Below are positions 1-64,000 of a stretch of 64,000 bases of DNA, one piece after another (position 1 is the first letter of the stretch; the number at the start of each line of letters is the position of its first letter). The stretch lies in the NCBI RefSeq assembly GCF_025463825.1, contig NZ_JAODBG010000119.1, positions 1 through 64,000 on the forward strand, given 5' to 3'. The notes below the pieces were generated by a model. It ran no database searches. It was not told where the DNA came from and worked only from the letters and a program-made list of their open reading frames with translations. Source of the DNA: Cryobacterium sp. (lineage in GTDB: Bacteria; Actinomycetota; Actinomycetes; Actinomycetales; Microbacteriaceae). Both the position numbers and the translations under genes were made by a program.

Positions 1-826
1 AGGCCTTCGTGTACAGCTCGAGCAGCTGCGCGTTGTCGTAGAGCATCCGCTCGTAGTGCGGGTCGCTCCAGTCCCGGTTCACCGCATACCGGAAGAACCC
101 GCCCTCGACCGGGTCGCGCAACGGTGATGCACCCATCCGCTTGAGGGTGCGGAGGGCCAGGTCGCGGGAGTCGTCCCGGTCCAGCAGCAGGGCCAGCGCG
201 GGTGAGGCGGGGAATTTCGGGGCTCCGCCGAAGCCGCCGTAGACCGGGTCTTCGGCGGCCGCGAGGGTGGCGACGATCGCGGCAAGCTGGGCCTGGTCGG
301 GCAGCCGGCGCTCCGCCGGGTCCGGGGCCGGTTGCGCCAGCGCCTCGGCCAGTCCGGCCGCACTCTGCTCCACCTCGTTGCGGCGGCTGGTCCAGGCATC
401 CGTCACCGCGTCGAGCACCTCACGGAACGCCGGATGACCCGGCATCGGCACCGGCGGGGAGTAGGTGCCGGCGTAGAACGGCCGGCCGGCCGGGGTGACG
501 AAGACGTTCAGCGGCCAGCCGAGGTTCTGGGTGAACGCGCCGGCGGCGGTGAGGTAGCTGGCGTCGACGTCCGGATGCTCCTCCCGGTCCACCTTGATGC
601 TCACGAAGTGCTCGTTCAGGTACGCGGCTACGCCCGAGTCGCTGAAGCTCTCGCGTGCCATCACGTGGCACCAGTGGCAGGTGGCGTACCCGATCGACAC
701 GAGAACGGGCACATCGCGCTCGCGCGCCTCGGCGAACGCGGCCTCGCCCCACGGGTGCCAGTCGACCGGGTTCTCGGCGTGGGAACGCAGGTAGGGGCTG
801 ATGGCATCGGCGAGGCGATTCGTCAT
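1..826 (-). CDS. DUF255 thioredoxin-domain protein (YyaL/SPATA20-like), partial
   Basis: This gene is missing from the ORF track because it runs off the left edge; the N-terminal ~275 residues are present and the C-terminal part is cut off. Reading the minus strand from ATG at 826 gives [13 protein letters not shown], then a thioredoxin-like segment with the family signature [10 protein letters not shown] (CxxC). This is the conserved DUF255 arrangement of YyaL/spermatogenesis-associated-20 proteins, which in full length (about 600-700 aa) add an alpha/alpha toroid related to sugar epimerases. The biochemical role of the family is unsettled; redox or carbohydrate-related roles have been suggested. 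No signal peptide is visible, so it is probably cytoplasmic. Family assignment is strong, function is not. Confidence 0.88.
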
Positions 827-1049
827 GCATCCATTGTGCCGCGACACCTTCCATCTCGCCCCGTCGTTGCGCGAACGCTCAGCCGCAGGTTGCCGGGACG
901 GGCGATGGAGAGTCTTGCCGTGCCCGGGAGTGGCTGTGAGACTTGATAGTCAACCGCGGCGCGCTCGCCAGGATGCGCCGCCCGCGCACCATCCGCAGCC
1001 GGAGGCACCGTGACCCACGACGACGTGACAGCATGAGCGAGAACCGCCC

Positions 1050-1745
1050 GTGACCGAACGCACGATGACCCCGGCCGAAGCGGCGGCGCTGCTCGAGGTG
1101 CCCGTCGACGCCGAACTCGAGCAGGTCGAACGTGCCTTCCGCTATCAGGCCCAGCGGTCGCATCCGGACCGGCTGGCCTCGGCGTCGCCCGCGGAGCTGG
1201 CCGCGGCGGCCGCCCGGTTCGACCGGTTCACCCTGGCGCGTTCGGTGCTGCGGGCGGCCGACGACGAGCGCCGCCACTCCCCCGGCATCGGCGCCCCCGG
1301 GCCGGAGCGCGGGCCGGTGGGCGGCCCGACCGCGCCCGGCTCATCCGCGCGGACGGGCCGCAGGTTCGCGGAGGAGTCCTGGGGGGGCCCGGTGTGGGCG
1401 GCCGACGAGCCCTACCAGCCGGTGGTCCCGGCGGGGCCGTGGTTGTTCTGGGTGTGGCTGGGGCTGTACGTCGTTGCGGCCGTGATCGCCTTCATCGGCG
1501 GCCCGCTGCCGTACTCCGGGCTGGACCTCTGGCTGCGGCTGCTGCCGCTCGGGCTCGCCGCCGGGGCGTACGCCCGCACCGGCCGGCAGGGGTTTCTCGC
1601 CGTGGTCGTGGCGCTGGGCGGCGCGACCGCCGCGCTCACCATTGCGTTCGCGTCGTTCGGACCGCTCGTGTCGATGATCCTGCTCGCGGCGCCGGTGCTC
1701 GGCCTGGTGGCGTTGGGCCGGTACCGTCGGCTCATCCGGCCCTGA
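1050..1745 (+). CDS. J-domain protein with C-terminal membrane segments
   Basis: The N-terminal ~70 residues resemble a J domain: an amphipathic helix, then SHPDR carrying the HPD tripeptide that stimulates Hsp70 ATPase, then a second helix. A Gly/Pro-rich linker follows. Residues ~125-228 hold about four hydrophobic segments, so the J domain is presumably tethered to the cytoplasmic face of the membrane. At 231 aa it lacks the zinc-finger and substrate-binding domains of DnaJ, so it would be a class C co-chaperone-like protein recruiting DnaK to the membrane (inference). The start is GTG at 1050; an in-frame ATG five codons later is an alternative. Upstream 827-1049 holds no other gene I can support. 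Confidence 0.75.
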   Translation: MTERTMTPAEAAALLEVPVDAELEQVERAFRYQAQRSHPDRLASASPAELAAAAARFDRFTLARSVLRAADDERRHSPGIGAPGPERGPVGGPTAPGSSARTGRRFAEESWGGPVWAADEPYQPVVPAGPWLFWVWLGLYVVAAVIAFIGGPLPYSGLDLWLRLLPLGLAAGAYARTGRQGFLAVVVALGGATAALTIAFASFGPLVSMILLAAPVLGLVALGRYRRLIRP

Positions 1746-1746
1746 C

Positions 1747-2415
1747 TCAGGCCGGGGCGTGCTCGAGCAGCAGCTGCCGGCGGCGCTGCACGCGGGTCCA
1801 GATCACGAACCCGGTGAGCGTGAACGCACCGTAGAAGAGATACAGCACCGCAGAGGCGTAGTAGCCGGCGCTGATCAGCAGCGGCACCCCGACGATGTCC
1901 ACCGCCACCCAGATCAGCCAGAACTCCGTCCAGCCGCGGGCCATGCCGTAGGTGGCCAACAGCGACCCGGTGAAGATCCAGGCGTCGGCCCAGACCGGTT
2001 CGAACGAACCCAGGGCGCGGAAGATCGGGGTGAGGATGAGGGTTCCGGCGATCAGGCCCACGCCCAGGCCGATGCGCGCCCGGCTGCCGGCCCAGTGCGG
2101 GGCGACGGCGACGTGCCCGGCCCCGCGGCTGCGCGACCACTGCACCCAGCCGTAGAGCGACACGACGATGAACATGACCTGCCGGCCGGCCTGGCCGAGC
2201 AGGTTCACCGGGTTGGGGGTGCCGAAGACGGCACCGAGGAACACCGTGAAGAGCAGGGCGTTGCCGATGATGCCGACGGGCCAGGCCCAGAGCTTGCGGC
2301 GCATTCCGCCGACGGCGCTGGCGATGCCGAAGACGTTGCCGATGATCTCCCGCCAGAGGATCGTTTGGCTGCCGACCTGCAGTTGGGCGTCGAACAGCCA
2401 GTCGATCAGGGACAT
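1747..2415 (-). CDS. pnuC: Nicotinamide riboside/mononucleotide transporter PnuC
   Basis: A 222-aa polytopic protein of the PnuC family, which takes up nicotinamide riboside-type NAD precursors by facilitated diffusion coupled to internal phosphorylation. It has about seven hydrophobic segments and the family-type C-terminal block WTEFWLIWVAVDIVGVPL, preceded by FTGSLLATYGMARGW. I place the start at MSLIDWLF (2415), because the ORF-track start adds a basic decapeptide (MRPIRRKKHP) that PnuC proteins normally lack; both remain possible. It is convergent with the J-domain gene, the stop codons being one base apart. No riboswitch-like upstream region is obvious in the ~80 bp to the next gene. 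Confidence 0.87.
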   Translation of the reverse strand: MSLIDWLFDAQLQVGSQTILWREIIGNVFGIASAVGGMRRKLWAWPVGIIGNALLFTVFLGAVFGTPNPVNLLGQAGRQVMFIVVSLYGWVQWSRSRGAGHVAVAPHWAGSRARIGLGVGLIAGTLILTPIFRALGSFEPVWADAWIFTGSLLATYGMARGWTEFWLIWVAVDIVGVPLLISAGYYASAVLYLFYGAFTLTGFVIWTRVQRRRQLLLEHAPA

Positions 2416-2494
2416 CGGGTGCTTCTTTCTGCGGATGGGTCGCATCCGGTACGTCCCAATGTAAGGCGTGGGGGCGCGGGACTATTCCGCGCGG

Positions 2495-3076
2495 CTACCA
2501 GACGATGGCGGCGGAGTCCGCGGACAGGTTGGCCGGCAGGCTCGCGCGCACCAGCGGCAGTCCGCGGCGGATGGCCTGGTCGATCCGTTCGCTGAGCTCA
2601 GCGTTGGTCACCCGGTAGTTGGTGAAATCGGAGTCCTTGGCGTACACGCCCAGAGGAAGGGTCAGGGCCTGGAAGAAGCTGAACAGCGGCCGGAACTGGT
2701 GCTCGAGGATCAGTGCGTGCCGGTCGCTGCCGCCGGTCGCGGCCAGCAGCACCGGCTTGTCGACCAGGGAGTATTGCTCGACGAAGTCGAAGACGTGCTT
2801 GAACAGGCCGGTGAACGAGGCCCGGTACACCGGGGACGCCACGATGAGGAGGTCGGCGCCCTCGATGCGCTGCAGGTCGGCTTCGGCCGCCGCGGAGAGC
2901 TCGTCGCGGCGCAGCGCGCCGGAGAACTCGCGGCCCACCTGGCTGAGTTCGATCAGGTGCACGTCGATCGAGAGTTCCCGTTCGAGCGCGGCGAGGATCT
3001 CCCGCACCAGGGCGGTCGTTTTCGACGGCGCGTGCAGGCTGCCGGAGACGGCGACGACATTCAGGGTGTACGACAT
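2495..3076 (-). CDS. NADPH-dependent FMN reductase (MsuE/SsuE-like flavodoxin fold)
   Basis: A 193-aa single-domain flavoprotein. The N-terminal VVAVSGSLHAPSKTTALV is the phosphate-binding loop of NADPH-dependent FMN reductases, and the central PVYRASFTGLFKHVFDF is the conserved SPxYxxS(F/Y)xGxLK(N/H)-type block. Members reduce FMN for two-component monooxygenases, often for sulfonate or sulfone use (MsuE/SsuE), but no partner monooxygenase lies in this window, so the substrate pathway is unknown. A TAGCGT hexamer (minus strand, 3088-3083) lies six bases before the ATG, which suggests a leaderless transcript. Confidence 0.85.
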   Translation of the reverse strand: MSYTLNVVAVSGSLHAPSKTTALVREILAALERELSIDVHLIELSQVGREFSGALRRDELSAAAEADLQRIEGADLLIVASPVYRASFTGLFKHVFDFVEQYSLVDKPVLLAATGGSDRHALILEHQFRPLFSFFQALTLPLGVYAKDSDFTNYRVTNAELSERIDQAIRRGLPLVRASLPANLSADSAAIVW

Positions 3077-3141
3077 GCTTCGACGCTAGGGCCGCCTGCC
3101 GGATGCCGCCACTCGCGCCGACACACGGCGTAAGACGGCGG

Positions 3142-3984
<843 letters not shown>

Positions 3985-4053
3985 CTAGGGACTGGGCCCG
4001 AGCGGCGCACGTCAGGTGTGCCCACAGCGTAATCGGCGCACCTGTTGCCGATG

Positions 4054-4106
4054 CGGACAACTGTTGCCGGCGCACCGGGTGCAAATGTCCGCTGAGGCAA
4101 CAGTTG
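4054..4106. repeat. Intergenic GTTGCC/GGCAAC palindrome
   Basis: In the gap between the aldo/keto reductase and hrpA, CAACTGTTGCC (4058-4068) is perfectly inverted as GGCAACAGTTG (4096-4106), and GCGGACA (4054-4060) is inverted as TGTCCGC (4086-4092), so two alternative hairpins can form. Similar GTTGCC-type inverted repeats occur at 37034-37154 and 43228-43353. It lies upstream of the chosen hrpA start. Function is unknown. Confidence 0.6.
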
Positions 4107-4159
4107 CGACCCGGGCCCGTCGTCGGGGGCGTGCCTGGAGGCAATACGATGGAGGGCTA

Positions 4160-7100
4160 ATGATTCCCGTCCAGATCACCTTCCCGCCCGAGTTGCCGAT
4201 CAGCCAGCGCCGCGACGACATCGCGCGCGCCATCCGCGACAACCAGGTCGTTATCGTCGCCGGGTCCACCGGATCGGGCAAGACCACCCAGCTGCCCAAG
4301 ATCTGCCTGGAGCTCGGCCGGGAGTCGATCGGTCACACCCAGCCGCGCCGGCTCGCCGCGCGCACCATCGCCGAGCGCATCGCCGAGGAACTCGGCCAGG
4401 AGGTCGGCGAACTCGTCGGCTACCAGGTGCGCTTCACCGACCGCGTCGGCGCGAATACCCGCATCAAGCTGATGACCGACGGCATCCTGCTCAACGAGAT
4501 CCACCGCGACCGGATGCTGCGCAAGTACGACACCATCATCATCGACGAGGCGCACGAGCGCAGCCTCAACATCGACTTCCTGCTCGGCTACCTGCAGCAG
4601 CTGCTGCCCCAGCGCCCCGAGCTCAAGCTGATCATCACCTCCGCCACCATCGACCCGGCCAGCTTCGCCAAGCATTTCGCGGCCGCCGACGGCACCCCGG
4701 CGCCCATCATCGAGGTGTCCGGCCGCACCTATCCGGTCGAGATCCGTTACCGGCCGCTCGTGGCCGAGGCCGCGATCGACGACGAGGACGAGATCACGGA
4801 TGCCGCGCCCAGCGTGGACCGCGACTACATCGAGGGCATCTCCGCCGCGCTCGACGAGCTCGAGCAGGAGTCCAACGGGGACGTGCTGGTGTTCCTCTCC
4901 GGTGAGACCGAGATCCGCGACGCCGCCGACGCGCTGCAGGGCAAGTTCGCCGGCGGTGGCCGCACCAGCCCCACCGAGGTGCTGCCGCTCTACGGCCGGC
5001 TCTCCTCCGCCGACCAGCACAAGGTGTTCCAGCCCTCCACCGTCGCCGGGGTGCGGCGTCGCATCGTGCTGGCCACCAACGTGGCCGAGACCAGCCTCAC
5101 CGTGCCTGGCATCCGCTACGTCATCGACGCCGGCACCGCCCGGATCAGTCGTTACAGCGTGCGCTCCAAGGTGCAGCGACTGCCGATCGAGGCCATCGCG
5201 CAGGCCTCCGCCAACCAGCGCTCCGGCCGGAGCGGCCGCACCAGCGACGGCATCGCCATCCGCCTGTACAGCGAAGAGGACTTCACCCGCCGGCCGGAGT
5301 ACACCGAGCCGGAGATCCTGCGCACCAACCTGGCCGCGGTGATCCTGCAGATGATCTCGCTGGGCCTGGGCGACATCGCGCAGTTCCCGTTCCTCACCCC
5401 GCCGGACTCCCGCAACATCAAGGACGGCCTCGACCTGCTCACCGAGCTCGGCGCGGTCAAGGCCGTCGTGGCGCCCACCGGTACCCCCAGCGAAGACCCG
5501 AGCCAGGCCGGCGGTCGCTCCGGTCGCAATGGCGGCCGTAACGGCGGGCGCGGGCGTGGCGGCGGGCGGATGGCCGTCACGGCCGGCACCCACAGCCTCA
5601 CCCGGGTGGGCCAACAGCTGGCCCAGCTGCCCATCGACCCGAGGTTCGGCCGCATGGTGATCGAGTCCAAGGCGCAGGGCACCAGCCGCGAGGTGATGGC
5701 CATCGTCGCCGGCCTCACCATCCAGGACGTGCGCGAGCGCCCGCTCGAGCGCCGTGGGTCCGCCGACGAGAAGCACGCCCGGTTCGCCGACCCCACCAGC
5801 GATTTCCTCTCGCTGCTCAACCTCTGGAACTACCTCGAGACCCAGCAGAAGGAGCTCGGCTCCAGCGCGTTCCGGCGACTGTGCAAGAACGAGTACCTCA
5901 ACTACCTGCGGGTGCGCGAGTGGCAGGACGTCTACAAGCAGCTCCGCCAGCTGGCCAAGCCGCTTGGCCTGCACATCGGCGACCCGGCCGTGAACCCCGA
6001 CGGCATCCACCGGTCGATGCTCTCGGGCCTGCTCTCCCACATCGGCCTGAAGGATGTGGCCAAGAAGGACTACGTCGGCGCCCGGCAGCAGCGGTTTGTG
6101 CTCTTCCCCGGTTCCGCGCTGGCCAAGAAGCAGCCCAATGCCGTGATGAGCGCCGAACTGGTCGAGACCAGCCGCCTGTTCGCCCGGATGAACGCCGTCG
6201 TCGACCCGGCCTGGGCCGAGCAGCTGGCCGGCGACCTGTGCAAGCGCAGCTACTCCGAGCCGCACTGGGAGAAGAAGCAGGGCGCCGTGGTCGCCTACGA
6301 ACGGGTCACCCTCTACGGGGTGCCGATCGTGCCGCGCCGCCGGGTGCAGTTCTCCCGGGTGGACCCGGCCTACGCGCGCGAGCTGTTCATCCGGCACGCC
6401 CTCGTCGACGGCGAGTGGGACCTCGACCGGGTCGACCAGCGGGTGACCGCGTTCGACCGCGCCAACACGGCGCTCCGCAAGGAACTCGCCGAGCTCGAGG
6501 AACGCACCCGGCGCCGCGACATCCTCTTCGACGACGAGGCCGTCTTCGAGTTCTACCACCGCCGCATCCCGGCCGAGGTGCACAGCACCCGCACCTTCGA
6601 GACCTGGTGGCGGGTCGCCCGCGCCCAGACACCCGACCTGCTCACCATGACCGCGGATGCTCTCGTGCCCGAGGACGCGCCGGAGATCGACGAGTCGCTG
6701 TTCCCGCCGGTCTGGCAGCAGCGCGACCAGCGGTTCGCGCTGGGCTACCGGTTCGAGCTCGGCGAGGAGGACGACGGCGTCACGGTGCAGGTGCCCCTCG
6801 CCCTGCTCGCCCGGGTCTCCCCCACCGGCTTCGACTGGCAGGTGCCGGGCCTTCGCGCCGACCTGGTCACGTCCCTGATCAAGTCCCTACCCAAGGCCAT
6901 CCGGCGAAACGTCGTGCCCGCCGCCGACTGGGCGGTGCGCCTGCTCGCCGAGCTGCCGCCCGCCCCCGGTGTTGAAGGGGGTTCGCTGGTTGAGCCCGTC
7001 GAAACCTCGCGACATGCCTCAAATAGCGCCCCCTCGCTGGTCGAGCTTGTCGAGACCCCGCGAGTCGCCTCGAACCGCACCCACAGCCACGGCGACACAT

Positions 7101-8209
7101 CCGACCCGTCCTTCGCCGAGACCCTCGCCGCCCTCATCCAGCGCCTCACCTACGTGCCCGTCACCGTGCGCGACTTCGACCTCTCCCGGGTGCCCGCGCA
7201 CCTGCGGATGACCTTCCGGGTCGTCGACGAGCGCGGCCGGGCCGTGGCCTCCGGCAAGGACCTGGCCGAGCTGCAGCGCCGGCTGGGCACCAAGGTGCGC
7301 GAGAGCGTCGCCAAGGCCTCCGCCGCCACTCCGAAGAACGCCATCGAGCGCGGCGGCCTCACCACCTGGGACTTCGTCGAGCTGCCCCGCTTCATCGACA
7401 CCAAGCAGGGTGACAACACCATCCGCGGCTACCCCACCCTGATCGACGACGGCACGTCGGTGAGCATCCGCATGATGAGCACCGCCGAGGAGCAGGCCCG
7501 CACCCTGCCGGGCGGAGTACGCCGGTTGCTGCTGTTGGCGACCGCATCACCGGTGGCGTACGTGCAGCAGCACCTCACGGGCGGCGAGAAGCTCTCGCTG
7601 GCCACGAGCCCGTACCGGTCGACCCAGGCCCTGTTCGACGATTGCCTCGCGGCGGCCGTGGACGACGTGCTCTACCGGGTGCGCCCGGACGGTCTGGTGT
7701 TCATGAAGGCCGAGTTCGACAGCATCCGGGACCGGGTCTCCGGGGTGGTGATGGACTCCATGTTCGAGACCGTCGGCCTCGTCGCGCGCATCCTCACGGC
7801 CTCCCGCGCCGCGGACAAGGCGCTCAAGGGTTCCACGAGCATGGCCCTGCTCGCCGCGTTGACGGATGCCCGTGAGCAGCTGAACGGGCTGGTCTTCCCC
7901 GGTTTCGTCAGCGCCACCGGGCTGGCCCAGCTGCGGCACGTGCCGCGCTACCTGGGCGGCATCAGCGCGCGCATCGAGAAGCTTCTCGACAACCCCAACC
8001 GGGACCGGGTCTGGATGAACGAAGTGCAGTCGGCCACGGCGAAATTCACCGACGCTGGCGGGCGCATCCCGCTGCCGGCGGATGCCGCGCCCCACCTCGT
8101 GCGCGCGCGATGGATGATCGAGGAGCTGCGCATCAGCCTTTTCGCCCAGGAGCTGCGAGCGGCGGAAAGTGTCTCCCTGCAGCGCATCCAGAAGGTGCTC
8201 GCCTCCTGA
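4160..8209 (+). CDS. hrpA: ATP-dependent DEAH RNA helicase HrpA
   Basis: A 1349-aa DEAH-box helicase, the usual size for bacterial HrpA, which in E. coli acts on RNA and helps resolve stalled ribosomes. Motifs in order: Walker A GSTGSGKTT (35-43), IIIDEAHERS, LIITSATI, VLATNVAETSLTVPG, QRSGRSGR, then winged-helix/ratchet and long HrpA-specific C-terminal regions. I choose ATG 4160 because ggaggg (4151) precedes it and the protein then begins as the family does; the ORF-track start would read through an intergenic palindrome. Two oddities: a Gly/Arg-rich insert (about residues 450-470) between LTELGAV and LTRVGQQLA, and a coding pair of 41-bp repeats near residues 942-971. Function is well supported. 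Confidence 0.95.
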   Translation: MIPVQITFPPELPISQRRDDIARAIRDNQVVIVAGSTGSGKTTQLPKICLELGRESIGHTQPRRLAARTIAERIAEELGQEVGELVGYQVRFTDRVGANTRIKLMTDGILLNEIHRDRMLRKYDTIIIDEAHERSLNIDFLLGYLQQLLPQRPELKLIITSATIDPASFAKHFAAADGTPAPIIEVSGRTYPVEIRYRPLVAEAAIDDEDEITDAAPSVDRDYIEGISAALDELEQESNGDVLVFLSGETEIRDAADALQGKFAGGGRTSPTEVLPLYGRLSSADQHKVFQPSTVAGVRRRIVLATNVAETSLTVPGIRYVIDAGTARISRYSVRSKVQRLPIEAIAQASANQRSGRSGRTSDGIAIRLYSEEDFTRRPEYTEPEILRTNLAAVILQMISLGLGDIAQFPFLTPPDSRNIKDGLDLLTELGAVKAVVAPTGTPSEDPSQAGGRSGRNGGRNGGRGRGGGRMAVTAGTHSLTRVGQQLAQLPIDPRFGRMVIESKAQGTSREVMAIVAGLTIQDVRERPLERRGSADEKHARFADPTSDFLSLLNLWNYLETQQKELGSSAFRRLCKNEYLNYLRVREWQDVYKQLRQLAKPLGLHIGDPAVNPDGIHRSMLSGLLSHIGLKDVAKKDYVGARQQRFVLFPGSALAKKQPNAVMSAELVETSRLFARMNAVVDPAWAEQLAGDLCKRSYSEPHWEKKQGAVVAYERVTLYGVPIVPRRRVQFSRVDPAYARELFIRHALVDGEWDLDRVDQRVTAFDRANTALRKELAELEERTRRRDILFDDEAVFEFYHRRIPAEVHSTRTFETWWRVARAQTPDLLTMTADALVPEDAPEIDESLFPPVWQQRDQRFALGYRFELGEEDDGVTVQVPLALLARVSPTGFDWQVPGLRADLVTSLIKSLPKAIRRNVVPAADWAVRLLAELPPAPGVEGGSLVEPVETSRHASNSAPSLVELVETPRVASNRTHSHGDTSDPSFAETLAALIQRLTYVPVTVRDFDLSRVPAHLRMTFRVVDERGRAVASGKDLAELQRRLGTKVRESVAKASAATPKNAIERGGLTTWDFVELPRFIDTKQGDNTIRGYPTLIDDGTSVSIRMMSTAEEQARTLPGGVRRLLLLATASPVAYVQQHLTGGEKLSLATSPYRSTQALFDDCLAAAVDDVLYRVRPDGLVFMKAEFDSIRDRVSGVVMDSMFETVGLVARILTASRAADKALKGSTSMALLAALTDAREQLNGLVFPGFVSATGLAQLRHVPRYLGGISARIEKLLDNPNRDRVWMNEVQSATAKFTDAGGRIPLPADAAPHLVRARWMIEELRISLFAQELRAAESVSLQRIQKVLAS
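6983..7074 (+). repeat. Two REP-like 41-bp repeats inside hrpA
   Basis: Two imperfect direct copies, 6983-7023 and 7034-7074, start 51 bp apart, both beginning TCGCTGGT(T/C)GAGC and continuing GTCGA(A/G)ACC. They are translated in frame as SLVEPVETSR and SLVELVETPR between two conserved HrpA blocks. From memory, strings of the type GGTTGAGCTTGTCGAAACC are abundant extragenic repeats in Microbacteriaceae and other actinobacteria; that link is recollection, not a search. Confidence 0.7.
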
Positions 8210-8233
8210 CCCCACTGTCCCGCGAGCCGTGAC

Positions 8234-8266
8234 CTGAGCCCCAAAACGCGCGTTTTAGGTGCTCAG
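8234..8266. terminator. Bidirectional hairpin between hrpA and marR
   Basis: CTGAGC (8234-8239) pairs with GCTCAG (8261-8266) around the perfect 14-bp palindrome AAAACGCGCGTTTT (8243-8256). It lies between the stops of the convergent hrpA and marR genes and overlaps the marR stop codon, which fits a shared terminator. Confidence 0.6.
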
Positions 8267-8731
8267 CTCACAGTTCGCGGGGTCGTCGGCGTGCGTGAGG
8301 GCGCGGGCCACCTCGTTCAGGGACTCTACCTGGGCGGGGGTGAGCCGGTCGAAGACCAGGCGGCGCACCTGCGCGACGTGGCCGGGCGCCGCGGCGACGA
8401 GCTTGGCCATGCCCGCGTCGGTGAGGGTCGCCAGCACCGCCCGGCGGTCATCCGGCGCCATCCGCCGCGTGGCATATCCGGCTGCCTCCAGCCGGGCCAC
8501 GATGCGGGACAGCCGGGATTGTGACGTGTTGGAGGATGCGGCCAACTCCGTCATCCGCATGCAGTGATCCTCCCGCTCCGAGAGCATCACGAGCACCATG
8601 TAGCCCGCCATGGTCAGGTCCGAGTCCCGCTGCAACTGCGAATCGAGTGCCGCCGGCAAGAGGAAGAGGACTCCCGCGAGGGCCTTCCACGCGGCCAGCT
8701 CGTCGGCGCTCAGCCACTCCGGTTCGTCCAT
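8255..8731 (-). CDS. MarR-family transcriptional regulator
   Basis: A 158-aa winged-helix regulator. The recognition region MTELAASSNTSQSRLSRIVARLEAAGYATRRMAPDDRR (quoted in part: LEAAGYATRRMAPDDRR) is the MarR helix-turn-helix plus wing, with dimerisation helices on both sides. MarR proteins usually repress a divergent gene and release on binding phenolics, quinones or oxidants. The divergent neighbour is a DoxX-family protein, a pairing seen for quinone-responsive regulators (family knowledge). TAGGGT lies six bases before the ATG (leaderless-type start). The 128-bp intergenic region holds repeats that are candidate operators. Confidence 0.88.
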   Translation of the reverse strand: MDEPEWLSADELAAWKALAGVLFLLPAALDSQLQRDSDLTMAGYMVLVMLSEREDHCMRMTELAASSNTSQSRLSRIVARLEAAGYATRRMAPDDRRAVLATLTDAGMAKLVAAAPGHVAQVRRLVFDRLTPAQVESLNEVARALTHADDPANCELST

Positions 8732-8749
8732 GTTTCCACCCTACCGAGA

Positions 8750-8803
8750 TTTATTTGACGAGGAAAGTAGTTCACGCTAGTTTATTTGAAGCGGCAACTA
8801 CTT
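8750..8803. promoter_or_regulatory. Candidate MarR operator region between marR and doxX
   Basis: The divergent intergenic region contains two direct copies of TTTATTTGA (8750-8758 and 8781-8789, 31 bp apart) and an 8-bp perfect inverted repeat AAGTAGTT (8765-8772) / AACTACTT (8796-8803). It is AT-rich in a GC-rich neighbourhood and lies directly upstream of the marR -10 hexamer (8743-8738), so it could repress both genes. A possible doxX -10 is TATCAT at 8814-8819. Confidence 0.55.
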
Positions 8804-8859
8804 CCGCTGCAAATATCATCGCGTTCGGCGTCGGGCCGACATCAGCTCCGGAGTCCCCC

Positions 8860-9234
8860 ATGAACATCGCCATCTGGATCATCACCGGCCTGCTCGCCCT
8901 CGCCTTCATCGGCGCCGGCCTGATGAAGGTCGCCCAGCCCCGCGCGAAGCTCGCCGCGAACGGCATGGCCTGGACCAACGACTACTCGGATGCCGGCGTG
9001 AAGCTCGTCGGCCTCGCCGAACTGCTCGGCGGCATCGGCCTGGTCCTGCCCGCGCTCACCGGGATCGCCCCGGTCCTGGTACCCATCGCGGCCGCCGCCC
9101 TCACCGTGATCATGATCGGCGCCGTCGTCTGGCACCTCCGCGCCAACGACGCCAAGGGCGCCCTGCCCAGCGCGGTGCTCGGCATCCTGTCGCTTGTCGT
9201 GGCCGTCACCCGCTTCGGCCCCTGGGCGTTCTAA
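8860..9234 (+). CDS. DoxX-family small membrane protein
   Basis: A 124-aa protein with four hydrophobic helices. MNIAIWIITGLLALAFIGAGLMKV is the typical DoxX N-terminus with the Gly-x-x-Lys motif after helix 1, and helices 2-4 follow with LAELLGGIGLVLPA. The ORF-track frame opens at 8521 inside the antisense marR gene, so I use ATG 8860, where the family begins. DoxX-like proteins are linked to quinone, thiol or oxidative-stress responses, which fits the divergent MarR regulator; the specific reaction is unknown. Confidence 0.82.
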   Translation: MNIAIWIITGLLALAFIGAGLMKVAQPRAKLAANGMAWTNDYSDAGVKLVGLAELLGGIGLVLPALTGIAPVLVPIAAAALTVIMIGAVVWHLRANDAKGALPSAVLGILSLVVAVTRFGPWAF

Positions 9235-9254
9235 TCGGCAACGGCACCGGCAAA

Positions 9255-9320
9255 TAAGGAAATAGCGACGGAATACGGACCGAATCGCACCTAACGTCCT
9301 TGTCAGCGACCTTTATCCTT
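9255..9320. repeat. 66-bp dispersed element, copy 1
   Basis: A 66-bp sequence with ends TAAGGAAATAGCG and ACCTTTATCCTT, partly inverted with respect to each other, and a core AACGTCCTT. It aligns without gaps to 32474-32539, and at the same length to 49801-49866. It lies between the convergent doxX and ABC-ATPase genes, so a terminator role is plausible. Confidence 0.6.
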
Positions 9321-9350
9321 GCCAGAGGGCTGGGGCGCCTGTCGCGCTTG

Positions 9351-10148
9351 TCAGAGCACCTTGGAAAGGAACGCCTGGGTGCGGGCGTGCCGCGGGTTGG
9401 CCAAGACCTCGCTGGGCAGCCCGGACTCGACCACCACCCCGGCGTCCATGAAGACCAGGGAGTCGGCGACCTCGCGGGCGAAGCCCATCTCGTGGGTGAC
9501 CACGATCATGGTCATGCCCTCCTTGGCCAGGCCCTTCATCACGTCGAGCACCTCGCCGACGAGTTCGGGGTCGAGCGCGCTGGTGGGCTCGTCGAAGAGC
9601 ATCAGCTTGGGCTCCATCGCCAGCGCCCGGGCGATCGCCACCCGCTGCTGCTGCCCGCCGGAGAGGTGCGCCGGGTAGTAGTCGGCCCGGTCGGCCAGTC
9701 CCACCCGGGCGAGCAGGTCACGGGCGGTGGCCTCCACCTTGGCCTTGGGCAGCCCCTTCACCCGCAACGGCGCCTCCATCACGTTCTGCAGCGCCGTCAT
9801 GTGCGGAAACAGGTTGAAGCGCTGGAAAACCATACCGATGTCGCGGCGCTGCTTCGCGGCTTCCTTCGGCGCCATCTCGTAGAGCTTGCCGTTGGACTCG
9901 CGGTAGCCGATCAGCTCACCGTCCACGCTCAGCCGCCCCGCGGAGAGCACCTCGAGGTGGTTGATGCAACGCAGGAATGTGGACTTGCCCGAGCCGCTCG
10001 GCCCGACCAGGCACATCACCTCGCCGCGCCTCACCTCGAGGCTGATGCCCTTGAGCACCTCGTTCGAGCCGAAGCTCTTCGTCACCTGCTCTGCAAGCAC
10101 CATCGGCGGTTCGACGACTGTGCTGCCCGGTCCTGTGCTGCCGCTCAT
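9351..10148 (-). CDS. Polar amino-acid ABC transporter ATP-binding protein
   Basis: A 265-aa GlnQ/HisP-type ATPase: Walker [11 protein letters not shown]-loop [12 protein letters not shown], signature LSGGQQQR, Walker [15 protein letters not shown], and the H-loop in [12 protein letters not shown]. It powers import of an amino acid together with the permease and lipoprotein encoded upstream. The start is [12 protein letters not shown] at 10148, whose ATGA overlaps the permease stop by four bases and indicates translational coupling; the long ORF in the track is read-through of a GC-rich frame. The substrate class is supported by sequence, the exact amino acid is not. Confidence 0.93.
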
Positions 10149-11176
10149 CGTGCTCCTTCGGTGCCGGGCGTGCCGGGGGTGTCCTGTTTCGGCGGCAGCA
10201 CCACGGTCGGCTGCCCCGCTCCGATGACGGGTAGGGCGCCGGTGAGAGCGGTGGCGTTGCCCGCATCCGACTTGTTCGACTGCCGGTCGCCCACGCCGCG
10301 GGAGAAGCGCTTCTCGAGGAAGTACTGCCCGACCATGAGGATCGAGGTGAAGAACAGGTACCAGATCGACGCCACGATCAGCAGCGGGATCGGGTTGAAG
10401 GTCTCCGCCGAGATGTCTCGTGATCGCGTGAACAGTTCGAGGCTGAACGGCACGGCGGTGACCAGCGAGGTGGTTTTCAACATCGAGATCACCTCGTTGC
10501 CGGTCGGCGGGATGATCACGCGCATCGACTGCGGCAGGATGACCCGGGTCATCGTCTGCGACCAGCTCATCCCCAGCGCGATCGACGCCTCCTCCTGGCC
10601 CTTGTCCACGGAGAGCAGGCCGGCGCGCACGATCTCGGCCATGTACGCGGCCTCGTTCAGGGCCAGGCCGATCACGGCCAGGGTGAAGGTGTTCAGCGCC
10701 GCGTTGGTGCTGAATGAGATCCACGGGGTCATGAACGGCAGGCCGATGTCGATGGTGGTGTAGATCAGCGAGATCAGGCCCCAGATGGTCAGCTGAACGT
10801 ACACCGGGGTGCCGCGGAAGATCCACAGGTAGAACCAGGCCACGCTCTTGACCACGGGATTGGGTGAAAGCCGCATCACGGCCAGGATCACACCGAGGAC
10901 GATCGCGATCACCATCGAGAACACGGTCAGCTCGATGGTGACCAGGGCGGCCATGGAGATGCGCCGGTCGAACAGGTACTTGCCCACCGCCGGCCAGTCG
11001 TACGCGGGCCGGAAGGCCGCGTCGATGACGAAGAGGGCGAAGATCGCCACGAGCAGGACCGCGAACACCATCCGCCACGGGTGCCGCAGCCGGATGGCCT
11101 TGATCGGCGCGGATGCATCCGGTTGGCCCAGCGGCGGGGTGACCGCCGCCGGGCCGTTCACGTTCGTGGTGCTCAC
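10145..11176 (-). CDS. Amino-acid ABC transporter permease (HisMQ/GlnP type)
   Basis: A 343-aa permease with a longer N-terminal cytoplasmic extension than usual (about 40 residues before the first helix) and a C-terminal Gly/Pro-rich tail. The conserved HEQ-family core is present: [26 protein letters not shown] and the EAA loop [19 protein letters not shown] followed by [12 protein letters not shown]. It forms the channel with the ATPase (4-bp overlap downstream) and receives substrate from the lipoprotein encoded 3 bp upstream. Order in the transcript is binding protein, permease, ATPase. Confidence 0.93.
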
Positions 11177-11179
11177 GGG

Positions 11180-12073
11180 CTAGCCGTTCGCGGCTGCGTT
11201 GATCGTGATTTCGTCGATGCCGCCGTCAGCGACGCCCCATTCGTCGAGGATCGCCTGGTAGCTGCCGTCGTCGACCATGGACTGCAGGGCGGCCTGCACG
11301 GCCGTGGTCAGTTCGGAGCCCTTGGCCACGACGATGCCGTACGGGGCCACGTCGAAGGTCTCGCCGGCGGGCTGCAGCTTGTCACCGGTCTGCGCGATGG
11401 CGTACAGGGTGACCGGGGAGTCGGCGCTGAGCGCATCCGCCTGGCCGAGGATGACGGCGTTGGTGGCGGCGTCCTGCGTGTCGAACTTGAGCTTCTCGAT
11501 CGGCGGCTTGCCGGCAGCGACGCAGGCGTCGCTCTTGGCGGGAACCTCGTCGGTGTCCTCGTACGTGGTGGCCTGCACGGCGACCTTGAGGCCACAGGCG
11601 TTGTCGGGGTCGACGTCCTTGCCCTTCTGGGAGGCCCACTGGATGCCGGCGGTGTAGTAGTTGACGAAGTCGACCTGCTGCTCGCGCTCGACGGTGTCGG
11701 TGAACGACGATTCGCCGATGTTCGCCTTGCCACCGGAGACGCTCGGGATGATGTTGTCGAACTTGGCGACCTGGAACTCCGGCTCGAGGCCGAGCTTGGC
11801 GGCGATGCCGTTGGCGATCTCGATGCCCCAGCCGATCGGGTCGCCGGCCTCGTTCTTGAACTCGTTGGGCGCGTAGGTGGGGTCGGTGCCGATGACCAGA
11901 GTGCCGGTGTCGGCGACCTCGGCGGGCACGAGTGCCGCTGCCGCGTCGTCGGCCTCGATGGCCGGTGCCGTGCTTTCGGAGCCACCCGTGGCGGGTGTCG
12001 AGTTGTCGACACAGCCGGTGAGCATCAGAGCCGCAGCGGCGGCGAGGGCGGGGAATACGTATCTAGCGCGCAT
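11180..12073 (-). CDS. Amino-acid ABC transporter substrate-binding lipoprotein
   Basis: A 297-aa extracellular solute-binding protein of family 3. The N-terminus is a lipoprotein signal with lipobox LTGC, so it should be anchored to the outer face of the membrane. The mature part shows the family landmarks [32 protein letters not shown] and [17 protein letters not shown], the last being the usual SxTxxREKxxDFxxPY-type block. It is the first gene of the three-gene importer. The 256-bp region upstream holds no further gene; a TGTATTAGG string near 12155 on the minus strand is a weak -10 candidate. Confidence 0.92.
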
Positions 12074-12269
12074 GGCACAACCTTCTTCGTAGGGCGTCGA
12101 GGTTTGGGTTCGACAGAATTGCAGTGGCGGTACGACTGCAGCGAGCCTAATACACCCCTGCGCTGGAGGAATGGGCTCTCGATATCGGTTCGGGAACAGC
12201 CGACAACTCGCCCGTCAAGGCTACCGCGCCCCGTGTCGTCGGCTTTCCAGGCCCCAGGGACACGACGAA

Positions 12270-12295
12270 GCGCCCGACCGAAACCGGCCGGGCGC
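12270..12295 (-). terminator. Hairpin after the siderophore-binding gene
   Basis: On the minus strand GCGCCCGGCCG pairs with CGGTCGGGCGC around a GTTT loop (one wobble), about 35 bp past the stop of the iron-binding lipoprotein gene. It is a strong GC stem followed only by a short T-containing stretch. Confidence 0.5.
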
Positions 12296-12329
12296 CTCCC
12301 TGCACTGTGCTCGCGTGCGACGGATGCGC

Positions 12330-13352
12330 CTACTCGGCGGCGTCCGCGGCCAGCGCAGCAGCCGAGAGCAGGTCGACGTAGTCGTCGATGCCCCAGGTGA
12401 GCGAGAGTCCGGTGGGCGGGGAAACCGACGAGACGAAAGCGGGCCCGAACGGGGACGCCACGGCGCCGGCCTGCACCTGCGGCATGACCTGGGCGTAGCC
12501 GGCGGCGAGGAAGGCGTTGGTCTCGTCCTCGGTGGCGCCGAAGTTCACGATGACGTCGCTGCTGAGCTGGTCGAGCTGCTCATAGCTGAGCGTGTAGAAG
12601 AATTCGGACTCTCCGTTGGCCAGCTCGGCAACGCTCGGTGCGCTCTCGAAACCGAGCTCGGTGGCGAAGGTCACCCGCGGGTCGGCATCCGTGTAGACGT
12701 AGAACACTCCACCGGTGTCGGAGGTGAGGGCGACGGTCTTGCCCTCGAACTCCGGGTGCGCCGCGGCCTTTTCCGCGATCGTCGTGTCGATGTCGGCCAG
12801 CAGGGTGGTGGCTTCCTCGGTCTTGCCCAGCGCGGTGCCGGTGATCTCGATCAGCTCACGCCAGTCGGTGGACCAGGGCTCATCGGGGTACGCCACGACG
12901 GGGGCGATATCGCTGAGCAGTTCGTACTGCTCCTCGGTGAGGCCGGAGTACGCGGCGAGGATCACCTCGGGCGCGGCCTCGGCGATTTCCTCGTAGGGCG
13001 GTTCGGTGGAGTCGGAGAGCACCGTCGGCAGGTCCTCGCCCTGCTCGTCGAGGGCCTCGGAAATCCACGGCAGCACGCCGTTCTCGTCGCCGCCGTAGGC
13101 CTGGAACGGGATGGCGACGGGAATCACGCCGAGGGCGATGGCGTCGTCGGCGCTGCCCCAGCCCCAGGTGACCACCCGGGTGGGTTCGGCGTCGATGGTG
13201 GTTTCACCGAAGGCGTGCTCGATGGTGACGGGGAACGAGCCGCTCGACGCTGCATCGGAGCCGGCGTCGCTGTCGGCGGCGGAGCACCCGCTGAGCGTGA
13301 GGGCGGCGATGGCCGCGGTCGCGGCGAGCACGGTGGTCAAACGTCTGGGCAC
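12330..13352 (-). CDS. Iron-siderophore ABC transporter substrate-binding lipoprotein
   Basis: A 340-aa FepB/FhuD-type (periplasmic-binding family 2) protein. The signal peptide ends in lipobox LSGC. The mature protein has PVTIEHAFGETTIDAEPTRVVTWGWG (short form: HAFGETTIDAEPTRVV), the typical first strand of iron-complex binding proteins, and EVILAAYSGLTEEQYELL, the usual block before the cleft. It delivers ferric siderophore to the permeases encoded upstream. It lies 67 bp from the ATPase gene and has its own promoter: TATATT (13414-13409) overlapping an iron box. Which siderophore is bound cannot be deduced. Confidence 0.92.
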   Translation of the reverse strand: MPRRLTTVLAATAAIAALTLSGCSAADSDAGSDAASSGSFPVTIEHAFGETTIDAEPTRVVTWGWGSADDAIALGVIPVAIPFQAYGGDENGVLPWISEALDEQGEDLPTVLSDSTEPPYEEIAEAAPEVILAAYSGLTEEQYELLSDIAPVVAYPDEPWSTDWRELIEITGTALGKTEEATTLLADIDTTIAEKAAAHPEFEGKTVALTSDTGGVFYVYTDADPRVTFATELGFESAPSVAELANGESEFFYTLSYEQLDQLSSDVIVNFGATEDETNAFLAAGYAQVMPQVQAGAVASPFGPAFVSSVSPPTGLSLTWGIDDYVDLLSAAALAADAAE

Positions 13353-13391
13353 AGGTAACTCCGGTTCTGAAGAGGGAAAGGGTCAAGCTGA

Positions 13392-13410
13392 TAAGGGTAG
13401 CCTTCCCTAA
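13392..13410. promoter_or_regulatory. DtxR/IdeR-type iron box 1
   Basis: The 19-bp TAAGGGTAGCCTTCCCTAA is a close match to the DtxR/IdeR operator (TTAGGTTAGSCTAACCTAA). It overlaps the -10 hexamer TATATT of the binding-protein gene, so iron-loaded repressor would block RNA polymerase. Confidence 0.8.
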
Positions 13411-13419
13411 TATAGTGGC

Positions 13420-14313
13420 TCAGGCCGGTCTGTGGAACCGTCCGATGGGCACGACCAGGGGCGCTCCGCAGACCGGGTCGGCGATGATGCGGGCACGCAG
13501 GCCGAACGCCTCGAGCACGACGGCCTCGGTGAGCACCTCCGCGGGGGTGCCCTCGGCGAGAATGCGGCCCTGTCGCATGACCACGAGCCGGTCGGCATAC
13601 CGGGCGGCCAGGTTGAGGTCGTGCAGCACCATCACCACCGTGGTGCCCTGCTGGTGGTTGAGCTCGTGCAACAGATCGAGCACCTCGACCTGGTGCGTCA
13701 CGTCGAGGAAGGTGGTGGGCTCGTCGAGCAGCAGGAGGTCGGGCTTCTGGGCGAGGGCCATGGCGATCCAGACCCGTTGGCGCTGGCCGCCGGAGAGTTC
13801 CTCCATGCGCCGCGGGGCCAGTTTGAGGGTGTCGGTTGCGGCCATGGCCGCGGCGACGATGGCGTCGTCGGTGCTCGACCAGTGCCGGAACCAGCCCTGG
13901 TGCGGGTACCGGCCGCGGCCGACGAGGTCGGCCACGCCGATGCCTTCGGGCGCGATGGGTTGCTGGGGCAGCAGGCCCACAATCGTGGCCACCTGGCGGC
14001 TCGGCAGGGCCGTGATGTCGCGGCCGTCGAGGGTCACCGCGCCGGCCTGCGGTGGCAGCAGCCGGGCGAGGCCGCGCAGCAGGGTGGACTTCCCCGAGGC
14101 GTTGGCGCCGACGATCACGGTGACCGCGCCGGGTTCGATCGCGAGGTCGAGGGCGTCGACGATGCGGTTGCCGTCGTAGCCGAGGCTGAGGCCCGTCGCG
14201 GTCAGTTCGTGGCGGCCGGATGCGGCGGGCTCGCCAGGCGCGGCTGCCGTCGGGCCTGCGGCGGCGGCGTTCGTGGCGGCGGTGTCGGCGGCCTGGTCGG
14301 TGGGCTGGGGCAT
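13420..14313 (-). CDS. Ferric-siderophore ABC transporter ATP-binding protein (FepC-like)
   Basis: A 297-aa ATPase with Walker A GANASGKST, Q-loop LLPQQP, signature LSGGQRQR, Walker B LLLLDEPTTFLD and H-loop VLHDLNLAARYAD; the VGRGRYPHQ block is typical of FecE/FepC proteins. About 38 residues of Ala/Thr/Pro-rich sequence precede the domain. ATG 14313 overlaps the stop of the preceding permease. It drives siderophore uptake through the two permeases encoded upstream. Confidence 0.93.
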   Translation of the reverse strand: MPQPTDQAADTAATNAAAAGPTAAAPGEPAASGRHELTATGLSLGYDGNRIVDALDLAIEPGAVTVIVGANASGKSTLLRGLARLLPPQAGAVTLDGRDITALPSRQVATIVGLLPQQPIAPEGIGVADLVGRGRYPHQGWFRHWSSTDDAIVAAAMAATDTLKLAPRRMEELSGGQRQRVWIAMALAQKPDLLLLDEPTTFLDVTHQVEVLDLLHELNHQQGTTVVMVLHDLNLAARYADRLVVMRQGRILAEGTPAEVLTEAVVLEAFGLRARIIADPVCGAPLVVPIGRFHRPA

Positions 14314-15389
14314 CAGGCTCCCTTTCCGATTCGGTTCTGGGTCGCGAGCAACCAGAGCAGGTAGGGGGCGCCGATCGCACCCGTGATGATGCCGGCCGGC
14401 AGTTCGAGCGAGCCGGGCAGCAGATGCTGGGCGGTGAAGTCGGCGACGGTGGTGATCAGAACGCCGATCAGCGTCGCGGGCAGGAGGGCCAGGCTGCCGG
14501 TGCCCACCAGCCGGCGGGCGATCGGCGCCGAGACGAACGCGATGAACGCGAGCGGACCCACGAACGCGGTGGCGAGGGCAGCGAGCGCCACGGCCGCCAC
14601 GAGAAGCGCCAGCCGGGAGCGTTCGGCGCGCACGCCGAGGCTGTTGGCGGTGTCGTCGCCGAGCTGGAGCATCCGCATCCGCCCGGCGAGCACCCCGACG
14701 CCCGGCAGCAGCACCGCCAGGCACCCGGCCAGCACCGCGATTTCCGGCCAGCGGGCGCCACTGACGCTGCCCACCAGCCAGGTGAGGGCGTCCTGGGCGT
14801 TCCGGAGGTCGGCGCGGGAGAGCAGGTAGCCCAGCAGGCCCTGCACCATGAACGCGACGCCGACGCCGATGAGCACGAACCGGTAACCCACGACTCCGCC
14901 GCGCCAGGCGAGCAGGTAGATGGCCGCGGTCACGATCATGGCACCGGCGAAGGCCATCGCCGAGGTGGCGACGCTGCCCAGGCCCAGCACCAGCAGGCCG
15001 AACACCGCGGCGGCGCTGGCGCCGCCGGTGACGCCGATGATGTCGGGGCTGGCCAGGGGGTTGCGCAGCACGGTCTGGAACAGCGCGCCGGAGACGGCGA
15101 ACGCCACACCGACGATAATCGCCAGGGTGAGCCGCGGCAGACGCAGCTTGAAGACGATGAAGTTCTCGCTGCCCGAGCCCTGGCCGGCCAGGGTGCGCAG
15201 CAGGTCGGGAACGCTCAGGCTGTAGGCGCCCACCATCAGGCTCACTGCGGCGACGACCAGCGCCAGCAGGGCCAGCACCAGCACGATGCGGCGTTCCCGG
15301 CGGTGCGTGAGAGTGCGGGCCAGCACCAGCGGCGCGGCGGCATCCGCTGTCGGCGCCGGGGGGACGGATGCGCGCAGGCCCCCGCTCAC
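14313..15389 (-). CDS. Ferric-siderophore ABC transporter permease 2 (FecD/FepG-like)
   Basis: A 358-aa FecCD-family permease with about ten hydrophobic helices, PLASPDIIGVTGGASAAAVF (the family PLADPxxLGxxxGA block) and FVGPLAFIAFVSAPIARRLVG near the ATPase-coupling loop. The start is GTG 15389, which overlaps the stop of permease 1 by four bases; the ORF-track start is far upstream in an antisense shadow. It pairs with permease 1 as a heterodimeric channel. Confidence 0.92.
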   Translation of the reverse strand: MSGGLRASVPPAPTADAAAPLVLARTLTHRRERRIVLVLALLALVVAAVSLMVGAYSLSVPDLLRTLAGQGSGSENFIVFKLRLPRLTLAIIVGVAFAVSGALFQTVLRNPLASPDIIGVTGGASAAAVFGLLVLGLGSVATSAMAFAGAMIVTAAIYLLAWRGGVVGYRFVLIGVGVAFMVQGLLGYLLSRADLRNAQDALTWLVGSVSGARWPEIAVLAGCLAVLLPGVGVLAGRMRMLQLGDDTANSLGVRAERSRLALLVAAVALAALATAFVGPLAFIAFVSAPIARRLVGTGSLALLPATLIGVLITTVADFTAQHLLPGSLELPAGIITGAIGAPYLLWLLATQNRIGKGA

Positions 15390-16462
15390 AGTCCGGCCAG
15401 CTTCACGCGGCGCACGAGCGCGATGAGCATCGGGGCGCCGAGGAACGCGACGACCAGGCCGGCCTCGATCTCCCCGGAGCCGCCCAGCACCCGGCCGAGC
15501 ACGTCCGCGGCCAGCAGCAGCACCGGGCCGAGCACGGCGGAGTAGAGCAGGATCCAGCGGTAGTCCGGGCCGGTGAAGCGGCGGGCGATGTGCGGCACGG
15601 CCAGTCCGACGAACACGATCGGGCCGGCCATCGCGGTCGCCGATCCGCAGAGCAACACCACGGCGACGGCGCAGACGATGCGGGCGGCCACGAGATTCTG
15701 GCCGAGGCCGCGGGCCAGGTCGTCGCCGAGGGCGAGCGCGTTGAGCATCCGCCCGGCCAGCAGGCAGAGCACCGCGCCGGCGGCGATGAACGGGGCCAGT
15801 GGCAGGGTGGAGTCCAGGTCGCGGGCGACGAGCGATCCGGCCGACCAGAACCGGTACTTGTCGAACGCCTCGGCGTCGCTGAGCAGCACGATCGTGATCA
15901 GCGAGGTCAGCAAGGCGGTGAGGGCGGTGCCGGCCAGCGCCAGCTTCACCGGGGTGGCGCCCTCGCGGCCGAGCGAGCCGACCACGTAGACGATCACGGC
16001 GGCGGCGAACGCGCCGGCGAAGGCGAACCAGACGTAGCCGAGCGCGGAGGTGACGCCGAACCAGGCGATGCCGGCGACGACGAAGAGGGAGGCGCCGGCG
16101 TTGACGCCGAGCAGGCCCGGGTCGGCCAACGGGTTGCGGGTGATGCCCTGCATGAGGGCGCCGGCCAGGCCGAGCGCGAGGCCGGCGAGCAGGCCGATCA
16201 CGGTGCGGGGCACCCGCAGATCGAGCACCACGGTGTGGTCGGTGCTGCTGGGGTCCGGGGTCAGCAGTGCCGCGAGCACGGTGCCGAACGGGATGGCGCG
16301 GCTGCCGATCACGAGGGACGCGGTGACGGCAAGGACCAGCAGGATCACCGCGAGCAGCAGACCGGTGAGTTGGCGGCGGCGCGGCACCCGCAGGACATCC
16401 TCCGCGACCGCGGAGCCGCGGCCGGGCGCGTCCGTCGTCCCGGTTCCCGCTGAGGTAAGCAT
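15386..16462 (-). CDS. Ferric-siderophore ABC transporter permease 1 (FecC/FepD-like)
   Basis: A 358-aa FecCD permease, the first gene of the importer operon. It has the block NPLADPGLLGVNAGASLFVV, GITRNP before it, and AGPIVFVGLAVPHIARRFTGP, which contacts the ATPase. The ATG lies inside an iron box and six bases after CATACT, so the transcript is probably leaderless and directly iron-repressed. Order: permease 1, permease 2, ATPase (overlapping), then the binding protein under its own promoter. Confidence 0.92.
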   Translation of the reverse strand: MLTSAGTGTTDAPGRGSAVAEDVLRVPRRRQLTGLLLAVILLVLAVTASLVIGSRAIPFGTVLAALLTPDPSSTDHTVVLDLRVPRTVIGLLAGLALGLAGALMQGITRNPLADPGLLGVNAGASLFVVAGIAWFGVTSALGYVWFAFAGAFAAAVIVYVVGSLGREGATPVKLALAGTALTALLTSLITIVLLSDAEAFDKYRFWSAGSLVARDLDSTLPLAPFIAAGAVLCLLAGRMLNALALGDDLARGLGQNLVAARIVCAVAVVLLCGSATAMAGPIVFVGLAVPHIARRFTGPDYRWILLYSAVLGPVLLLAADVLGRVLGGSGEIEAGLVVAFLGAPMLIALVRRVKLAGL

Positions 16463-16469
16463 TACCTAA
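16451..16469. promoter_or_regulatory. DtxR/IdeR-type iron box 2, overlapping the start codon
   Basis: TGAGGTAAGCATTACCTAA matches the DtxR/IdeR consensus in both half sites (AGGTAA/TTACCT). It spans the ATG of permease 1 and abuts the CATACT hexamer, so repressor binding would cover -10 to +1. Confidence 0.85.
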
Positions 16470-16665
16470 GTATGCCAGCCCGCGCCGTTCCGCAACATGA
16501 CCCCTGCCCGTTCTCGGACCCGCCCTCCCCCTGACCGGCCCGGTTTCGCTAGTGGGGTGCGGGTCCGCACGAGCGGATCCGGGCCGGTCATGATCCGGCG
16601 GACGAGGCCAGGGACGGTGGATTGGCATCGGGCGCCGGCGGTCGGGGGCTGGCAGCATAGGTGGC

Positions 16666-17550
16666 ATGACCGCTACCGCGCCTGGAACCATTCCCGTCCT
16701 GCGGTTCGCCGCGTTCACCGACCCCGCCACGGGCCGCGGCCAGGACGGTGGCAACCCCGCCGGCGTCGTGCTGGACGCGAGCGGCCTCGACGACACCGCC
16801 ATGCAGGCACTCGCGGCGCAGGTCGGCTATGCCGAGACGGCCTTCGTCACGGTGCCCGTCGTCGACGGCGACCGGCGGCACAGCCGGCTGCGGTTCTTCT
16901 CCCCCGTCGCCGAGGTGCCCTTCTGCGGACATGCCACTGTCGCCACGGCGGTGGCGCTGGCCGGCCGGGGCGGCGTCGGGGCGCTCACGTTCGACACCAG
17001 CGTCGGGCCGATCACCATCGAGACCCGCAACACGGATGCCGGCATCACAGCGTCGTTCACCAGCGTCGAGCCACAGGTGCGTCCGATCGTACCCGGGGTG
17101 CTGGCCGCCCTCCTCGGACTGCTCGGCGTTCCCCCCGCGGCCCTGCACCCCGATTTCCCGCCGCGGTTGTCCTTCGCCGGCAACTGGCATCCGGTGCTGG
17201 TCTTCGCCGACCAGGGCCAGTTCGACACCTTCACCTTCGAGCCCACCGCGATGCGCGCGCTGATGGATGAGCAGGGCTGGGCCGGCACCGTCACCACCCT
17301 GTCGGTGCGGGGCCCGGCCGAATTCGAGGCGCGCAACCTGTTTCCGGTGGGCACGATGAGCGAGGATCCGGCGACCGGGTCGGCTGCCGCCTCGGTCGGC
17401 GGTTACCTGCGCGAGCTCGGCCGGGTGGCGCCGCCGGCACGCGTCGTCATCCGCCAGGGGCGCCACGTCGGCCGGCCGAGCCTGCTGCTGGTGGACGTGC
17501 CCGTCACGGGCGGCATCGTGGTGAGCGGCAGCGCGGCCCAGATCGACTAG
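16666..17550 (+). CDS. PhzF-family isomerase/epimerase
   Basis: A 294-aa protein of the PhzF fold (two diaminopimelate-epimerase-like halves). Landmarks are GGNPAGVVLDA, GYAETAFV with the probable catalytic Glu57, FFSPVAEVPFCGHATVA, and SEDPATGSAAASVGGYL in the second half. PhzF proper isomerises dihydro-3-hydroxyanthranilate in phenazine synthesis, but most homologues lie outside phenazine clusters and have unknown substrates; no phenazine genes are present here. It is a single gene between the iron importer and a convergent sulfurtransferase. Confidence 0.88.
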   Translation: MTATAPGTIPVLRFAAFTDPATGRGQDGGNPAGVVLDASGLDDTAMQALAAQVGYAETAFVTVPVVDGDRRHSRLRFFSPVAEVPFCGHATVATAVALAGRGGVGALTFDTSVGPITIETRNTDAGITASFTSVEPQVRPIVPGVLAALLGLLGVPPAALHPDFPPRLSFAGNWHPVLVFADQGQFDTFTFEPTAMRALMDEQGWAGTVTTLSVRGPAEFEARNLFPVGTMSEDPATGSAAASVGGYLRELGRVAPPARVVIRQGRHVGRPSLLLVDVPVTGGIVVSGSAAQID

Positions 17551-17602
17551 CACTCGCGGCAGCGCTCGCGGCACGCGTTAGGCCCGGCGGCACGCGGTAC
17601 AC

Positions 17603-18502
17603 CTAGTGCCGACGGGCGTGACTAGGCCGCGACGCTCCGGTGCCGGCACCCGGCTCAGCGCCGGTGGCGACCGGACGGTCGGGCAGGTTGGCCCACTGCG
17701 ACCAGGAGCCCGGGTACAGCGCCGGGGTGAAGCCGGCCACGGTGAGGGCCACCGCTTCGTGCGCGGCCGTGACGCCGGAACCGCAGTAGACGCCCACGTC
17801 GAACCCGTCTCCCGGTGCGGACCGGGCACGCACGCCGAGCGCTTCGAACCGGGCCCGCAACGCGGCGGCGGACAGGAACCGGCCGTTCGCGTCGAGGTTA
17901 CCGCCGGTCGGGGCGTTGATGGCGCCGGGGATGTGGCCGGCGCGCGGGTCGATCGGTTCGGTGTCGCCCCGGTAGCGTTCGGCGGCGCGGGCATCGAGCA
18001 GCACGCCGTCCTCGGCGAGCGCGGCCGCCGCATCCGCGTCGAGGGTGGGCAGGGAGCCGGGCGCGAGGGTCACCGAACCGGCCGGAACCGGCTCCTCCCC
18101 CGCCACCACCGGCAGCCCCTCGGCGCGCCAGGCGGCCAGGCCACCGTCCAGCAGGCGCACGTCGCGCACGCCGGCGTTCCGCAGCAACCACCACGCCCGG
18201 GCGGCCGACATGTTGCCCAGGTCGTCGTAGACCACGACCGTGTCGCCGTCGTCGAGGCCCCAGCCGCGGGCGGCGGCCTGCAGGTCGGCCAGGGCAGGCA
18301 GCGGATGCCGGCCGTCGGCCGGTTCCCCGTGCCCGGCCAGCTCGGTGTCCAGATCGACGTACACGGCACCGGGCAGGTGCCCGCGCCGGAACTCCGCCCG
18401 GCCGGGCGGGCCACCGAGCTTCCACCGTACGTCGAGGATCCGCGGCGCGGGGCCGGCAACGAGGAGCTCGGCCAGTCCGGCCGCCGAAATCAGAGTGCGC
18501 AT
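17603..18502 (-). CDS. Sulfurtransferase (3-mercaptopyruvate/thiosulfate type, SseA-like)
   Basis: A 299-aa tandem-rhodanese enzyme. The first, inactive-type domain starts with LDVRWKLGGPPGRAEFRRGH (short: ILDVRWKLGG), and the second carries the active loop YCGSGVTA with the catalytic Cys; the CGSGVT form is that of 3-mercaptopyruvate sulfurtransferases. It moves sulfane sulfur to acceptors such as thiols or cyanide. TAACGT precedes the ATG by six bases, so a leaderless start is likely. No partner gene is adjacent. Confidence 0.88.
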   Translation of the reverse strand: MRTLISAAGLAELLVAGPAPRILDVRWKLGGPPGRAEFRRGHLPGAVYVDLDTELAGHGEPADGRHPLPALADLQAAARGWGLDDGDTVVVYDDLGNMSAARAWWLLRNAGVRDVRLLDGGLAAWRAEGLPVVAGEEPVPAGSVTLAPGSLPTLDADAAAALAEDGVLLDARAAERYRGDTEPIDPRAGHIPGAINAPTGGNLDANGRFLSAAALRARFEALGVRARSAPGDGFDVGVYCGSGVTAAHEAVALTVAGFTPALYPGSWSQWANLPDRPVATGAEPGAGTGASRPSHARRH

Positions 18503-18575
18503 CCGTTCACGTTAGCGGGCAGCGGACCCGACCCGCAGTGCGCCGGGCGCCACTCCGGCCGTAGACTGAACGGTT

Positions 18576-19784
18576 GTGAGCAGTTACTGGACCCTTCTGA
18601 AAACCCCGGGCGTCGCCCGACTCATCGGAGCCCAGCTCACCGCCCGATTCCCGTTCGGGATGCTCTCACTCGCGTTCCTGATCCACATCGAGGCACTGTT
18701 CGACTCCTACGCGGCCGCCGGCCTCGTGCTGGCCGCCATGAGCATCGGCCAGGCCATCGCCGGCCCGCTCACCTCCCGGCTGATGGGCCGCTTGGGCATG
18801 CGCCCGGTCATCATCGCCACCATGGCCGTCTGCACGGCCTCGATCGTCGCCATGGCCCTGGTGCCGCTGCCCATCGTGGGCCTGATGATCGTGGGCTTCG
18901 TCGCCGGCCTGTCGATGCCGCCCATCCAGCCGGCCGTGCGCACCATCTACCCCAAGGTCGTCAACTCCCGCCAGCTCGCGCCGCTGTTCTCCCTGGACGC
19001 CTCCGCGCAGGAGATCATCTGGGTGCTCGGACCGGTCATCGCCACCTTCGTGGCCATCCAGGTCAGCAGCATCGCCGGCATCCTGCTCGCCGCGTTCTTC
19101 CTCGTCGCCGGCGGCATCTGGTTCGTGGTCCTGCCCGAGGTCGGCCGGGTGCGCATCCCCCGCAGCCGTCGCAAACTCGGGGTGGTGCTGAAGAAGCCCG
19201 AGGTGCTGCTGAGCACCGTCGTGGGCTTCATGCTCGTGGCCGCCTGCGCCGCCGTCGAGGCCGGCGTGGTCGCGGTGTTCGGCCACGGCAGTGCGAACGC
19301 CGGTTGGGTGCTGGGCATCTTCGCGGTCGGCTCCCTCATCGGCGGGCTCGCCCTTGGCCATGCCCCGATCGGCCCCTGGGCGCTGGCCGGCCGGATGCTG
19401 ATCGTCACGATCGGCCTGGCTGTCGCCGCGATCTGGCTGAACTTCTGGTGGCTCTCCGGGGCGCTGCTGCTGGCCGGGATCGGCATCGCGCCGTCCTTCG
19501 CCGTCCTGTTCGGCATCGTCTCGGCGAGCGTCAAATTCAGCGACACCGCGGAAGCGTACGGCTGGATCGGCACCGGGCAGCTCATCGGCGCCGCGCTCGG
19601 CTCCGCGCTGGCCGGCTTCGCCATCGACCACTCCGGCGCCGCGTCCGCGATCTATGTCGCCGCCGGTTTCGCGGCCCTCGGCACGATCATCCCCGCGCTC
19701 GGCCGCCGCTGGCACCCCGACCTGCGCGGGCGCGACGTGAGCCCGATCCCCGACACCGAACCGATCAGCATCCAGGTCTCCTGA
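18576..19784 (+). CDS. MFS transporter
   Basis: A 402-aa protein with twelve hydrophobic segments in two halves. After helix 2 the loop LMGRLGMRPVII is the MFS motif-A region (G-x3-D-R-x-G-R/K-R-type, here weak). Many such actinobacterial proteins are drug- or sugar-efflux carriers; the substrate cannot be read. The start is GTG 18576, eight bases after TAGACT, consistent with leaderless transcription. It is divergent from the sulfurtransferase with a 73-bp gap. Confidence 0.82.
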   Translation: MSSYWTLLKTPGVARLIGAQLTARFPFGMLSLAFLIHIEALFDSYAAAGLVLAAMSIGQAIAGPLTSRLMGRLGMRPVIIATMAVCTASIVAMALVPLPIVGLMIVGFVAGLSMPPIQPAVRTIYPKVVNSRQLAPLFSLDASAQEIIWVLGPVIATFVAIQVSSIAGILLAAFFLVAGGIWFVVLPEVGRVRIPRSRRKLGVVLKKPEVLLSTVVGFMLVAACAAVEAGVVAVFGHGSANAGWVLGIFAVGSLIGGLALGHAPIGPWALAGRMLIVTIGLAVAAIWLNFWWLSGALLLAGIGIAPSFAVLFGIVSASVKFSDTAEAYGWIGTGQLIGAALGSALAGFAIDHSGAASAIYVAAGFAALGTIIPALGRRWHPDLRGRDVSPIPDTEPISIQVS

Positions 19785-19884
19785 CCCGCGAACGATCCTC
19801 CGGACAGCACCGTCCCGCGCTGTTCCTCATGAGCCCCTGGAATCGGCACTTCCGCACTGCGGGCCCCGCAACTACGGTTGTGCC

Positions 19885-19974
19885 ATGACAGCGCCGCAGC
19901 CGACCGCCCCTGCCCGAGACGCACCGATGCAGAACAGGCCCGGCGCCCCCTCGATCCCCGGCGCGCAGCCGTGA
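19885..19974 (+). CDS. Possible 29-aa leader ORF before the serine hydrolase
   Basis: ATG 19885 opens a 29-codon frame (MTAPQPTAPARDAP, then a Pro/Ala-rich end) whose TGA overlaps the GTG start of the serine hydrolase (GTGA at 19971-19974). A TACGGT hexamer lies six bases before the ATG, the same spacing as at other leaderless starts here. It may be a short coupling leader, or the fossil N-terminus of a protein now in another frame. There is no homology evidence. Confidence 0.35.
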   Translation: MTAPQPTAPARDAPMQNRPGAPSIPGAQP

Positions 19975-20951
19975 CCGCCGGAACCGACGCCACGCTCGCC
20001 GCCGGCCTGCGAATGCGCGTCGGCCGGCGCCACCGCGTGATCGCCGCGGCCACCGTGACGTCGGGTGAGGTGACCACGGCGACGCTCGGCGCCGACCCCG
20101 ACGCGGACTTCGAGATCGGGTCGATCTCGAAGGGCTTCACGGGCCTGCTCTACGTCGACGCTCTCGAGCGCGGAGAGATCGATGCTCGGTCGACCCTGGG
20201 CGACTATCTGCCGCTGGGATCGAGCGCGGCCGCGGCGTTGGCCCTGCGGGAGGTGAGCACCCACTCCTCGGGGCTCCCCCGGCTTCCGCCGGGAATCGTG
20301 TCGCCGCGCACGATGGGTCAGATGTGGCTTCACGGGGCGAACCCGTACGGGGAGGACTTGCCGGAGCTGCTCGAGCAGGTGACGCAGGTGAAACTCGGCC
20401 GGCCCCGCCCCGCCTATTCCAATCTCGGCTTCGAGTTGCTCGGGCACGCGATCGCCGCCGCGGCGGGCACCACCTACCGCGAGCTGGTGGCGGCCCGGCT
20501 CACCGGACCGCTCGATCTGCCCAGCGTCTACGCGCCCTCCTCCGCCGACGAGCTGCGTTCCGGCTCCCTCCTCGGAACCAGCCGACTCGGACGACCGCAA
20601 CAGGCGTGGACGGGTGAAGCCCTCGCGCCCGCCGGCGGCATCCGCGCTTCAATCCAGGACATGGGCCGGTTCACTCTCGCGCTCCTGGACGGGTCGGCGC
20701 CGGGCATCGCCGCGCTCGACCCCGTCGCGCCCCTGGCGGGCCCGGCGGTGCGCATCGGGGCGGCCTGGATCACGCTTGACCGGCACGGGCGCCACATCGT
20801 CTGGCACAACGGCGGCACGGGCGGGTTCCGGTCGTGGATCGGGATCGACCGCGCCGCGGGGACCGGGGTCGTGGTGATCTCCGCGACGGCACGCTCTGTC
20901 GACCGGCTCGGGATGTCGATGCTCACCGCGCTCACAGAGGCTGCCGGCTGA
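19971..20951 (+). CDS. Serine hydrolase (beta-lactamase / class C PBP-like)
   Basis: A 326-aa protein when started at GTG 19971 (the track uses TTG 19878). It has the penicilloyl-serine transferase motifs: SxxK as SISK in FEIGSISKGFTGLLY, YxN as YSN in RPAYSNLGFELLG, and HNGGTGGFRS in place of KTG. This pattern is that of the class C/esterase EstB-like group, usually D-amino-peptidases, esterases or beta-lactamase-like enzymes. No signal peptide is visible, so it may be cytoplasmic. It may be coupled to the short upstream ORF. Confidence 0.8.
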   Translation: MTAGTDATLAAGLRMRVGRRHRVIAAATVTSGEVTTATLGADPDADFEIGSISKGFTGLLYVDALERGEIDARSTLGDYLPLGSSAAAALALREVSTHSSGLPRLPPGIVSPRTMGQMWLHGANPYGEDLPELLEQVTQVKLGRPRPAYSNLGFELLGHAIAAAAGTTYRELVAARLTGPLDLPSVYAPSSADELRSGSLLGTSRLGRPQQAWTGEALAPAGGIRASIQDMGRFTLALLDGSAPGIAALDPVAPLAGPAVRIGAAWITLDRHGRHIVWHNGGTGGFRSWIGIDRAAGTGVVVISATARSVDRLGMSMLTALTEAAG

Positions 20952-21000
20952 CGCGGCCGGCTCCGGCGGCGTGGTTGACCGGCTTGGTTTAATGGGAGGC

Positions 21001-21819
21001 ATGGATCACACGCTGAAACTCAACGACGGTCAGCTCATTCCGCAATTGGGGCTGGGCGTGTACAAGGTGGCGGATGCCCTGGCGGCGGACACCGTGCAGT
21101 TTGCGTTGGAGGCCGGCTACCGGCACGTCGACACCGCTGAGCTGTATGCCAATGAGCGCGGCGTCGGCGAGGGCCTGGCCCGGGTGGGCCTGCCGCGCGC
21201 CGAGGTTTTCGTCACCACCAAGGTCTGGAACGACCGGCACGGCTACGACGACACCCTGCGCGCCTTCGACGAGAGCCTGGCCAAGCTGGGCCTTGACTAC
21301 GTCGACCTGTACCTGATCCACTGGCCGGCGCCGCGGCAGGACCGCTACGTCGACACCTACCGGGCCCTGGAGGCCCTCCGAGCCGACGGGCGGGCCCGCT
21401 CGATCGGCGTGTCCAACTTCCACCCCCACCACCTCGACCGGCTGCTGGCCGAGACGAACGTCGTGCCGGCGGTCAACCAGGTGGAACTGCACCCGTGGCT
21501 GGTGCAGACGGAGGCGCGCGCCTACAACGCCGCGCACGGCATCCGCACCGAGGCCTGGTCGCCGCTGGCCCGCGGCCGGGCGATCGGTGACCCCACCCTC
21601 GACGCGATCGGTGCCCGTTACGGCAAGTCCGCCGCGCAGGTGGTGGTCCGCTGGCACCTGCAGCTGGGCAACATCGTGATCCCCAAATCGGTGACGCCGG
21701 AACGCATCCGAGCGAACTTGGACGTCTTCGACTTCACCCTGACGGATGCCGACGTCGCCGCGATCTCTGCGCTGGACGCGGGCGAGCGCACCGGCAAGGA
21801 CCCCGACGACCTCGGCTGA
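21001..21819 (+). CDS. Aldo/keto reductase, paralogue of the 3142-3975 gene
   Basis: A 272-aa AKR with tetrad Asp44, Tyr49 (DTAELYANERG), Lys74 (VTTKVW) and His107 (LYLIHWP). I start at ATG 21001, preceded by gggagg, rather than the track start ten codons earlier, because MDHTLKLNDGQLIPQLG matches the family N-terminus. The C-terminal IVIPKSVTPERIRANLDVFDF supports NADPH binding. It resembles 2,5-diketogluconate reductases; the substrate is unknown. Confidence 0.88.
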   Translation: MDHTLKLNDGQLIPQLGLGVYKVADALAADTVQFALEAGYRHVDTAELYANERGVGEGLARVGLPRAEVFVTTKVWNDRHGYDDTLRAFDESLAKLGLDYVDLYLIHWPAPRQDRYVDTYRALEALRADGRARSIGVSNFHPHHLDRLLAETNVVPAVNQVELHPWLVQTEARAYNAAHGIRTEAWSPLARGRAIGDPTLDAIGARYGKSAAQVVVRWHLQLGNIVIPKSVTPERIRANLDVFDFTLTDADVAAISALDAGERTGKDPDDLG

Positions 21820-21824
21820 GCCCC

Positions 21825-22811
21825 CTACCAGCGCGGGTGGATGGCCTCCCGCAGCAGGCGGTCGTAGATGTCCTGCACGCCGACCATGAACTCGTCGGGC
21901 AGCTGCGGCAGAGCGCCGGCTGAGCCGTTGCCCTGGGCCTGCTTCACGGACCGGGCGCCGGGGATGACCGAGCTGACGCCATCGATCTGCGCCACCCAGG
22001 CCAGCGCCGCCTGCGCCGGGGTGAGTCCTTCCGGCACCAGGGCGGCGAACTCGTTGGCGGCGGTCAGGCCGGTCTCGAAGTCCACGCCGGAGAAGGTCTC
22101 CCCCACGTCGAAGGCGCTGCCGTCGCGATTGAAGTTGCGGTGGTCGTTCGCGGCGAAGGTGGTCTCGCGGGTGTACTTGCCGGTGAGCAGGCCGCTGGCC
22201 AGCGGCACCCGGGCGATGATTCCCACGCCGGCGGCGCGCGCAGCCGGCACGACCTCGTCGAGCGGCTTGAGCCGGAACGCGTTGAGGATGATCTGCACGG
22301 TCGCGATGCCGGGCCGGGCGATGGCCGCCAGGGCCTGCTCACAGGTTTCCACGCTCACACCGTAATTGGCGATCACCCCGTCGTCGACGAGGGTGTCGAG
22401 GGCGTCGTAGACCTCACCGGAGTCGATCACCGCGCTCGGCGGGCAATGCAGCTGCACCAGGTCGAGCGTCTCGGTGCCGAGGTTCCGGCGGGACCGCTCG
22501 GTCCAGGCCCGGAAGTTGTCGAGCACATAGTTCTCCGGCAGCTGGTCGACCCTGCGGCCCATCTTGGTGGCCACGGTGATGCCCTCGTCCGGGGCGACGT
22601 GCTCGAGGAAGTGCCCGATGATCTGCTCGCTGCGGCCGTCACCGTAGACATCCGCGGTGTCGAAGAAGGTGACGCCGGCGTCGACGGATGCGGCGAGCAC
22701 CTCGGTGGCGTCGGCTTCGGTGACGTCGCCCCAGTCGGCGCCGAGCTGCCAGGTGCCCAGTCCGATGACGGAGACGGTGCGGCCGGTTCTGCCTAGTGTT
22801 CTCGTGTTCAT
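21825..22811 (-). CDS. Aldo/keto reductase (Tas/YhdN-like group)
   Basis: A 328-aa oxidoreductase from a different AKR branch than the other two. The tetrad is Asp51 and Tyr56 (FFDTADVYGDGRSE), Lys83 (ATKMG) and His122 (VQLHCPP). The C-terminal half carries VIPGARSVKQAQGN, the cofactor site of the YhdN/IolS type. It is convergent with the preceding AKR (five-base gap). TAGGCT six bases before the ATG suggests a leaderless mRNA. Confidence 0.88.
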   Translation of the reverse strand: MNTRTLGRTGRTVSVIGLGTWQLGADWGDVTEADATEVLAASVDAGVTFFDTADVYGDGRSEQIIGHFLEHVAPDEGITVATKMGRRVDQLPENYVLDNFRAWTERSRRNLGTETLDLVQLHCPPSAVIDSGEVYDALDTLVDDGVIANYGVSVETCEQALAAIARPGIATVQIILNAFRLKPLDEVVPAARAAGVGIIARVPLASGLLTGKYTRETTFAANDHRNFNRDGSAFDVGETFSGVDFETGLTAANEFAALVPEGLTPAQAALAWVAQIDGVSSVIPGARSVKQAQGNGSAGALPQLPDEFMVGVQDIYDRLLREAIHPRW

Positions 22812-22820
22812 CTGACCAGC

Positions 22821-23621
22821 CTAACCACGCGTCCAGGTGTAGGGCGTGGTGGTGGAGACCTTCACCAGGCCAGAGCGCTCAAGGATCGGGCGGGAGTCCT
22901 CGGTGGAGTCGCTGTGCACGAGCGTCTTGCCCTGGGCGAGGGCGGAGCGGGCCCGGGCGTTCAGCAGGGCGCGGTAGATGCCCCGACCGCGGTAGCCGGC
23001 CAGGGTGGCGCCGCCCCAGATGCCGACGAAGTCGGTGCCGGGCACCGGTTCCAGCCGGCCGCCGCAGACGAACCCGCCGTCGGCCTCGGCCGCCCACAGC
23101 TCCATGCCATCGCCGCGCGCGAGGCGATCCAGCAGAACCTCGGCCATCCGGGTGTCGACGGGATCGCCGAACGCCTCGTCGACTGCGGCGCTCATCGCCC
23201 GCACGTCGGCCGCCGAGGTGACCCGGCGCACCGTCACACCGGCCGGGACGGCCACGTCGGTGCAGAGCGCCTCGAGCGGGCCGATCATGATCGATTCGGG
23301 GTCGTCGGGCGTGAAACCGGCCGCGAGTAGCGTCCTGTGCAGTCCGGGCGCGGCGTCGTGACCGCGACTCTTCCATTCCACCCGGGTGATCGACGCGTCG
23401 GCCCGGAAATGCGCCAACGCGCCGGCGACCAGCCCGTGGATCGCGGGGGCGTCGGCCCCGTCGAGGTCGCGGTAGGTGATGAAGCCGCGTCCGCCCGGGA
23501 AGGTCACCAGGCGCAGCGGGCCGAGCCGCGTCACGCCGATCGCACCGGAGGTTTCCGCGTCGGTGCGCAGTTGATCGTCATAAGCCTGGAGGTAGCGCGC
23601 GGAAGCAGTCATCTGGTTCAT
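22821..23621 (-). CDS. GNAT-family N-acetyltransferase
   Basis: A 266-aa protein whose C-terminal half is a GNAT domain: AAEADGGFVCGGRLEPVP forms strands beta4/5 and LAGYRGRGIYRALL is the acetyl-CoA pyrophosphate loop (RGRGIY, usually Q/RxxGxG/A). The N-terminal ~100 residues may be a degenerate second GNAT-like half. The acceptor is unknown. Its start overlaps the stop of the alpha/beta hydrolase gene by four bases, so the two are probably co-translated. Confidence 0.82.
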   Translation of the reverse strand: MNQMTASARYLQAYDDQLRTDAETSGAIGVTRLGPLRLVTFPGGRGFITYRDLDGADAPAIHGLVAGALAHFRADASITRVEWKSRGHDAAPGLHRTLLAAGFTPDDPESIMIGPLEALCTDVAVPAGVTVRRVTSAADVRAMSAAVDEAFGDPVDTRMAEVLLDRLARGDGMELWAAEADGGFVCGGRLEPVPGTDFVGIWGGATLAGYRGRGIYRALLNARARSALAQGKTLVHSDSTEDSRPILERSGLVKVSTTTPYTWTRG

Positions 23622-24475
23622 GCTGGCACATCCGTCGGGGCGGCCCCGTCGAGCACCCGCACCAGCACCCGGCCGATGCGGCTGCGCACGATGTGGTCGT
23701 TCGCCTCGACCCGGTGGGTGGTGACGTGACGCATCCGCTCGACCACCCGCAGGCTGCCCGGCGCGACGAACGCGTCGAGCGCCCCGTAGATGAGGTCGAC
23801 CGGCTGGTGCAGCACGGCGATGTCACTGACCATGGTCTGCGATTCGATGCAGTTCTTGAGCGACTTCACGAACGGCGTCCAGTTCTCGGCTGTCAGATCC
23901 AGGATGCCCTTGGGCAGCAGCCGGGAGAGCACCGCGGCGTTGGCGAGGGTGAAGTCCCGGTTGGCGCGCAGGAACTCGTAGGCCCGGAGGTAGGCGGACA
24001 CCCGCGCCCGCACCCAGGGGTCGCCGATGTCGGAGGGCGAGAGGTAGATCGGCGGGCCGACCAGCACCAGCCGGGACACCCGGGTGCCCGGGCTGGAGAA
24101 CCAGCGCCGCTCGGCCGCGTACCGGGTGGCGATCAGGCTGCCGAGGGAGTGTCCGACCAGTACGAACGGTTCGCGCAGCCGGAGCGCCCGGATGGTCCCG
24201 GCGAGCGCGGCAACGTGGTCGTCGAGGGTGTACTCGCAGTCGGCGGGCGCCGGGGAGGCGCCATGGCCGAGGATGTCGATCGCGATCACCCGGTGCCGCG
24301 GCGCGAGCAAGGGGACGACCTTGCGCCAGGTGGCGGAGGTGGACGCGATACCGTGCACCAGGATCACCACCGGTCCGCTGCCGGTGTCGGTGTCCAGGTG
24401 TAACCGTGGGGCACGGCGCCGACGCAGACGATCCGTCAACGCCGTGGCCCTGGACCGACCCGGGAGCTCGTCCAC
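23618..24475 (-). CDS. Alpha/beta hydrolase
   Basis: A 285-aa alpha/beta-fold hydrolase: oxyanion region VILVHGIASTSATWRKV, DILGHGASP, nucleophile elbow GHSLGS and catalytic His probably in VEANDHIV near the C-terminus. The N-terminus (RSRATALTDRLRRRRAPRL) is basic with no clear signal, so it is probably cytoplasmic. The esterase or hydrolase substrate is unknown. It is transcribed toward the GNAT gene with a 4-bp overlap. Confidence 0.85.
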   Translation of the reverse strand: MDELPGRSRATALTDRLRRRRAPRLHLDTDTGSGPVVILVHGIASTSATWRKVVPLLAPRHRVIAIDILGHGASPAPADCEYTLDDHVAALAGTIRALRLREPFVLVGHSLGSLIATRYAAERRWFSSPGTRVSRLVLVGPPIYLSPSDIGDPWVRARVSAYLRAYEFLRANRDFTLANAAVLSRLLPKGILDLTAENWTPFVKSLKNCIESQTMVSDIAVLHQPVDLIYGALDAFVAPGSLRVVERMRHVTTHRVEANDHIVRSRIGRVLVRVLDGAAPTDVPA

Positions 24476-24499
24476 GGGTCGCTGTGAAGCTTCGACGGG

Positions 24500-24712
24500 C
24501 TAGCGCAGCCCTTCTTTGTAGTCGTTCTTGGCCCGGGTGGCGTCCCGCTCCGCTTCCGCGCGCTTGACGTCCCCTTCGGCCTTCCTCACCTCGGCGTCCG
24601 CCTTGACCTCATCGAGCTTGTCGGAGACGCGTTCCTTCGTGTCCTCGGCGGCACGGCCGATCTTCTGGCCGGTTGCGTCGAGCGCGTCCTTGGCATCGTC
24701 TGCAAATCCCAT
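24500..24712 (-). CDS. CsbD-like / amphipathic-helix stress protein
   Basis: A 70-aa highly charged protein, MGFADDAKDALDATGQKIGR continuing as regular Lys/Glu/Ala repeats that should form one long helix. It resembles CsbD-type or LEA-like small stress proteins abundant in actinobacteria, with no catalytic motif. I set ATG 24712, preceded by gagga; the track's start far upstream is a shadow. It lies 24 bp upstream of the hydrolase start on the same strand, so they may form a transcript. Confidence 0.72.
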   Translation of the reverse strand: MGFADDAKDALDATGQKIGRAAEDTKERVSDKLDEVKADAEVRKAEGDVKRAEAERDATRAKNDYKEGLR

Positions 24713-24874
24713 GGGTTCCTCCTCAAGCACGAACTGAATGTTTCTTCGGGCGCTGGCACCGCGCCAGCGGCACCGTTTCGAGCGTACGGCCCGGCCTCGC
24801 GCCGAGACTCGATTGTGATCCGACTCCCAGACATCACCCAGATTTGCGCGATGGCCCGACCCTACAGTGGGGCC

Positions 24875-25747
24875 ATGAAACACAGCAGCACGCACCGAGG
24901 TTCCGCCTCCCGCGCCGGTTGGGCGGCCGGTGCCGTTCTCGTCACGCTGCTGCTGGCCGGTTGCACAGCCGGTCAATCCGACAGTTCGAGCAGCGAGTCC
25001 GGGCCGCGGGACAGTCCCAGCGAGGTGCAGGGCGAGTCCGGCGACGCAGCCACCGCCGAAGACGCCTCGGTCGCCGACCGGTCCGTGGTCACCACCGGGT
25101 CGGTCTCGGTCACGGCGACCGACCCGATCAAGGCGGCCCAGGATGCCGTCACCGTCGTCGAGCAAGCCGGCGGCCGGGTCGACAACCGCACCGAGAACCC
25201 CGAGACCGACACCCAGGCCGCGAGCGCCAACCTGTCCCTGCGCATCCCGGCCGGAGACCTCGACCGCACCCTCGACGAGCTGCGGGCGCTCGGCACGGTG
25301 AATCACGTGTCACTGAACGCCTCCGACGTCACCCAGCAAAGCGCCGACATCGATGCCCGCGTCACCGCCCTGACGACCTCGGTCGACCGGCTCCTCGCCC
25401 TGATGGCCCAGGCGACCAGCACCACCGACCTGATCGCCATCGAGGGCGAACTCTCCACCCGCCAGGCCGACCTGGAGAGCATGAAGTCCCAGCGGGACTA
25501 CCTGTCCGACCAGATCGAATACTCCACCATCACCCTCGACCTGTACGCCACCGGCACGATCGCCGCCGGCGCGCCCGACAACTTCTGGACGGGCGTGGTG
25601 GCCGGCTGGCACACCATGGTGGCGGTCCTCGGAGCGGTCCTGGTAGGCGTCGGATTCATTCTGCCCTGGCTGGTACCCGTCGCCGTCATCATCGGTATCG
25701 TCGCCCTCATCGTGCGGCTGATCACACGAAAGGGAAAGGCTACGTAG
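24875..25747 (+). CDS. DUF4349 lipoprotein
   Basis: A 290-aa protein with a signal ending in lipobox LLAGC, a Ser-rich linker, then a DUF4349 domain: VVTTGSVSVTATDPIKAA, LSLRIPAGDLDRTLDEL, a coiled-coil segment (DIDARVTALTTSVDRLLALM) and IEYSTITLDLYA. Two transmembrane helices and a short basic tail close it. DUF4349 proteins are outer-face envelope proteins of unknown function. ATG 24875 lies six bases after TACAGT (leaderless type); the track start 20 codons upstream would spoil the signal peptide. Confidence 0.85.
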   Translation: MKHSSTHRGSASRAGWAAGAVLVTLLLAGCTAGQSDSSSSESGPRDSPSEVQGESGDAATAEDASVADRSVVTTGSVSVTATDPIKAAQDAVTVVEQAGGRVDNRTENPETDTQAASANLSLRIPAGDLDRTLDELRALGTVNHVSLNASDVTQQSADIDARVTALTTSVDRLLALMAQATSTTDLIAIEGELSTRQADLESMKSQRDYLSDQIEYSTITLDLYATGTIAAGAPDNFWTGVVAGWHTMVAVLGAVLVGVGFILPWLVPVAVIIGIVALIVRLITRKGKAT

Positions 25748-25757
25748 GCTTGCAGGT

Positions 25758-26951
25758 GTGACATCGTCCTCCCGCGCCGCAGCGCCCTCCCCCCGCACCG
25801 CACCAGAGGTGCTCGGCGACGCCCTGCTCGCCCGGATCCGCTCACGCGCGGCGGCCCACGACGCGGACAACTCGTTCCCGTTCGACGATGTCACCGAGCT
25901 GGCCGAGGCCGGCTACCTGCGCGCCCTCGTGCCCGTACAGTTCGGCGGGCTCGGCCTCACCCTGCCGCAGTTGGCCACCGAGCAGGCGCGGCTCGCCGCG
26001 CACGCACCGGCCACCGCCCTCGCCGTGAACATGCACCTGGTCTGGACCGGCGTGGCCAAGGCCATGCACGATCGCGGCGACCCGGCCCTCGACTTCGTCC
26101 TCGCGGAGGCCGCCCACGGCGCGATCTTCGGGTTCGGCGTCAGCGAGCCCGGCAACGACCTGGTCCTGTTCGGCTCCGGCACGGATGCCGCCCCGCAGCC
26201 CGACGGCGGCTACCGGTTCACCGGCACCAAGATCTTCACCTCCCTCTCCCCGGTCTGGACCCAGCTGGGCACCATGGGCCTGGACAGCTCCGATCCGGCC
26301 CGGCCGCTGATCGTCTGGGCGTTCCTCGACCGCGCCGACCCGGGTATCACCCGCACGGACGACTGGGACACCCTCGGAATGCGCGGCAGCCAGAGCCAGA
26401 CCACCCGGCTGGACGGTGCCTACGCAGCCGCCGGCCGCGTGGTGCGGAAGCTGCCGCCGGGGCCGGTGAACGACCCGCTGATCTTCGGCATCTTCGCCAC
26501 CTTCGAGATCCTGCTCTCGGCGGTGTACACCGGCATCGCCCAGCGTGCGCTTGAACTCGGCGTCGCGGCGGCGAAACGGCGCCGCTCGGCCAAGAACGAC
26601 GGCCGGTCCCTCGCGCAAGACCCCGACATCCGCCGCCGCATCGCGCAGGCCGCGATGCTGCTGGACGCCGTCAACCCGCAGATCCAGGAGCTCGGCCGCG
26701 ACGTCGATGCCCTCGCCGACCACGGTGCGTTCTGGTTCGCCCGGCTGGCCGGACTCAAACATCGCAGTGTCGAGAGCGCCAAGGAGGTCGTCGACCTCAT
26801 GCTGCGCGTGAACGGCGGTGCCAGCTATTTCACCGGCGACGAACTCGGCCGGCTCTACCGTGACGTCCTGGCCGGGCTGTTCCACCCGTCCAACTCCGAC
26901 TCCGCGCACGCCACCGTCGCCGCCGCCTGGCTCGGCCCGCTCGATGTCTGA
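25758..26951 (+). CDS. Acyl-CoA dehydrogenase family flavoprotein
   Basis: A 397-aa protein with the three-part acyl-CoA dehydrogenase fold: N-terminal helices (FDDVTELAEAGYLRALVP), central beta domain with FGFGVSEPGND and FTGTKIFTSLSPVW, and C-terminal helices ending in LRVNGGASYFTGDELGRLYRDV. The R-x-Y-R-D near the end fits the FAD/dimer contact region. It may act on acyl-CoA or, like DszC-type relatives, as a flavin-dependent monooxygenase; the substrate is undetermined. The GTG start lies seven bases after TAGGCT. It overlaps the downstream exporter gene by 8 bp. Confidence 0.85.
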   Translation: MTSSSRAAAPSPRTAPEVLGDALLARIRSRAAAHDADNSFPFDDVTELAEAGYLRALVPVQFGGLGLTLPQLATEQARLAAHAPATALAVNMHLVWTGVAKAMHDRGDPALDFVLAEAAHGAIFGFGVSEPGNDLVLFGSGTDAAPQPDGGYRFTGTKIFTSLSPVWTQLGTMGLDSSDPARPLIVWAFLDRADPGITRTDDWDTLGMRGSQSQTTRLDGAYAAAGRVVRKLPPGPVNDPLIFGIFATFEILLSAVYTGIAQRALELGVAAAKRRRSAKNDGRSLAQDPDIRRRIAQAAMLLDAVNPQIQELGRDVDALADHGAFWFARLAGLKHRSVESAKEVVDLMLRVNGGASYFTGDELGRLYRDVLAGLFHPSNSDSAHATVAAAWLGPLDV

Positions 26952-28554
26952 CCCGCAGCGCACCCGCCCCACCCGCACCCGCACCACCGACCCCCGAAGT
27001 GTTGACGTTGTTCCCGTGACCACCCTCCTCCCGACCCCGCCGCCCACTTCCACCGAGCCGGTCACGCTTGTCGCCGACCAGGCCACCCGGCAGCCGTACC
27101 GGGCCCCGCATCCCACGACCCCGCGGCCGGTCACGACGAGTATCCCGATCCTGCGCGCCGACGCCAGCGGGATCGCCCAGGTGCGCGCCTACGAGGATGC
27201 GCCCAGCACCTCCACCGTCGCCGTCCCCGTCATCGACATCGCCGCGTACACCCGGTCGGTGCTCGACCTCACCATGCGCCTGGCCGAGGTCATCTTCGCC
27301 TCCGGTGCCGGCGCCGAGGACGCCACGGCGGCCATGCTCGCCCTCACCCGCGCCTACGGCTTGCGCGGCACCGAGGCGAACATCACCCATACGATCATCA
27401 CCCTCACCCACGAGGACCAGTCCACCCACGAGTCCATCTCGCGCAGCCGCGACGTCAAGTACCGCACCCTCAACTACGCCAAGCTCACCGCCACCTCCGA
27501 GCTGATCGCCGACCTCATCAACGAGCCCACGGATGTCGCGGAGGCCCGCAAGCGCCTCGCCAGCATCGTGTCGTCCAAGCCCCAGGTGAAGCTGCTCTAC
27601 CGTCGGGTCGGCTGGAGCCTCGTCGGCGCCGGCGCCGCCGCGCTGATCGGCGGTGGCCCGATCGTGGTGCTCGCCGCGTTCGTCGCCGCGTTCGTGATCG
27701 ACCTGCTCACCACGGCCCTGGACAAACGGAGGGTGCCGCTGTTCTACCAGACCGTCGCCGGCGGGGCCATCGGCCCGCTGTTCGCCGCGTTCGTTCCCCT
27801 CGTGGACCCCACCGCCACCCCGTCCCTCGTCGTGGTCGCGACCATCATCATGCTCCTGGCTGGGGTGACCACCTTCGGCGCGGTGCATGACACCCTGTCC
27901 GGGTTCTATCTCACCGGCACCGCCCGCTTGATCGAGGCCCTGCTCATTACCGGCGGCCTGGTCGCCGGGGTGGCCGGTTCCTCGCTGGTCCTGGCCAGGT
28001 TCGGCCTCGACCTGCGCATCACGGCCGATGTCTCCCCCACCCTGGGCATCCTGGCGATCCAACTCGTCGCTGCCGTGATCATCGTCGTGGGCTTCGCCCT
28101 GGGCACGCAGGTACCGTGGCGGGCGTTCTGGGTGGTCTGCCTGCTCGGCGCTGTGGCCGAGGCGATCTACCTCGGCGCCAGCAACTCCGGCTTCGGCCTG
28201 GTCTGGTCCTCCGGGGTGGCGGCGATGGGTGCCGGGCTGCTCGCGGCGGTGGGCGCGCGCATCGTGCGCACCCCGCCGCTGGTGATCGTCGTCTGCGCGC
28301 TGGTGCCTTTGGTGCCCGGCCTGGCGTTGTTCCGGGGCCTGCTCCAGATGTCCGACGGCGACATCAACGGGCTGCTCAACCTGCTGACCGCCGGTGCGAT
28401 CGCCGTGGCCCTGGCGGCCAGCGCCATCCTGGCTCAGTTGATCGTGCAATACGTCTGGGGTCCGGGCCGTCGCCTGCAGCGACGCTTCGTCGGGCCGCTG
28501 ATGGCACTGCCGGTTCGGCTCAGCCGGCGTGCCGGCCCGGGCCCCCGCATGTAG
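26944..28554 (+). CDS. Threonine/serine exporter family protein (ThrE-like)
   Basis: A 536-aa two-domain exporter. After a Pro/Thr-rich cytoplasmic segment (~90 aa), residues ~95-200 form the ThrE N-domain (LRLAEVIFASGAGAEDATAAM in part, VTLTHEDQ-type block as TIITLTHEDQS). About ten hydrophobic helices follow, split between the ThrE and ThrE_2 regions. In Corynebacterium ThrE exports threonine and serine. ATG 26944 overlaps the acyl-CoA dehydrogenase stop, which argues against the earlier track start. The pair is probably one transcript. Confidence 0.87.
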   Translation: MSDPQRTRPTRTRTTDPRSVDVVPVTTLLPTPPPTSTEPVTLVADQATRQPYRAPHPTTPRPVTTSIPILRADASGIAQVRAYEDAPSTSTVAVPVIDIAAYTRSVLDLTMRLAEVIFASGAGAEDATAAMLALTRAYGLRGTEANITHTIITLTHEDQSTHESISRSRDVKYRTLNYAKLTATSELIADLINEPTDVAEARKRLASIVSSKPQVKLLYRRVGWSLVGAGAAALIGGGPIVVLAAFVAAFVIDLLTTALDKRRVPLFYQTVAGGAIGPLFAAFVPLVDPTATPSLVVVATIIMLLAGVTTFGAVHDTLSGFYLTGTARLIEALLITGGLVAGVAGSSLVLARFGLDLRITADVSPTLGILAIQLVAAVIIVVGFALGTQVPWRAFWVVCLLGAVAEAIYLGASNSGFGLVWSSGVAAMGAGLLAAVGARIVRTPPLVIVVCALVPLVPGLALFRGLLQMSDGDINGLLNLLTAGAIAVALAASAILAQLIVQYVWGPGRRLQRRFVGPLMALPVRLSRRAGPGPRM

Positions 28555-28566
28555 TCCGCGGGCCGG

Positions 28567-28812
28567 CTAGTTGGGAACTTCTCCCTCGTCGGTCTCGTCC
28601 GACACGTCTTCGTCGACGAATCGGTACGGGATGGGTTCGGCGGTTTCGCGTCCCTTGCGGTAGGTGCGGGTGATCGTCTGGCCTTCTTCAACGGCCTCGA
28701 GCACCACCACGTCCTGGTACTCGCCGTTGGTGTAGTGCAGCTCCACCTCGGTACCGGCCCCGATCACGTTCGGACCGAATAGAACTGCTTTATAGGTTCC
28801 CTGTTCGCTCAT
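28567..28812 (-). CDS. Conserved hypothetical small protein (81 aa)
   Basis: MSEQGTYKAVLFGPNVIGAG begins a compact, acidic 81-aa protein with a beta-rich look (alternating hydrophobics around VELHYTNGEYQDVVVLE) and an Asp/Glu-rich tail. I place the start at 28812, preceded by gggagaac; the track version adds 17 residues. I do not recognise a named family. It is convergent with the ThrE gene (12-bp gap). Confidence 0.6.
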   Translation of the reverse strand: MSEQGTYKAVLFGPNVIGAGTEVELHYTNGEYQDVVVLEAVEEGQTITRTYRKGRETAEPIPYRFVDEDVSDETDEGEVPN

Positions 28813-29027
28813 GTTCTCCCGGCTCTCCTGCGCCCTTCCCGTCCCACTGACGAGGCGCCTCATCGCAGACAGCCTACGTCGACACCCGCGAAAGGCACAG
28901 GGCCCCGCGCCGCCCCCACCTGGGGGCCACCCGGCGCGGGTGCCGAGCGGTTCAAGATGCCCTTTCTGCCGAACCCGCGTAGGGTCAGATCATCGGTGCC
29001 GCTAGGGCTCGGGTCGAAGGAGTACAC

Positions 29028-29147
29028 ATGGCTGACAAATCACCCAAGAAGGATGCGACCAAGAAGGTCGCTGGCAAGTCACTCAAGGAAAAGCGCGCTG
29101 ACAAGCAGGCGAAGTCCGCTGAAACCGAGAAGGCCCGTAAGCGCTGA
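29028..29147 (+). CDS. Small Lys-rich basic protein (39 aa)
   Basis: Too short for the ORF track. ATG 29028, preceded by gaagga, opens MADKSPKKDATKKVAGKSL and continues as Lys/Ala/Glu residues to a TGA at 29145-29147. About a third of residues are lysine. Similar MADKS...KSLKEKRA mini-proteins are, from memory, common in actinobacteria, function unknown; nucleic-acid binding is plausible. A terminator-like hairpin follows 48 bp downstream, supporting a real transcript. Confidence 0.7.
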   Translation: MADKSPKKDATKKVAGKSLKEKRADKQAKSAETEKARKR

Positions 29148-29194
29148 CTCGCTTTCGCACCCGGCGGAATCCGCCTGATCGCGCACGGCTCACC

Positions 29195-29221
29195 GGCGTC
29201 GCCCGATTTTCGGGCGGCGCC
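29195..29221 (+). terminator. Terminator hairpin after the 39-aa gene
   Basis: GGCGTCGCCCGA pairs with TCGGGCGGCGCC (one wobble) around a TTT loop, followed by GCTTTCGTTTG. It fits a factor-independent terminator for the small gene upstream, and could also serve the convergent baeRF-like gene. Confidence 0.65.
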
Positions 29222-29279
29222 GCTTTCGTTTGCCGGACACCCGTCCGGCCCGAACCTGACCGGCTCGAACCGGCCCGGT

Positions 29280-30416
29280 TCAGACCATGAACCGCACCCC
29301 GGCCGCGACGGCCCCGCCGCCGGGCATGTCGTCGGCCCGCACCGCGAAGATCTCCGCGCCGGACAGCAGGGCCCGCCGCAGGATCTCGTCGACCACGCCG
29401 TAGGTGACGGCATCGTCCTCCTCGCTCAGGGTGAGAGCCCCGGTCTCCTCGTCGACCAGACCGGGCACCGTCTGGTCGATGTCCACGAACAGGGTTTCGA
29501 CCGCACCGTAGGTCGCGGCCCGCGCCACATCGCTGAGGTCGGTGACGGCGCGACCGTGCGCGGCCCGGCGGGCCATCCGGTCTTTGAGCTCGGTGAGTTC
29601 GGCGGCGTAGAGTTCGTCGAGGATTCCCCGGGCGGCACCGCCGAGATCCTCATCGGGGGTCTCCTCAGGGTTGCCGGCGATGATCGCCTCGGTGAGGTTC
29701 GGGTAGCTGTTCACCGACCGGTGGATCCCGGCGAGGGGCTCCGCGGCGGCGAGGATCAGGGGCAGGTTGAGACCGCTGAGCACCGGCCGCAACGCCCGGT
29801 CGATCGCCCGCGCGTACTGGCGCATCCGCACCTTCTGGCCCTCGGCGCCCTGGATGCGCCCACCCATGATGTGGCTGTCCTGGGTGCGACCGCTGATGGA
29901 CTCCAGCCCCACCGCGTCGGCGACGTTGCTGGGCAGGCCGGGTACCGACACCGCGTACACCGGGCTGTCCGCGCTGATCTCCAGCAGCCGCACCGAGTTC
30001 TGGGCGAGGGCGAGCACGAACGCGGCCTGCGGGAACGTGACGGCGCGCAGCAGCGGTTTGAGATAGAACCGGTCGGAAACCTCCACGGCGCCGCTGAGCC
30101 GGTTGGGCAGCCGGAAGGTGCGCACGCCGACCGGGGTGGCGAAGATGGCCAGGCTGTACGACAGCGACCGCCAGAAGTCCGAGTCGTCGATGAGGTCGTC
30201 GAGGGTCTCCTGCAGCTGCTCGATGGGGCCCTTGTCCGTGCCGGCGTCCCGTAGTTGTTGCACCGCCTCGGCCAGCCGGTTCTTGAGCTCGACCCTGGCT
30301 TTGTCCGACTCCTGCGGCAGCGGGCTGGTGCTCAGGTAGATCGATACGCACGGATGCCGGCGCACCGCTGCGAGGGTGTCGACGTCGTCCCGGGTAGGTA
30401 TATCGGTGTGCAGCAC
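29280..30416 (-). CDS. baeRF-like protein (bacterial release-factor-1-type fold)
   Basis: A 378-aa protein resembling the bacterial archaeo-eukaryotic release-factor (baeRF) families: an N-terminal HPCVSIYLSTSP block, a central region with VLALAQNSVRLLEIS, LPLILAAAEPLAGIHR, and a C-terminal domain with VTYGVVDEILRRAL and ADDMPGGGAVAAGVRF, which recalls the eRF1/Pelota C-domain. Such proteins are predicted to act on ribosomes, but no function is established here. The start is GTG 30416, preceded by aaaggag; the track start is 28 codons earlier. Family assignment is from recall. Confidence 0.6.
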   Translation of the reverse strand: MLHTDIPTRDDVDTLAAVRRHPCVSIYLSTSPLPQESDKARVELKNRLAEAVQQLRDAGTDKGPIEQLQETLDDLIDDSDFWRSLSYSLAIFATPVGVRTFRLPNRLSGAVEVSDRFYLKPLLRAVTFPQAAFVLALAQNSVRLLEISADSPVYAVSVPGLPSNVADAVGLESISGRTQDSHIMGGRIQGAEGQKVRMRQYARAIDRALRPVLSGLNLPLILAAAEPLAGIHRSVNSYPNLTEAIIAGNPEETPDEDLGGAARGILDELYAAELTELKDRMARRAAHGRAVTDLSDVARAATYGAVETLFVDIDQTVPGLVDEETGALTLSEEDDAVTYGVVDEILRRALLSGAEIFAVRADDMPGGGAVAAGVRFMV

Positions 30417-30553
30417 GGCGCGACTCCTTTGCTCCGGACGCCTCACGTGCCGGCCCCCTTCGCTCGACCGTGAGCCTCTTGTCCGGCCCACTCTATCCAC
30501 TCGGCTCTGTTCCCATAAGGTCGGCCGGCGGGCGGTGGACCCACCGTCCCGGG

Positions 30554-31330
30554 CTACCCACCCGGTCGCTGCGCCAGCGCCGCCACCGCCGCCTCTCCGC
30601 GGATCTGGCCGAGCAGCGTGATGAGCTCGTCGACGAGGGCGCCGGTCACCCCCGGCGTCACGATGCTGTACCGCCCGACGGGCTCAAGGCCGTCGGCGCG
30701 CACCCGGATCACCGCCCAGCCCACCTCCTCGAGGGCCGCGTCCTTCTCCCGGTCGGACACCTCCTTGAGGCCGCGGTGGGAGGTTTTGTCCCGGCCGGGT
30801 GAGTCGTATTCGATTGCCACCTTGAGGGCGGGGATGATGATGTCCGGCCACACCTCCGGCTTGCCGTAGAAAATGCGGTTGATGCGGATGGCGTTCACCC
30901 GGTGCGGCAGCCGGATGCGTTCGCCCAGCAGCATTCGCAGCTTCTGTTCCGCCTGCGAGGTGCGCAGCTTCAGGCCGGGCTTCATGAACGGCACGCCGCC
31001 CTCGAATCGGGCCGCCGGCGCCTGGGCGTTCTTCTGGCATTTGGGGCAGCCGGGGCCGGTGAGCGTTTCCCGCACGCTCGCCGAGTACCGGGAGTGCCCG
31101 CGGCTGCAGATCCACTCGTAGTCGGTGCCGATACGGGTCTCCTGTGCCAGGGCGGCGCGCGATGCCGGGGCCACCCGGTGCAGGAGTTGTTCTCGGCTGC
31201 GCTTGGTTTCGTCCAGCAGCATGCACAGCGGACAGTCCCGCTGCAGGGTGAGACGGGCCTCGCCGGCCGCCGCGCCGTGTCCGCATCGGAACCGCACGGC
31301 GGTGTCCGTCGGTGTCCCATCGTCGTTCAT
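30554..31330 (-). CDS. Zinc-ribbon protein with VSR-like endonuclease domain
   Basis: A 258-aa protein with two metal-binding parts: FRCGH ... CPLC (residues ~14-36), then WICSRGHSRY ... CPKC (about 73-97), both of zinc-ribbon/treble-clef spacing. The C-terminal half reads as a PD-(D/E)XK fold: SQAEQKLRMLLGERIRLP, WPDIIIPALKVAIEYDSPG with Asp and Glu-x-Asp candidates, and LEEVGWAVIRVRAD, the order seen in VSR and DUF559-type nucleases. A role in mismatch or defence cleavage is possible; no methylase is nearby. No close named family is recognised. Confidence 0.65.
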   Translation of the reverse strand: MNDDGTPTDTAVRFRCGHGAAAGEARLTLQRDCPLCMLLDETKRSREQLLHRVAPASRAALAQETRIGTDYEWICSRGHSRYSASVRETLTGPGCPKCQKNAQAPAARFEGGVPFMKPGLKLRTSQAEQKLRMLLGERIRLPHRVNAIRINRIFYGKPEVWPDIIIPALKVAIEYDSPGRDKTSHRGLKEVSDREKDAALEEVGWAVIRVRADGLEPVGRYSIVTPGVTGALVDELITLLGQIRGEAAVAALAQRPGG

Positions 31331-31407
31331 TCCCGCGCCCGGTCCTTCCGCTCGTGTCGGTCACCGTCACGCTAGCAACGACCTCCGACAGCCACGAGCG
31401 TTCATGG

Positions 31408-31452
31408 GCAGACTTCCGGCCTTCGTCGTCGAAACGACGGCCGGAAGTCTGC
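31408..31452. repeat. Intergenic 14-bp perfect inverted repeat
   Basis: GCAGACTTCCGGCC (31408-31421) is perfectly inverted as GGCCGGAAGTCTGC (31439-31452), with an inner GTCGT-CGAA-ACGAC hairpin. It begins 3 bp after the stop of the DUF6194 gene, so it may be a terminator, but there is no T tract. Confidence 0.6.
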
Positions 31453-31455
31453 AAT

Positions 31456-31914
31456 TCACTCGCCGGGCCGCCGGGCGGGCCGGCGCAGGGCGCGACGGCC
31501 CGCATCCGCGTGAGCGGTGACGAGGAGGTCGCGAAGGGTGGGCATCGTCCGCTCCCCGGGGTTCACCACGGCGATCCAGCCCGGCGGGGCGTAGACCGGG
31601 TGCGGCTGGAACACGTCGGCCGCGGCGGGATCGTGCGGGCCGGCGCCGGCCAGTTCGACCAGCGCGGCCCGGCCGACATGGATGTTCCGCCGCCAGCGAT
31701 CGGCCGGGTCAAGCCGCGATCGGGCGTCATCCGGGTAGTCCTTGGTGATGATCGTCGCGAAGGGCTGCCCGTGCTGGGGTACCTGGCCGTCCGGGGCGTA
31801 GTAGAAGAAGAAGTCACCCCAGGCGATCTGGGGAGCCTCGCTGCCCACTGCGGGCGCGAGCACCAGCACCCCGCTCTGAGAGCGGACCAGCTCGACAACC
31901 TGCTCTATCGTCAT
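31456..31914 (-). CDS. DUF6194 family protein
   Basis: A 152-aa protein whose blocks AWGDFFFYYAPDG, FATIITKDYPDD, SRLDPADRWRRNIHVGR and VYAPPGWIAVVNPGE fit the DUF6194 family, a small actinobacterial group of unknown function. No signal peptide or membrane segment. It stands alone between the zinc-ribbon gene and the ankyrin gene, all on the minus strand. Family recognition is good; no function can be given. Confidence 0.72.
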   Translation of the reverse strand: MTIEQVVELVRSQSGVLVLAPAVGSEAPQIAWGDFFFYYAPDGQVPQHGQPFATIITKDYPDDARSRLDPADRWRRNIHVGRAALVELAGAGPHDPAAADVFQPHPVYAPPGWIAVVNPGERTMPTLRDLLVTAHADAGRRALRRPARRPGE

Positions 31915-31937
31915 GCCCGCAGTCTCCCCCCGTGCGT

Positions 31938-32351
31938 TTAGTTGCCGGGCGTATTGCCGTGCGCCTCGAGGACCTCGCGCATGTGTGGCCGGGCGAACTG
32001 GTCGGCGATCTGGATGGCCGTGTGGCTGCCCAGGTCGGGGTCGGCGCCGGCCTGCAGCAGGTCGGTCAGGATGGCCTCGTTGCCCCGGAACACCGCACAG
32101 GCCAGGGCGGTCTGGCCCATGCCGTTCACGACGCCGGTGTCGGCGCCTCGCCTCAGCAGCTCCTGAACGGTCTCGCGGTGCTGGGCGTAGGCGGCGACAA
32201 TGAGCAGGCTGTCGCCACGCCCGTTGAGCAGGTTCAGGGGCACCCCGGCATCGATCATCTCGCCCAGCGGGCCGGTGCGGCCGTCCCTGGCGAGGTCGAA
32301 GACGCCCTCGACGACCGGTTCGGCCGACTGGTTGTCCGCACGCGCTGTCAT
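31938..32351 (-). CDS. Ankyrin-repeat protein
   Basis: A 137-aa protein made of about three ankyrin repeats: GEMIDAGVPLNLLNGRGDSLL, VQELLRRGADTGVVNGMGQTA, and LTDLLQAGADPDLGSHTAIQ, with typical G-x-TxLxxA and LLxxGADxxx patterns. The N-terminus (MTARADNQSAEP) has no signal. Such proteins are binding scaffolds; the partner is unknown. I use ATG 32351, since the track's earlier start adds a low-complexity segment; an upstream cagggag string is a reasonable ribosome site. Confidence 0.82.
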   Translation of the reverse strand: MTARADNQSAEPVVEGVFDLARDGRTGPLGEMIDAGVPLNLLNGRGDSLLIVAAYAQHRETVQELLRRGADTGVVNGMGQTALACAVFRGNEAILTDLLQAGADPDLGSHTAIQIADQFARPHMREVLEAHGNTPGN

Positions 32352-32473
32352 GGTCGTCTCCCTGGGTGTGAACAACCGCCAGGTGCCTGCCGGTTCGAGT
32401 GATCTCACCAAGTCTAGGCGGGTCTCCTCACGCCTCCCGGCCCCGCCCGCGGCCCCATGCACAGACCTTGGCC

Positions 32474-32539
32474 TAAGGAAGAAGTGCCCAAAAAAGGACG
32501 GGATGGATCACAACGTCCTTATTTCGGGCCTTTTTCCTT
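32474..32539. repeat. 66-bp dispersed element, copy 2
   Basis: TAAGGAAGAAGTGCCC ... GGGCCTTTTTCCTT, the same length as the copies at 9255 and 49801 and alignable to 9255-9320 without gaps (core ACGTCCTT). It lies about 60 bp past the 3' end of the tRNA-Ala gene. The ends are inverted relative to each other, giving a long imperfect hairpin. Confidence 0.6.
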
Positions 32540-32561
32540 ATGAACGCCCGTCGCTTCGGCA

Positions 32562-32603
32562 AAAAAGGACCGCGGCCCGTAGGCTGCGATCCCTTTGCTT
32601 TAC
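32562..32603 (-). terminator. Putative tRNA-Ala terminator
   Basis: Downstream of tRNA-Ala on the minus strand, AAAGGGATCG is followed by GGGCCGCGGTCC and a TTTTTT run. The stem is imperfect but the T tract and position fit a terminator. Confidence 0.4.
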
Positions 32604-32679
32604 TGGTGGAGCTAAGGAGATTCGAACTCCTGACCTTCTCATTGCGAACGAGACGCGCTACCAACTGCGCCATAGCCCC
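32604..32679 (-). tRNA. tRNA-Ala (CGC anticodon)
   Basis: The minus strand reads GGGGCTATGGCGCAGTTGGT then an anticodon arm with loop TTCGCAA (anticodon CGC), a T arm GGAG TTCGAAT CTCC, and an encoded CCA end. The acceptor stem contains the G3:U70 pair that identifies alanine tRNAs. All four arms pair. It decodes GCG alanine codons, common in this GC-rich genome. Confidence 0.95.
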
Positions 32680-32732
32680 TGACTGCGTATTTACAATATC
32701 ACGCGTGCCGGATGCTCCGAACCGCGACCCGG

Positions 32733-33731
32733 TCAGCCGACGGCGCGGCGGCGGCGGAGCACGGCGTCGAGGTCGGTCATGCCCGGTTCGGTGTCGCCGA
32801 TGATACCCATGTTGGCGAATCGGCTCGGCGCTGCCTGCGGGGCCTTGGCGGCGGCGGCGGCCGTCGCGTTGACCCTGGCGACCACCGGGCGGGTGATCGG
32901 GGTGACCTCCGACGGTGCGATGGCCTCGGCCATGGCCAGTGCGCGTCGCTGCAGTTCGGCCTCGGCGGCCGCCTGACGCAGCTGGGCGGCGGCATCCACC
33001 GAAGCCATCGCGGCTTGGGCGATGGAACCCGGGGACAGGTGCAGGGGCTTGGGCAGCGGCTGTGGGGTCCAGGGGGTCGGCTGGGCGACGGGCGCCTCCT
33101 CGAAGTGGACGGGTTCGAAGCGCTGGCCGCGGCTGCCGGCCGGGGCGCGGCGTTCGGCGTCGGCCGGGGCATCCGCCGTGGCGAGCGGCGCGCGGGCAGA
33201 CCGGTTCACGGTGGCGAGCCGGCTGAGGGTGGCCACCGCGACGAGGACGGCCACCAGGCCGCCAGCCAGGAAGGTCCAGGTGCCCGCTGCGAGCGTGGTG
33301 GCACCGACGATCGCGAAGACGAGCCCAATCACCAGCAGAAGGGTGGAGAGGGCGCGCATGGTGCGCAGGCGCTTGGCCTTGCCCGCCGGGGTGAGCGCCT
33401 TGGGGCGCGCGGCGGCGGCACGCAGCACGGCGGCGCGCCGGGCGGCCGTGGCGGCGTCGCCGGCGGTCTTCGCGGCGATCCGGGCGTCTTCCTCGGCCTG
33501 GGCGAGTAGTTTGCGCTGGGCTGACACACCGCGGGCGTTGGTCTCCACGCGAACCTCCTGGGGGATTTCCGACGTCTCGGCCAGGATCCGCAGGGTCTGC
33601 TGCAGTCGCACGGCGTTGCGTTCGGTGGCGAGATACTGCCGGCGTCTGGCCCATGTCGGCATGAGATACGTCACCCAGAGCGCGGCGGCAACCGCCACCA
33701 TCACTCCCCCGCCCAGGACTTCGCTACTCAT
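32733..33731 (-). CDS. SepX/GLPR-like actinobacterial membrane protein
   Basis: A 332-aa protein: an N-terminal transmembrane helix followed by LMPTWARRRQYLATERNAVR, resembling the SepX/GLPR N-terminus (AYLVPMWLRR-type), a charged coiled-coil linker, two more adjacent helices (residues ~125-175), then a long low-complexity Ala/Pro cytoplasmic tail. SepX (Streptomyces) and GLPR (Corynebacterium) help organise division and polar growth. The order rimJ then this gene next to galU matches Rv0995/Rv0996, supporting the call. Assignment rests on N-terminal resemblance and context. Confidence 0.65.
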   Translation of the reverse strand: MSSEVLGGGVMVAVAAALWVTYLMPTWARRRQYLATERNAVRLQQTLRILAETSEIPQEVRVETNARGVSAQRKLLAQAEEDARIAAKTAGDAATAARRAAVLRAAAARPKALTPAGKAKRLRTMRALSTLLLVIGLVFAIVGATTLAAGTWTFLAGGLVAVLVAVATLSRLATVNRSARAPLATADAPADAERRAPAGSRGQRFEPVHFEEAPVAQPTPWTPQPLPKPLHLSPGSIAQAAMASVDAAAQLRQAAAEAELQRRALAMAEAIAPSEVTPITRPVVARVNATAAAAAKAPQAAPSRFANMGIIGDTEPGMTDLDAVLRRRRAVG

Positions 33732-33785
33732 GCTCCCTACGGTATGAGTCGCGGGACCTTCCGTGCTTGATTACCGGGGGGTGTG

Positions 33786-34445
33786 TCACTTGTCGGCTAC
33801 CTCGAGCGGATGCGCAGCAGCCGCCCTGTCGAACTCGTTCACGGTGGCCACACCCGGCGGAACCAGCCCGTCCTGCCAGCGGCGCAACACACCGCCGCGC
33901 ACCTCCTCGGCCACCAGGCCGAAGGCGAAGTGGTCGCGCCAGGCGCCGTTGATGTGGATGAACCGGCGGCGCAGCCCCTCGTACCGGAAGCCCAGCTTCT
34001 CGACGACCCGCAGCGACGGGGCGTTCTCGGGGCGGATGCAGATCTCCATCCGGTGCAGGCCCAGCTGGCCGAAGCAGTAATCCGTGGCCAGCGCCACCGC
34101 GATCGGGGTGATCGACCGGCCGGCGAACTTCTCGCCCACCCAGTACCCGATCGACGCGCTCGACAACGACCCCCAGGTGATCGACGACACGTTGAGCTGG
34201 CCCGCCAGTTCGCCGTTGTACTCCACCAGGAACGGCAGTCCGCTGCCGGTGCGCGAGTGCGCGAGCAGGCTGCGGATACTGGCCCTGGTGTCGAACGACA
34301 TGGGCGCGTACGGACTGGTGGCCTCCCAGGTGCGCAGCCACGACCGGTTCTCCATCAGTTCACGCTCGAGGGCCCTGGCATCGCGCAACCGGATCGGGCG
34401 CAGGGTGACAGCACCCTCACGGAGCGTAGGAATCGCGGTCGGCAC
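33786..34445 (-). CDS. RimJ/RimL-type GNAT acetyltransferase
   Basis: A 219-aa GNAT protein of the RimJ/RimL group: VTLRPIRLRDARALERE at the N-terminus, SIGYWVGEKFAGRSITPIAVAL (strand 4, acetyl-CoA loop), and LHRMEICIRPENAPSLRVVEKLGFRYEG, the diagnostic N-x-x-S-x-x-V-x-E-K-x-G-F block. RimJ acetylates ribosomal protein N-termini in E. coli; the target here is unknown. It is transcribed after galU and before the SepX-like gene. The start is GTG 34445. Confidence 0.87.
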   Translation of the reverse strand: MPTAIPTLREGAVTLRPIRLRDARALERELMENRSWLRTWEATSPYAPMSFDTRASIRSLLAHSRTGSGLPFLVEYNGELAGQLNVSSITWGSLSSASIGYWVGEKFAGRSITPIAVALATDYCFGQLGLHRMEICIRPENAPSLRVVEKLGFRYEGLRRRFIHINGAWRDHFAFGLVAEEVRGGVLRRWQDGLVPPGVATVNEFDRAAAAHPLEVADK

Positions 34446-34517
34446 GATAAACCCGTCTATTTGGGGGCCGAAGCCCGATGATGCCCGAATTGTAGTCCGG
34501 GCCGACCTGTGGAACCG

Positions 34518-35411
34518 CTACTCGAGGGTCGCGGTGAACTCCTGCAGCCAGGGGCGCAGCTCCGCGCCGAGGTCGTCACGGTCGACGGCCAGCTGGATGA
34601 TGGCCTTGATGTAGTCCAGCCGGTCGCCGGTGTCGTAGCGGCGGCCACGGAAGATGACGCCGTAGACGCCGCCCGAGGTCTCGGTGGTGACGGCCATTTC
34701 CTGCAGGGCGTCGGTGAGCTGGATCTCGTTGCCCTTCCCAGGGGCGGTGCGCTCGAGCACCTCGAACACCTCGGGGCGCAGCACGTAGCGGCCGATGATG
34801 GCCAGGTTGGACGGCGCATCCGCCGCGGACGGCTTCTCGACCAGGCCGGTGATGCGCACCACGTCGGGGTCGTCGGTCTTCTCGATCGCGGCGGCGCCGT
34901 ACAGGTGGATCTGCGACGGGTCCACCTCGAGCAGGGCGACGACGCTGGTGTTGCGGCTGATCTGCTCGGCGAGCATCTTGTCGAGCAACGGGTCGCGGGC
35001 GTCGATGATGTCATCGCCGAGCAGCACGGCGAAGGGTTCGTGGCCCACGTGCATCTTGGCGCGCAGCACCGCGTGGCCCAGGCCCAGCGGGTCCCCCTGG
35101 CGCACGTAGTGCATGTCGGCGAGGTCGGTGGATGCGTTCACCTTGGCGAGACGGTCGCGGTCGCCCTTCTGGATGAGCACCGCCTCCAGCTCGGTGACGC
35201 GGTCGAAATGGTTCTCCAGGGCGTTCTTGTTGCGCCCGGTGATCATCAGCACATCGGTCAGTCCGGCGGCGACGGCCTCTTCGACGACGTACTGGATAGC
35301 CGGCTTGTCGACGACAGGCAGCATCTCCTTGGGCATCGCCTTGGTCGCAGGCAGGAAGCGGGTTCCCATTCCAGCAGCGGGAATGACGGCCTTAGTAATC
35401 TGAGTAACCAT
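34518..35411 (-). CDS. galU: UTP-glucose-1-phosphate uridylyltransferase GalU
   Basis: A 297-aa nucleotidyltransferase making UDP-glucose for envelope and storage glycans. Landmarks: AVIPAAGMGTRFLPATKAMP (nucleotide loop), VDKPAIQYVVEEA, GDPLGLGHAVLRA and LGDDIID. Start ATG 35411, with TAACCT six bases upstream, so leaderless-type. It is divergent from the 5-formyl-THF cyclo-ligase gene, the conserved actinobacterial arrangement (as Rv0992c/Rv0993). In that arrangement a MoeA/Glp gene usually follows galU; here the next gene is rimJ. Confidence 0.95.
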   Translation of the reverse strand: MVTQITKAVIPAAGMGTRFLPATKAMPKEMLPVVDKPAIQYVVEEAVAAGLTDVLMITGRNKNALENHFDRVTELEAVLIQKGDRDRLAKVNASTDLADMHYVRQGDPLGLGHAVLRAKMHVGHEPFAVLLGDDIIDARDPLLDKMLAEQISRNTSVVALLEVDPSQIHLYGAAAIEKTDDPDVVRITGLVEKPSAADAPSNLAIIGRYVLRPEVFEVLERTAPGKGNEIQLTDALQEMAVTTETSGGVYGVIFRGRRYDTGDRLDYIKAIIQLAVDRDDLGAELRPWLQEFTATLE

Positions 35412-35462
35412 GGCATTAGGTTAGCGGCATCCCCGGCCGATTCCGCACCTAGGATGACTTGT

Positions 35463-36041
35463 ATGGACTCTGATATCGAGCACCGAAAGCGGGCGCTCCG
35501 CGCGGAGCTCCGGGAGCGCCGCCACAATCAGACCGCTGCCGAGCGTGACGCGGCCACCACCGGCTTCACCGAGAACCTGCAGAGGGTGGTCCTGGACCTC
35601 TCTGCCCGGTCGATCTCCTGCTACCTGTCCGGTCCCACGGAGCCGAACACCCGGCCGTTCGTGAACTGGGCCGAAGCCCGCGGCATCCGGGTGTTGTTCC
35701 CCGTTTCCCGCGACGACGGCCTGCTCGACTGGACCGTCGGCGAGGATGAGACCGAGATTCGGGGTCTCTCCGGCGCGCCGGAGCCCACCGGTGAGCTGCT
35801 CGGGCCGATCGCGATCAACGACGTCGACCTGATCATCGTCCCGGCCGCGGCGATCGACCACACCGGCCTGCGGATGGGCTGGGGGCGCGGCTACTTCGAC
35901 AAGACCCTCGGCTCGATGGAGAAATGCCCACCCGTCTACGCCGTGGTCTTCGACAACGAGTATCTCGACGAGGTGCCCCGCGAGGTGCACGATCAGCCGG
36001 TGAACGGCCTCGTCACCCCCACCCGGATCGTCGTCTTCTAG
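35463..36041 (+). CDS. 5-formyltetrahydrofolate cyclo-ligase
   Basis: A 192-aa enzyme converting 5-formyl-THF to 5,10-methenyl-THF with ATP. The C-terminal signature RMGWGRGYFDKTL and the N-terminal KRALRAELRERR match the family; VDLIIVPAAAID precedes the signature. The track ORF starts far too early (34509); ATG 35463 gives normal family length. TAGGAT seven bases upstream suggests leaderless transcription. Divergent from galU with a 51-bp gap holding both promoters. Confidence 0.94.
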   Translation: MDSDIEHRKRALRAELRERRHNQTAAERDAATTGFTENLQRVVLDLSARSISCYLSGPTEPNTRPFVNWAEARGIRVLFPVSRDDGLLDWTVGEDETEIRGLSGAPEPTGELLGPIAINDVDLIIVPAAAIDHTGLRMGWGRGYFDKTLGSMEKCPPVYAVVFDNEYLDEVPREVHDQPVNGLVTPTRIVVF

Positions 36042-36098
36042 ACTTTCCCTGCCGGCGATGCCGGTTACGACCTTCGAACCACGAACCGAAAAGACGCA

Positions 36099-36467
36099 GT
36101 GCCTACCTATTCCTACCGTTGCACCGAGTGCGACACGGCCTTCGACATCCAGCAGGCCTTCACCGACAACACCCTCACGGAGTGCCCCGCCTGCGGCGGC
36201 AAGCTGCGCAAGGTGTACTCGTCCATCGGGGTCAGCTTCACCGGCTCCGGTTTCTACCGCAACGACTCCCGAACCGAATCCAACGGCACGTCGAAGTCGC
36301 TCTCCGCCGAGAAGAGCGCCGCCAAGTCGGATTCGACGCCCGCCGCGAAGCCGGCCGAGAAGTCCAGCACCGGGACGCCGTCATCCTCCGGGGCGTCGTC
36401 GTCCGGCTCCTCCGGCGGTTCCAGCTCGTCCAGCTCCTCCCCCACGCCCGCGTCGAAGCCTTCCTGA
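36099..36467 (+). CDS. FmdB-family zinc-ribbon protein
   Basis: A 122-aa protein with GTG start 36099. Residues 1-45 are the FmdB putative regulatory zinc ribbon: PTYSYRCTECDTAFDIQQAF then LTECPACGGKLRKVYS (two CxxC pairs) and the GVSFTGSGFYRND motif. The rest is a Ser/Lys-rich disordered tail, commonly seen in actinobacterial members. Function is unknown; adjacency to the cyclo-ligase and mscL is widespread in actinobacteria. Confidence 0.88.
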   Translation: MPTYSYRCTECDTAFDIQQAFTDNTLTECPACGGKLRKVYSSIGVSFTGSGFYRNDSRTESNGTSKSLSAEKSAAKSDSTPAAKPAEKSSTGTPSSSGASSSGSSGGSSSSSSSPTPASKPS

Positions 36468-36504
36468 CCGTCCGGTGCCGCTCGAACTTTCTGAAGGAAC
36501 GACC

Positions 36505-36987
36505 ATGATCCAAGGCTTCAAAGCATTCATCATGCGAGGCAATGTCATCGACCTCGCCGTCGCCGTGGTCATCGGCGCCGCGTTCACGGCCGTCGTCACC
36601 GCCATCGTCGAGAGTGTGTTCAACCCCCTGATCGGCGCCATTTTCAACGCCGACAGCCTGAAAACCTCCTTCCTCTTCGGGCTCTCCGGCGGCGGCGAGC
36701 TGGCCCTCGGTGCGGTGCTGGCGGCCGTCATCAACTTCTTGCTGATCGCGGCGGTGGTCTATTTCGCGTTCGTGCTGCCGATCAACCGCATGAAGCAGGC
36801 GCAGGAGCGCCGCCTGGCCGCCCAGGCTCCGGGTGTCGAGGAAGCCGCGCCCCTGACCGACATCGTCCTGCTGAGCGAGATCCGGGACCTGCTCGCCGCC
36901 TCGACGGGCGCCACGGCCCACCCCCACGTCACGGATGCCGCCGCCGCGGCGCGCCCCAGCGACGGCGCCCCCAAGCACACGCTGTAA
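36505..36987 (+). CDS. mscL: Large-conductance mechanosensitive channel MscL
   Basis: A 160-aa channel protein: MIQGFKAFIMRGNVIDLAVAVVIG is the classical MscL N-terminal helix and TM1, followed by a periplasmic loop and TM2 (AAVINFLLIAAVVYFAFVLPIN), then the cytoplasmic bundle with LTDIVLLSEIRDLLAA. It opens under hypo-osmotic membrane tension. ATG 36505 is preceded by gaagga; the track ORF starts in a shadow. A GC hairpin follows (36998-37027). Confidence 0.95.
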   Translation: MIQGFKAFIMRGNVIDLAVAVVIGAAFTAVVTAIVESVFNPLIGAIFNADSLKTSFLFGLSGGGELALGAVLAAVINFLLIAAVVYFAFVLPINRMKQAQERRLAAQAPGVEEAAPLTDIVLLSEIRDLLAASTGATAHPHVTDAAAAARPSDGAPKHTL

Positions 36988-36997
36988 GCCCACGATC

Positions 36998-37027
36998 CGC
37001 CCCGCCGCCGCTGCGCAGGGCGGGGCG
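36998..37027 (+). terminator. GC hairpin downstream of mscL
   Basis: CGCCCCGCC (36998-37006) pairs with GGCGGGGCG (37019-37027). There is no T tract, so a terminator role is only likely by position. Confidence 0.45.
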
Positions 37028-37033
37028 CATGCT

Positions 37034-37154
37034 GAGTTGCCGGTTGCGGCCCACTCCACGCGCGCCACGGGACAGCAACTGGCAACTCACCGCGGTGCCC
37101 CCGGCTGAATTCGCAGTTGCGGCCCATTCTGTCTTCCCCGCGCGGCCGCAACTG
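37034..37154. repeat. Nested GTTGCC/GGCAAC palindromes
   Basis: In the 363-bp gene-free stretch after mscL, GAGTTGCCGGTTGC (37034-37047) is inverted, with one mismatch, as GCAACTGGCAACTC (37075-37088), and CAGTTGCGGCC (37114-37124) is perfectly inverted as GGCCGCAACTG (37144-37154). Each half also recurs as direct copies. Relatives are at 4054-4106 and 43228-43353. Confidence 0.65.
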
Positions 37155-37189
37155 GCAACTCGCTCGCGGCGACGCCCCCGGCGCTTCGC

Positions 37190-37312
37190 GACTTGCCGCT
37201 CAGTGTCCCTTGGATGCGTCCAAAAGGGGGCATGTGCCGCATCTCGCGACGGGATGGTGCGCCGACTTGCTTCGAAGTGCCCCGTGGATGCGCTCCAAGG
37301 GGTATGTGCCGC
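37190..37312. repeat. Diverged direct repeat, about 50 bp, two units
   Basis: Units at 37190-37240 and 37264-37312 (period 74 bp) share GACTTGC, GGATGCG and ATGTGCCGC in the same order; each core can fold as a small hairpin around TGGATGCG. A related arrangement (CGCGACGTGCCGC ... TTGCCGCGACTC) is at 44192-44250. No gene is supported in 36988-37350. Confidence 0.55.
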
Positions 37313-37350
37313 GAGTCGATCGGCCGACAGCCGCCGAGCGGACGGGTGGG

Positions 37351-37590
37351 CTACCAGTGTGGGGGCTTGTCCTGACGGAGCCGGGCGTCGTTGGCGCTCG
37401 TGGCGGAGCCGTCGCCGGAAGTCTGGCCGCCCTCCTCGCGGGGCGCGGGTTCGGGGCTGGGGTCGGTGTCCGGGGCCGGGGTCAGGCGCGCTCGGCGGGC
37501 ACCGGCCGACCGCACGACACGCTGGCGCGGCTCGGCCGCCGACACGGTCTCGGCGGGCGTGGCCGGGTCAGCCGCGGCGGGGTCAGGCAC
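37351..37590 (-). CDS. Small protein with C-terminal DKPPHW motif (79 aa)
   Basis: The track shows this frame only as the tail of a longer shadow ORF. GTG 37590 overlaps the stop of the 1251-aa helicase-like gene by eight bases (GTGCCTGA). The 79-aa product is low-complexity and Pro/Ala/Glu-rich, ending NDARLRQDKPPHW, a tail I recognise as recurrent (NDxRLxxDxPPHW) in small actinobacterial proteins. The overlap suggests translational coupling and a joint role with the helicase-like protein. Function unknown. Confidence 0.65.
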   Translation of the reverse strand: MPDPAAADPATPAETVSAAEPRQRVVRSAGARRARLTPAPDTDPSPEPAPREEGGQTSGDGSATSANDARLRQDKPPHW

Positions 37591-40500
37591 GGTGCGCCGG
37601 ACCGTTTGACCCCTCGGTCGGCGTGATCCCTGCGAGGGCGGCGACGCGGGCGGCCACCGCATCCGGATTGCTGAACAGTTCGAAGCTGTGCACCCGCAGG
37701 TAGTGCCAGCCGAGGCGCCGCAGCACCTCGGGGCGCAGCCGCAGGGACTCGCGCAGACTGGCCCGGTTGACCACGGCGTCGGTCTCCACGACCACGGCGC
37801 GGCCGGCGTGCGAGGCGGCCAGCGCGAGCTTCCCGCGGTGTCCGAGCGATACGGTGAGGCCCTTGCGTTCAAGGCGGCGGGCGAGGTCGACCAGCATGGC
37901 TTCGCGGGCATCCGGCACGGCAACCTCGTTGCGACGCGCCTCGGTCTCGGTCAGCACCTGCGAGAGGGCCAGGATGCCGTGCCGCTGCCGGTCGGCGTCG
38001 ATGTCGATGGGGCGGAAGCAGGAGACGATGTCCATGGCGCGGCGGGCGCGGGTCATGCCGATCGCGAGCAGGCGTTCACCGCCGGGTTCGCCGAGGGAAC
38101 CGAAGTTGCTCAGCAGCCGGCCGTGCGGGGTGCGGCCGTAGCCGATCGAGAAGATCACCCGGTCGCGGCTCTGCGCCACGGCCTGCTCGAGGGTGAGCAC
38201 CGTGAAGGGTTCGGCGCGGTCCTTGAGGATGAAGTCGCTCAGGTCGGTGCGCTTGGCGAACGCGGCGAGCACGGCCTGGTGCACGCGCACGGCGTGCCGG
38301 GCGCTGGCGGTGATCACCATCAGGGATTCCCGGGGGCGCTTGACGGCGTGGTCCATGACCAGGTCGACGACCTTCGACACCTCGGCGTCCACGCTCTCCA
38401 CAGCGCCACTGTCGGCGTCGGGCATTCCGTGCCCGCCGGCGACGTAGTTGAGGGTGAGGCTGCCGTGGCCGAGGAAGCTGCCCGCCCAGGGCAGCGAGTC
38501 GATCCGGCCGCCGTAGAAGCGGTGGTTGACCAGCTCGGCGAGGTCTTCGCCGCCGGCCCGGTAGCTGCGGGTGAGCGTGAGGGTCGGCAGCAGCTCGCCG
38601 AGGCGGGCCAGGGCGGAGTCGGCGTGCAGGGCGTCGACGTTGGTCTCCTGCGGCACGGGCACGTCGGCCGGTTCCAGGATGCCGGTCTCGAACGGTGACG
38701 GCGTCTGCGTGACCGGGTCACCGAACGCGACGACCTGCTTGCCGCGACGGATCGCGCCCACGTTCTCGGCGAGGGTGGTCGCGCCGGCGTCGACGAGCAG
38801 CACGGCGTCGAAGGTCATGGTGTCGTCGAGGGCGGCCACCTCGTAGGGCGAGGCGAGCCAGACGGGGGCGAGCACCCGGCCCAGGTGCGGCGAGACCTCG
38901 TTGATGCGCGAGGGCGTGGCGCGGTCGGCCCGGAGCAACCGGCGCAGCTGGTCGGCTTCTTCCGGCCAGTCGACGACGCCGATCTTCCAGGTCTCGGCGA
39001 GCAGCCAGGCCAGGATCTGGCCGGTGCTGGCGGCGTGGGCCTCATCGACGAGCTTGAAGTCGGCTTCGAGCCGGTCCAGCACCTGGGTGTTGGCGTTCAG
39101 CAGGGCCTTGTCGCCGCCCAGCATGACCTCCAGCACGGACTGCCACCAGGCCAGCTCGAGCTCCGCGGCGACATCCTGCTCCGACACGTGCCGCAGCGAC
39201 AGATCGGTCATCAGTGGGTCGAGGTTGTGTTCGCGCAGGGTCGCGAGCAGGGCGGTGCGCTCGTGCAGGTTGGCGAGCACCTCGCTGTCCGCTGCGAGGC
39301 CGGCGATGGTGCGCTGCAGGTCGCGGATCGGCTGCGAGATGAGCTGGCGGGGGGTGCCGGCGTTGCCCAGCGGACCGTCGAGCCTGCCGAGGTCTTCGGC
39401 GACCCGCTGGAACGCCACGTGCACGTCGTTGATGCCGACCGGGACCTCCGGGGTGACGCCGGCGGCGGCATACCGCTGCCACAGCGTGCGCTGCTGCTGG
39501 ATGCGCCGCAGGCTCTCGTTCATGTCGCTCACGTGCACCCCCGGCCGCAGGTACTCGTCGGCGAGGCGGCGCAACCGGCGCCGGTTCGACGAGGTCATCT
39601 CCGGGGCATCCCGGCGCGCCGAGGTGGCGGCGATCAGTTCGGTGAGCGACCTGTCGAACACCGAGGGCTGGAACTTGTCCAGGGTCTCGCGGATGTCCAG
39701 CAACAGGCGCAGGTAGATGCCGAGCTCGTGCACCGTCTCGAACGGGCGCAGCCGGGTCTGGCCGACCAGATTGGTTGCGCGGTCCAGCAGGCGCTGCAGC
39801 TCGGGCTGGTTGAGCCGTTTCGCGAGCTCGTGCGCGGCGCCGGCATCCGCGGTGGAGGAGAACGATGCCCCGTACCAGGGCGAGTCGCCCGGCCCGTAGC
39901 GGAACTGGCCCAGCACGGCGGCCTTGATCAGGATCGCGGCGGCGCTGGCCCGGTCGTGGGCGAGGCGCTCGAGCGCCACCCGGTCCAGCCGGGCGGTGGT
40001 CGACGGCGGCGACGGCAGCTGGGCGAGCCGGGCAAGTTCACCGAGGGCATCGAGCACCGACACGCCGAGCACGGCGTCCTTGCGGGTGAGTGCCGAACGG
40101 TAGTCCAGCAGCACCTTGCGCAGGCGCACGAGGGCGTCGTCGACGTCGCCGACCTTGGGCTGCACGCACTTCTCGTTGCGGGTGATCGACTGGATCAGGT
40201 CGCGGCGCAGAGTGCGCGGCGTCACGGCGACGCCGGGCAGGCCCACCTGCACGAGGCGGTGGGCGATGCCGTCGAGGCTGGAGCGGCGGGCACTGACCAC
40301 GAGCACCCGCTTGTGCTGGGCGATCAGCGAGCCGATGGCGTTCACGATGGTCTGGGTGCCGCCGGTGCCCGGCAGGGTCTTCACGACGAGGGAGTTGCCG
40401 GCGCTGATCTGCGCGACGACGTTCTCCTGCTCGGCGTCGGCATCCAGCAGCAGGGTGTCGGTGCCGGGCGGGCGCACGTCCTGGCCGACCGGCAGCACCG

Positions 40501-41338
40501 GGTGGTAGGCCATTTCGATGGCGCGGCGGGCCGTGGGGTTTCCGGCGACGGCGTCGAGCACGGAGTGGGTGAGCTTGTGCGCGTCGACGGCCATGGCCCG
40601 GCCGACGTCGGCGAAGGAGGACGCCACCAGGCGTGGGGAGACGTTGAACCAGGGCAGGTGCGAGGTCAGTCCGCGCAACCGGTCGATCACCGGTTGCGGC
40701 TTGAACGCGCCGTTGGTCACGGCGAGGGCCACGAACGCATCCGCGTCGAGGGTGATCGTGAACTGGTCGTGCAGGGCCCGGGCCAACTCGGGGTTGAGGA
40801 ACGGGGCGCCCTTGAGCTTGAGCTCGAAGTCCCGGCCGTACCGGCGGATGGCCAGGGGCCGCAGCAGCACCGGCGCGGTGTACTCGACGTCGCCGTGGCG
40901 CCACTGGGCCAGCCCGATGGCGAGGTGCACCGATTCGATGCCGCGCATCGAACGCAGTTCGATGCCCTTCTGGGTGATCTCGTTGGCGGCCAGGCGGGCG
41001 TTGCGCAACGCCAGCTCGTCCCGGATGAGGTTGGACAGCAGGGTGGTCTTGCCGGTGATGAACTGCGGCAGGCCACCGGGGTGGGTGGCGGAGAGTTCGA
41101 TGCGGGAGCGCGGGCTGTCGCCGAAGTGCAGCAGCGGCGAGTGGCCGCCGACGGCGGCCAGTTCGTCGCGCCAGCGCTGCCAGGTGGGTTCGGCGATGTT
41201 CCCGGCCACGAGGGCCGGGTCGCCCAGGCTCACCGAGTCCGGGGAGGTCGCAGATCGCGAATCGGCTGACGGCACGTCGGTGTACTCCGACGTGAAATCG
41301 TCATCTTCTGGTTTTCTATCGAGGCGCCACACACCCAC
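37583..41338 (-). CDS. Superfamily-I helicase-like protein with C-terminal REase-like domain
   Basis: A 1251-aa protein. The N-terminal ~280 residues resemble the domain preceding AAA_11/DUF4011-type helicases (FITGKTTLLSNLIRDE, GIESVHLAIGLAQW). The Walker A position reads LPGTGGTQT (Gly for the catalytic Lys) and the motif-II position LLVDAGATT (no DE), while later helicase blocks (LTRSYRAG, GMTRARRAMDIV) are intact in outline. The C-terminal ~100 residues (AMLVDLARRLERKG, VVVETDA, LRLRPEVLRRLGWHYLRVHS) match the MTES_1575/VSR-like nuclease tail, also with altered catalytic positions. It may bind nucleic acid without ATP hydrolysis. Start ATG 41338. Confidence 0.75.
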   Translation of the reverse strand: MGVWRLDRKPEDDDFTSEYTDVPSADSRSATSPDSVSLGDPALVAGNIAEPTWQRWRDELAAVGGHSPLLHFGDSPRSRIELSATHPGGLPQFITGKTTLLSNLIRDELALRNARLAANEITQKGIELRSMRGIESVHLAIGLAQWRHGDVEYTAPVLLRPLAIRRYGRDFELKLKGAPFLNPELARALHDQFTITLDADAFVALAVTNGAFKPQPVIDRLRGLTSHLPWFNVSPRLVASSFADVGRAMAVDAHKLTHSVLDAVAGNPTARRAIEMAYHPVLPVGQDVRPPGTDTLLLDADAEQENVVAQISAGNSLVVKTLPGTGGTQTIVNAIGSLIAQHKRVLVVSARRSSLDGIAHRLVQVGLPGVAVTPRTLRRDLIQSITRNEKCVQPKVGDVDDALVRLRKVLLDYRSALTRKDAVLGVSVLDALGELARLAQLPSPPSTTARLDRVALERLAHDRASAAAILIKAAVLGQFRYGPGDSPWYGASFSSTADAGAAHELAKRLNQPELQRLLDRATNLVGQTRLRPFETVHELGIYLRLLLDIRETLDKFQPSVFDRSLTELIAATSARRDAPEMTSSNRRRLRRLADEYLRPGVHVSDMNESLRRIQQQRTLWQRYAAAGVTPEVPVGINDVHVAFQRVAEDLGRLDGPLGNAGTPRQLISQPIRDLQRTIAGLAADSEVLANLHERTALLATLREHNLDPLMTDLSLRHVSEQDVAAELELAWWQSVLEVMLGGDKALLNANTQVLDRLEADFKLVDEAHAASTGQILAWLLAETWKIGVVDWPEEADQLRRLLRADRATPSRINEVSPHLGRVLAPVWLASPYEVAALDDTMTFDAVLLVDAGATTLAENVGAIRRGKQVVAFGDPVTQTPSPFETGILEPADVPVPQETNVDALHADSALARLGELLPTLTLTRSYRAGGEDLAELVNHRFYGGRIDSLPWAGSFLGHGSLTLNYVAGGHGMPDADSGAVESVDAEVSKVVDLVMDHAVKRPRESLMVITASARHAVRVHQAVLAAFAKRTDLSDFILKDRAEPFTVLTLEQAVAQSRDRVIFSIGYGRTPHGRLLSNFGSLGEPGGERLLAIGMTRARRAMDIVSCFRPIDIDADRQRHGILALSQVLTETEARRNEVAVPDAREAMLVDLARRLERKGLTVSLGHRGKLALAASHAGRAVVVETDAVVNRASLRESLRLRPEVLRRLGWHYLRVHSFELFSNPDAVAARVAALAGITPTEGSNGPAHRA

Positions 41339-41428
41339 ACCCTAATTCTCCGGCGGCCGGTTCTCGGTTAGGCCACCCGGGTTTCTCGCGCATTCGCAGG
41401 TTTTTCGTGGGTTGGGAAAGGCTCTGGC

Positions 41429-42445
41429 CTACAGCCAGCCCTTGCGCTTGAACACCGCGTATAGCCCGAAACCCATGGCGAACATCAGCGCGATCGCAAA
41501 CGGGTAGCCCAATCGCCAGTCCAGTTCGGGCATGTGCCTGAAGTTCATCCCGTAGATGGTGCCCACCAGGGTGGGGGCGAACAGGATCGCCGCCCAGCTG
41601 GAGATTTTCTTCACTTCCTCGCTCTGCGCTAGCCCGGTCTCGGACAGGCGGCGGGTCTCGTCGTTCTGCCGTTGCGCGACGAGGGTGCTGTGCACGGTGA
41701 GAGCGTTCTGCAGCAGCTGCCGGAAGGCGTCGACCCTTTCGACGACCCGGATGGTGTGGTCGAGCACGTCCCGCAGGTGCCTGTGCAGTTCCACGTCCAC
41801 GTGGTGCTTCTCGTAGCCCTCCTGCAGCGACTCCAGCATCCCGATCAGCGGCTGGGTGGCGCGCTGGAATTCGATGACTTCCCGCGACAGCGCGTAGATC
41901 CGCCGGGACACCGCCTGGTCGCCGTCGAAAAGCTGGTCCTCGATCTCATCGATGTCGTTCTCGAGGCCGGCCACAACGGGCGCATACTCGTCGATCACCT
42001 GGTCCAGGATGGCGTACAGCACCGCCTGCGGGCCGAACGCTAAAAGCTCGGGCGTGCCCTCCAGGCGGCGGCGCACCGAGGCGAGGTCGGGCGATTCGGC
42101 GTGCCGGATGGTGACCACGAAGTCGGGGCCCACGAACACGTGCAGCTCTCCGAACTCCACCCGCTCGTCGGCGTCCAGGTACCTGGCCGGCCGCAGCACC
42201 AGGAACAGGGTGTCGGTGAATCGCTCGATCTTGGCCCGCTGGTGGCCCTTGAGGGCGTCCTCGATGGCCAGGTGGTGCAGCGTGAATTCGTCGGCGACGC
42301 TGCGCACTTCGTCGTCGGTCGGCCGGTACAGGCCGATCCAGGCGAAACCCTTCTTCTCCTTGAGCACCGCGAAAACGTCCTGCAGCGTCTCCGGGGTCGC
42401 CACCCGCCTGCCATCCACATAGATCGCGTCATCAACTAGCGCCAC
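41429..42445 (-). CDS. corA: CorA-type magnesium/cobalt transporter
   Basis: A 338-aa CorA-family channel: a long N-terminal cytoplasmic funnel domain (LHHLAIEDALKGHQRAKIER, FVGPDFVVTIRHAES), a stalk helix, then two C-terminal helices with the selectivity motif YGMN (GMN at 299-301) and a Lys/Trp tail. It conducts Mg2+ and possibly other divalent cations into the cell. The CorA signature is complete. No regulatory leader is obvious in the 64 bp to the next gene. Confidence 0.93.
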   Translation of the reverse strand: MALVDDAIYVDGRRVATPETLQDVFAVLKEKKGFAWIGLYRPTDDEVRSVADEFTLHHLAIEDALKGHQRAKIERFTDTLFLVLRPARYLDADERVEFGELHVFVGPDFVVTIRHAESPDLASVRRRLEGTPELLAFGPQAVLYAILDQVIDEYAPVVAGLENDIDEIEDQLFDGDQAVSRRIYALSREVIEFQRATQPLIGMLESLQEGYEKHHVDVELHRHLRDVLDHTIRVVERVDAFRQLLQNALTVHSTLVAQRQNDETRRLSETGLAQSEEVKKISSWAAILFAPTLVGTIYGMNFRHMPELDWRLGYPFAIALMFAMGFGLYAVFKRKGWL

Positions 42446-42509
42446 GGCTGCTCCTCACTCGCGGTACAAGTGTGGCACCGGGCAGGCGCCCCGCCGGACA
42501 CGACGCGAA

Positions 42510-43127
42510 TCAGGAACGCTGCGGTCCCTCGTGCTTGCGGTAGGTGGGGCTGAAGGCCAGCAGCACCAGGCCGACGCCGAGCACCGCCTGTCCGATCGCT
42601 GTGGAGGGCAGCACCGAGACGGCGCCGCCGAGCACGAGCAGCACGGCGGGGAGAACCCGGTAGACGCGGGCGCGCAGCATGGCGATGCCCAGCAGGATCC
42701 AGCCGACCCCGAACACCGCGGCGCTCAGCAGCAGGCCGAACGCGGACGAACCCGGCCGGACTGATCCGTCGAGCAGCTCCGGGGTCACCCGGCCCAGGGT
42801 GGGATAGAGGAACGCCTCCGCCCAGAACAGCCCGCTGATCAGGATGGTGCCGGTGCCGGCGACGATCGCGGCGGAGAACCCGAACGGGCCGATATTGCGG
42901 GCGTGGCGCTCGTAGATGGACACCAGCGCCAGGATGAGCAGCAGCGCCCCGCCGAGCAGGGCCACCGAGCGCACGGCGTAGAGCGGAGTCTGCACGATGC
43001 TGCTGGCCGGGTCCCCGGTGAGCCGCAGCACCTGGTCGAGCACGCCGCCGACGATGAACACCGTTCCGGCCGCGAGAGTCGCGGGCTTGGCCACGCCTTC
43101 GAACCTCTTCACCAGGACCTCGCTCAC
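42510..43127 (-). CDS. Six-helix membrane protein, unknown
   Basis: About six hydrophobic helices, with LAAGTVFIVGGVLDQVLRL in helix 1 and FGLLLSAAVFGVGWILLGIAML near helix 5, resembling DUF4386-type integral membrane proteins; no catalytic motif. The track start (43199) adds 24 poorly conserved residues, so I prefer GTG 43127, close to a GTTATT hexamer; GTG 43111 is another choice. Function unknown. Confidence 0.6.
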   Translation of the reverse strand: MSEVLVKRFEGVAKPATLAAGTVFIVGGVLDQVLRLTGDPASSIVQTPLYAVRSVALLGGALLLILALVSIYERHARNIGPFGFSAAIVAGTGTILISGLFWAEAFLYPTLGRVTPELLDGSVRPGSSAFGLLLSAAVFGVGWILLGIAMLRARVYRVLPAVLLVLGGAVSVLPSTAIGQAVLGVGLVLLAFSPTYRKHEGPQRS

Positions 43128-43227
43128 CGCGTAATAACATCGGCCCCCGGGGTCTGGGCCGATTGACTCGATTCTCGCACCCGTCGATGCCACCGACAAG
43201 AGCCGCCGTCGCCCAGTGCAGCCCGTC

Positions 43228-43353
43228 AGTTGCCACGTCGCGCCCCCTCAGCGCCCCGGAGTGGGCGCCAACCGTCAGGTCACCGACGGGTGCGCCGGCG
43301 ACATGACGGTTGGTGCCCCTTCCCGGGTGCGGAAAGGGCCGGAAGTGGCAACT
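43228..43353. repeat. Intergenic inverted repeats (GTTGCC type)
   Basis: AGTTGCCAC (43228-43236) is inverted as GTGGCAACT (43345-43353), enclosing GGGCGCCAACCGTCA (43263-43277) inverted, with one mismatch, as TGACGGTTGGTGCCC (43304-43318). The whole fills the divergent gap between the membrane protein and the PPTase gene. Confidence 0.65.
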
Positions 43354-43387
43354 CAGGGCGGCCCGCCGGCCGGGCTAGGGTGAGGGC

Positions 43388-44161
43388 GTGCTCCCACTCC
43401 CCTCCGCCGGCCCGGATCGTGGTGGTCCGATCAGCGCCGACCCGATCAGCGCCGACCCGTTCAGCGCCGACGTGGCCGGCGTCACCCCGGCCGGGGTCGA
43501 CCTGGCCACCACCGTGGTGGTGCAGCTGGCCGACCAGGCGCCGACGAGGGCGGGCGACCACCAGAGGTTGGTGGCCCTGGTCGGCCGGGTGACCGGTGTT
43601 GATCCGGCGGCCGTCACGCTTGACCGGGTCTGCCCGAACTGTGGGGAGTCCGGCCACGGGCCGCTCCGGGTCGGGTTCAGCGCCGCGCCGGATGCCGCCC
43701 CTCCCGTGCACGTGAGCCTTGCCCGGGCGGGCGGGCGGCTCGCCCTCGCCGTGACCGCGGCCGGCACGGTGGGCATCGACCTGGAGTCCGTCGCCGAGCT
43801 GGGCCGGTCGCCGGTCGCCGACGTCGTGTTGTCCGGCGCCGAAGCGCGCGCTCTGGCCGACCTCGACCCGGGCGCCGCGGAGGTCACCGTTGCCGTCGTC
43901 TGGACCGCGAAGGAGGCGGTACTGAAGGCCGCCGGGGTCGGCCTGAGGGTCGATCCGCGCGACCTCACCGTCGCCCTGCCCGGGCCAGCCGGCGCCACCG
44001 CCGCCGGCTGGCCCGTCCTCGCCGACTGGCCGGCTGCGCCGTTCCCGCCAGGGCACGTGCACCTGCTGCCGCTGGCCGCAGCCGCCGGTCTCGTCGGTAC
44101 CGTCGCGGTGGTCCGCACCGACCGGCCCGCGCTGAGAATGCTACCCGCCCCGACCCGCTGA
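43388..44161 (+). CDS. 4'-phosphopantetheinyl transferase (Sfp-like)
   Basis: A 257-aa enzyme that transfers phosphopantetheine to carrier domains. The two Sfp signatures are visible: VGIDLESV (Mg-binding) and VWTAKEAVLKAAGVGL (the W-x-x-KEA/S motif). The N-terminal CPNCGESGHGPL is the usual Cys/Gly/His-rich block of Sfp enzymes. The obvious client in the window is the Pls/PosA synthetase, though its gene faces the other way (convergent). GTG 43388 lies six bases after TAGGGT (leaderless type). Confidence 0.88.
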   Translation: MLPLPSAGPDRGGPISADPISADPFSADVAGVTPAGVDLATTVVVQLADQAPTRAGDHQRLVALVGRVTGVDPAAVTLDRVCPNCGESGHGPLRVGFSAAPDAAPPVHVSLARAGGRLALAVTAAGTVGIDLESVAELGRSPVADVVLSGAEARALADLDPGAAEVTVAVVWTAKEAVLKAAGVGLRVDPRDLTVALPGPAGATAAGWPVLADWPAAPFPPGHVHLLPLAAAAGLVGTVAVVRTDRPALRMLPAPTR

Positions 44162-44191
44162 CCGGCCGGAGCTGACGCCTCACAACCTCCC

Positions 44192-44250
44192 TCGCGACGT
44201 GCCGCAGGATGCCCCTTGGCGACCGGCGACGGGGCCGTTTGCCGCGACTC
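44192..44250. repeat. Intergenic repeat relative of 37190-37312
   Basis: TCGCGACGTGCCGC ... TTGCCGCGACTC with an inner GCCCC/GGGGC stem (44211-44215/44231-44235), in the convergent gap between the PPTase and M1 peptidase genes. Resemblance to the other copy is partial. Confidence 0.4.
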
Positions 44251-44275
44251 GGGGCGCGCGGGCCGGGGCGGGCGG

Positions 44276-45631
44276 TTAGTGCGCCGGCGCCGGCGGGTCG
44301 GGTTTGAGCTGCGGCAGGGCCTTGGCCGACACCCAGCGGGCCACGATCTTGTCGGCGACGGCGGTGCCGGCCGCTGCGCTGAAGCAGCCGAGCAGGTGCT
44401 CCGGCGTGACGTTGCCGTGCCGGTGGGTGCGGGCGTAGGCGCGCAGTGCCGTGAAGAACGCCTCGTCGCCGATGGCCTGGCGCACGGCGTGCAGGGCGAG
44501 CGCCCCGCGCTTGTACACCCGGTCGTCGAACATGTCCTGCGGGCCGGGGTCGCCCACGACGATGTTCTTGGGCAGGGCGTCCAGCTCGGCTCGGTGCAGC
44601 ACGGCGCTCGCGTGCGCGGTGATCCCGCCGCTGGCCTCCGCCCAGATCCATTCGGCGTAGCAGGCGAAGCCCTCGTGCAGCCAGATGTCGGCCCACCGGG
44701 TGAGGGTGAGGCTGTTGCCGAACCACTGGTGGGCCAGTTCGTGCGCGATCAGCCGGTCGCTTCCGTGCAGGCCGTCGACGTGGTTGCGGCCGAACACGCC
44801 GAGGCCGTGCGCTTCGAGTGGGATCTCCAGTTCGTCGTCGGTGACGACGACCGCGTACGCCGGGAACGGGTAGGGGCCGAAGGCCGCGCTGAACACGGCG
44901 ATCATCTCACCGAGCCGGGCGAAGTCCACGGCCACCTGGCGGGCCAGTGCGGGTGGGAAGAACAGGCTGTGCGCCACCGGTGCGGCGGCGATGTCGTGCC
45001 GGCGGTACCGGCCGATCTGCACGCTGGCCAGGTAGGGCGCCATCGGCTCCACGACGCCGAAGGTCCAGGTGGTGCGGCCGGAGCGGGTGCTCTTGGCCAG
45101 CACCGGCCCGTTGCTCACCACCGTGTACGGCGCCTCGCAGGTGAGCTGGATGCGGAAGGAGGCCTTGTCCCTGGGGTGGTCGTTGCACGGGAACCAGGAC
45201 GGCGCCCCGCTGGGCTGGCCGGCGACGAGCACGCCGTCGGTGAGCTCCTCCCAACCCACCTCGCCCCAGTGGCTGCGCACCGGATGCGGCGCCCCGCGGT
45301 ACCGCACCGTCACCTCGAACGGCTCCCCCGCGACCAGCGGTGTCGCCGGCGTGATCACGAGCTTCCGCGCCGAATGCACGATTTTCGCGGCCGGGGCACC
45401 GGCAACGGTGACCTTCTCGACGGTGAGGCCGGCCAGGTCCAGGCTGAACCGGTCCAGCCCGGTGAGGGCCCTGGCCCGGATCGTGGCCGTGGCGGTCAAC
45501 CGGTTGGTGGCGACGCGGTAGTCCAGGTTCAGGTCGTAGTGGTCGACCCGGTAGCCGCCGTTGCCGCTGGCGGGCAGGTATGCGTCACCCGCGGACGCGG
45601 ATCCGTGCACGGGGGGCGGAGTTTGCAACAT
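44276..45631 (-). CDS. M1-family zinc metallopeptidase
   Basis: A 451-aa aminopeptidase of the compact M1 type: N-terminal beta-sandwich (VDHYDLNLDYRVATNRLTAT), the catalytic HELAHQWFGN with downstream Glu in WLHEGFACYAEW, and a short C-terminal helical part. No signal peptide is visible. It lies 6 bp downstream of the Pls/PosA synthetase stop, so the two are one operon; it could process, recycle or detoxify the synthetase product, or simply be a general peptidase. The absence of a GAMEN exopeptidase motif was not verified residue by residue. Confidence 0.87.
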   Translation of the reverse strand: MLQTPPPVHGSASAGDAYLPASGNGGYRVDHYDLNLDYRVATNRLTATATIRARALTGLDRFSLDLAGLTVEKVTVAGAPAAKIVHSARKLVITPATPLVAGEPFEVTVRYRGAPHPVRSHWGEVGWEELTDGVLVAGQPSGAPSWFPCNDHPRDKASFRIQLTCEAPYTVVSNGPVLAKSTRSGRTTWTFGVVEPMAPYLASVQIGRYRRHDIAAAPVAHSLFFPPALARQVAVDFARLGEMIAVFSAAFGPYPFPAYAVVVTDDELEIPLEAHGLGVFGRNHVDGLHGSDRLIAHELAHQWFGNSLTLTRWADIWLHEGFACYAEWIWAEASGGITAHASAVLHRAELDALPKNIVVGDPGPQDMFDDRVYKRGALALHAVRQAIGDEAFFTALRAYARTHRHGNVTPEHLLGCFSAAAGTAVADKIVARWVSAKALPQLKPDPPAPAH

Positions 45632-45637
45632 AGAAGG

Positions 45638-48600
45638 TCAAGTCTTCCACGGCGGCCGGTGCCACGGCGCAATCGGGTTGCCGGACCAGAGGGAGTCGGT
45701 GGGCACCCGCTCGCCCCGCATCACCAGCGACCCCGGCCCGACGGTGGCGTTGTCGTCGATCCGGGCCGCGGGCAGGATCACGCTGTTGGGCCCGAGGGTG
45801 CCGCCGGTGCCGATCGACACGGTGTCCAACTGCATGATCCGGTCGTGGAACAGGTGCGTCTGCACGACGCAGCCGCGGTTGACGCTACTGCCGGCGGCGA
45901 GGTGCACCAGGTCGGCTTCCGGCAGCCAGTACGACTCGCACCACACGCCCCGCCCGATGGTGGCGCCCAGCGACCGCAGCCACAGCGCCAGCGCCGGGGT
46001 GCCCGACGCGTTCTGCGCGAACCACGGCCGGGCGACCATCTCCACGAAGGTGTCCGACACCTCGTTCCGCCAGATGAACGACGACCAGAGCGGATGCTCC
46101 GACACCCGGATGCGCCCCACCAGCAGCCACTTGGCGGCGCTGGTCAGCGCCGCCGCGACCACCCCGGCGGCCAGCAGCACGAACGGGGACAGGAGCAGTG
46201 CCACCCCGGGCCCGGCCGCCAGCCACAGGGCATCGAGCCCGGCGAGCACGCCAAGGCCGATCCACGCGGAGACGAAGACGGGCACCAGGCGGAGCACCTC
46301 CCACAGCGACCGGGCCAGGATCAGCCGGGCCGGCGGGTGGAAGGTGCGGGCCTCGTCGATGTCGGTCACCCGGCGGCGGAGGCGGGTGGGCGGGTTGCCC
46401 AGCCAGGAGGAACCGCGCTTGGCCTTCCGCGGGGTGGACGACAGCACGGCCACGAGGCCGTCCCGCGGCACGGTGCGGCCGGGCCCGGCGATGCCGCTGT
46501 TGCCCAGGAAAGCCCGCCGGCCGATCTTGGCGCGGCCGATGCGCATCCAGCCGCCGCCGAGTTCGTAGCAGGCGACCATGGTGTCGTCGGCGAGGAACGC
46601 GCCGGGCGCGATGGTGCTCAGCGACGGCACCAGCAGCACGGTGGACGCCTCGACGCCGGGGCCGACCTTCGCGCCGAGCAGCCGCAGCCACACCGGAGTG
46701 AGCAGGCTGGCGTAGACCGGGAACAGCAGGGTGCGGGCGCCGTCGAGCAGCCGTTCGGTCATCCAGACCTGCCAGCCCACCCGGCTGCGCACCGCGTGGT
46801 GTCCCTCGGTCAGGCCGAGGCCCAGCAGCCGCACCGCCCCGATGACGGCGCCGGCGTAGAGCAGGCCGGCGGCGAGAACGGCACCCGGCACGGCCAGGGC
46901 GGCCCGGCCGAACGCGCTGCCCAGGCTGCCGGCGTCACCGATGGCCAGGCCCACGATGAGCAGGCCGAGCAGCACGGCCGCGGCGGGGATGCCGGCCAGC
47001 GCGACCGAGCCGGCGCCGTAGGCGATGAGCCAGCGCCGGCGGGCGGGCGGGCGTTCGATTGGCCAGGCCCGGCGGGCTGAGCCGACCCGCACGGCGGGCG
47101 AGCCGGCCCAGCGTTCGCCGCGCGGCACCCGGCCGGATACGGCCGAACCCGGTTCGATCTCGGCGCCGTCGCCGATCTTCGCACCGCCCAGCATGGTGCT
47201 GCGGGAGCCGACCACGGCATCCGCGCCGATGCGCACCCGGCCGATGCGCAGGATGTCGCCGTCGAGCCAGTAGCCGGCCAGGTCCACCTCCGGTTCGATC
47301 GCCGCGCGCTCGCCGATGCTGAGCATCCCCGTGACCGGCGGCACCGAGTGCAGGTCGACGCCGGGTTCGATGCGGGCGCCGAGCATGCGGGCGTAGTAGC
47401 TGATCCACGGCGCCCCGGCGAGGCTGGCGGCGTCGACGAAGTGGGCGACCTGTTCGGCCAGCCACAGCCGCAGGTGCACCCTGCCGCCGCGGGGGTAGTT
47501 CCCCGGGGTGACGCCGCGCAGCAGCAGCCGGGCCACGCCGACGGAGATGGCGATCTTGCCCAGCGGGGTGACGAGCAGCACGAAGCCGGCCAGCACCCAC
47601 CACCACGAGATGGAGGGGGCGAAGGAGGCGCCGGCGGCGGCGAGCACATTGTTGGCCGCCATCAGGTACACCAGCCAGCGGGCGCCGATGAGCAGGTGCA
47701 GCGGCACGCCCAGCAGGCTCTGCAGCAGCCCGGTCTGCGCCGGGACCGGCAGCACCTGCCGGCTGCGGCGGGCCACCGGCGGCAGGCGGCTGTCGAGTTC
47801 GTCGGCCAGCGCGCCGATGCGGGGGTGGTCGTAGATGTCGCTGATGCGGGTGTCGGGAAAGCGCTCGCGGATGGCGGCGACGAACTGGGCCGCCGAAAGG
47901 GAACCGCCGCCGTAGGCGAAGAAGTCGCTGTCCGCGTCGGCGACGGGCACACCGAGGATCGCGGCCCAGTGCCCGGCGAGCCAGCCGGCGGTGCCGCGCA
48001 GCGCAGCCGTGCCGGTGGTGCTGCCGCCGGGCAGCGGCCAGGGCAGCGCGGCCCGGTCGACCTTGCCGGAGGTGCGGGTGGGGATGTTCTCGACGACGGT
48101 GAGCAGCGGTACCAGGGCGGCGGGCAGTGCGGTGCGCAGCGCGTCGGATGCGGCGGGCAGGTCGAACCCGCCTGGTTCGGTCGGTGCGGCGTCGGTGAGG
48201 GACAGGTAGCCGACCAGCACCTGGTTGCCGGCCGGGGTGGTCTGCACGACGGCGGCGGCGCCGGCCACGCCGGGCAGCGCCTGCAGGGCGGCGTCGATCT
48301 CGCCGAGCTCGATGCGCCGGCCGCCGAGCTTGATCTGGTCGTCGGCGCGGCCCACGAACACCAGGCCGGCCGGATCGAACCGCACGAGGTCGCCGCTGCG
48401 GTAGGCGCGCTGCCAGCCGAGGCCGGCGTGCGGGGCATACTTCACGGCATCCTGCGCCGGGTCGAGGTAACGGGCCAGGCCGACACCGCCGATGATCAGC
48501 TCGCCGGTCTCGCCGGCGCGCACCCGGTTGCCGGCCGGGTCGACCACGGCCAGGCTCCAGCCGTCCAGCGGCAGGCCGATACGCACCGGGTCGCTGCCGT

Positions 48601-49666
48601 CCAGCAGGGCGCCGCAGGCCACGACCGTGGCCTCGGTGGGGCCGTAGGTGTTCCACACTTCGCGGCCGCGGGCGCTGATGCGGGCGGCCAGCTCGGGCGG
48701 GCAGGCCTCGCCCCCGAAGATCACCAGGCGCACGTTCTCGAGGGCCTCCTCGGGCCAGAGCGCGGCGAGGGTGGGCACGGTGGAGACCACGGTGATGCCG
48801 TGCGCGATCAGCCACGGACCGAGGTCGGCGCCGCTGCGCACCAGGGTGCGTGGGGCGGGTACCAGGCAGGCCCCGTTCCGCCAGGCCAGCCACATCTCCT
48901 CGCAGGAGGCGTCGAACGCGACCGACAGCCCGGCCAGCACCCGGTCGCCGGGGCCGATGGGTTCGCGGGCGAGGAACAGGCCGGCCTCGGCGTCGACGAA
49001 CGCGGCCGCCGACCGTTGGGTGACGGCGACGCCCTTGGGCACGCCGGTGGAGCCGGAGGTGAAGATGATCCAGGCGTCGTCGTCGGGGGCGGGCATGGGT
49101 TCGCCCCAGTGCGCCAGCGACGGATCCTCCTCCGCGGTCAACGGCCGGTCGGTGAGCACACCGGCATCGAGGCCGTCGCGCACTGTGAAGACGCCGCCGG
49201 CGCCGATCACGCCCACCACTCGGGCCTCACCGAAGACCAGGCGGGCGCGTTCCTCGGGGTCGTCGGCGTCGACGGGCACGTAGGCGGCGCCGACGACGAG
49301 GGTGGCCAGGATCGACAGGTACAGCTCGCGGGTGCCCGACGGGATGCGGATGCCGACGGTGTCGCCGCGGCGCACACCGGCCCGGCTCAGCCGCACGGCC
49401 TGCTCGTTGACCAGCCGCACGACGCGCCGGTAGCTCAGGGCGCCGGTCGCGTCCTCGAGCGCGAGCGCTGTGGGGTGTTCCTCGGCCGTGGCCAGCAGGA
49501 TCTCCACCAGGGTGCGCTCCGGGTGCACCAGGTGGCCGGCATCCAGCACGCCCTGCTCGTGGGCGGGCGCCGACGGGGGCCCGCCGGCCGGGATGGTCGG
49601 CGGCACCGTGTCGGTGTCGGCGGACTCGGCGACGCGCTGGCCGGGCTCCGGGTGGATCTGGGTCAC
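45638..49666 (-). CDS. Pls/PosA-type nonribosomal peptide synthetase
   Basis: A 1342-aa single-module, membrane-anchored synthetase. Residues ~50-520 are an adenylation domain (IIFTSGSTGVPKGVAVTQ, FDASCEEMW, NTYGPTEATV, KVDRAALP with the A10 Lys). A carrier domain follows (FFAYGGGSLSAAQFVA, modified Ser in GGS). The rest is the Pls-type body: about six transmembrane helices around three soluble domains with left-handed beta-helix hexapeptides (IGDGAEIEPGS; IGTGGTLGPNSVI). Homologues (epsilon-poly-lysine synthetase) polymerise basic amino acids without a C or TE domain; the substrate here is unread. Start GTG 49666 with a caggag site. Confidence 0.88.
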   Translation of the reverse strand: MTQIHPEPGQRVAESADTDTVPPTIPAGGPPSAPAHEQGVLDAGHLVHPERTLVEILLATAEEHPTALALEDATGALSYRRVVRLVNEQAVRLSRAGVRRGDTVGIRIPSGTRELYLSILATLVVGAAYVPVDADDPEERARLVFGEARVVGVIGAGGVFTVRDGLDAGVLTDRPLTAEEDPSLAHWGEPMPAPDDDAWIIFTSGSTGVPKGVAVTQRSAAAFVDAEAGLFLAREPIGPGDRVLAGLSVAFDASCEEMWLAWRNGACLVPAPRTLVRSGADLGPWLIAHGITVVSTVPTLAALWPEEALENVRLVIFGGEACPPELAARISARGREVWNTYGPTEATVVACGALLDGSDPVRIGLPLDGWSLAVVDPAGNRVRAGETGELIIGGVGLARYLDPAQDAVKYAPHAGLGWQRAYRSGDLVRFDPAGLVFVGRADDQIKLGGRRIELGEIDAALQALPGVAGAAAVVQTTPAGNQVLVGYLSLTDAAPTEPGGFDLPAASDALRTALPAALVPLLTVVENIPTRTSGKVDRAALPWPLPGGSTTGTAALRGTAGWLAGHWAAILGVPVADADSDFFAYGGGSLSAAQFVAAIRERFPDTRISDIYDHPRIGALADELDSRLPPVARRSRQVLPVPAQTGLLQSLLGVPLHLLIGARWLVYLMAANNVLAAAGASFAPSISWWWVLAGFVLLVTPLGKIAISVGVARLLLRGVTPGNYPRGGRVHLRLWLAEQVAHFVDAASLAGAPWISYYARMLGARIEPGVDLHSVPPVTGMLSIGERAAIEPEVDLAGYWLDGDILRIGRVRIGADAVVGSRSTMLGGAKIGDGAEIEPGSAVSGRVPRGERWAGSPAVRVGSARRAWPIERPPARRRWLIAYGAGSVALAGIPAAAVLLGLLIVGLAIGDAGSLGSAFGRAALAVPGAVLAAGLLYAGAVIGAVRLLGLGLTEGHHAVRSRVGWQVWMTERLLDGARTLLFPVYASLLTPVWLRLLGAKVGPGVEASTVLLVPSLSTIAPGAFLADDTMVACYELGGGWMRIGRAKIGRRAFLGNSGIAGPGRTVPRDGLVAVLSSTPRKAKRGSSWLGNPPTRLRRRVTDIDEARTFHPPARLILARSLWEVLRLVPVFVSAWIGLGVLAGLDALWLAAGPGVALLLSPFVLLAAGVVAAALTSAAKWLLVGRIRVSEHPLWSSFIWRNEVSDTFVEMVARPWFAQNASGTPALALWLRSLGATIGRGVWCESYWLPEADLVHLAAGSSVNRGCVVQTHLFHDRIMQLDTVSIGTGGTLGPNSVILPAARIDDNATVGPGSLVMRGERVPTDSLWSGNPIAPWHRPPWKT

Positions 49667-49800
49667 GCACGCTCCTGTCCGGCTTCCGCGACAAACCGCG
49701 ACGGCGCCAGCGTAGAACCGTCAGGTAACCAGCGGGTGAACACACGTCACATCCCAATTCTCTCCCCGCCCCGCCCCGACCCGATTCCCGCACCGCCAGA

Positions 49801-49866
49801 TAAGGAAAAAGCGCCTGAAAAAGGATGGGATTCCGCAACGGACCCTTAATTCCGGCCGTTGTCCTT
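49801..49866. repeat. 66-bp dispersed element, copy 3
   Basis: TAAGGAAAAAGCGCC ... TTCCGGCCGTTGTCCTT, the same length as the copies at 9255 and 32474. It lies 31 bp past the stop of the EamA gene, in the gap before the synthetase promoter. Confidence 0.6.
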
Positions 49867-49897
49867 TTCGGCGTTCGTGGCCCGGCGCGCTGACAGG

Positions 49898-50860
49898 TCA
49901 GCGGATGCGAGCCCGAACCGCCGTGGCCGCGCAGAGGATCACGGCCAGCGCACCGACCAGCACGACCAGGTCCAGCCGCTCGCCGAGGAGCAGCCCTGCC
50001 CACACGATCGTGAGCACCGGTTGCACCAGCTGGATCTGGCTCACCCGGGCGATCGGACCGATGGCCAGGCCCCGGTACCAGGCGAAGAAGCCCAGGAACA
50101 TGCTCACCCCGGCCAGATACCCGAACGCCAGCCAGGTAGGCGCATCCGCCTGCGGCCAGGCCGGTCCCATCACCACCAGCATCAACGGTGTCATGACCGG
50201 CAGTGCCACGATCAGGGCCCAGCAGATGGTCTGCCAGGAGCCGAGCTCCCGGGACAGCAGCGCACCCTCGCCGTACCCGACCGCCGCGAGCAGGACGGCG
50301 CCCACCAGCAGCAGGTCGGCCGGGTGCAGGCTGTCGAGCCCGCCCGCAGTGAGGGCCACGAAGCCGATCACGGCCGCGACGCCGAGCCCGCTGGCCAACC
50401 AGAACCGTACGGATGGGCGCTCCCGGGCACGCAGCACCGCGACCACCGCCGTGGCGGCCGGGAGCAGGCCGATCACCACGGCGCCGTGCGCGGCCGGCAC
50501 GCTCTGCAGGGCGTAGGACGTGAGGATCGGGAAGCCCGCGATGACGCCCGCGGCCACCACGGCCAGGCGCAACCACTGCCGGCCTCGCGGGAGCCGTTGC
50601 CGCAGCACCGAGAGCACACCGATCGCGAGGATCCCGGCCAGCACGGCCCGGCCCGCACCGACGAACAGCGGGTCGAGCTGGCCGACCGCCACCCGCGTGA
50701 ACGGCAGGGTGAACGAGAACGCGAGCACGCCGATCAGGCCGAAGGTCAGACCGGCTGCGGGTGAGAGGGACCACGGCAACGGGCCGCGGTCCACCGGAGT
50801 GGCCGCAGTCGCCGATAGCGCTGGCGCGAGCGGGACGATAGCGCTATTCTGTGGATTCAT
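49898..50860 (-). CDS. EamA/RhaT-type transporter (DMT superfamily)
   Basis: A 320-aa transporter of ten helices in two EamA repeats (LTFGLIGVLAFSFTLPFTRVA in the first; WLAFGYLAGVSMFLGFFAWYRG in the second), a probable metabolite or amino-acid exporter. I start at ATG 50860, whose codon overlaps the divergent MocR gene start (palindromic CATG at 50858-50861). TATCCT (50871-50866, minus) lies five bases before it. The track ORF begins inside the antisense MocR gene. Confidence 0.85.
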   Translation of the reverse strand: MNPQNSAIVPLAPALSATAATPVDRGPLPWSLSPAAGLTFGLIGVLAFSFTLPFTRVAVGQLDPLFVGAGRAVLAGILAIGVLSVLRQRLPRGRQWLRLAVVAAGVIAGFPILTSYALQSVPAAHGAVVIGLLPAATAVVAVLRARERPSVRFWLASGLGVAAVIGFVALTAGGLDSLHPADLLLVGAVLLAAVGYGEGALLSRELGSWQTICWALIVALPVMTPLMLVVMGPAWPQADAPTWLAFGYLAGVSMFLGFFAWYRGLAIGPIARVSQIQLVQPVLTIVWAGLLLGERLDLVVLVGALAVILCAATAVRARIR

Positions 50861-50873
50861 GCAACAGGATAGC
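50843..50873. promoter_or_regulatory. Shared operator/promoters over overlapping start codons
   Basis: GCTATTCTGT (50843-50852) and ACAGGATAGC (50864-50873) form a 10-bp inverted repeat with one mismatch, centred on CATG. TATTCT (50845-50850) precedes the MocR ATG by 8 bases and TATCCT (50871-50866) precedes the transporter ATG by 5, so both -10 elements lie in the opposite coding region. Upstream CGATAGCGCT occurs twice nearby. Confidence 0.6.
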
Positions 50874-52292
50874 ACCCGGCCGGTCGCTTCGGACGACGAT
50901 TCCGCCCACCTCGCCATCGAACGCCGGCTGCGCTCCCTGGTCGCCCGGCTCCCGGCCGGCGACCGCCTCCCGTCCACCCGCACCCTGGTGCAGGAACACG
51001 CCGCCAGCCCGCTCACCGTGCAGCGCGCCCTGCAGCGGCTGGTGCTCGAGGGCCTCGTGGAGACCCGGCCGGGCGCCGGCAGCTTCGTGGCCCGACCGCA
51101 CGCCGTGCACCGCGCCGACTTCGGTTGGCAGACCACCGCGCTCGGCGCGGCCCGAACCGGCGCCGACGCGATCGGCACCGCCATGGCGAGCGCCGGTCCC
51201 GGCGTGATCGCCCTGCACTCCGGGTATCCCGCCGAGGAGCTCCTGCCCACCCGGCTGGTGCGCACCGCCCTGGTCCGCGCGGCCCGCACCAGCACCGCCG
51301 TCGACCGCGCCCCCGTCGCCGGGCTGCCCGAGCTGCGCAGCTGGTTCGCGGCGGAGCTGGCCCCGGCCGGGGCATCCGCCGCCGCCCCGCCGGCCCCCGA
51401 CGACGTCGTGATCACCCCGGGCGGTCAGAGCGCACTGTCCTCGATCTTCCGGGCGCTGGCCGTGCCGGGCGACGCGATCGTGATGGAGTCGCCCACCTAT
51501 TGGGGCGCCATGGCCGCCGCCCGGCAGGCGGGGCTGCGAATTGTGCCGATCGCACGCGGCGCCGGCGCCCCGTCGGCGGCCGACCTCGACGACGCCCTCG
51601 GGGCCAGCGGGGCGCGCCTGTTCTATGCGCAACCGCACTTCGCCAATCCCACCGGAGCGCTGTGGACCAGCGCCGAGCGCAGCGCCGTCACCGCGGTCCT
51701 CAGCGCCCGCGGGGTGTACCTGATCGAGGACGACTGGGCACACGACTTCGGCATCGAGGCGGATGTCGCCACGCTCGCCGCCGACGACGCCGACGGCCAC
51801 ATCGTCTATGTACGCTCGCTCACCAAAAGCCTCTCCCCCGCCATCCGCGTCGCCGCCGTCGTGGCCCGCGGCCCGGCGCTGGCCCGCATCCAGGCGGACC
51901 GCACCGTGGACGACCTGTACGTGAGCGGCATCCTCCAGGCGGCGGCGGTCGACGTACTCACCGACCCCGGCTGGCGCAGCCACCTCACCCGGTTGCGCGG
52001 GTCTCTGCGCGGCCGCCGCGACGAAATGGCCCGGCAGGTGCGCGGCCGGCTGGGCCCGGACGCTCTCGAGCTGGTCCCCCGGGGCGGCCTGAACCTCTGG
52101 GTGCGCGTCGCTGACGGGGTGGACGTGGCCGACCTGGCCCGCCGCGCCGCCGCGGAGGGGGTGCTCTTCTCCCCCGGCGGCGACTGGTTCCCCGCCGAAC
52201 CGACCGGGTCGTTCTTCCGGCTGAACTACTCCCGCGCCCGCCCGGAACTCTTCGACGGCGCCGTGGCGACCCTGGCCGGCCTGCTGCCCTGA
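50859..52292 (+). CDS. MocR-family GntR/aminotransferase-like regulator
   Basis: A 477-aa PLP-dependent regulator. Residues ~18-75 are a GntR winged helix (LPSTRTLVQEHAASPLTVQR, ETRPGAGSFV), then a class-I aminotransferase-like domain with NPTGALW, EDDWAHDFG and RSLTKSLSPAIRVAAVVA, the Lys being the PLP Schiff-base residue. MocR proteins use PLP ligands to control neighbours; the obvious target is the divergent EamA transporter. ATG 50859 overlaps that gene's start codon; no later methionine fits the domain. Confidence 0.88.
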   Translation: MQQDSTRPVASDDDSAHLAIERRLRSLVARLPAGDRLPSTRTLVQEHAASPLTVQRALQRLVLEGLVETRPGAGSFVARPHAVHRADFGWQTTALGAARTGADAIGTAMASAGPGVIALHSGYPAEELLPTRLVRTALVRAARTSTAVDRAPVAGLPELRSWFAAELAPAGASAAAPPAPDDVVITPGGQSALSSIFRALAVPGDAIVMESPTYWGAMAAARQAGLRIVPIARGAGAPSAADLDDALGASGARLFYAQPHFANPTGALWTSAERSAVTAVLSARGVYLIEDDWAHDFGIEADVATLAADDADGHIVYVRSLTKSLSPAIRVAAVVARGPALARIQADRTVDDLYVSGILQAAAVDVLTDPGWRSHLTRLRGSLRGRRDEMARQVRGRLGPDALELVPRGGLNLWVRVADGVDVADLARRAAAEGVLFSPGGDWFPAEPTGSFFRLNYSRARPELFDGAVATLAGLLP

Positions 52293-52321
52293 CCGACCTC
52301 CCCGCACATCACGCCAGTGGG

Positions 52322-52412
52322 CATGACTCCTGCTATTTCTCGCCGACGACCCGTCGCCGGCCCCGAAACACTGGGCTCGTCGTATCCGTCGAGGAAAACT
52401 GCAGGAGTTATG
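52322..52412. terminator. Inverted repeat between convergent genes
   Basis: CATGACTCCTGC (52322-52333) is inverted, one mismatch, as GCAGGAGTTATG (52401-52412), enclosing further CTCG/CGAG and CGACGA/TCGTCG complementarity. It lies between the MocR stop and the convergent hypothetical gene, overlapping the latter's stop codon, which fits a bidirectional terminator. Confidence 0.5.
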
Positions 52413-53118
52413 CAACTCCCGGGGCGGGCGTGGCGGCCTGCGCCGCCGCGGCGAGCCAGTCGGTCCAGAACTGTTTCCATCCCTCGCCCGCGTCGAAGGT
52501 GGCCAGTTTGTCGTGCGTCACGCCCACCCCCAGTCGGCCCTCCGGCAGCTCATCGGCGGAGAACAGCAACGACCCCAGCGGCTGCCCGGCCATCGCGGCG
52601 TGGAATCGCAGTGCCTTCGAGGCGGGCCTGGACCGCAGCACCGTGTCGATGCCCGGGAGCATCTCGGCGCGGGCGGCGTCGTCGAGCAGGGCGTCGCGCA
52701 GCCGTCGCACCGGTGACGCCAGCACCCGGGAGCGGCTGACGCTGAAGGTGCCGTCGGGCATCTGGCCGGGCAACCGCAGTCCGGCGATGCGCTCGTAGCC
52801 CACCGTCACGCCCTGCGCCCACCATCCGGGCACCCCGTGCTCGGCGTGCACCCACCCGGCGATCGCGGTGTGCCCGGCCAGCCGGCCGGGGCCGGCGTCG
52901 ATCAGCTCGGCCCACTCGTCCCAACTGTGCCCGGTGCTCTCCCGGATCTTCTCATCGGAGTGCAGGGGCTCGGCGGCCCAGGTCCGTGCCCGGGTCGAGG
53001 CCGCTGCCGACGGCCCGGCGGGAGGGGCCTGGGCCGGTGCCGGGCTGACCGGGGCGGCCACCCCGGCCGCCGCCAGTCGGTCCCGGATGCGGCGGGTGAA
53101 CGTGTCGTGAGTGATCAT
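52408..53118 (-). CDS. DUF4287-like hypothetical protein
   Basis: A 236-aa protein starting MITHDTFTRRIRDRLAAAG at 53118 (the track adds 34 residues). The middle block STGHSWDEWAELIDA ... VPGWWAQGVTVGYERI resembles DUF4287 (TGxSWxEWxxxLD ... GWWAQxVTVxYE). The C-terminal part (LPEGRLGVGVTHDKLATFDA, EGWKQFWTDWL) looks like an SRPBCC/AHSA1-type beta-strand and helix region. Function unknown. Confidence 0.6.
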   Translation of the reverse strand: MITHDTFTRRIRDRLAAAGVAAPVSPAPAQAPPAGPSAAASTRARTWAAEPLHSDEKIRESTGHSWDEWAELIDAGPGRLAGHTAIAGWVHAEHGVPGWWAQGVTVGYERIAGLRLPGQMPDGTFSVSRSRVLASPVRRLRDALLDDAARAEMLPGIDTVLRSRPASKALRFHAAMAGQPLGSLLFSADELPEGRLGVGVTHDKLATFDAGEGWKQFWTDWLAAAAQAATPAPGVA

Positions 53119-53213
53119 TGACCTTCCGGGACGAAAGCGGTGCCGCCGAGTGCTCCGCGGCAACCGGAAGTCCAGGTTATTCCCTACAATCGAGGCAGGG
53201 GAGAAAATTCGCA

Positions 53214-53525
53214 ATGACACAGAAGCAGAACAACGAACCAGGCGACGAGTTCGACCGCATCATGATTCCGGCGTTCCTCGCGCGACCGTTCGAGCGCCTC
53301 GGCGGCAGACCGCTCCCGGCGCCTCCTGCCGGCCGGGCCGGTTCCTCCGCCGATGCCGGCCCCGATCGCCCGCGGTACGCGGACGACGAGACCGAGAACC
53401 CGGATGCCGCATCCGCCGACGACGAGCAGCCGGCGCCCCGCGCCTGGTGGGCCGGGTACCGCGGCAAACTGTTGCTCTACGGCGCGGGCACCCTCGTCAT
53501 GGTCTTCCTGCAGTCCCGCGGCTAG
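53214..53525 (+). CDS. Hypothetical protein, one C-terminal helix (103 aa)
   Basis: MTQKQNNEPGDEFDRIMIPA opens an acidic, disordered N-terminal part and a C-terminal hydrophobic segment (KLLLYGAGTLVMVFLQ). It overlaps the next gene by one base (TAGTG), so both are probably co-translated and may form a small membrane complex. No family recognised. Confidence 0.55.
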   Translation: MTQKQNNEPGDEFDRIMIPAFLARPFERLGGRPLPAPPAGRAGSSADAGPDRPRYADDETENPDAASADDEQPAPRAWWAGYRGKLLLYGAGTLVMVFLQSRG

Positions 53526-54127
53526 TGCAGTTCTACTCCGACTTCGCCGCCCACCGCTCCCGCCAGATCGCGGTCGACCTGTTCGCCGTCGCGGCGATCG
53601 CCGCGTGGGTGTGCCTGGGCGCGATCGTCTACTCGCTCGTGATCGACCTCGCCCGGTTCGGTCGGCAGATGCAGTCCGCGGGGTCGGACTTCTCGAGCAC
53701 CATGACCGACATCGGCGACCAGCTCGGCGGGGTGCCGCTCATCGGCGGCGGCATCAGCGCCCCCTTCGAGGCGGCCAGCGGAGCGGGCGAAAGCCTGGAG
53801 GCGGCCGGGCGCAGCCAGCAGGAGGCGGTGCTGAACCTCGCTGTCGGCCTGGGCTGGGGAATCGCCGTGGTACCGGTCGGGACGATCCTGCTGTTCTGGC
53901 TCGTTGGCCGCCTGCGGTTCACCCGCAGGGCTGCCACCACCCGACGGCTGATCGGCGCCGGCGTCACCGTGGACATGCTCGCCCTCCGGGCCCTGACCAA
54001 CCAGAAACTGTCGGTGCTCGCCACCGTCGACGCCGACCCCGTCGCCGCCTGGCGGCGGGGCGACCCGACGGTCATGCGGTCGCTCGCGCAGCTGGAACTC
54101 AAGGCATCCGGCGTGCGCATCGGCTGA
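53525..54127 (+). CDS. Hypothetical membrane protein (200 aa)
   Basis: GTG 53525 gives a 200-aa protein with a helix near the N-terminus (LFAVAAIAAWVCLGAIVYSLVI), an extracytoplasmic Gly/Ser-rich loop and a second helix (GWGIAVVPVGTILLFWLVG), then a basic cytoplasmic tail (TNQKLSVLATVDADPVAAWR). The track ORF starts earlier in a shadow. Coupled to the preceding small gene. Function unknown. Confidence 0.62.
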   Translation: MQFYSDFAAHRSRQIAVDLFAVAAIAAWVCLGAIVYSLVIDLARFGRQMQSAGSDFSSTMTDIGDQLGGVPLIGGGISAPFEAASGAGESLEAAGRSQQEAVLNLAVGLGWGIAVVPVGTILLFWLVGRLRFTRRAATTRRLIGAGVTVDMLALRALTNQKLSVLATVDADPVAAWRRGDPTVMRSLAQLELKASGVRIG

Positions 54128-54264
54128 TCAGCACGCTGAACCCACGCCGCACACGGTAGTCGGGTTCATCCGTTCGGAGGATGCCTCCGGCGACCCGGGC
54201 CGCGACGATGGAATCACCGAACTCGCTCGAGCGCTCGGGTGTCGCTTGGCCGAGAGGATTCCTG

Positions 54265-54462
54265 ATGACCACCATCCTGCGCACCATTCCCGCACATTGC
54301 GGGCTCCGCCCCATCGTCATGACGGCCAGCCTCGTGGCCGTGCCGGTATGCAGCCACGGCCCCGCCGACCTGCCGCTCAGCGTGGACCGCGCACCCGCAC
54401 ATGCCCTCGACCGGATCGCCCTGTGGGCCGCCGATCCCGCCGTCGTCGGCCACGCCGCCTGA
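54265..54462 (+). CDS. Possible small protein (65 aa)
   Basis: ATG 54265, preceded by gagagg, gives MTTILRTIPAHCGLRPIVMT then a short Cys/Ala-rich sequence with two Cys and several His. No family recognised. The ribosome site is good but nothing else supports it; the rest of 54128-54484 looks empty. Confidence 0.3.
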   Translation: MTTILRTIPAHCGLRPIVMTASLVAVPVCSHGPADLPLSVDRAPAHALDRIALWAADPAVVGHAA

Positions 54463-54484
54463 GCCGCCCCACCCGCGGACCGGG

Positions 54485-54688
54485 TCAGCCGCCGAGCAGG
54501 AGCAGCAGGGTCTGATAGGTCACGTAGACCGGCCAGACGATCGCCTGCAGGAGACCCAGGATGACGCCCCAGAACGAGCCGTCCGACACCGAGATGAAGT
54601 AGATGGCCGCGCCCAGATAGGCCAGGAGGAAGAAGAACCCCCAGGACCCGTCCCGCACGATGACCCGGCCTCGCCCGTCCGTTGCCAT
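54485..54688 (-). CDS. Small membrane protein (67 aa)
   Basis: MATDGRGRVIVRDGSWGFFF starts a 67-aa protein with two hydrophobic helices (FLLAYLGAAIYFISV; FWGVILGLLQAIVWPVYVTY) and a LLLLLGG end. Similar two-helix proteins are common in actinobacteria; function unknown. aaagg lies upstream of ATG 54688. Confidence 0.65.
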   Translation of the reverse strand: MATDGRGRVIVRDGSWGFFFLLAYLGAAIYFISVSDGSFWGVILGLLQAIVWPVYVTYQTLLLLLGG

Positions 54689-54855
54689 GGGAGCCTTTCG
54701 CCTTGTGTCCCGGTGACCGCTTCTGGCGAACAGGCTAACCGCGGTTCTGGGAATGCGGAACCTCCCGCCACCTGCTCGCCGCCTGATCAGGCACTCTCGA
54801 CACGGAAGACGCCGGGCTGCTGGCGGCCGGGGCCTCCGCGGGCGAGGATGGTCCC

Positions 54856-55734
54856 ATGGTCGCCACCCTCGCCACACTCGCCCGGGAGCTCTACGGCCTC
54901 CAGCCCCAGGACTTCACGGCCGCCCGCAACGCCAGGGCTGCGGAGCTGAAGACTTCTGATGCCGCCCTCGCCAAACAGATCGCCGCCCTGCGGAAGCCAG
55001 CACCCGCGGCCTGGGTGGTGAACCTCCTCGCCCGGGAGGACACGGACGCCCTCACCGCGCTCCTCGACCTTGGCGAGCAGATGCGCACCGCGCAGGAGCA
55101 GCTTGACCGGGACGCGCTGCGGCGGCTCGGCGGAGAGCGCCGCGCCGCCGTCGCCGCCCTCACCCGGGCGGGTGCCGCGCGAGCCGCCGGCCTCGACCGC
55201 CCGCCCACCGCGGCCGTTCTCGGCGAGGTCGAGCAGACCCTGCTGGCCGGAACGTCGGATCCGGCGGCCGCCGGCGCGGTCGCCAGCGGACTGCTGGTCA
55301 AACCGTTGCACGCCGGCGGCTTCGACCCCGTAGACCTGGGCGACGCCGTCGCCGTGCCGACCACGGAGTCGTGGACCGCGTCGTCCGGCACCTCCCGTAC
55401 GTCCGCCCCGCCGGACCCCGTGCAACTCGCCGACGTCCGCCGCCGCAAGGAGGCCAGGCGGGAGGCGGAGCGGCTGGAGCGCGATGCGGAGGCCGCCGTC
55501 GCCGAGGTCGACGCCCTGGAGCGCCGGGCCCACCGGCTCGAGCTTCGCCGGACCAGCCTCGAGGCGGAGATCGCGGAGCTCCGGGAGCAGTTGGACACGG
55601 CCGAGGCTGCGCTCGCGGCCGTCACCGACGACGACAGCGCCCTGGCCGAGGCGCGCGCACGAGCTACCCGTGCCGCGGACGACGCCGGAAACCGCGCCCG
55701 CGACGCCCGCGCCGCCGTCGACGCCCTCGACTGA
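54856..55734 (+). CDS. Coiled-coil hypothetical protein (292 aa)
   Basis: A 292-aa protein. The N-terminal ~150 residues are helical with TLARELYGLQPQDFTAARNA and LRKPAPAAWVVNLLARE, a pattern I recall from conserved actinobacterial hypotheticals. Residues ~185-290 are a long heptad region (RRKEARREAERLERDAEAA, LRRTSLEAEIAELREQLDTA) predicted as coiled coil. It lies 54 bp upstream of the HerA-like ATPase gene on the same strand and may belong with it. Function unknown. Confidence 0.65.
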   Translation: MVATLATLARELYGLQPQDFTAARNARAAELKTSDAALAKQIAALRKPAPAAWVVNLLAREDTDALTALLDLGEQMRTAQEQLDRDALRRLGGERRAAVAALTRAGAARAAGLDRPPTAAVLGEVEQTLLAGTSDPAAAGAVASGLLVKPLHAGGFDPVDLGDAVAVPTTESWTASSGTSRTSAPPDPVQLADVRRRKEARREAERLERDAEAAVAEVDALERRAHRLELRRTSLEAEIAELREQLDTAEAALAAVTDDDSALAEARARATRAADDAGNRARDARAAVDALD

Positions 55735-55788
55735 GCCGAGGTGCTCGGCCCCTGCCGCCAGCCGATCGGCGGCGGCTAGGATACCGCC

Positions 55789-57659
55789 ATGACTCCCAGC
55801 GATGCGGTCGACGCGGTCAGCCGGCTCAAGGCGAAAGCGGATGCGGCCAAGGCCGCCGCGCTTCGTGCCCAGGCCGACGCTGAGGAGGCAGAAACCCCGC
55901 TGCGCCAGGCGGAGGAGGATGCACGCGCCGCATCCGCCGACACCCCTAGCCTCGAGCCGGTCCCGTCGGCCGGGTCGGCCCGCGCCGAACCCACCGGGAC
56001 GCCCGCCGCCGGGCCCCTCGACGACACACAGGTGGAGGCGATCCGGTCCGGCTACGCCTTCGACGGGCCGGCACTCGAGCTCGGCGCCCTCGTCAACGGC
56101 GCCGCCCGCCCCGACGTGCAGATCCGCATCCCGCTGGCCATGACCAACCGGCACGGGCTCGTCGCCGGCGCGACCGGCACCGGCAAGACCCGGACGCTCC
56201 AGCTGCTCGCCGAGCAGCTGTCGGCGCACGGGGTGCCGGTGTTCGCCGCCGACATCAAGGGCGACCTCTCCGGCATCGCCAGCGCCGGTACGTCCACCGA
56301 GAAACTGCTCGCCCGCACCTCCGCCCTCGGCCAGGACTGGGTCGGTACCGCCTCGCCCACGGAGTTCTTCTGCCTCGGCCGCATCGGCCACGGCGTCCCG
56401 ATCCGGGCCACCGTCGCCGGGTTCGGCCCGTTGCTGCTGAGCAAGGTCCTCGGCCTCAACGACACCCAGGAGTCCAGTCTGGGCCTGGTCTTCCACTACG
56501 CCGACGAGGCCTGGCAGCCGCTGCTGGACCTCACCGACCTGCGCGCCGTGCTCGGCTTCCTGATCAGCGACGACGGCAAGGGCGGGCTCACCGGCCTCGG
56601 CGGGCTCTCCAGCGCCACCGTCGGCGTCATCCTGCGCGAACTGATCACCTTCGCGGACCAGGGCGCCGACGTCTTCTTCGGTGAACCCGAGATCGACACC
56701 ACGGAATTCCTCGCCGTCACCGCCGACGGCCGCGGCCTGGTCAGCCTGCTCGAAGTGCCCGGGGTACAGGAGAGGCCGGCGCTGTATTCGACGTTCCTGA
56801 TGTGGCTGCTCGCCGACCTGTTCAACGACCTGCCCGAGGTGGGCGACCTGGACAAGCCCAAGCTGGTGTTGTTCTTCGACGAGGCGCACCTGTTGTTCCG
56901 GGACGCGTCCAAGGACTTCCTGGCCGCGATCACCCAGACCGTGCGGCTCATCCGCTCGAAGGGGGTCGGCATCTTCTTTGTCACCCAGACCCCGAAGGAC
57001 GTGCCCGGCGACGTGCTCGCCCAGTTGGGCTCGCGGGTGCAACACCAGCTGCGGGCGTTCACGCCGGATGACGCCAAGGCGCTCCGGGCGACGGTGTCGA
57101 CCTTTCCGCACTCCGGCTATGAACTCGATGAGGTACTCACCGGGCTCGGCATCGGTGAGGCCGTGGTCACGGTGATGAATGAGAAGGGCGCGCCCAGCCC
57201 GGTCGCCTGGACCCGGCTGCGGGCGCCGCGGGGGTCGATGGCGCCCACCCCCGCGGAACAGATCGAGGCCACCATCGCCGCGTCCCCGCTGCTGGCCCGC
57301 TACGGCGAGCCGGTCGACCGGGATTCCGCCCGGGAGATGCTGGCGGCCCGTCTGAAAGCGCGACCCGGGCTGCCGAAGCCGAGCAGCGGGCGATCGACCA
57401 GGCCAAGGCCGACGCCGAGCTCGCCAACCGGCAGGCGGCCGCGGATGCGCAACAGGCCAAGGCCCAGAAGAAGGCCGACGCCGACTATGAGCGGCTCCGG
57501 CGCCAGGCCGACACCGCCTCCCGCACCCGCACGCGCCCGCACCCGCGCGCCAAGCCGGAAAAGTCGGTGCTCGAGGAGGTGCTCGGCTCCCCCGCCACGA
57601 AGACCATCCTCACCGGCATCGTCACGGGCATCTTCGGTACCCGCCGCCGGCGCCGCTGA
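55789..57659 (+). pseudogene. HerA-like DUF853 ATPase, apparent frameshift
   Basis: The ORF from ATG 55789 encodes a DUF853/HerA-like ATPase: Walker A GATGTGKTRT, ADIKGDLSGIA, GGLSSATVGVILREL, Walker B LFFDEAHLLF and FVTQTPKDVPGDVLAQLGSR. After ARLKA (57360) the frame becomes Pro/Arg-rich nonsense, while the next frame (position 57363 onward) reads AEAEQRAIDQAKADAELANR and ends LEEVLGSPATKTILTG...GIFGTRRRRR at 57659, the expected C-terminus. One missing base near 57336-57363 would restore it. The family is probably a DNA-motor-like ATPase of uncertain role. TAGGAT lies six bases before ATG. Confidence 0.82.
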
Positions 57660-57671
57660 GCGCCGCGGCAC

Positions 57672-58487
57672 CTGGGTCGGCCGGCCCGTCACCGTCTGCT
57701 GGACGGCCTCCTCCTCACCAGCGCCCATGTGGTTGCCGGCGCCGACATCGTCAACGTCGGATTCGCCGACGGCACCAGCACCCGCGCCGACGTGGCCGGT
57801 CGCGACCCGCTCTCGGACCTGGCGGTGTTGCACGCCCGCGGTGCCACGCCGCATCCGGTGGAGCTCGGCGACGCAGCGCACCTGCGGGTCGGCCAGGTGG
57901 TGGTGGCGCTGGGCAACCCGCTCGGGCTGGCCGGCAGCGTCACCGCCGGCATCGCGTCGGCGCTCGCCCGGTCGCTGCCCACCCGGTCCGGGCGGGTGAT
58001 CGACGAGGTCATCCAGACCGACGCCGCCCTCAACCCGGGCAACAGCGGTGGCGTGCTCGCGGACAGCTCCGGGCGGATGGTCGGCGTCAACACCGCCCTG
58101 GCCGGGATCGGGGTGGGCATGGCGGTGCCGATCAACGCCACCACTCGGGAGATCATCACCGCGCTGATGACTCGGGGGCGGATGCGCCGCGCCTGGCTGG
58201 GCATCGCCGGCGCCCAGGTGCCGCTGGCGCCCGCCCTCGCCACCCGGATCGGCTCCCCCACCGGCCTGCAGGTCGCCGCCGTGGCGCCGGGCAGCCCGGC
58301 GGCCGAGGCGGGGCTGCTGCGCGGCGACATCGTGGTGGCACTCGCCGGCCAGCCGGTGGTCACGGCCACCGCGGTGCAGAAGCTGATGGTGGAGACCGCC
58401 ATCGACAAGCCCATCGAGATCACCGTGTGGCGAAACGGCGCCCTGGTCGACGCCATCACGGTGCCGCGGGAGCTCCAGGAGCCCTGA
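57672..58487 (+). pseudogene. HtrA/DegP-like S1C protease, N-terminally truncated
   Basis: The protease domain is recognisable: LLLTSAHVVAGAD with the catalytic His, PLSDLAVLHARG with Asp, NPGNSGGVLADSSGR with Ser, then a PDZ domain (VAPGSPAAEAGLLRGDIVVA). The track starts at GTG 57729, which excludes the His; upstream in frame only CTG codons are available back to the helicase stop at 57657. Signal/anchor and N-terminal strand are missing, so it may be decayed or its start lost by an indel. Triad residues themselves are intact. Confidence 0.65.
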
Positions 58488-58527
58488 ACCGGACGAGCCG
58501 ATCGAGCCGGCGGCTCGGTCGGGTGGA

Positions 58528-58800
58528 TCAGGCGGCGGCGAACCGCTTCGCCGACCGCTCCTTGGCCTTCGCGGCCTCGACCTCCCGGTTCTTCGGCGGC
58601 GCGGACGTCACCAGGTCCGCCAGCAGGTGCCGCGAGATGTGGGCGATCTCCTCGACGGCCCGGTTGAAGGCCGCTTCGTTCGCCTTCGATGGTTTCGTCG
58701 AGCCGCTGATCTTGCGCACGAACTGCAGCGACGCCGCGTACACCTCATCGTCGGTGGCGGCCGGTTGGAAATTGTGGAGTTGATGAATGTTCCGACACAT
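58528..58800 (-). CDS. DUF2277 family protein
   Basis: MCRNIHQLHNFQPAATDDEV is the DUF2277 signature and VRKISGSTKPSKANEAAFNR its second block. The 90-aa protein ends in a Lys/Ala-rich tail. Start ATG 58800 rather than the track's earlier one, because MCRNI begins the family. Function unknown; often near DNA-related genes in actinobacteria (recollection). Confidence 0.85.
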   Translation of the reverse strand: MCRNIHQLHNFQPAATDDEVYAASLQFVRKISGSTKPSKANEAAFNRAVEEIAHISRHLLADLVTSAPPKNREVEAAKAKERSAKRFAAA

Positions 58801-58914
58801 ATTTCGAGGGTACCCAGCCGGATGCATCCGGGGAACCGGCAATCTTGGCTATTGTGCGACCGGCGCACATCCCGCTACGGTGTTGCCTACGCCATCAGAC
58901 GAAAGGAGCCCAGC

Positions 58915-58983
58915 GTGTTCATCCAGAAGAGTGCAATTGCATCCCTCACCACCGTCGGCTTCGTCGGCGTCTTCACCGCCTGA
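58915..58983 (+). CDS. Possible 22-aa hydrophobic mini-protein
   Basis: GTG 58915, preceded by gaaaggag at ideal distance, opens VFIQKSAIASLTTVGFVGVF and stops at TGA 58981. Hydrophobic and compatible with a membrane peptide. It is followed by a CCACCG/CGGTGG hairpin (59002-59020). Strong ribosome site but too short for confidence. Confidence 0.45.
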   Translation: MFIQKSAIASLTTVGFVGVFTA

Positions 58984-59218
58984 TCGTCCGGTAGCTCACG
59001 CCCACCGGTCCAGACGGTGGTGACGCTCTCGAAGCCGGACCAGGCAGCGGCTGCACGCTAGTGCTCGCGGCCCTCGGTCATCCACCCGCCAGCGGTGCGC
59101 GTTCCCGCGCCTCGCTTCCCGCCGTCCTGTGCGGCCACCCCTCATTCGGCGATCCCGAACGCGCTCTGCGAGCGCCCGGTTTCGCGACCCGTTTTGCACC
59201 TTCCAGAAGGAAACCACC

Positions 59219-59485
59219 ATGAATACCCGTTTGGCGCCCACGACCGGTCGCCAGGACCACCCGCCCCAACCCGACCGCGCTCCCGAGCCGCACCCCGTGC
59301 GCCGCGTGGGCGTCCTCGACCGCGCGGCCATGCACCTCGGCCTCGCCCTCATCCACTGGGGCCGCAGGCCCGTTCGGCAGCGCCGCGAACGCCCCGTTTT
59401 CGCCCCGGAGTCCATCCAAGCCCGCCGCGAACTGGACCGAGTGCGGGACCAGTACCTGGTCCTGAAGCTCACCCAGTTCCGGTGA
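59219..59485 (+). CDS. Small Arg-rich hypothetical protein (88 aa)
   Basis: ATG 59219, preceded by agaagga, begins MNTRLAPTTGRQDHPPQ and contains MHLGLALIHWGRR, then a basic stretch and a C-terminal helix ending VRDQYLVLKLTQFR. No family recognised. The track start 30 codons upstream is a shadow. Confidence 0.6.
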   Translation: MNTRLAPTTGRQDHPPQPDRAPEPHPVRRVGVLDRAAMHLGLALIHWGRRPVRQRRERPVFAPESIQARRELDRVRDQYLVLKLTQFR

Positions 59486-59516
59486 GCTTCACCCCGAAGC
59501 GCGCGCCTGAACGATT

Positions 59517-59576
59517 CGCGGGTGCGGCGCCGCTACGCGGGTGGCGCGCCACCCGCGTAGCGGCACCTGACCCGCG
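59517..59576. terminator. 60-bp near-palindrome with perfect 36-bp core
   Basis: 59529-59564 is a perfect palindrome, GCCGCTACGCGGGTGGCG followed by its exact reverse complement, flanked by CGCGGGT (59517-59523) and ACCCGCG (59570-59576). It lies between convergent genes (59485 and 59604), so a bidirectional terminator is likely; a cruciform is also possible. Confidence 0.65.
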
Positions 59577-59603
59577 TACCGCCCTGCCGGGACCTGGTCG
59601 TGC

Positions 59604-60587
59604 TCAGCCGTCCAGAGCCGCGCGCCACTGCTCAAGCAGGCGGGCGACGGCCCGGCTGTGCGCCCACGGCACCTCGGGCGCTTCGGTGCGGCCCTGGGCG
59701 AGGGCCAGCGAGACCGCGTCGGCCTCAGCGGCGAACGGATCGACCGTCGGCAGCTCGATGTCGACGTCGCGGCCGTCCGCGTGCAGGATGAAGGAGGCCG
59801 CAGAGGACTCTCGGCTGCCGAACGAGTCGGTCAGTTCGAGGGTCGCGTTGGCGCCGGTGACCGATCCGGAGCGCGGCAGCTCCGCGGCGATGGCGCACGC
59901 CACGTCAGCGCTGAACCCGGCCGCCGTGATGGTCGCGCGCGCCTGCTCGTCCACCCCGGTGTCCCCGATGGTGCCGGTCGCGTCGGTCACGCTGAGGTCG
60001 GCCAGGTCGACGCCGGCGGCCGCGGCAAGCCCCACGGCGAGGGCGACGGGGTACCCGCCCACGTCCAGGATCGCCCCGCCGGCCAGCGCCGGGTCGAACA
60101 GGCGCCCGGATCGTTGCACGGCCGCGAACCCGAACGACGCCACGACGTGCAACGGACCGACCAGCTGGGGATCGGCGACGGCGGCGTCGAGGGAACGGGC
60201 GAACGGACCGAACCGGTGCTTGTAGGCTTCCACGAACGGCAACCCGGCGGCCGCCGCGCGGGCGAGGATCGGCTCCAGTTCGGCAGCGGTGGGCGTGACC
60301 GGCTTCTCGCACAGGACCGCCTTTCCGGCGTCGAGCGCGGCGAGGGCCAGCTCGGCGTGGGCGGTGTTCACGGTGGCGATGTACACAGCGTCGACGTCGT
60401 CCCGGGCGAGGATCTCCGCGTATGTTCCGCTGACCGCGGCACCGTGCTCGGCGGCGAACGCGGCGGCCCGCTCCGGGTTGGTGCTGCCGACGGCGTGCAG
60501 CACCCCGTGCGCCGACCCGGGTAACGCTCGCGCGAACCATCCGCCGATTTCGCCCGGACCCAGGATCGCCCACCGTGTAGTTGTCAT
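59604..60587 (-). CDS. Gfo/Idh/MocA-family oxidoreductase
   Basis: A 327-aa NAD(P)-dependent dehydrogenase: Rossmann start RWAILGPGEIGGWFARAL, AVYIATVNTAHAELALAAL, and the catalytic block VLCEKPVTPT with Lys. YKHRFGPFARSLDAAV and GGAILDVGGYPVALAVG follow. Typical substrates are sugars or inositols; unknown here. Start MTTTRWAI at 60587 with TACCGT six bases upstream (leaderless type). The gene is convergent with the 88-aa gene. Confidence 0.88.
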   Translation of the reverse strand: MTTTRWAILGPGEIGGWFARALPGSAHGVLHAVGSTNPERAAAFAAEHGAAVSGTYAEILARDDVDAVYIATVNTAHAELALAALDAGKAVLCEKPVTPTAAELEPILARAAAAGLPFVEAYKHRFGPFARSLDAAVADPQLVGPLHVVASFGFAAVQRSGRLFDPALAGGAILDVGGYPVALAVGLAAAAGVDLADLSVTDATGTIGDTGVDEQARATITAAGFSADVACAIAAELPRSGSVTGANATLELTDSFGSRESSAASFILHADGRDVDIELPTVDPFAAEADAVSLALAQGRTEAPEVPWAHSRAVARLLEQWRAALDG

Positions 60588-60644
60588 ATCTCGACGGTAC
60601 CAACCCGGTGCCCCGCGGATGACGGGCACGCCGACCCCGAACCG

Positions 60645-61130
60645 GTGGCAGACTGTGCGCACCCCGTGCTGCGCACACCCGATACCGGAAAGACGCGCTC
60701 GGTGACCACACTGTCACCGCGGCTGGCCGCCGTCGTGCAGGCGCTGCCCCTGCGACCCGGACTTCGGGTCTTGGAGATCGGCGGCGCTCCCGGTGCCGCG
60801 GCCCGTGCCGTCGCGCACCTCCTCGGCCAGGGCCACATCCTCGTGATCGACCGCTCCGCCGCCGGTGTCGCGCAGATCATCCGGACCGCCGGACTGGAGA
60901 TCGCGGCAGGAACCCTCGGTGCGCGGCAGGTGGCCGCGGAGGATTTCGAGCTGCTACCCGGGGAAGCCCCGTTCGACCTGGCCTTCGCGATCCGGGTCGG
61001 CGCCTTCGACGGCCGGCATCCGCTGGCGGGCATCGCAGCGACCAAACGCATCGCTGCGGCGCTCAACCCGTCGGGCCGGTTCTTCATCGACGGCGGCGAC
61101 CCGCTGCGGGAGATTGAGCTGCCGCGCTGA
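60645..61130 (+). CDS. Class-I SAM-dependent methyltransferase
   Basis: A small (about 160-aa) methyltransferase-like protein: motif I LRVLEIGGAPGAAARAVA, ILVIDRS (acidic residue for ribose), and FDLAFAIRVGAFDG as motif IV region. Its C-terminus is short. GTG 60645 or GTG 60702 (VTTLSPRLAAV) could be the start. It lacks most variable C-terminal strands, so substrate cannot be judged. Confidence 0.7.
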   Translation: MADCAHPVLRTPDTGKTRSVTTLSPRLAAVVQALPLRPGLRVLEIGGAPGAAARAVAHLLGQGHILVIDRSAAGVAQIIRTAGLEIAAGTLGARQVAAEDFELLPGEAPFDLAFAIRVGAFDGRHPLAGIAATKRIAAALNPSGRFFIDGGDPLREIELPR

Positions 61131-61145
61131 GACGGATGCCTGGGG

Positions 61146-61217
61146 TGCCCCTGGAGGGACTCGAACCCCCAACCCTTTCCTTAGGACGGAACTGCTCTTC
61201 CATTGAGCTACAGAGGC
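61146..61217 (-). tRNA. tRNA-Arg (CCT anticodon)
   Basis: The minus strand reads GCCTCTGTAGCTCAATGGAA, an anticodon loop GTCCTAA (anticodon CCT, reading AGG), a T arm GGGGG TTCGAGT CCCTC and acceptor CAGGGGC with discriminator A. Stems pair with a few wobbles; the anticodon stem has one G-A closing pair. CCA is not encoded (ACCC follows). Length 72 nt. Confidence 0.92.
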
Positions 61218-61242
61218 TGACCGGGAAAGTTTAGCCGGAACT

Positions 61243-62283
61243 CTAGGACGGCGGGTACAGGAAGAGCTTCACGGCGCTGATCGGCACCGTGCGGGTGTGA
61301 TAGGCGTGCGAACCCATCCAGTTGTACTCCTCGAGCACGACGGTGCCGTCGCCGGGCACCAACTGCACATAGGCCACGTGGTTGTAGTTGAAGGTGGCGA
61401 CGGCACCCACGACGGGCGTGGTTCCGGTGGGCCGGCCCTTGGCCGCCCAGTTACGTGCCCAGGCGTCGCCGTTGCCGCCGCCGGGTGTCAGGTTCCCCCA
61501 GGTCCACTTCCACGGGCTGCCCGAAGCGCCGGCATCGCGGTTCAGTCGCCACGCCACGAAGTCCACGCACTCCCGGTAGTAGTAACCGAGGGGCGAGAGC
61601 CCGCCGCCCTGGTCATCCGTCGCCGCGGTCGGCCACGGGTAGTCGTCGCCTTCGGCGCGAATGCCGTACACGGCGAAGCCGGCGGCAGCCGAGCGTTCGG
61701 CCGCATCCTCGGCCAGTCGGCGAGCCTCGATCTCGTCGATCTCGGCCTGACTCGTCGAGCTGAAGGCGTCGCCCACGATGCTCACTGCCACGGCGGCGGC
61801 AGCCACGGAGACCCGCTGGGCCTCACCGGACGGCTGGGCCGTGATCGCCGTCGACCCGCCCTGCGGGGCGAATGCGTACGCCGGCAGTGCTGTGGTCAGG
61901 AAAATCGCCGGGATCGCGAGCAGGGTCACCATCTTCGCGAGTGGCTTCCGACTCGCGCGTCGGCGAGCGGCGGCGGGCGGCCGGGAATCGAGAGGAGGGA
62001 GTGTCGAACGGGTCCGCGGGCGGGCCGGGCGGGCGGGCGGCCGGCGGACGCGGGCGGCTGCGTCGGGCGTGATCGCGGGCACCGCGGTTCCGACCACGAC
62101 GGCCAGGTCCGGGGACACGGACGCGATCGGCGTCGGCGGCACGGGTACAGGCACCGGCGCCAGGGCGGACGGTTCCACGGTTTCAGCGGCGAGGGCTTCG
62201 GCTTCGCGGCGGGCGCGCAACTCACGGCGCGTGGGAAGCGCGCCGTCGCCCTCGGGCGAACCGGCTGGGCCGGAAAAAGTCAC
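61243..62283 (-). CDS. CHAP-domain cell-wall hydrolase, anchored
   Basis: A 346-aa protein with a ~115-residue cytoplasmic Pro/Arg-rich N-terminus, a transmembrane helix ending ALPAYAFAP, a linker (FSSTSQAEIDEIEARR), and a C-terminal CHAP amidase/endopeptidase domain (RECVDFVAWRLN with catalytic Cys; NHVAYVQLV with His). It presumably cleaves peptidoglycan outside the cell. GTG start with aaagga upstream. The design parallels the NlpC/P60 protein at 63275. Confidence 0.87.
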   Translation of the reverse strand: MTFSGPAGSPEGDGALPTRRELRARREAEALAAETVEPSALAPVPVPVPPTPIASVSPDLAVVVGTAVPAITPDAAARVRRPPARPARPRTRSTLPPLDSRPPAAARRRASRKPLAKMVTLLAIPAIFLTTALPAYAFAPQGGSTAITAQPSGEAQRVSVAAAAVAVSIVGDAFSSTSQAEIDEIEARRLAEDAAERSAAAGFAVYGIRAEGDDYPWPTAATDDQGGGLSPLGYYYRECVDFVAWRLNRDAGASGSPWKWTWGNLTPGGGNGDAWARNWAAKGRPTGTTPVVGAVATFNYNHVAYVQLVPGDGTVVLEEYNWMGSHAYHTRTVPISAVKLFLYPPS

Positions 62284-62407
62284 AGATATTCCTTTAGACG
62301 GCCAAAACCGGGAGGGGACTTTCCAACCTTAACTGATGCGGGCCGCTCCTGTCGCATTGAGCGTTACGTTTTCGTGACATTGGTGCGACATCCGCGCGAC
62401 TATCTGG

Positions 62408-62917
62408 TCATGCGGCGCTCTGCGCGGCCGGCGCGAGGAACTCGTCCCACTGCGGCAGCGGCCGCTCCACCCCGCTCAGGGTCCACGTCGTACCCTGCGG
62501 CATCCGCGGGTTGAAGTGCATGGCCCAGCCCATTTCCGCGGGGGTGCGGTCGCTTTTGAGGTTGTTGCAGCGCAGGCAGCAGGCGACCAGGTTGTCCCAG
62601 GTGTCGCGGCCGCCGCGGGACCGCGGCTGCACGTGGTCGATGGTGCTGGCGGATTTGCCGCAGTAGCAGCAGCGGTGCTCGTCGCGCCGCAGCACCCCGC
62701 GCCGGCTGACCGGCACCGACCGGGAGCGCGGCAGGCGCACGTACCGGGTGAGCAGGATGACGCTGGGCCGCTCCCACGGCCCGGTGGCCGCCCACACCGG
62801 GTGGCCTTGGTCTGCCTGGATGATGGTTGCCTTCTGATTCATGACGAGCACGAGTGCACGCTTGAACGAAACGACCGCAAGGGGTTCATACCCTGCGTTG
62901 AGGACCAGTGTGCGCAT
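62408..62917 (-). CDS. HNH endonuclease
   Basis: A 169-aa actinobacterial HNH nuclease: MRTLVLNAGYEPLAVVSFKRA, two Zn-binding pairs (CCYCGKSASTIDHVQPRSRGG with catalytic His in DHV; CLRCNNLKS) and a short C-terminus. The start is ATG 62917 with a gggag site; the track adds 27 residues. A leader with a terminator lies upstream. The family is widespread in actinobacteria, role unclear. Confidence 0.88.
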   Translation of the reverse strand: MRTLVLNAGYEPLAVVSFKRALVLVMNQKATIIQADQGHPVWAATGPWERPSVILLTRYVRLPRSRSVPVSRRGVLRRDEHRCCYCGKSASTIDHVQPRSRGGRDTWDNLVACCLRCNNLKSDRTPAEMGWAMHFNPRMPQGTTWTLSGVERPLPQWDEFLAPAAQSAA

Positions 62918-62999
62918 GCGCTCCCTTTCGAAAAAGGCTGGACGGCTTCCAGCCATTCGAACTGCTGCCTGATGTCGACGGGGAGGAGGGGCAGGCAAA

Positions 63000-63033
63000 C
63001 AAAAAGGGGCGTCGTCATCATGACAACGCCCCT
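63000..63033 (-). terminator. Terminator within the HNH leader
   Basis: On the minus strand GGGGCGTTGTCAT pairs with ATGACGACGCCCC (one wobble) followed by TTTTT, a strong factor-independent terminator. It lies about 90 bp upstream of the HNH start and inside an upstream reading frame (63135 downward). Confidence 0.75.
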
Positions 63034-63180
63034 CGGGCCACAGAGCTCGAAGCCCCCCCGATAGATTTGACTGCTGTGCCGCAACACAAAGCGTCCGCGC
63101 ACATCCATGGTGTGGATCGTGCGTAGCTTGCGCATCGGCTCTCCTGTAATCCCGCAGAACATCAGGGGATCAGGTTAACT

Positions 63181-63219
63181 CACAAATGGTGCGCCGCGAA
63201 ACGTGGCGCACCATTTGTG
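63181..63219. terminator. 15-bp perfect inverted repeat after NlpC/P60 gene
   Basis: CACAAATGGTGCGCC (63181-63195) is perfectly inverted as GGCGCACCATTTGTG (63205-63219). It lies 56 bp past the stop of the NlpC/P60 gene on the minus strand; there is no T tract. Confidence 0.55.
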
Positions 63220-63274
63220 CTAGGCGTTACCCAGTGTTAACCGGCCAGGACCGACAAGCGGCTGCCGCCGGGCG

Positions 63275-64000
63275 TCAGATGCCCAGGCGCACGATGAAGT
63301 AGTCGCTGGTCCAGAGCGGCTGAACGCGCACGGCGGCTCCTTCATACGGGGCGTGCAAAATGTTGCCGTTGCCGGCATAGAACCCGTCGTGCCCGTCCAT
63401 AATCACCAGGTCGCCCGGCTGGGCGTCGGCCAGCGCGATACGGGTGCCGGCGGCACCCTGCCCGGTGGAGGAGTGCGGCAACGAGATGCCGAACTGGGCG
63501 TACACGTACATGACGAAGCCCGAGCAGTCGAAGCCGGCCGGAGTGGCGCCGCCGTACACGTACGGCACACCCTGGTACTGCAGGGCGACGTTGTACACCG
63601 AGGCGAGGTGGAAGCTGGGGTAGGTGGGGCTGGCGGCGAACTCGGCCGCGGACGGTCCGGAGTAGGAAGCAGCGTAGCTGGTCATCGATGCGGCGGCAGC
63701 GACCCGGGTGGCTTCCGCAGCTTCCGCGGCTTCCGCAGCTTCCGCGGCGTCGATGTCGGCCTGCGGGGTGGACGAGAAGCCGTCTTCGGCCACAGTGACG
63801 GTGGCGGCCGCGTTGTCCACGGCCACGTTCTGGGCGCCCGCCTTGGTCAATTCGGTGGCATCGGTGGCGGCGAAGGTCGATTCGGTGTCCGAGGGCGCGA
63901 ACGCGTACGCGGGCAGGGCCATCGTCGCGACGAGCCCGGTCGCGAGGGTCATCATCACCATGCTGCCGACCTGGCCGCGTCGGGCCGCGCGTTTGACCGG
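63275..64000 (-). CDS. NlpC/P60 (C40) endopeptidase, partial at N-terminus
   Basis: The frame is open to the window edge, so the N-terminus is missing (the track starts at an internal ATG, 63961). It has a membrane segment ending ALPAYAFAP, an Ala/Glu linker (FSSTPQADIDAAEAAEAAEA) and a C40 domain with catalytic Cys in FDCSGFVMYVYAQFGI and His in GHDGFYAGNGNIL. It would cleave peptide stems of peptidoglycan at the outer surface. Homologous anchor and linker to the CHAP protein. Confidence 0.88.
   Translation of the reverse strand, partial: PVKRAARRGQVGSMVMMTLATGLVATMALPAYAFAPSDTESTFAATDATELTKAGAQNVAVDNAAATVTVAEDGFSSTPQADIDAAEAAEAAEAAEATRVAAAASMTSYAASYSGPSAAEFAASPTYPSFHLASVYNVALQYQGVPYVYGGATPAGFDCSGFVMYVYAQFGISLPHSSTGQGAAGTRIALADAQPGDLVIMDGHDGFYAGNGNILHAPYEGAAVRVQPLWTSDYFIVRLGI
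63711..63746. repeat. 9-bp tandem repeat, four units
   Basis: GCTTCCGCA and GCTTCCGCG alternate four times in the NlpC/P60 linker and encode AEA repeats. Copy-number slippage would shift the linker by three residues at a time without a frameshift. Confidence 0.7.

Follow-up and report, generated by a model that had tools for sequence, protein, structure and literature searches.

A large helicase-like gene, here termed HEL, is a near-universal, vertically inherited core gene of the order Actinomycetales, and we consider it probable that its product, formerly an active DUF4011-SF1 helicase, now serves as a non-catalytic scaffold with a docking tail that ends in the motif PPHW. HEL lies within a 64,000-nucleotide stretch of a Cryobacterium genome (the whole stretch that was analysed, hereafter the window) and is accompanied there by a gene for a 79-aa protein that carries this motif (Table 1). 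The Actinomycetales include soil, plant, animal and human-associated bacteria, and a large, universally retained gene without catalysis is a strong hint of a housekeeping process yet to be described. No account of the HEL family was found under DUF4011, pseudohelicase, Hhe or ProA in literature whose coverage left out most subscription journals, and the literature searched held no description of the PPHW motif either.

Table 1. Position and basis of the features of the HEL locus (window coordinates)
Feature	Coordinates	Strand	Basis
HEL, 1251-aa SF1-type pseudo-helicase/pseudo-nuclease (GTG start, TGA stop)	37583..41338	minus	ORF, orthologs, dN/dS, AlphaFold, Foldseek
Remnant of Walker A (PGTGGT, residues 323-328) with Gly327 in the Lys position	40355..40372	minus	motif alignment, translation
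Mostly helical insert between the two RecA halves, residues 470-740	39119..39931	minus	conservation, AlphaFold
Motif II remnant V-D-A in place of D-E-A, residues 849-851	38786..38794	minus	motif alignment
Motif III remnant FGDPVTQ, residues 872-878	38705..38725	minus	GD retained, GDxxQ Gln lost
MTES_1575/Vsr-type REase-like tail, residues 1163-1226	37661..37852	minus	Pfam, alignment, dN/dS
PPHW protein, 79 aa, GTG start, 8-base overlap with the HEL stop	37351..37590	minus	ORF
Conserved C-terminal tip of the PPHW protein, DARLRQDKPPHW	37354..37389	minus	aligned tails; genome match E 1.3e-9
mscL, which converges on the adjacent PPHW gene	36505..36987	plus	Pfam MscL, 115.9 bits

Occurrence, inheritance and known relatives of HEL

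The outline first proposed for this protein, a superfamily I helicase with a VSR/MTES_1575-type tail, was recovered: a DUF4011 N-terminal part is followed by an Upf1-like SF1 helicase and an MTES_1575/Vsr-type nuclease tail. HEL itself scores below the Pfam gathering thresholds for both flanking domains (DUF4011, PF13195: 20.4 bits against 22.2; MTES_1575, PF18741: 24.5 bits against 38.2), and its active orthologs reach 27-47 bits for DUF4011 and exceed the threshold for MTES_1575. Identities of 95% and 94% to loci of C. zongtaii and C. arcticum mark the genus as Cryobacterium-like. HEL was present in 41/41 genomes of the genus, 119/120 of the family and 146/149 of the order, counts that include a few partial-match or paralog rows and for which the f19 orthologs had to be found with a profile. 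It is patchy in the class and rare in other classes of the phylum. In a tree of 74 representatives, 20 taxonomic groups needed 19 changes, the minimum possible, and inheritance is therefore vertical.

The closest named models belong to the anti-phage DUF4011 helicases with a Vsr-like nuclease, ProA (NCBIfam NF058533; E 2.7e-84) and Hhe (NF042953; E 1.1e-36), and PADLOC matched HEL to PDC-S37. Since the active orthologs also reach 800-867 bits against ProA, HEL might be a domesticated helicase-nuclease of the Hhe/ProA type, which the cell retains as a sensor or decoy to trigger another effector. We regard this as unlikely. HEL obtained 284 bits against a cut-off of 1500 for ProA and 126 against 2000 for Hhe, through significant local matches over its second half, and these models are 1797-1903 aa long whereas HEL has 1251 aa. 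The broad domain plan is shared, but HEL differs in its missing catalytic residues, its PPHW partner and its vertical, syntenic, near-universal inheritance, where defence genes are patchy; it is kept even in a 0.93-Mb genome of the same family (927,303 bp). Because its scores fall so far below the cut-offs and it has the distribution of a core gene, HEL would, as judged by sequence, stand outside both groups. MTES_1575 of Microbacterium testaceum also combines an SF1 helicase with a Vsr-type REase, but at about 2100 aa it is the larger protein and has additional HEPN (described as active), transglutaminase and wHTH domains (PMC3710099); as a different protein, it was ruled out as the ortholog of HEL.

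The PPHW protein and its link to HEL

Both the 8-base overlap of the two genes and their pairing across genomes, which the original prediction had proposed to check, were confirmed: the pair co-occurs and is often fused, and among relatives it is the adjacency that is conserved and not the exact overlap. The consensus tail reads xxDDxDxxWGDxxxxxxDxRLxRxRPPHWx, with PPHW invariant in 41/41 aligned tails, the tails having been picked by the motif. A repeated motif across the genome was considered and rejected, as only one of 26 DNA matches, the 79-aa gene, has an acidic C-terminus. This lone acidic C-terminus, together with the single place matched by the tail profile in its own genome, puts the motif far beyond chance. 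At E <= 1 the profile matched 141/149 genomes of the order and 131/148 of the class, which include weak matches and are to be read as upper bounds; about 80 of the 131 class genomes matched at E < 1e-3. Outside the class there were almost no matches. PPHW is thus a short, class-wide C-terminal motif.

In almost all Microbacteriaceae loci examined, PPHW is a separate ORF directly downstream of HEL. In families f6, f8, f10, f14, f16, f18 and f19 and in Rhodoluna/Aquiluna it forms the C-terminal end of HEL as a fusion. One or the other arrangement, downstream gene or fusion, is seen in most families. The fused form was present in 13 representatives and the split form in 52, and the tree requires about nine changes between the two states. 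The arrangement with mscL recurs class-wide in synteny maps built from filtered ORFs. Many genomes that lack HEL carry PPHW in the same mscL - fmdB - 5-FTHF cyclo-ligase neighbourhood as the window, and it adjoins mscL without HEL in Actinomycetia genomes such as those of loci L226 and L228, so PPHW would be older than HEL or independent of it. An apparent HEL beside PPHW in family f53 (L225) proved to be a clustering artefact, as the genome profile search found a weak partial match elsewhere only. Conversely, PPHW was not detected in some reduced genomes that have HEL (genomes G055 and G209; loci L157, in the 0.93-Mb genome, and L144, in a 0.8-Mb genome) or in a few other genomes with HEL. 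Neither partner, therefore, strictly needs the other.

That PPHW persists beside mscL where HEL is missing would fit a pair of merely syntenic neighbours with no common function. Repeated fusions, however, typically point to a functional link, and the fusions in the lineages listed above favour such a link over mere synteny; we judge simple neighbourhood to be rather improbable.

Loss of the catalytic motifs under purifying selection

The predicted absence of the Walker A Lys from GTGGT and of DE from motif II held good. Motif II reads V849-D850-A851-G852 where relatives have D-E-A-S, and the Gln of GDxxQ is Thr (GDPVT). No canonical Lys/DE pair was found elsewhere in the 1251 residues. The sequence ITGKTTLLSN near residue 95 was rejected as a P-loop, because it belongs to the DUF4011 part and has a non-conserved Lys. 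The GD of motif III, the RD of motif V and the R of motif VI are retained in the family of the window. In the nuclease tail, the expected alteration of the acidic positions was correct only in part: Ala stands in place of the first Asp and RxSL in place of RxRD, but E1185 and D1187 are still there. Some lineages retain the nuclease E and D plus the motif VI R. On these alignments the ATPase of the HEL lineage appears to be lost, and the nuclease appears to be lost to varying degrees across the family.

The Walker Lys was absent from 67 of the 74 representatives, nearly all of which have lost Lys, the motif II DE and GDxxQ jointly. The seven that keep it (two of f5, four of f18 and one of f45) also retain DE, GDxxQ and the nuclease Asp/Glu/Asp. 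Canonical GKSQT and DEAS are found in orthologs from two of the order's families and from one further family of the class. Three genomes of other classes have them too, and these three orthologs are fully canonical (GPPGTGKSQT, DEAS, VQGDERD). Given these canonical orthologs in other lineages, the ancestor of HEL was very probably an active helicase. The Walker Lys state cannot be explained by fewer than three changes on the tree. Under parsimony, a single early loss would account for the majority of families, and further losses would fall in f18 and outside the order. The motif loss is an order-wide derived state and not local decay. Within a single orthologous family, active and dead helicases form a natural series. 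The genome of the window also encodes a second DUF4011-type helicase of 1689 aa (G000, contig C72:10743-14534, locus L331), which is canonical throughout (GPPGTGKSQT, DEAS, VQGDERD) and is a natural active comparison for HEL.

HEL is under strong purifying selection. Its median dN/dS among eight close relatives is ~0.09; by segment, the medians are 0.061 (DUF4011 part), 0.077 (first RecA half), 0.052 (second RecA half) and 0.038 (degenerate nuclease, segment 1131-1233). By conservation among degenerate rows, the Walker Lys column ranks at the 6th percentile, in contrast to the most conserved columns, which include W56, W146, W488, W620, W731, W732, D844, D874, D1187 and W1211. The helical insert carries near-invariant W488, R586, W620 and W731. 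What selection maintains is the fold, together with surfaces outside the ATP site.

The retained acidic residues and motif III, V and VI remnants could be taken to mean that HEL is still an ATPase or nuclease through non-canonical residues. The joint loss of Lys, DE and GDxxQ argues against this, as does the Lys position, where G, Q, A, S, V, R, Y, L and other residues have appeared since the loss; with such free variation, no single replacement has become fixed. We consider a working ATPase or nuclease of this kind very unlikely; weak or unusual ATP binding, or some residual activity, would still be compatible with the sequence. Finally, that HEL is a decaying pseudogene, as its degenerate motifs might suggest, or that the PPHW frame, variable in length and start, is no gene at all, is scarcely credible and is refuted by purifying selection and the fusions: intact HEL ORFs occur in nearly all genomes at the low dN/dS given above, and the PPHW tip spans about 20 families, has a pN/pS of 0.39 over the last 20 tail codons and has been fused repeatedly.

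Predicted structure and proposed role

An AlphaFold2 model of HEL residues 52-1251 had a mean pLDDT of 87.8 and a pTM of 0.76. The nearest solved folds in Foldseek were Senataxin (Setx; E 4.8e-13), Aquarius, Ighmbp2, Upf1, Sen1 and Dna2, and the sequence search agreed on these nearest relatives. None of the Foldseek matches offers a solved counterpart to the DUF4011 part or the large helical insert, which keeps the whole-chain TM-scores as low as about 0.3. HEL is thus predicted to retain the SF1 fold. The Upf1-like SF1B helicases closest to it (Ighmbp2, Upf1, Senataxin, Aquarius) are eukaryotic and lack its DUF4011 part, large helical insert and PPHW tail. A model of the naturally fused Aquiluna ortholog reached a pLDDT of 85.8 overall but 41-53 in the PPHW tail, which is predicted to be disordered and undocked; docking of the tail onto HEL itself is accordingly unsupported by this model.

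With its ATPase residues lost and its fold and selection conserved, HEL shows the pattern of a pseudohelicase. Deinococcus radiodurans PriA, of a different family, is likewise a conserved helicase without Walker A/B, and it binds DNA and a partner; its proposed role is the reloading of the replisome (PMC4504706).

In the scaffold reading that we favour, HEL would descend from an active helicase of the DUF4011-SF1 type that carried a Vsr-like nuclease tail. Its ATPase would have disappeared at an early stage of the order, and its nuclease more completely in some lineages than in others, with strong selection preserving the fold. HEL would then act without catalysis, as a platform for nucleic acid and/or protein, possibly bound through surfaces away from the ATP site, the Trp-rich insert for example. 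The PPHW tail, acidic and disordered, may dock this complex onto a partner, in cis where it is fused and in trans where it is split, and would recruit, or be recruited by, another component of the cell. The acidic C-terminal tip of SSB docks clients, and the PPHW tail resembles it in outline, with an acidic stretch that leads into a hydrophobic C-terminal tip; the likeness is put forward as an analogy. Of the original prediction of a nucleic-acid scaffold or sensor rather than a motor, the scaffold or sensor remains the best reading, with nucleic-acid binding as a putative part of it. More tentatively, and with rather less confidence than the scaffold role itself, HEL may belong to an undescribed core complex of the Actinomycetales, as an ancient helicase-nuclease that became an obligate non-enzymatic scaffold and is recruited by the class-wide acidic PPHW motif, which would make the motif a new peptide-docking code of the Actinomycetia.

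Elsewhere in the window, a 1342-aa protein with AMP-binding, PP-binding and hexapeptide domains is encoded at 45638-49666 on the minus strand and is, by its plan, a Pls-like single-module synthetase. It is adjoined by an M1 peptidase and a 4'-phosphopantetheinyl transferase (neighbouring genes at 44276-45631, minus strand, and 43388-44161, plus strand).
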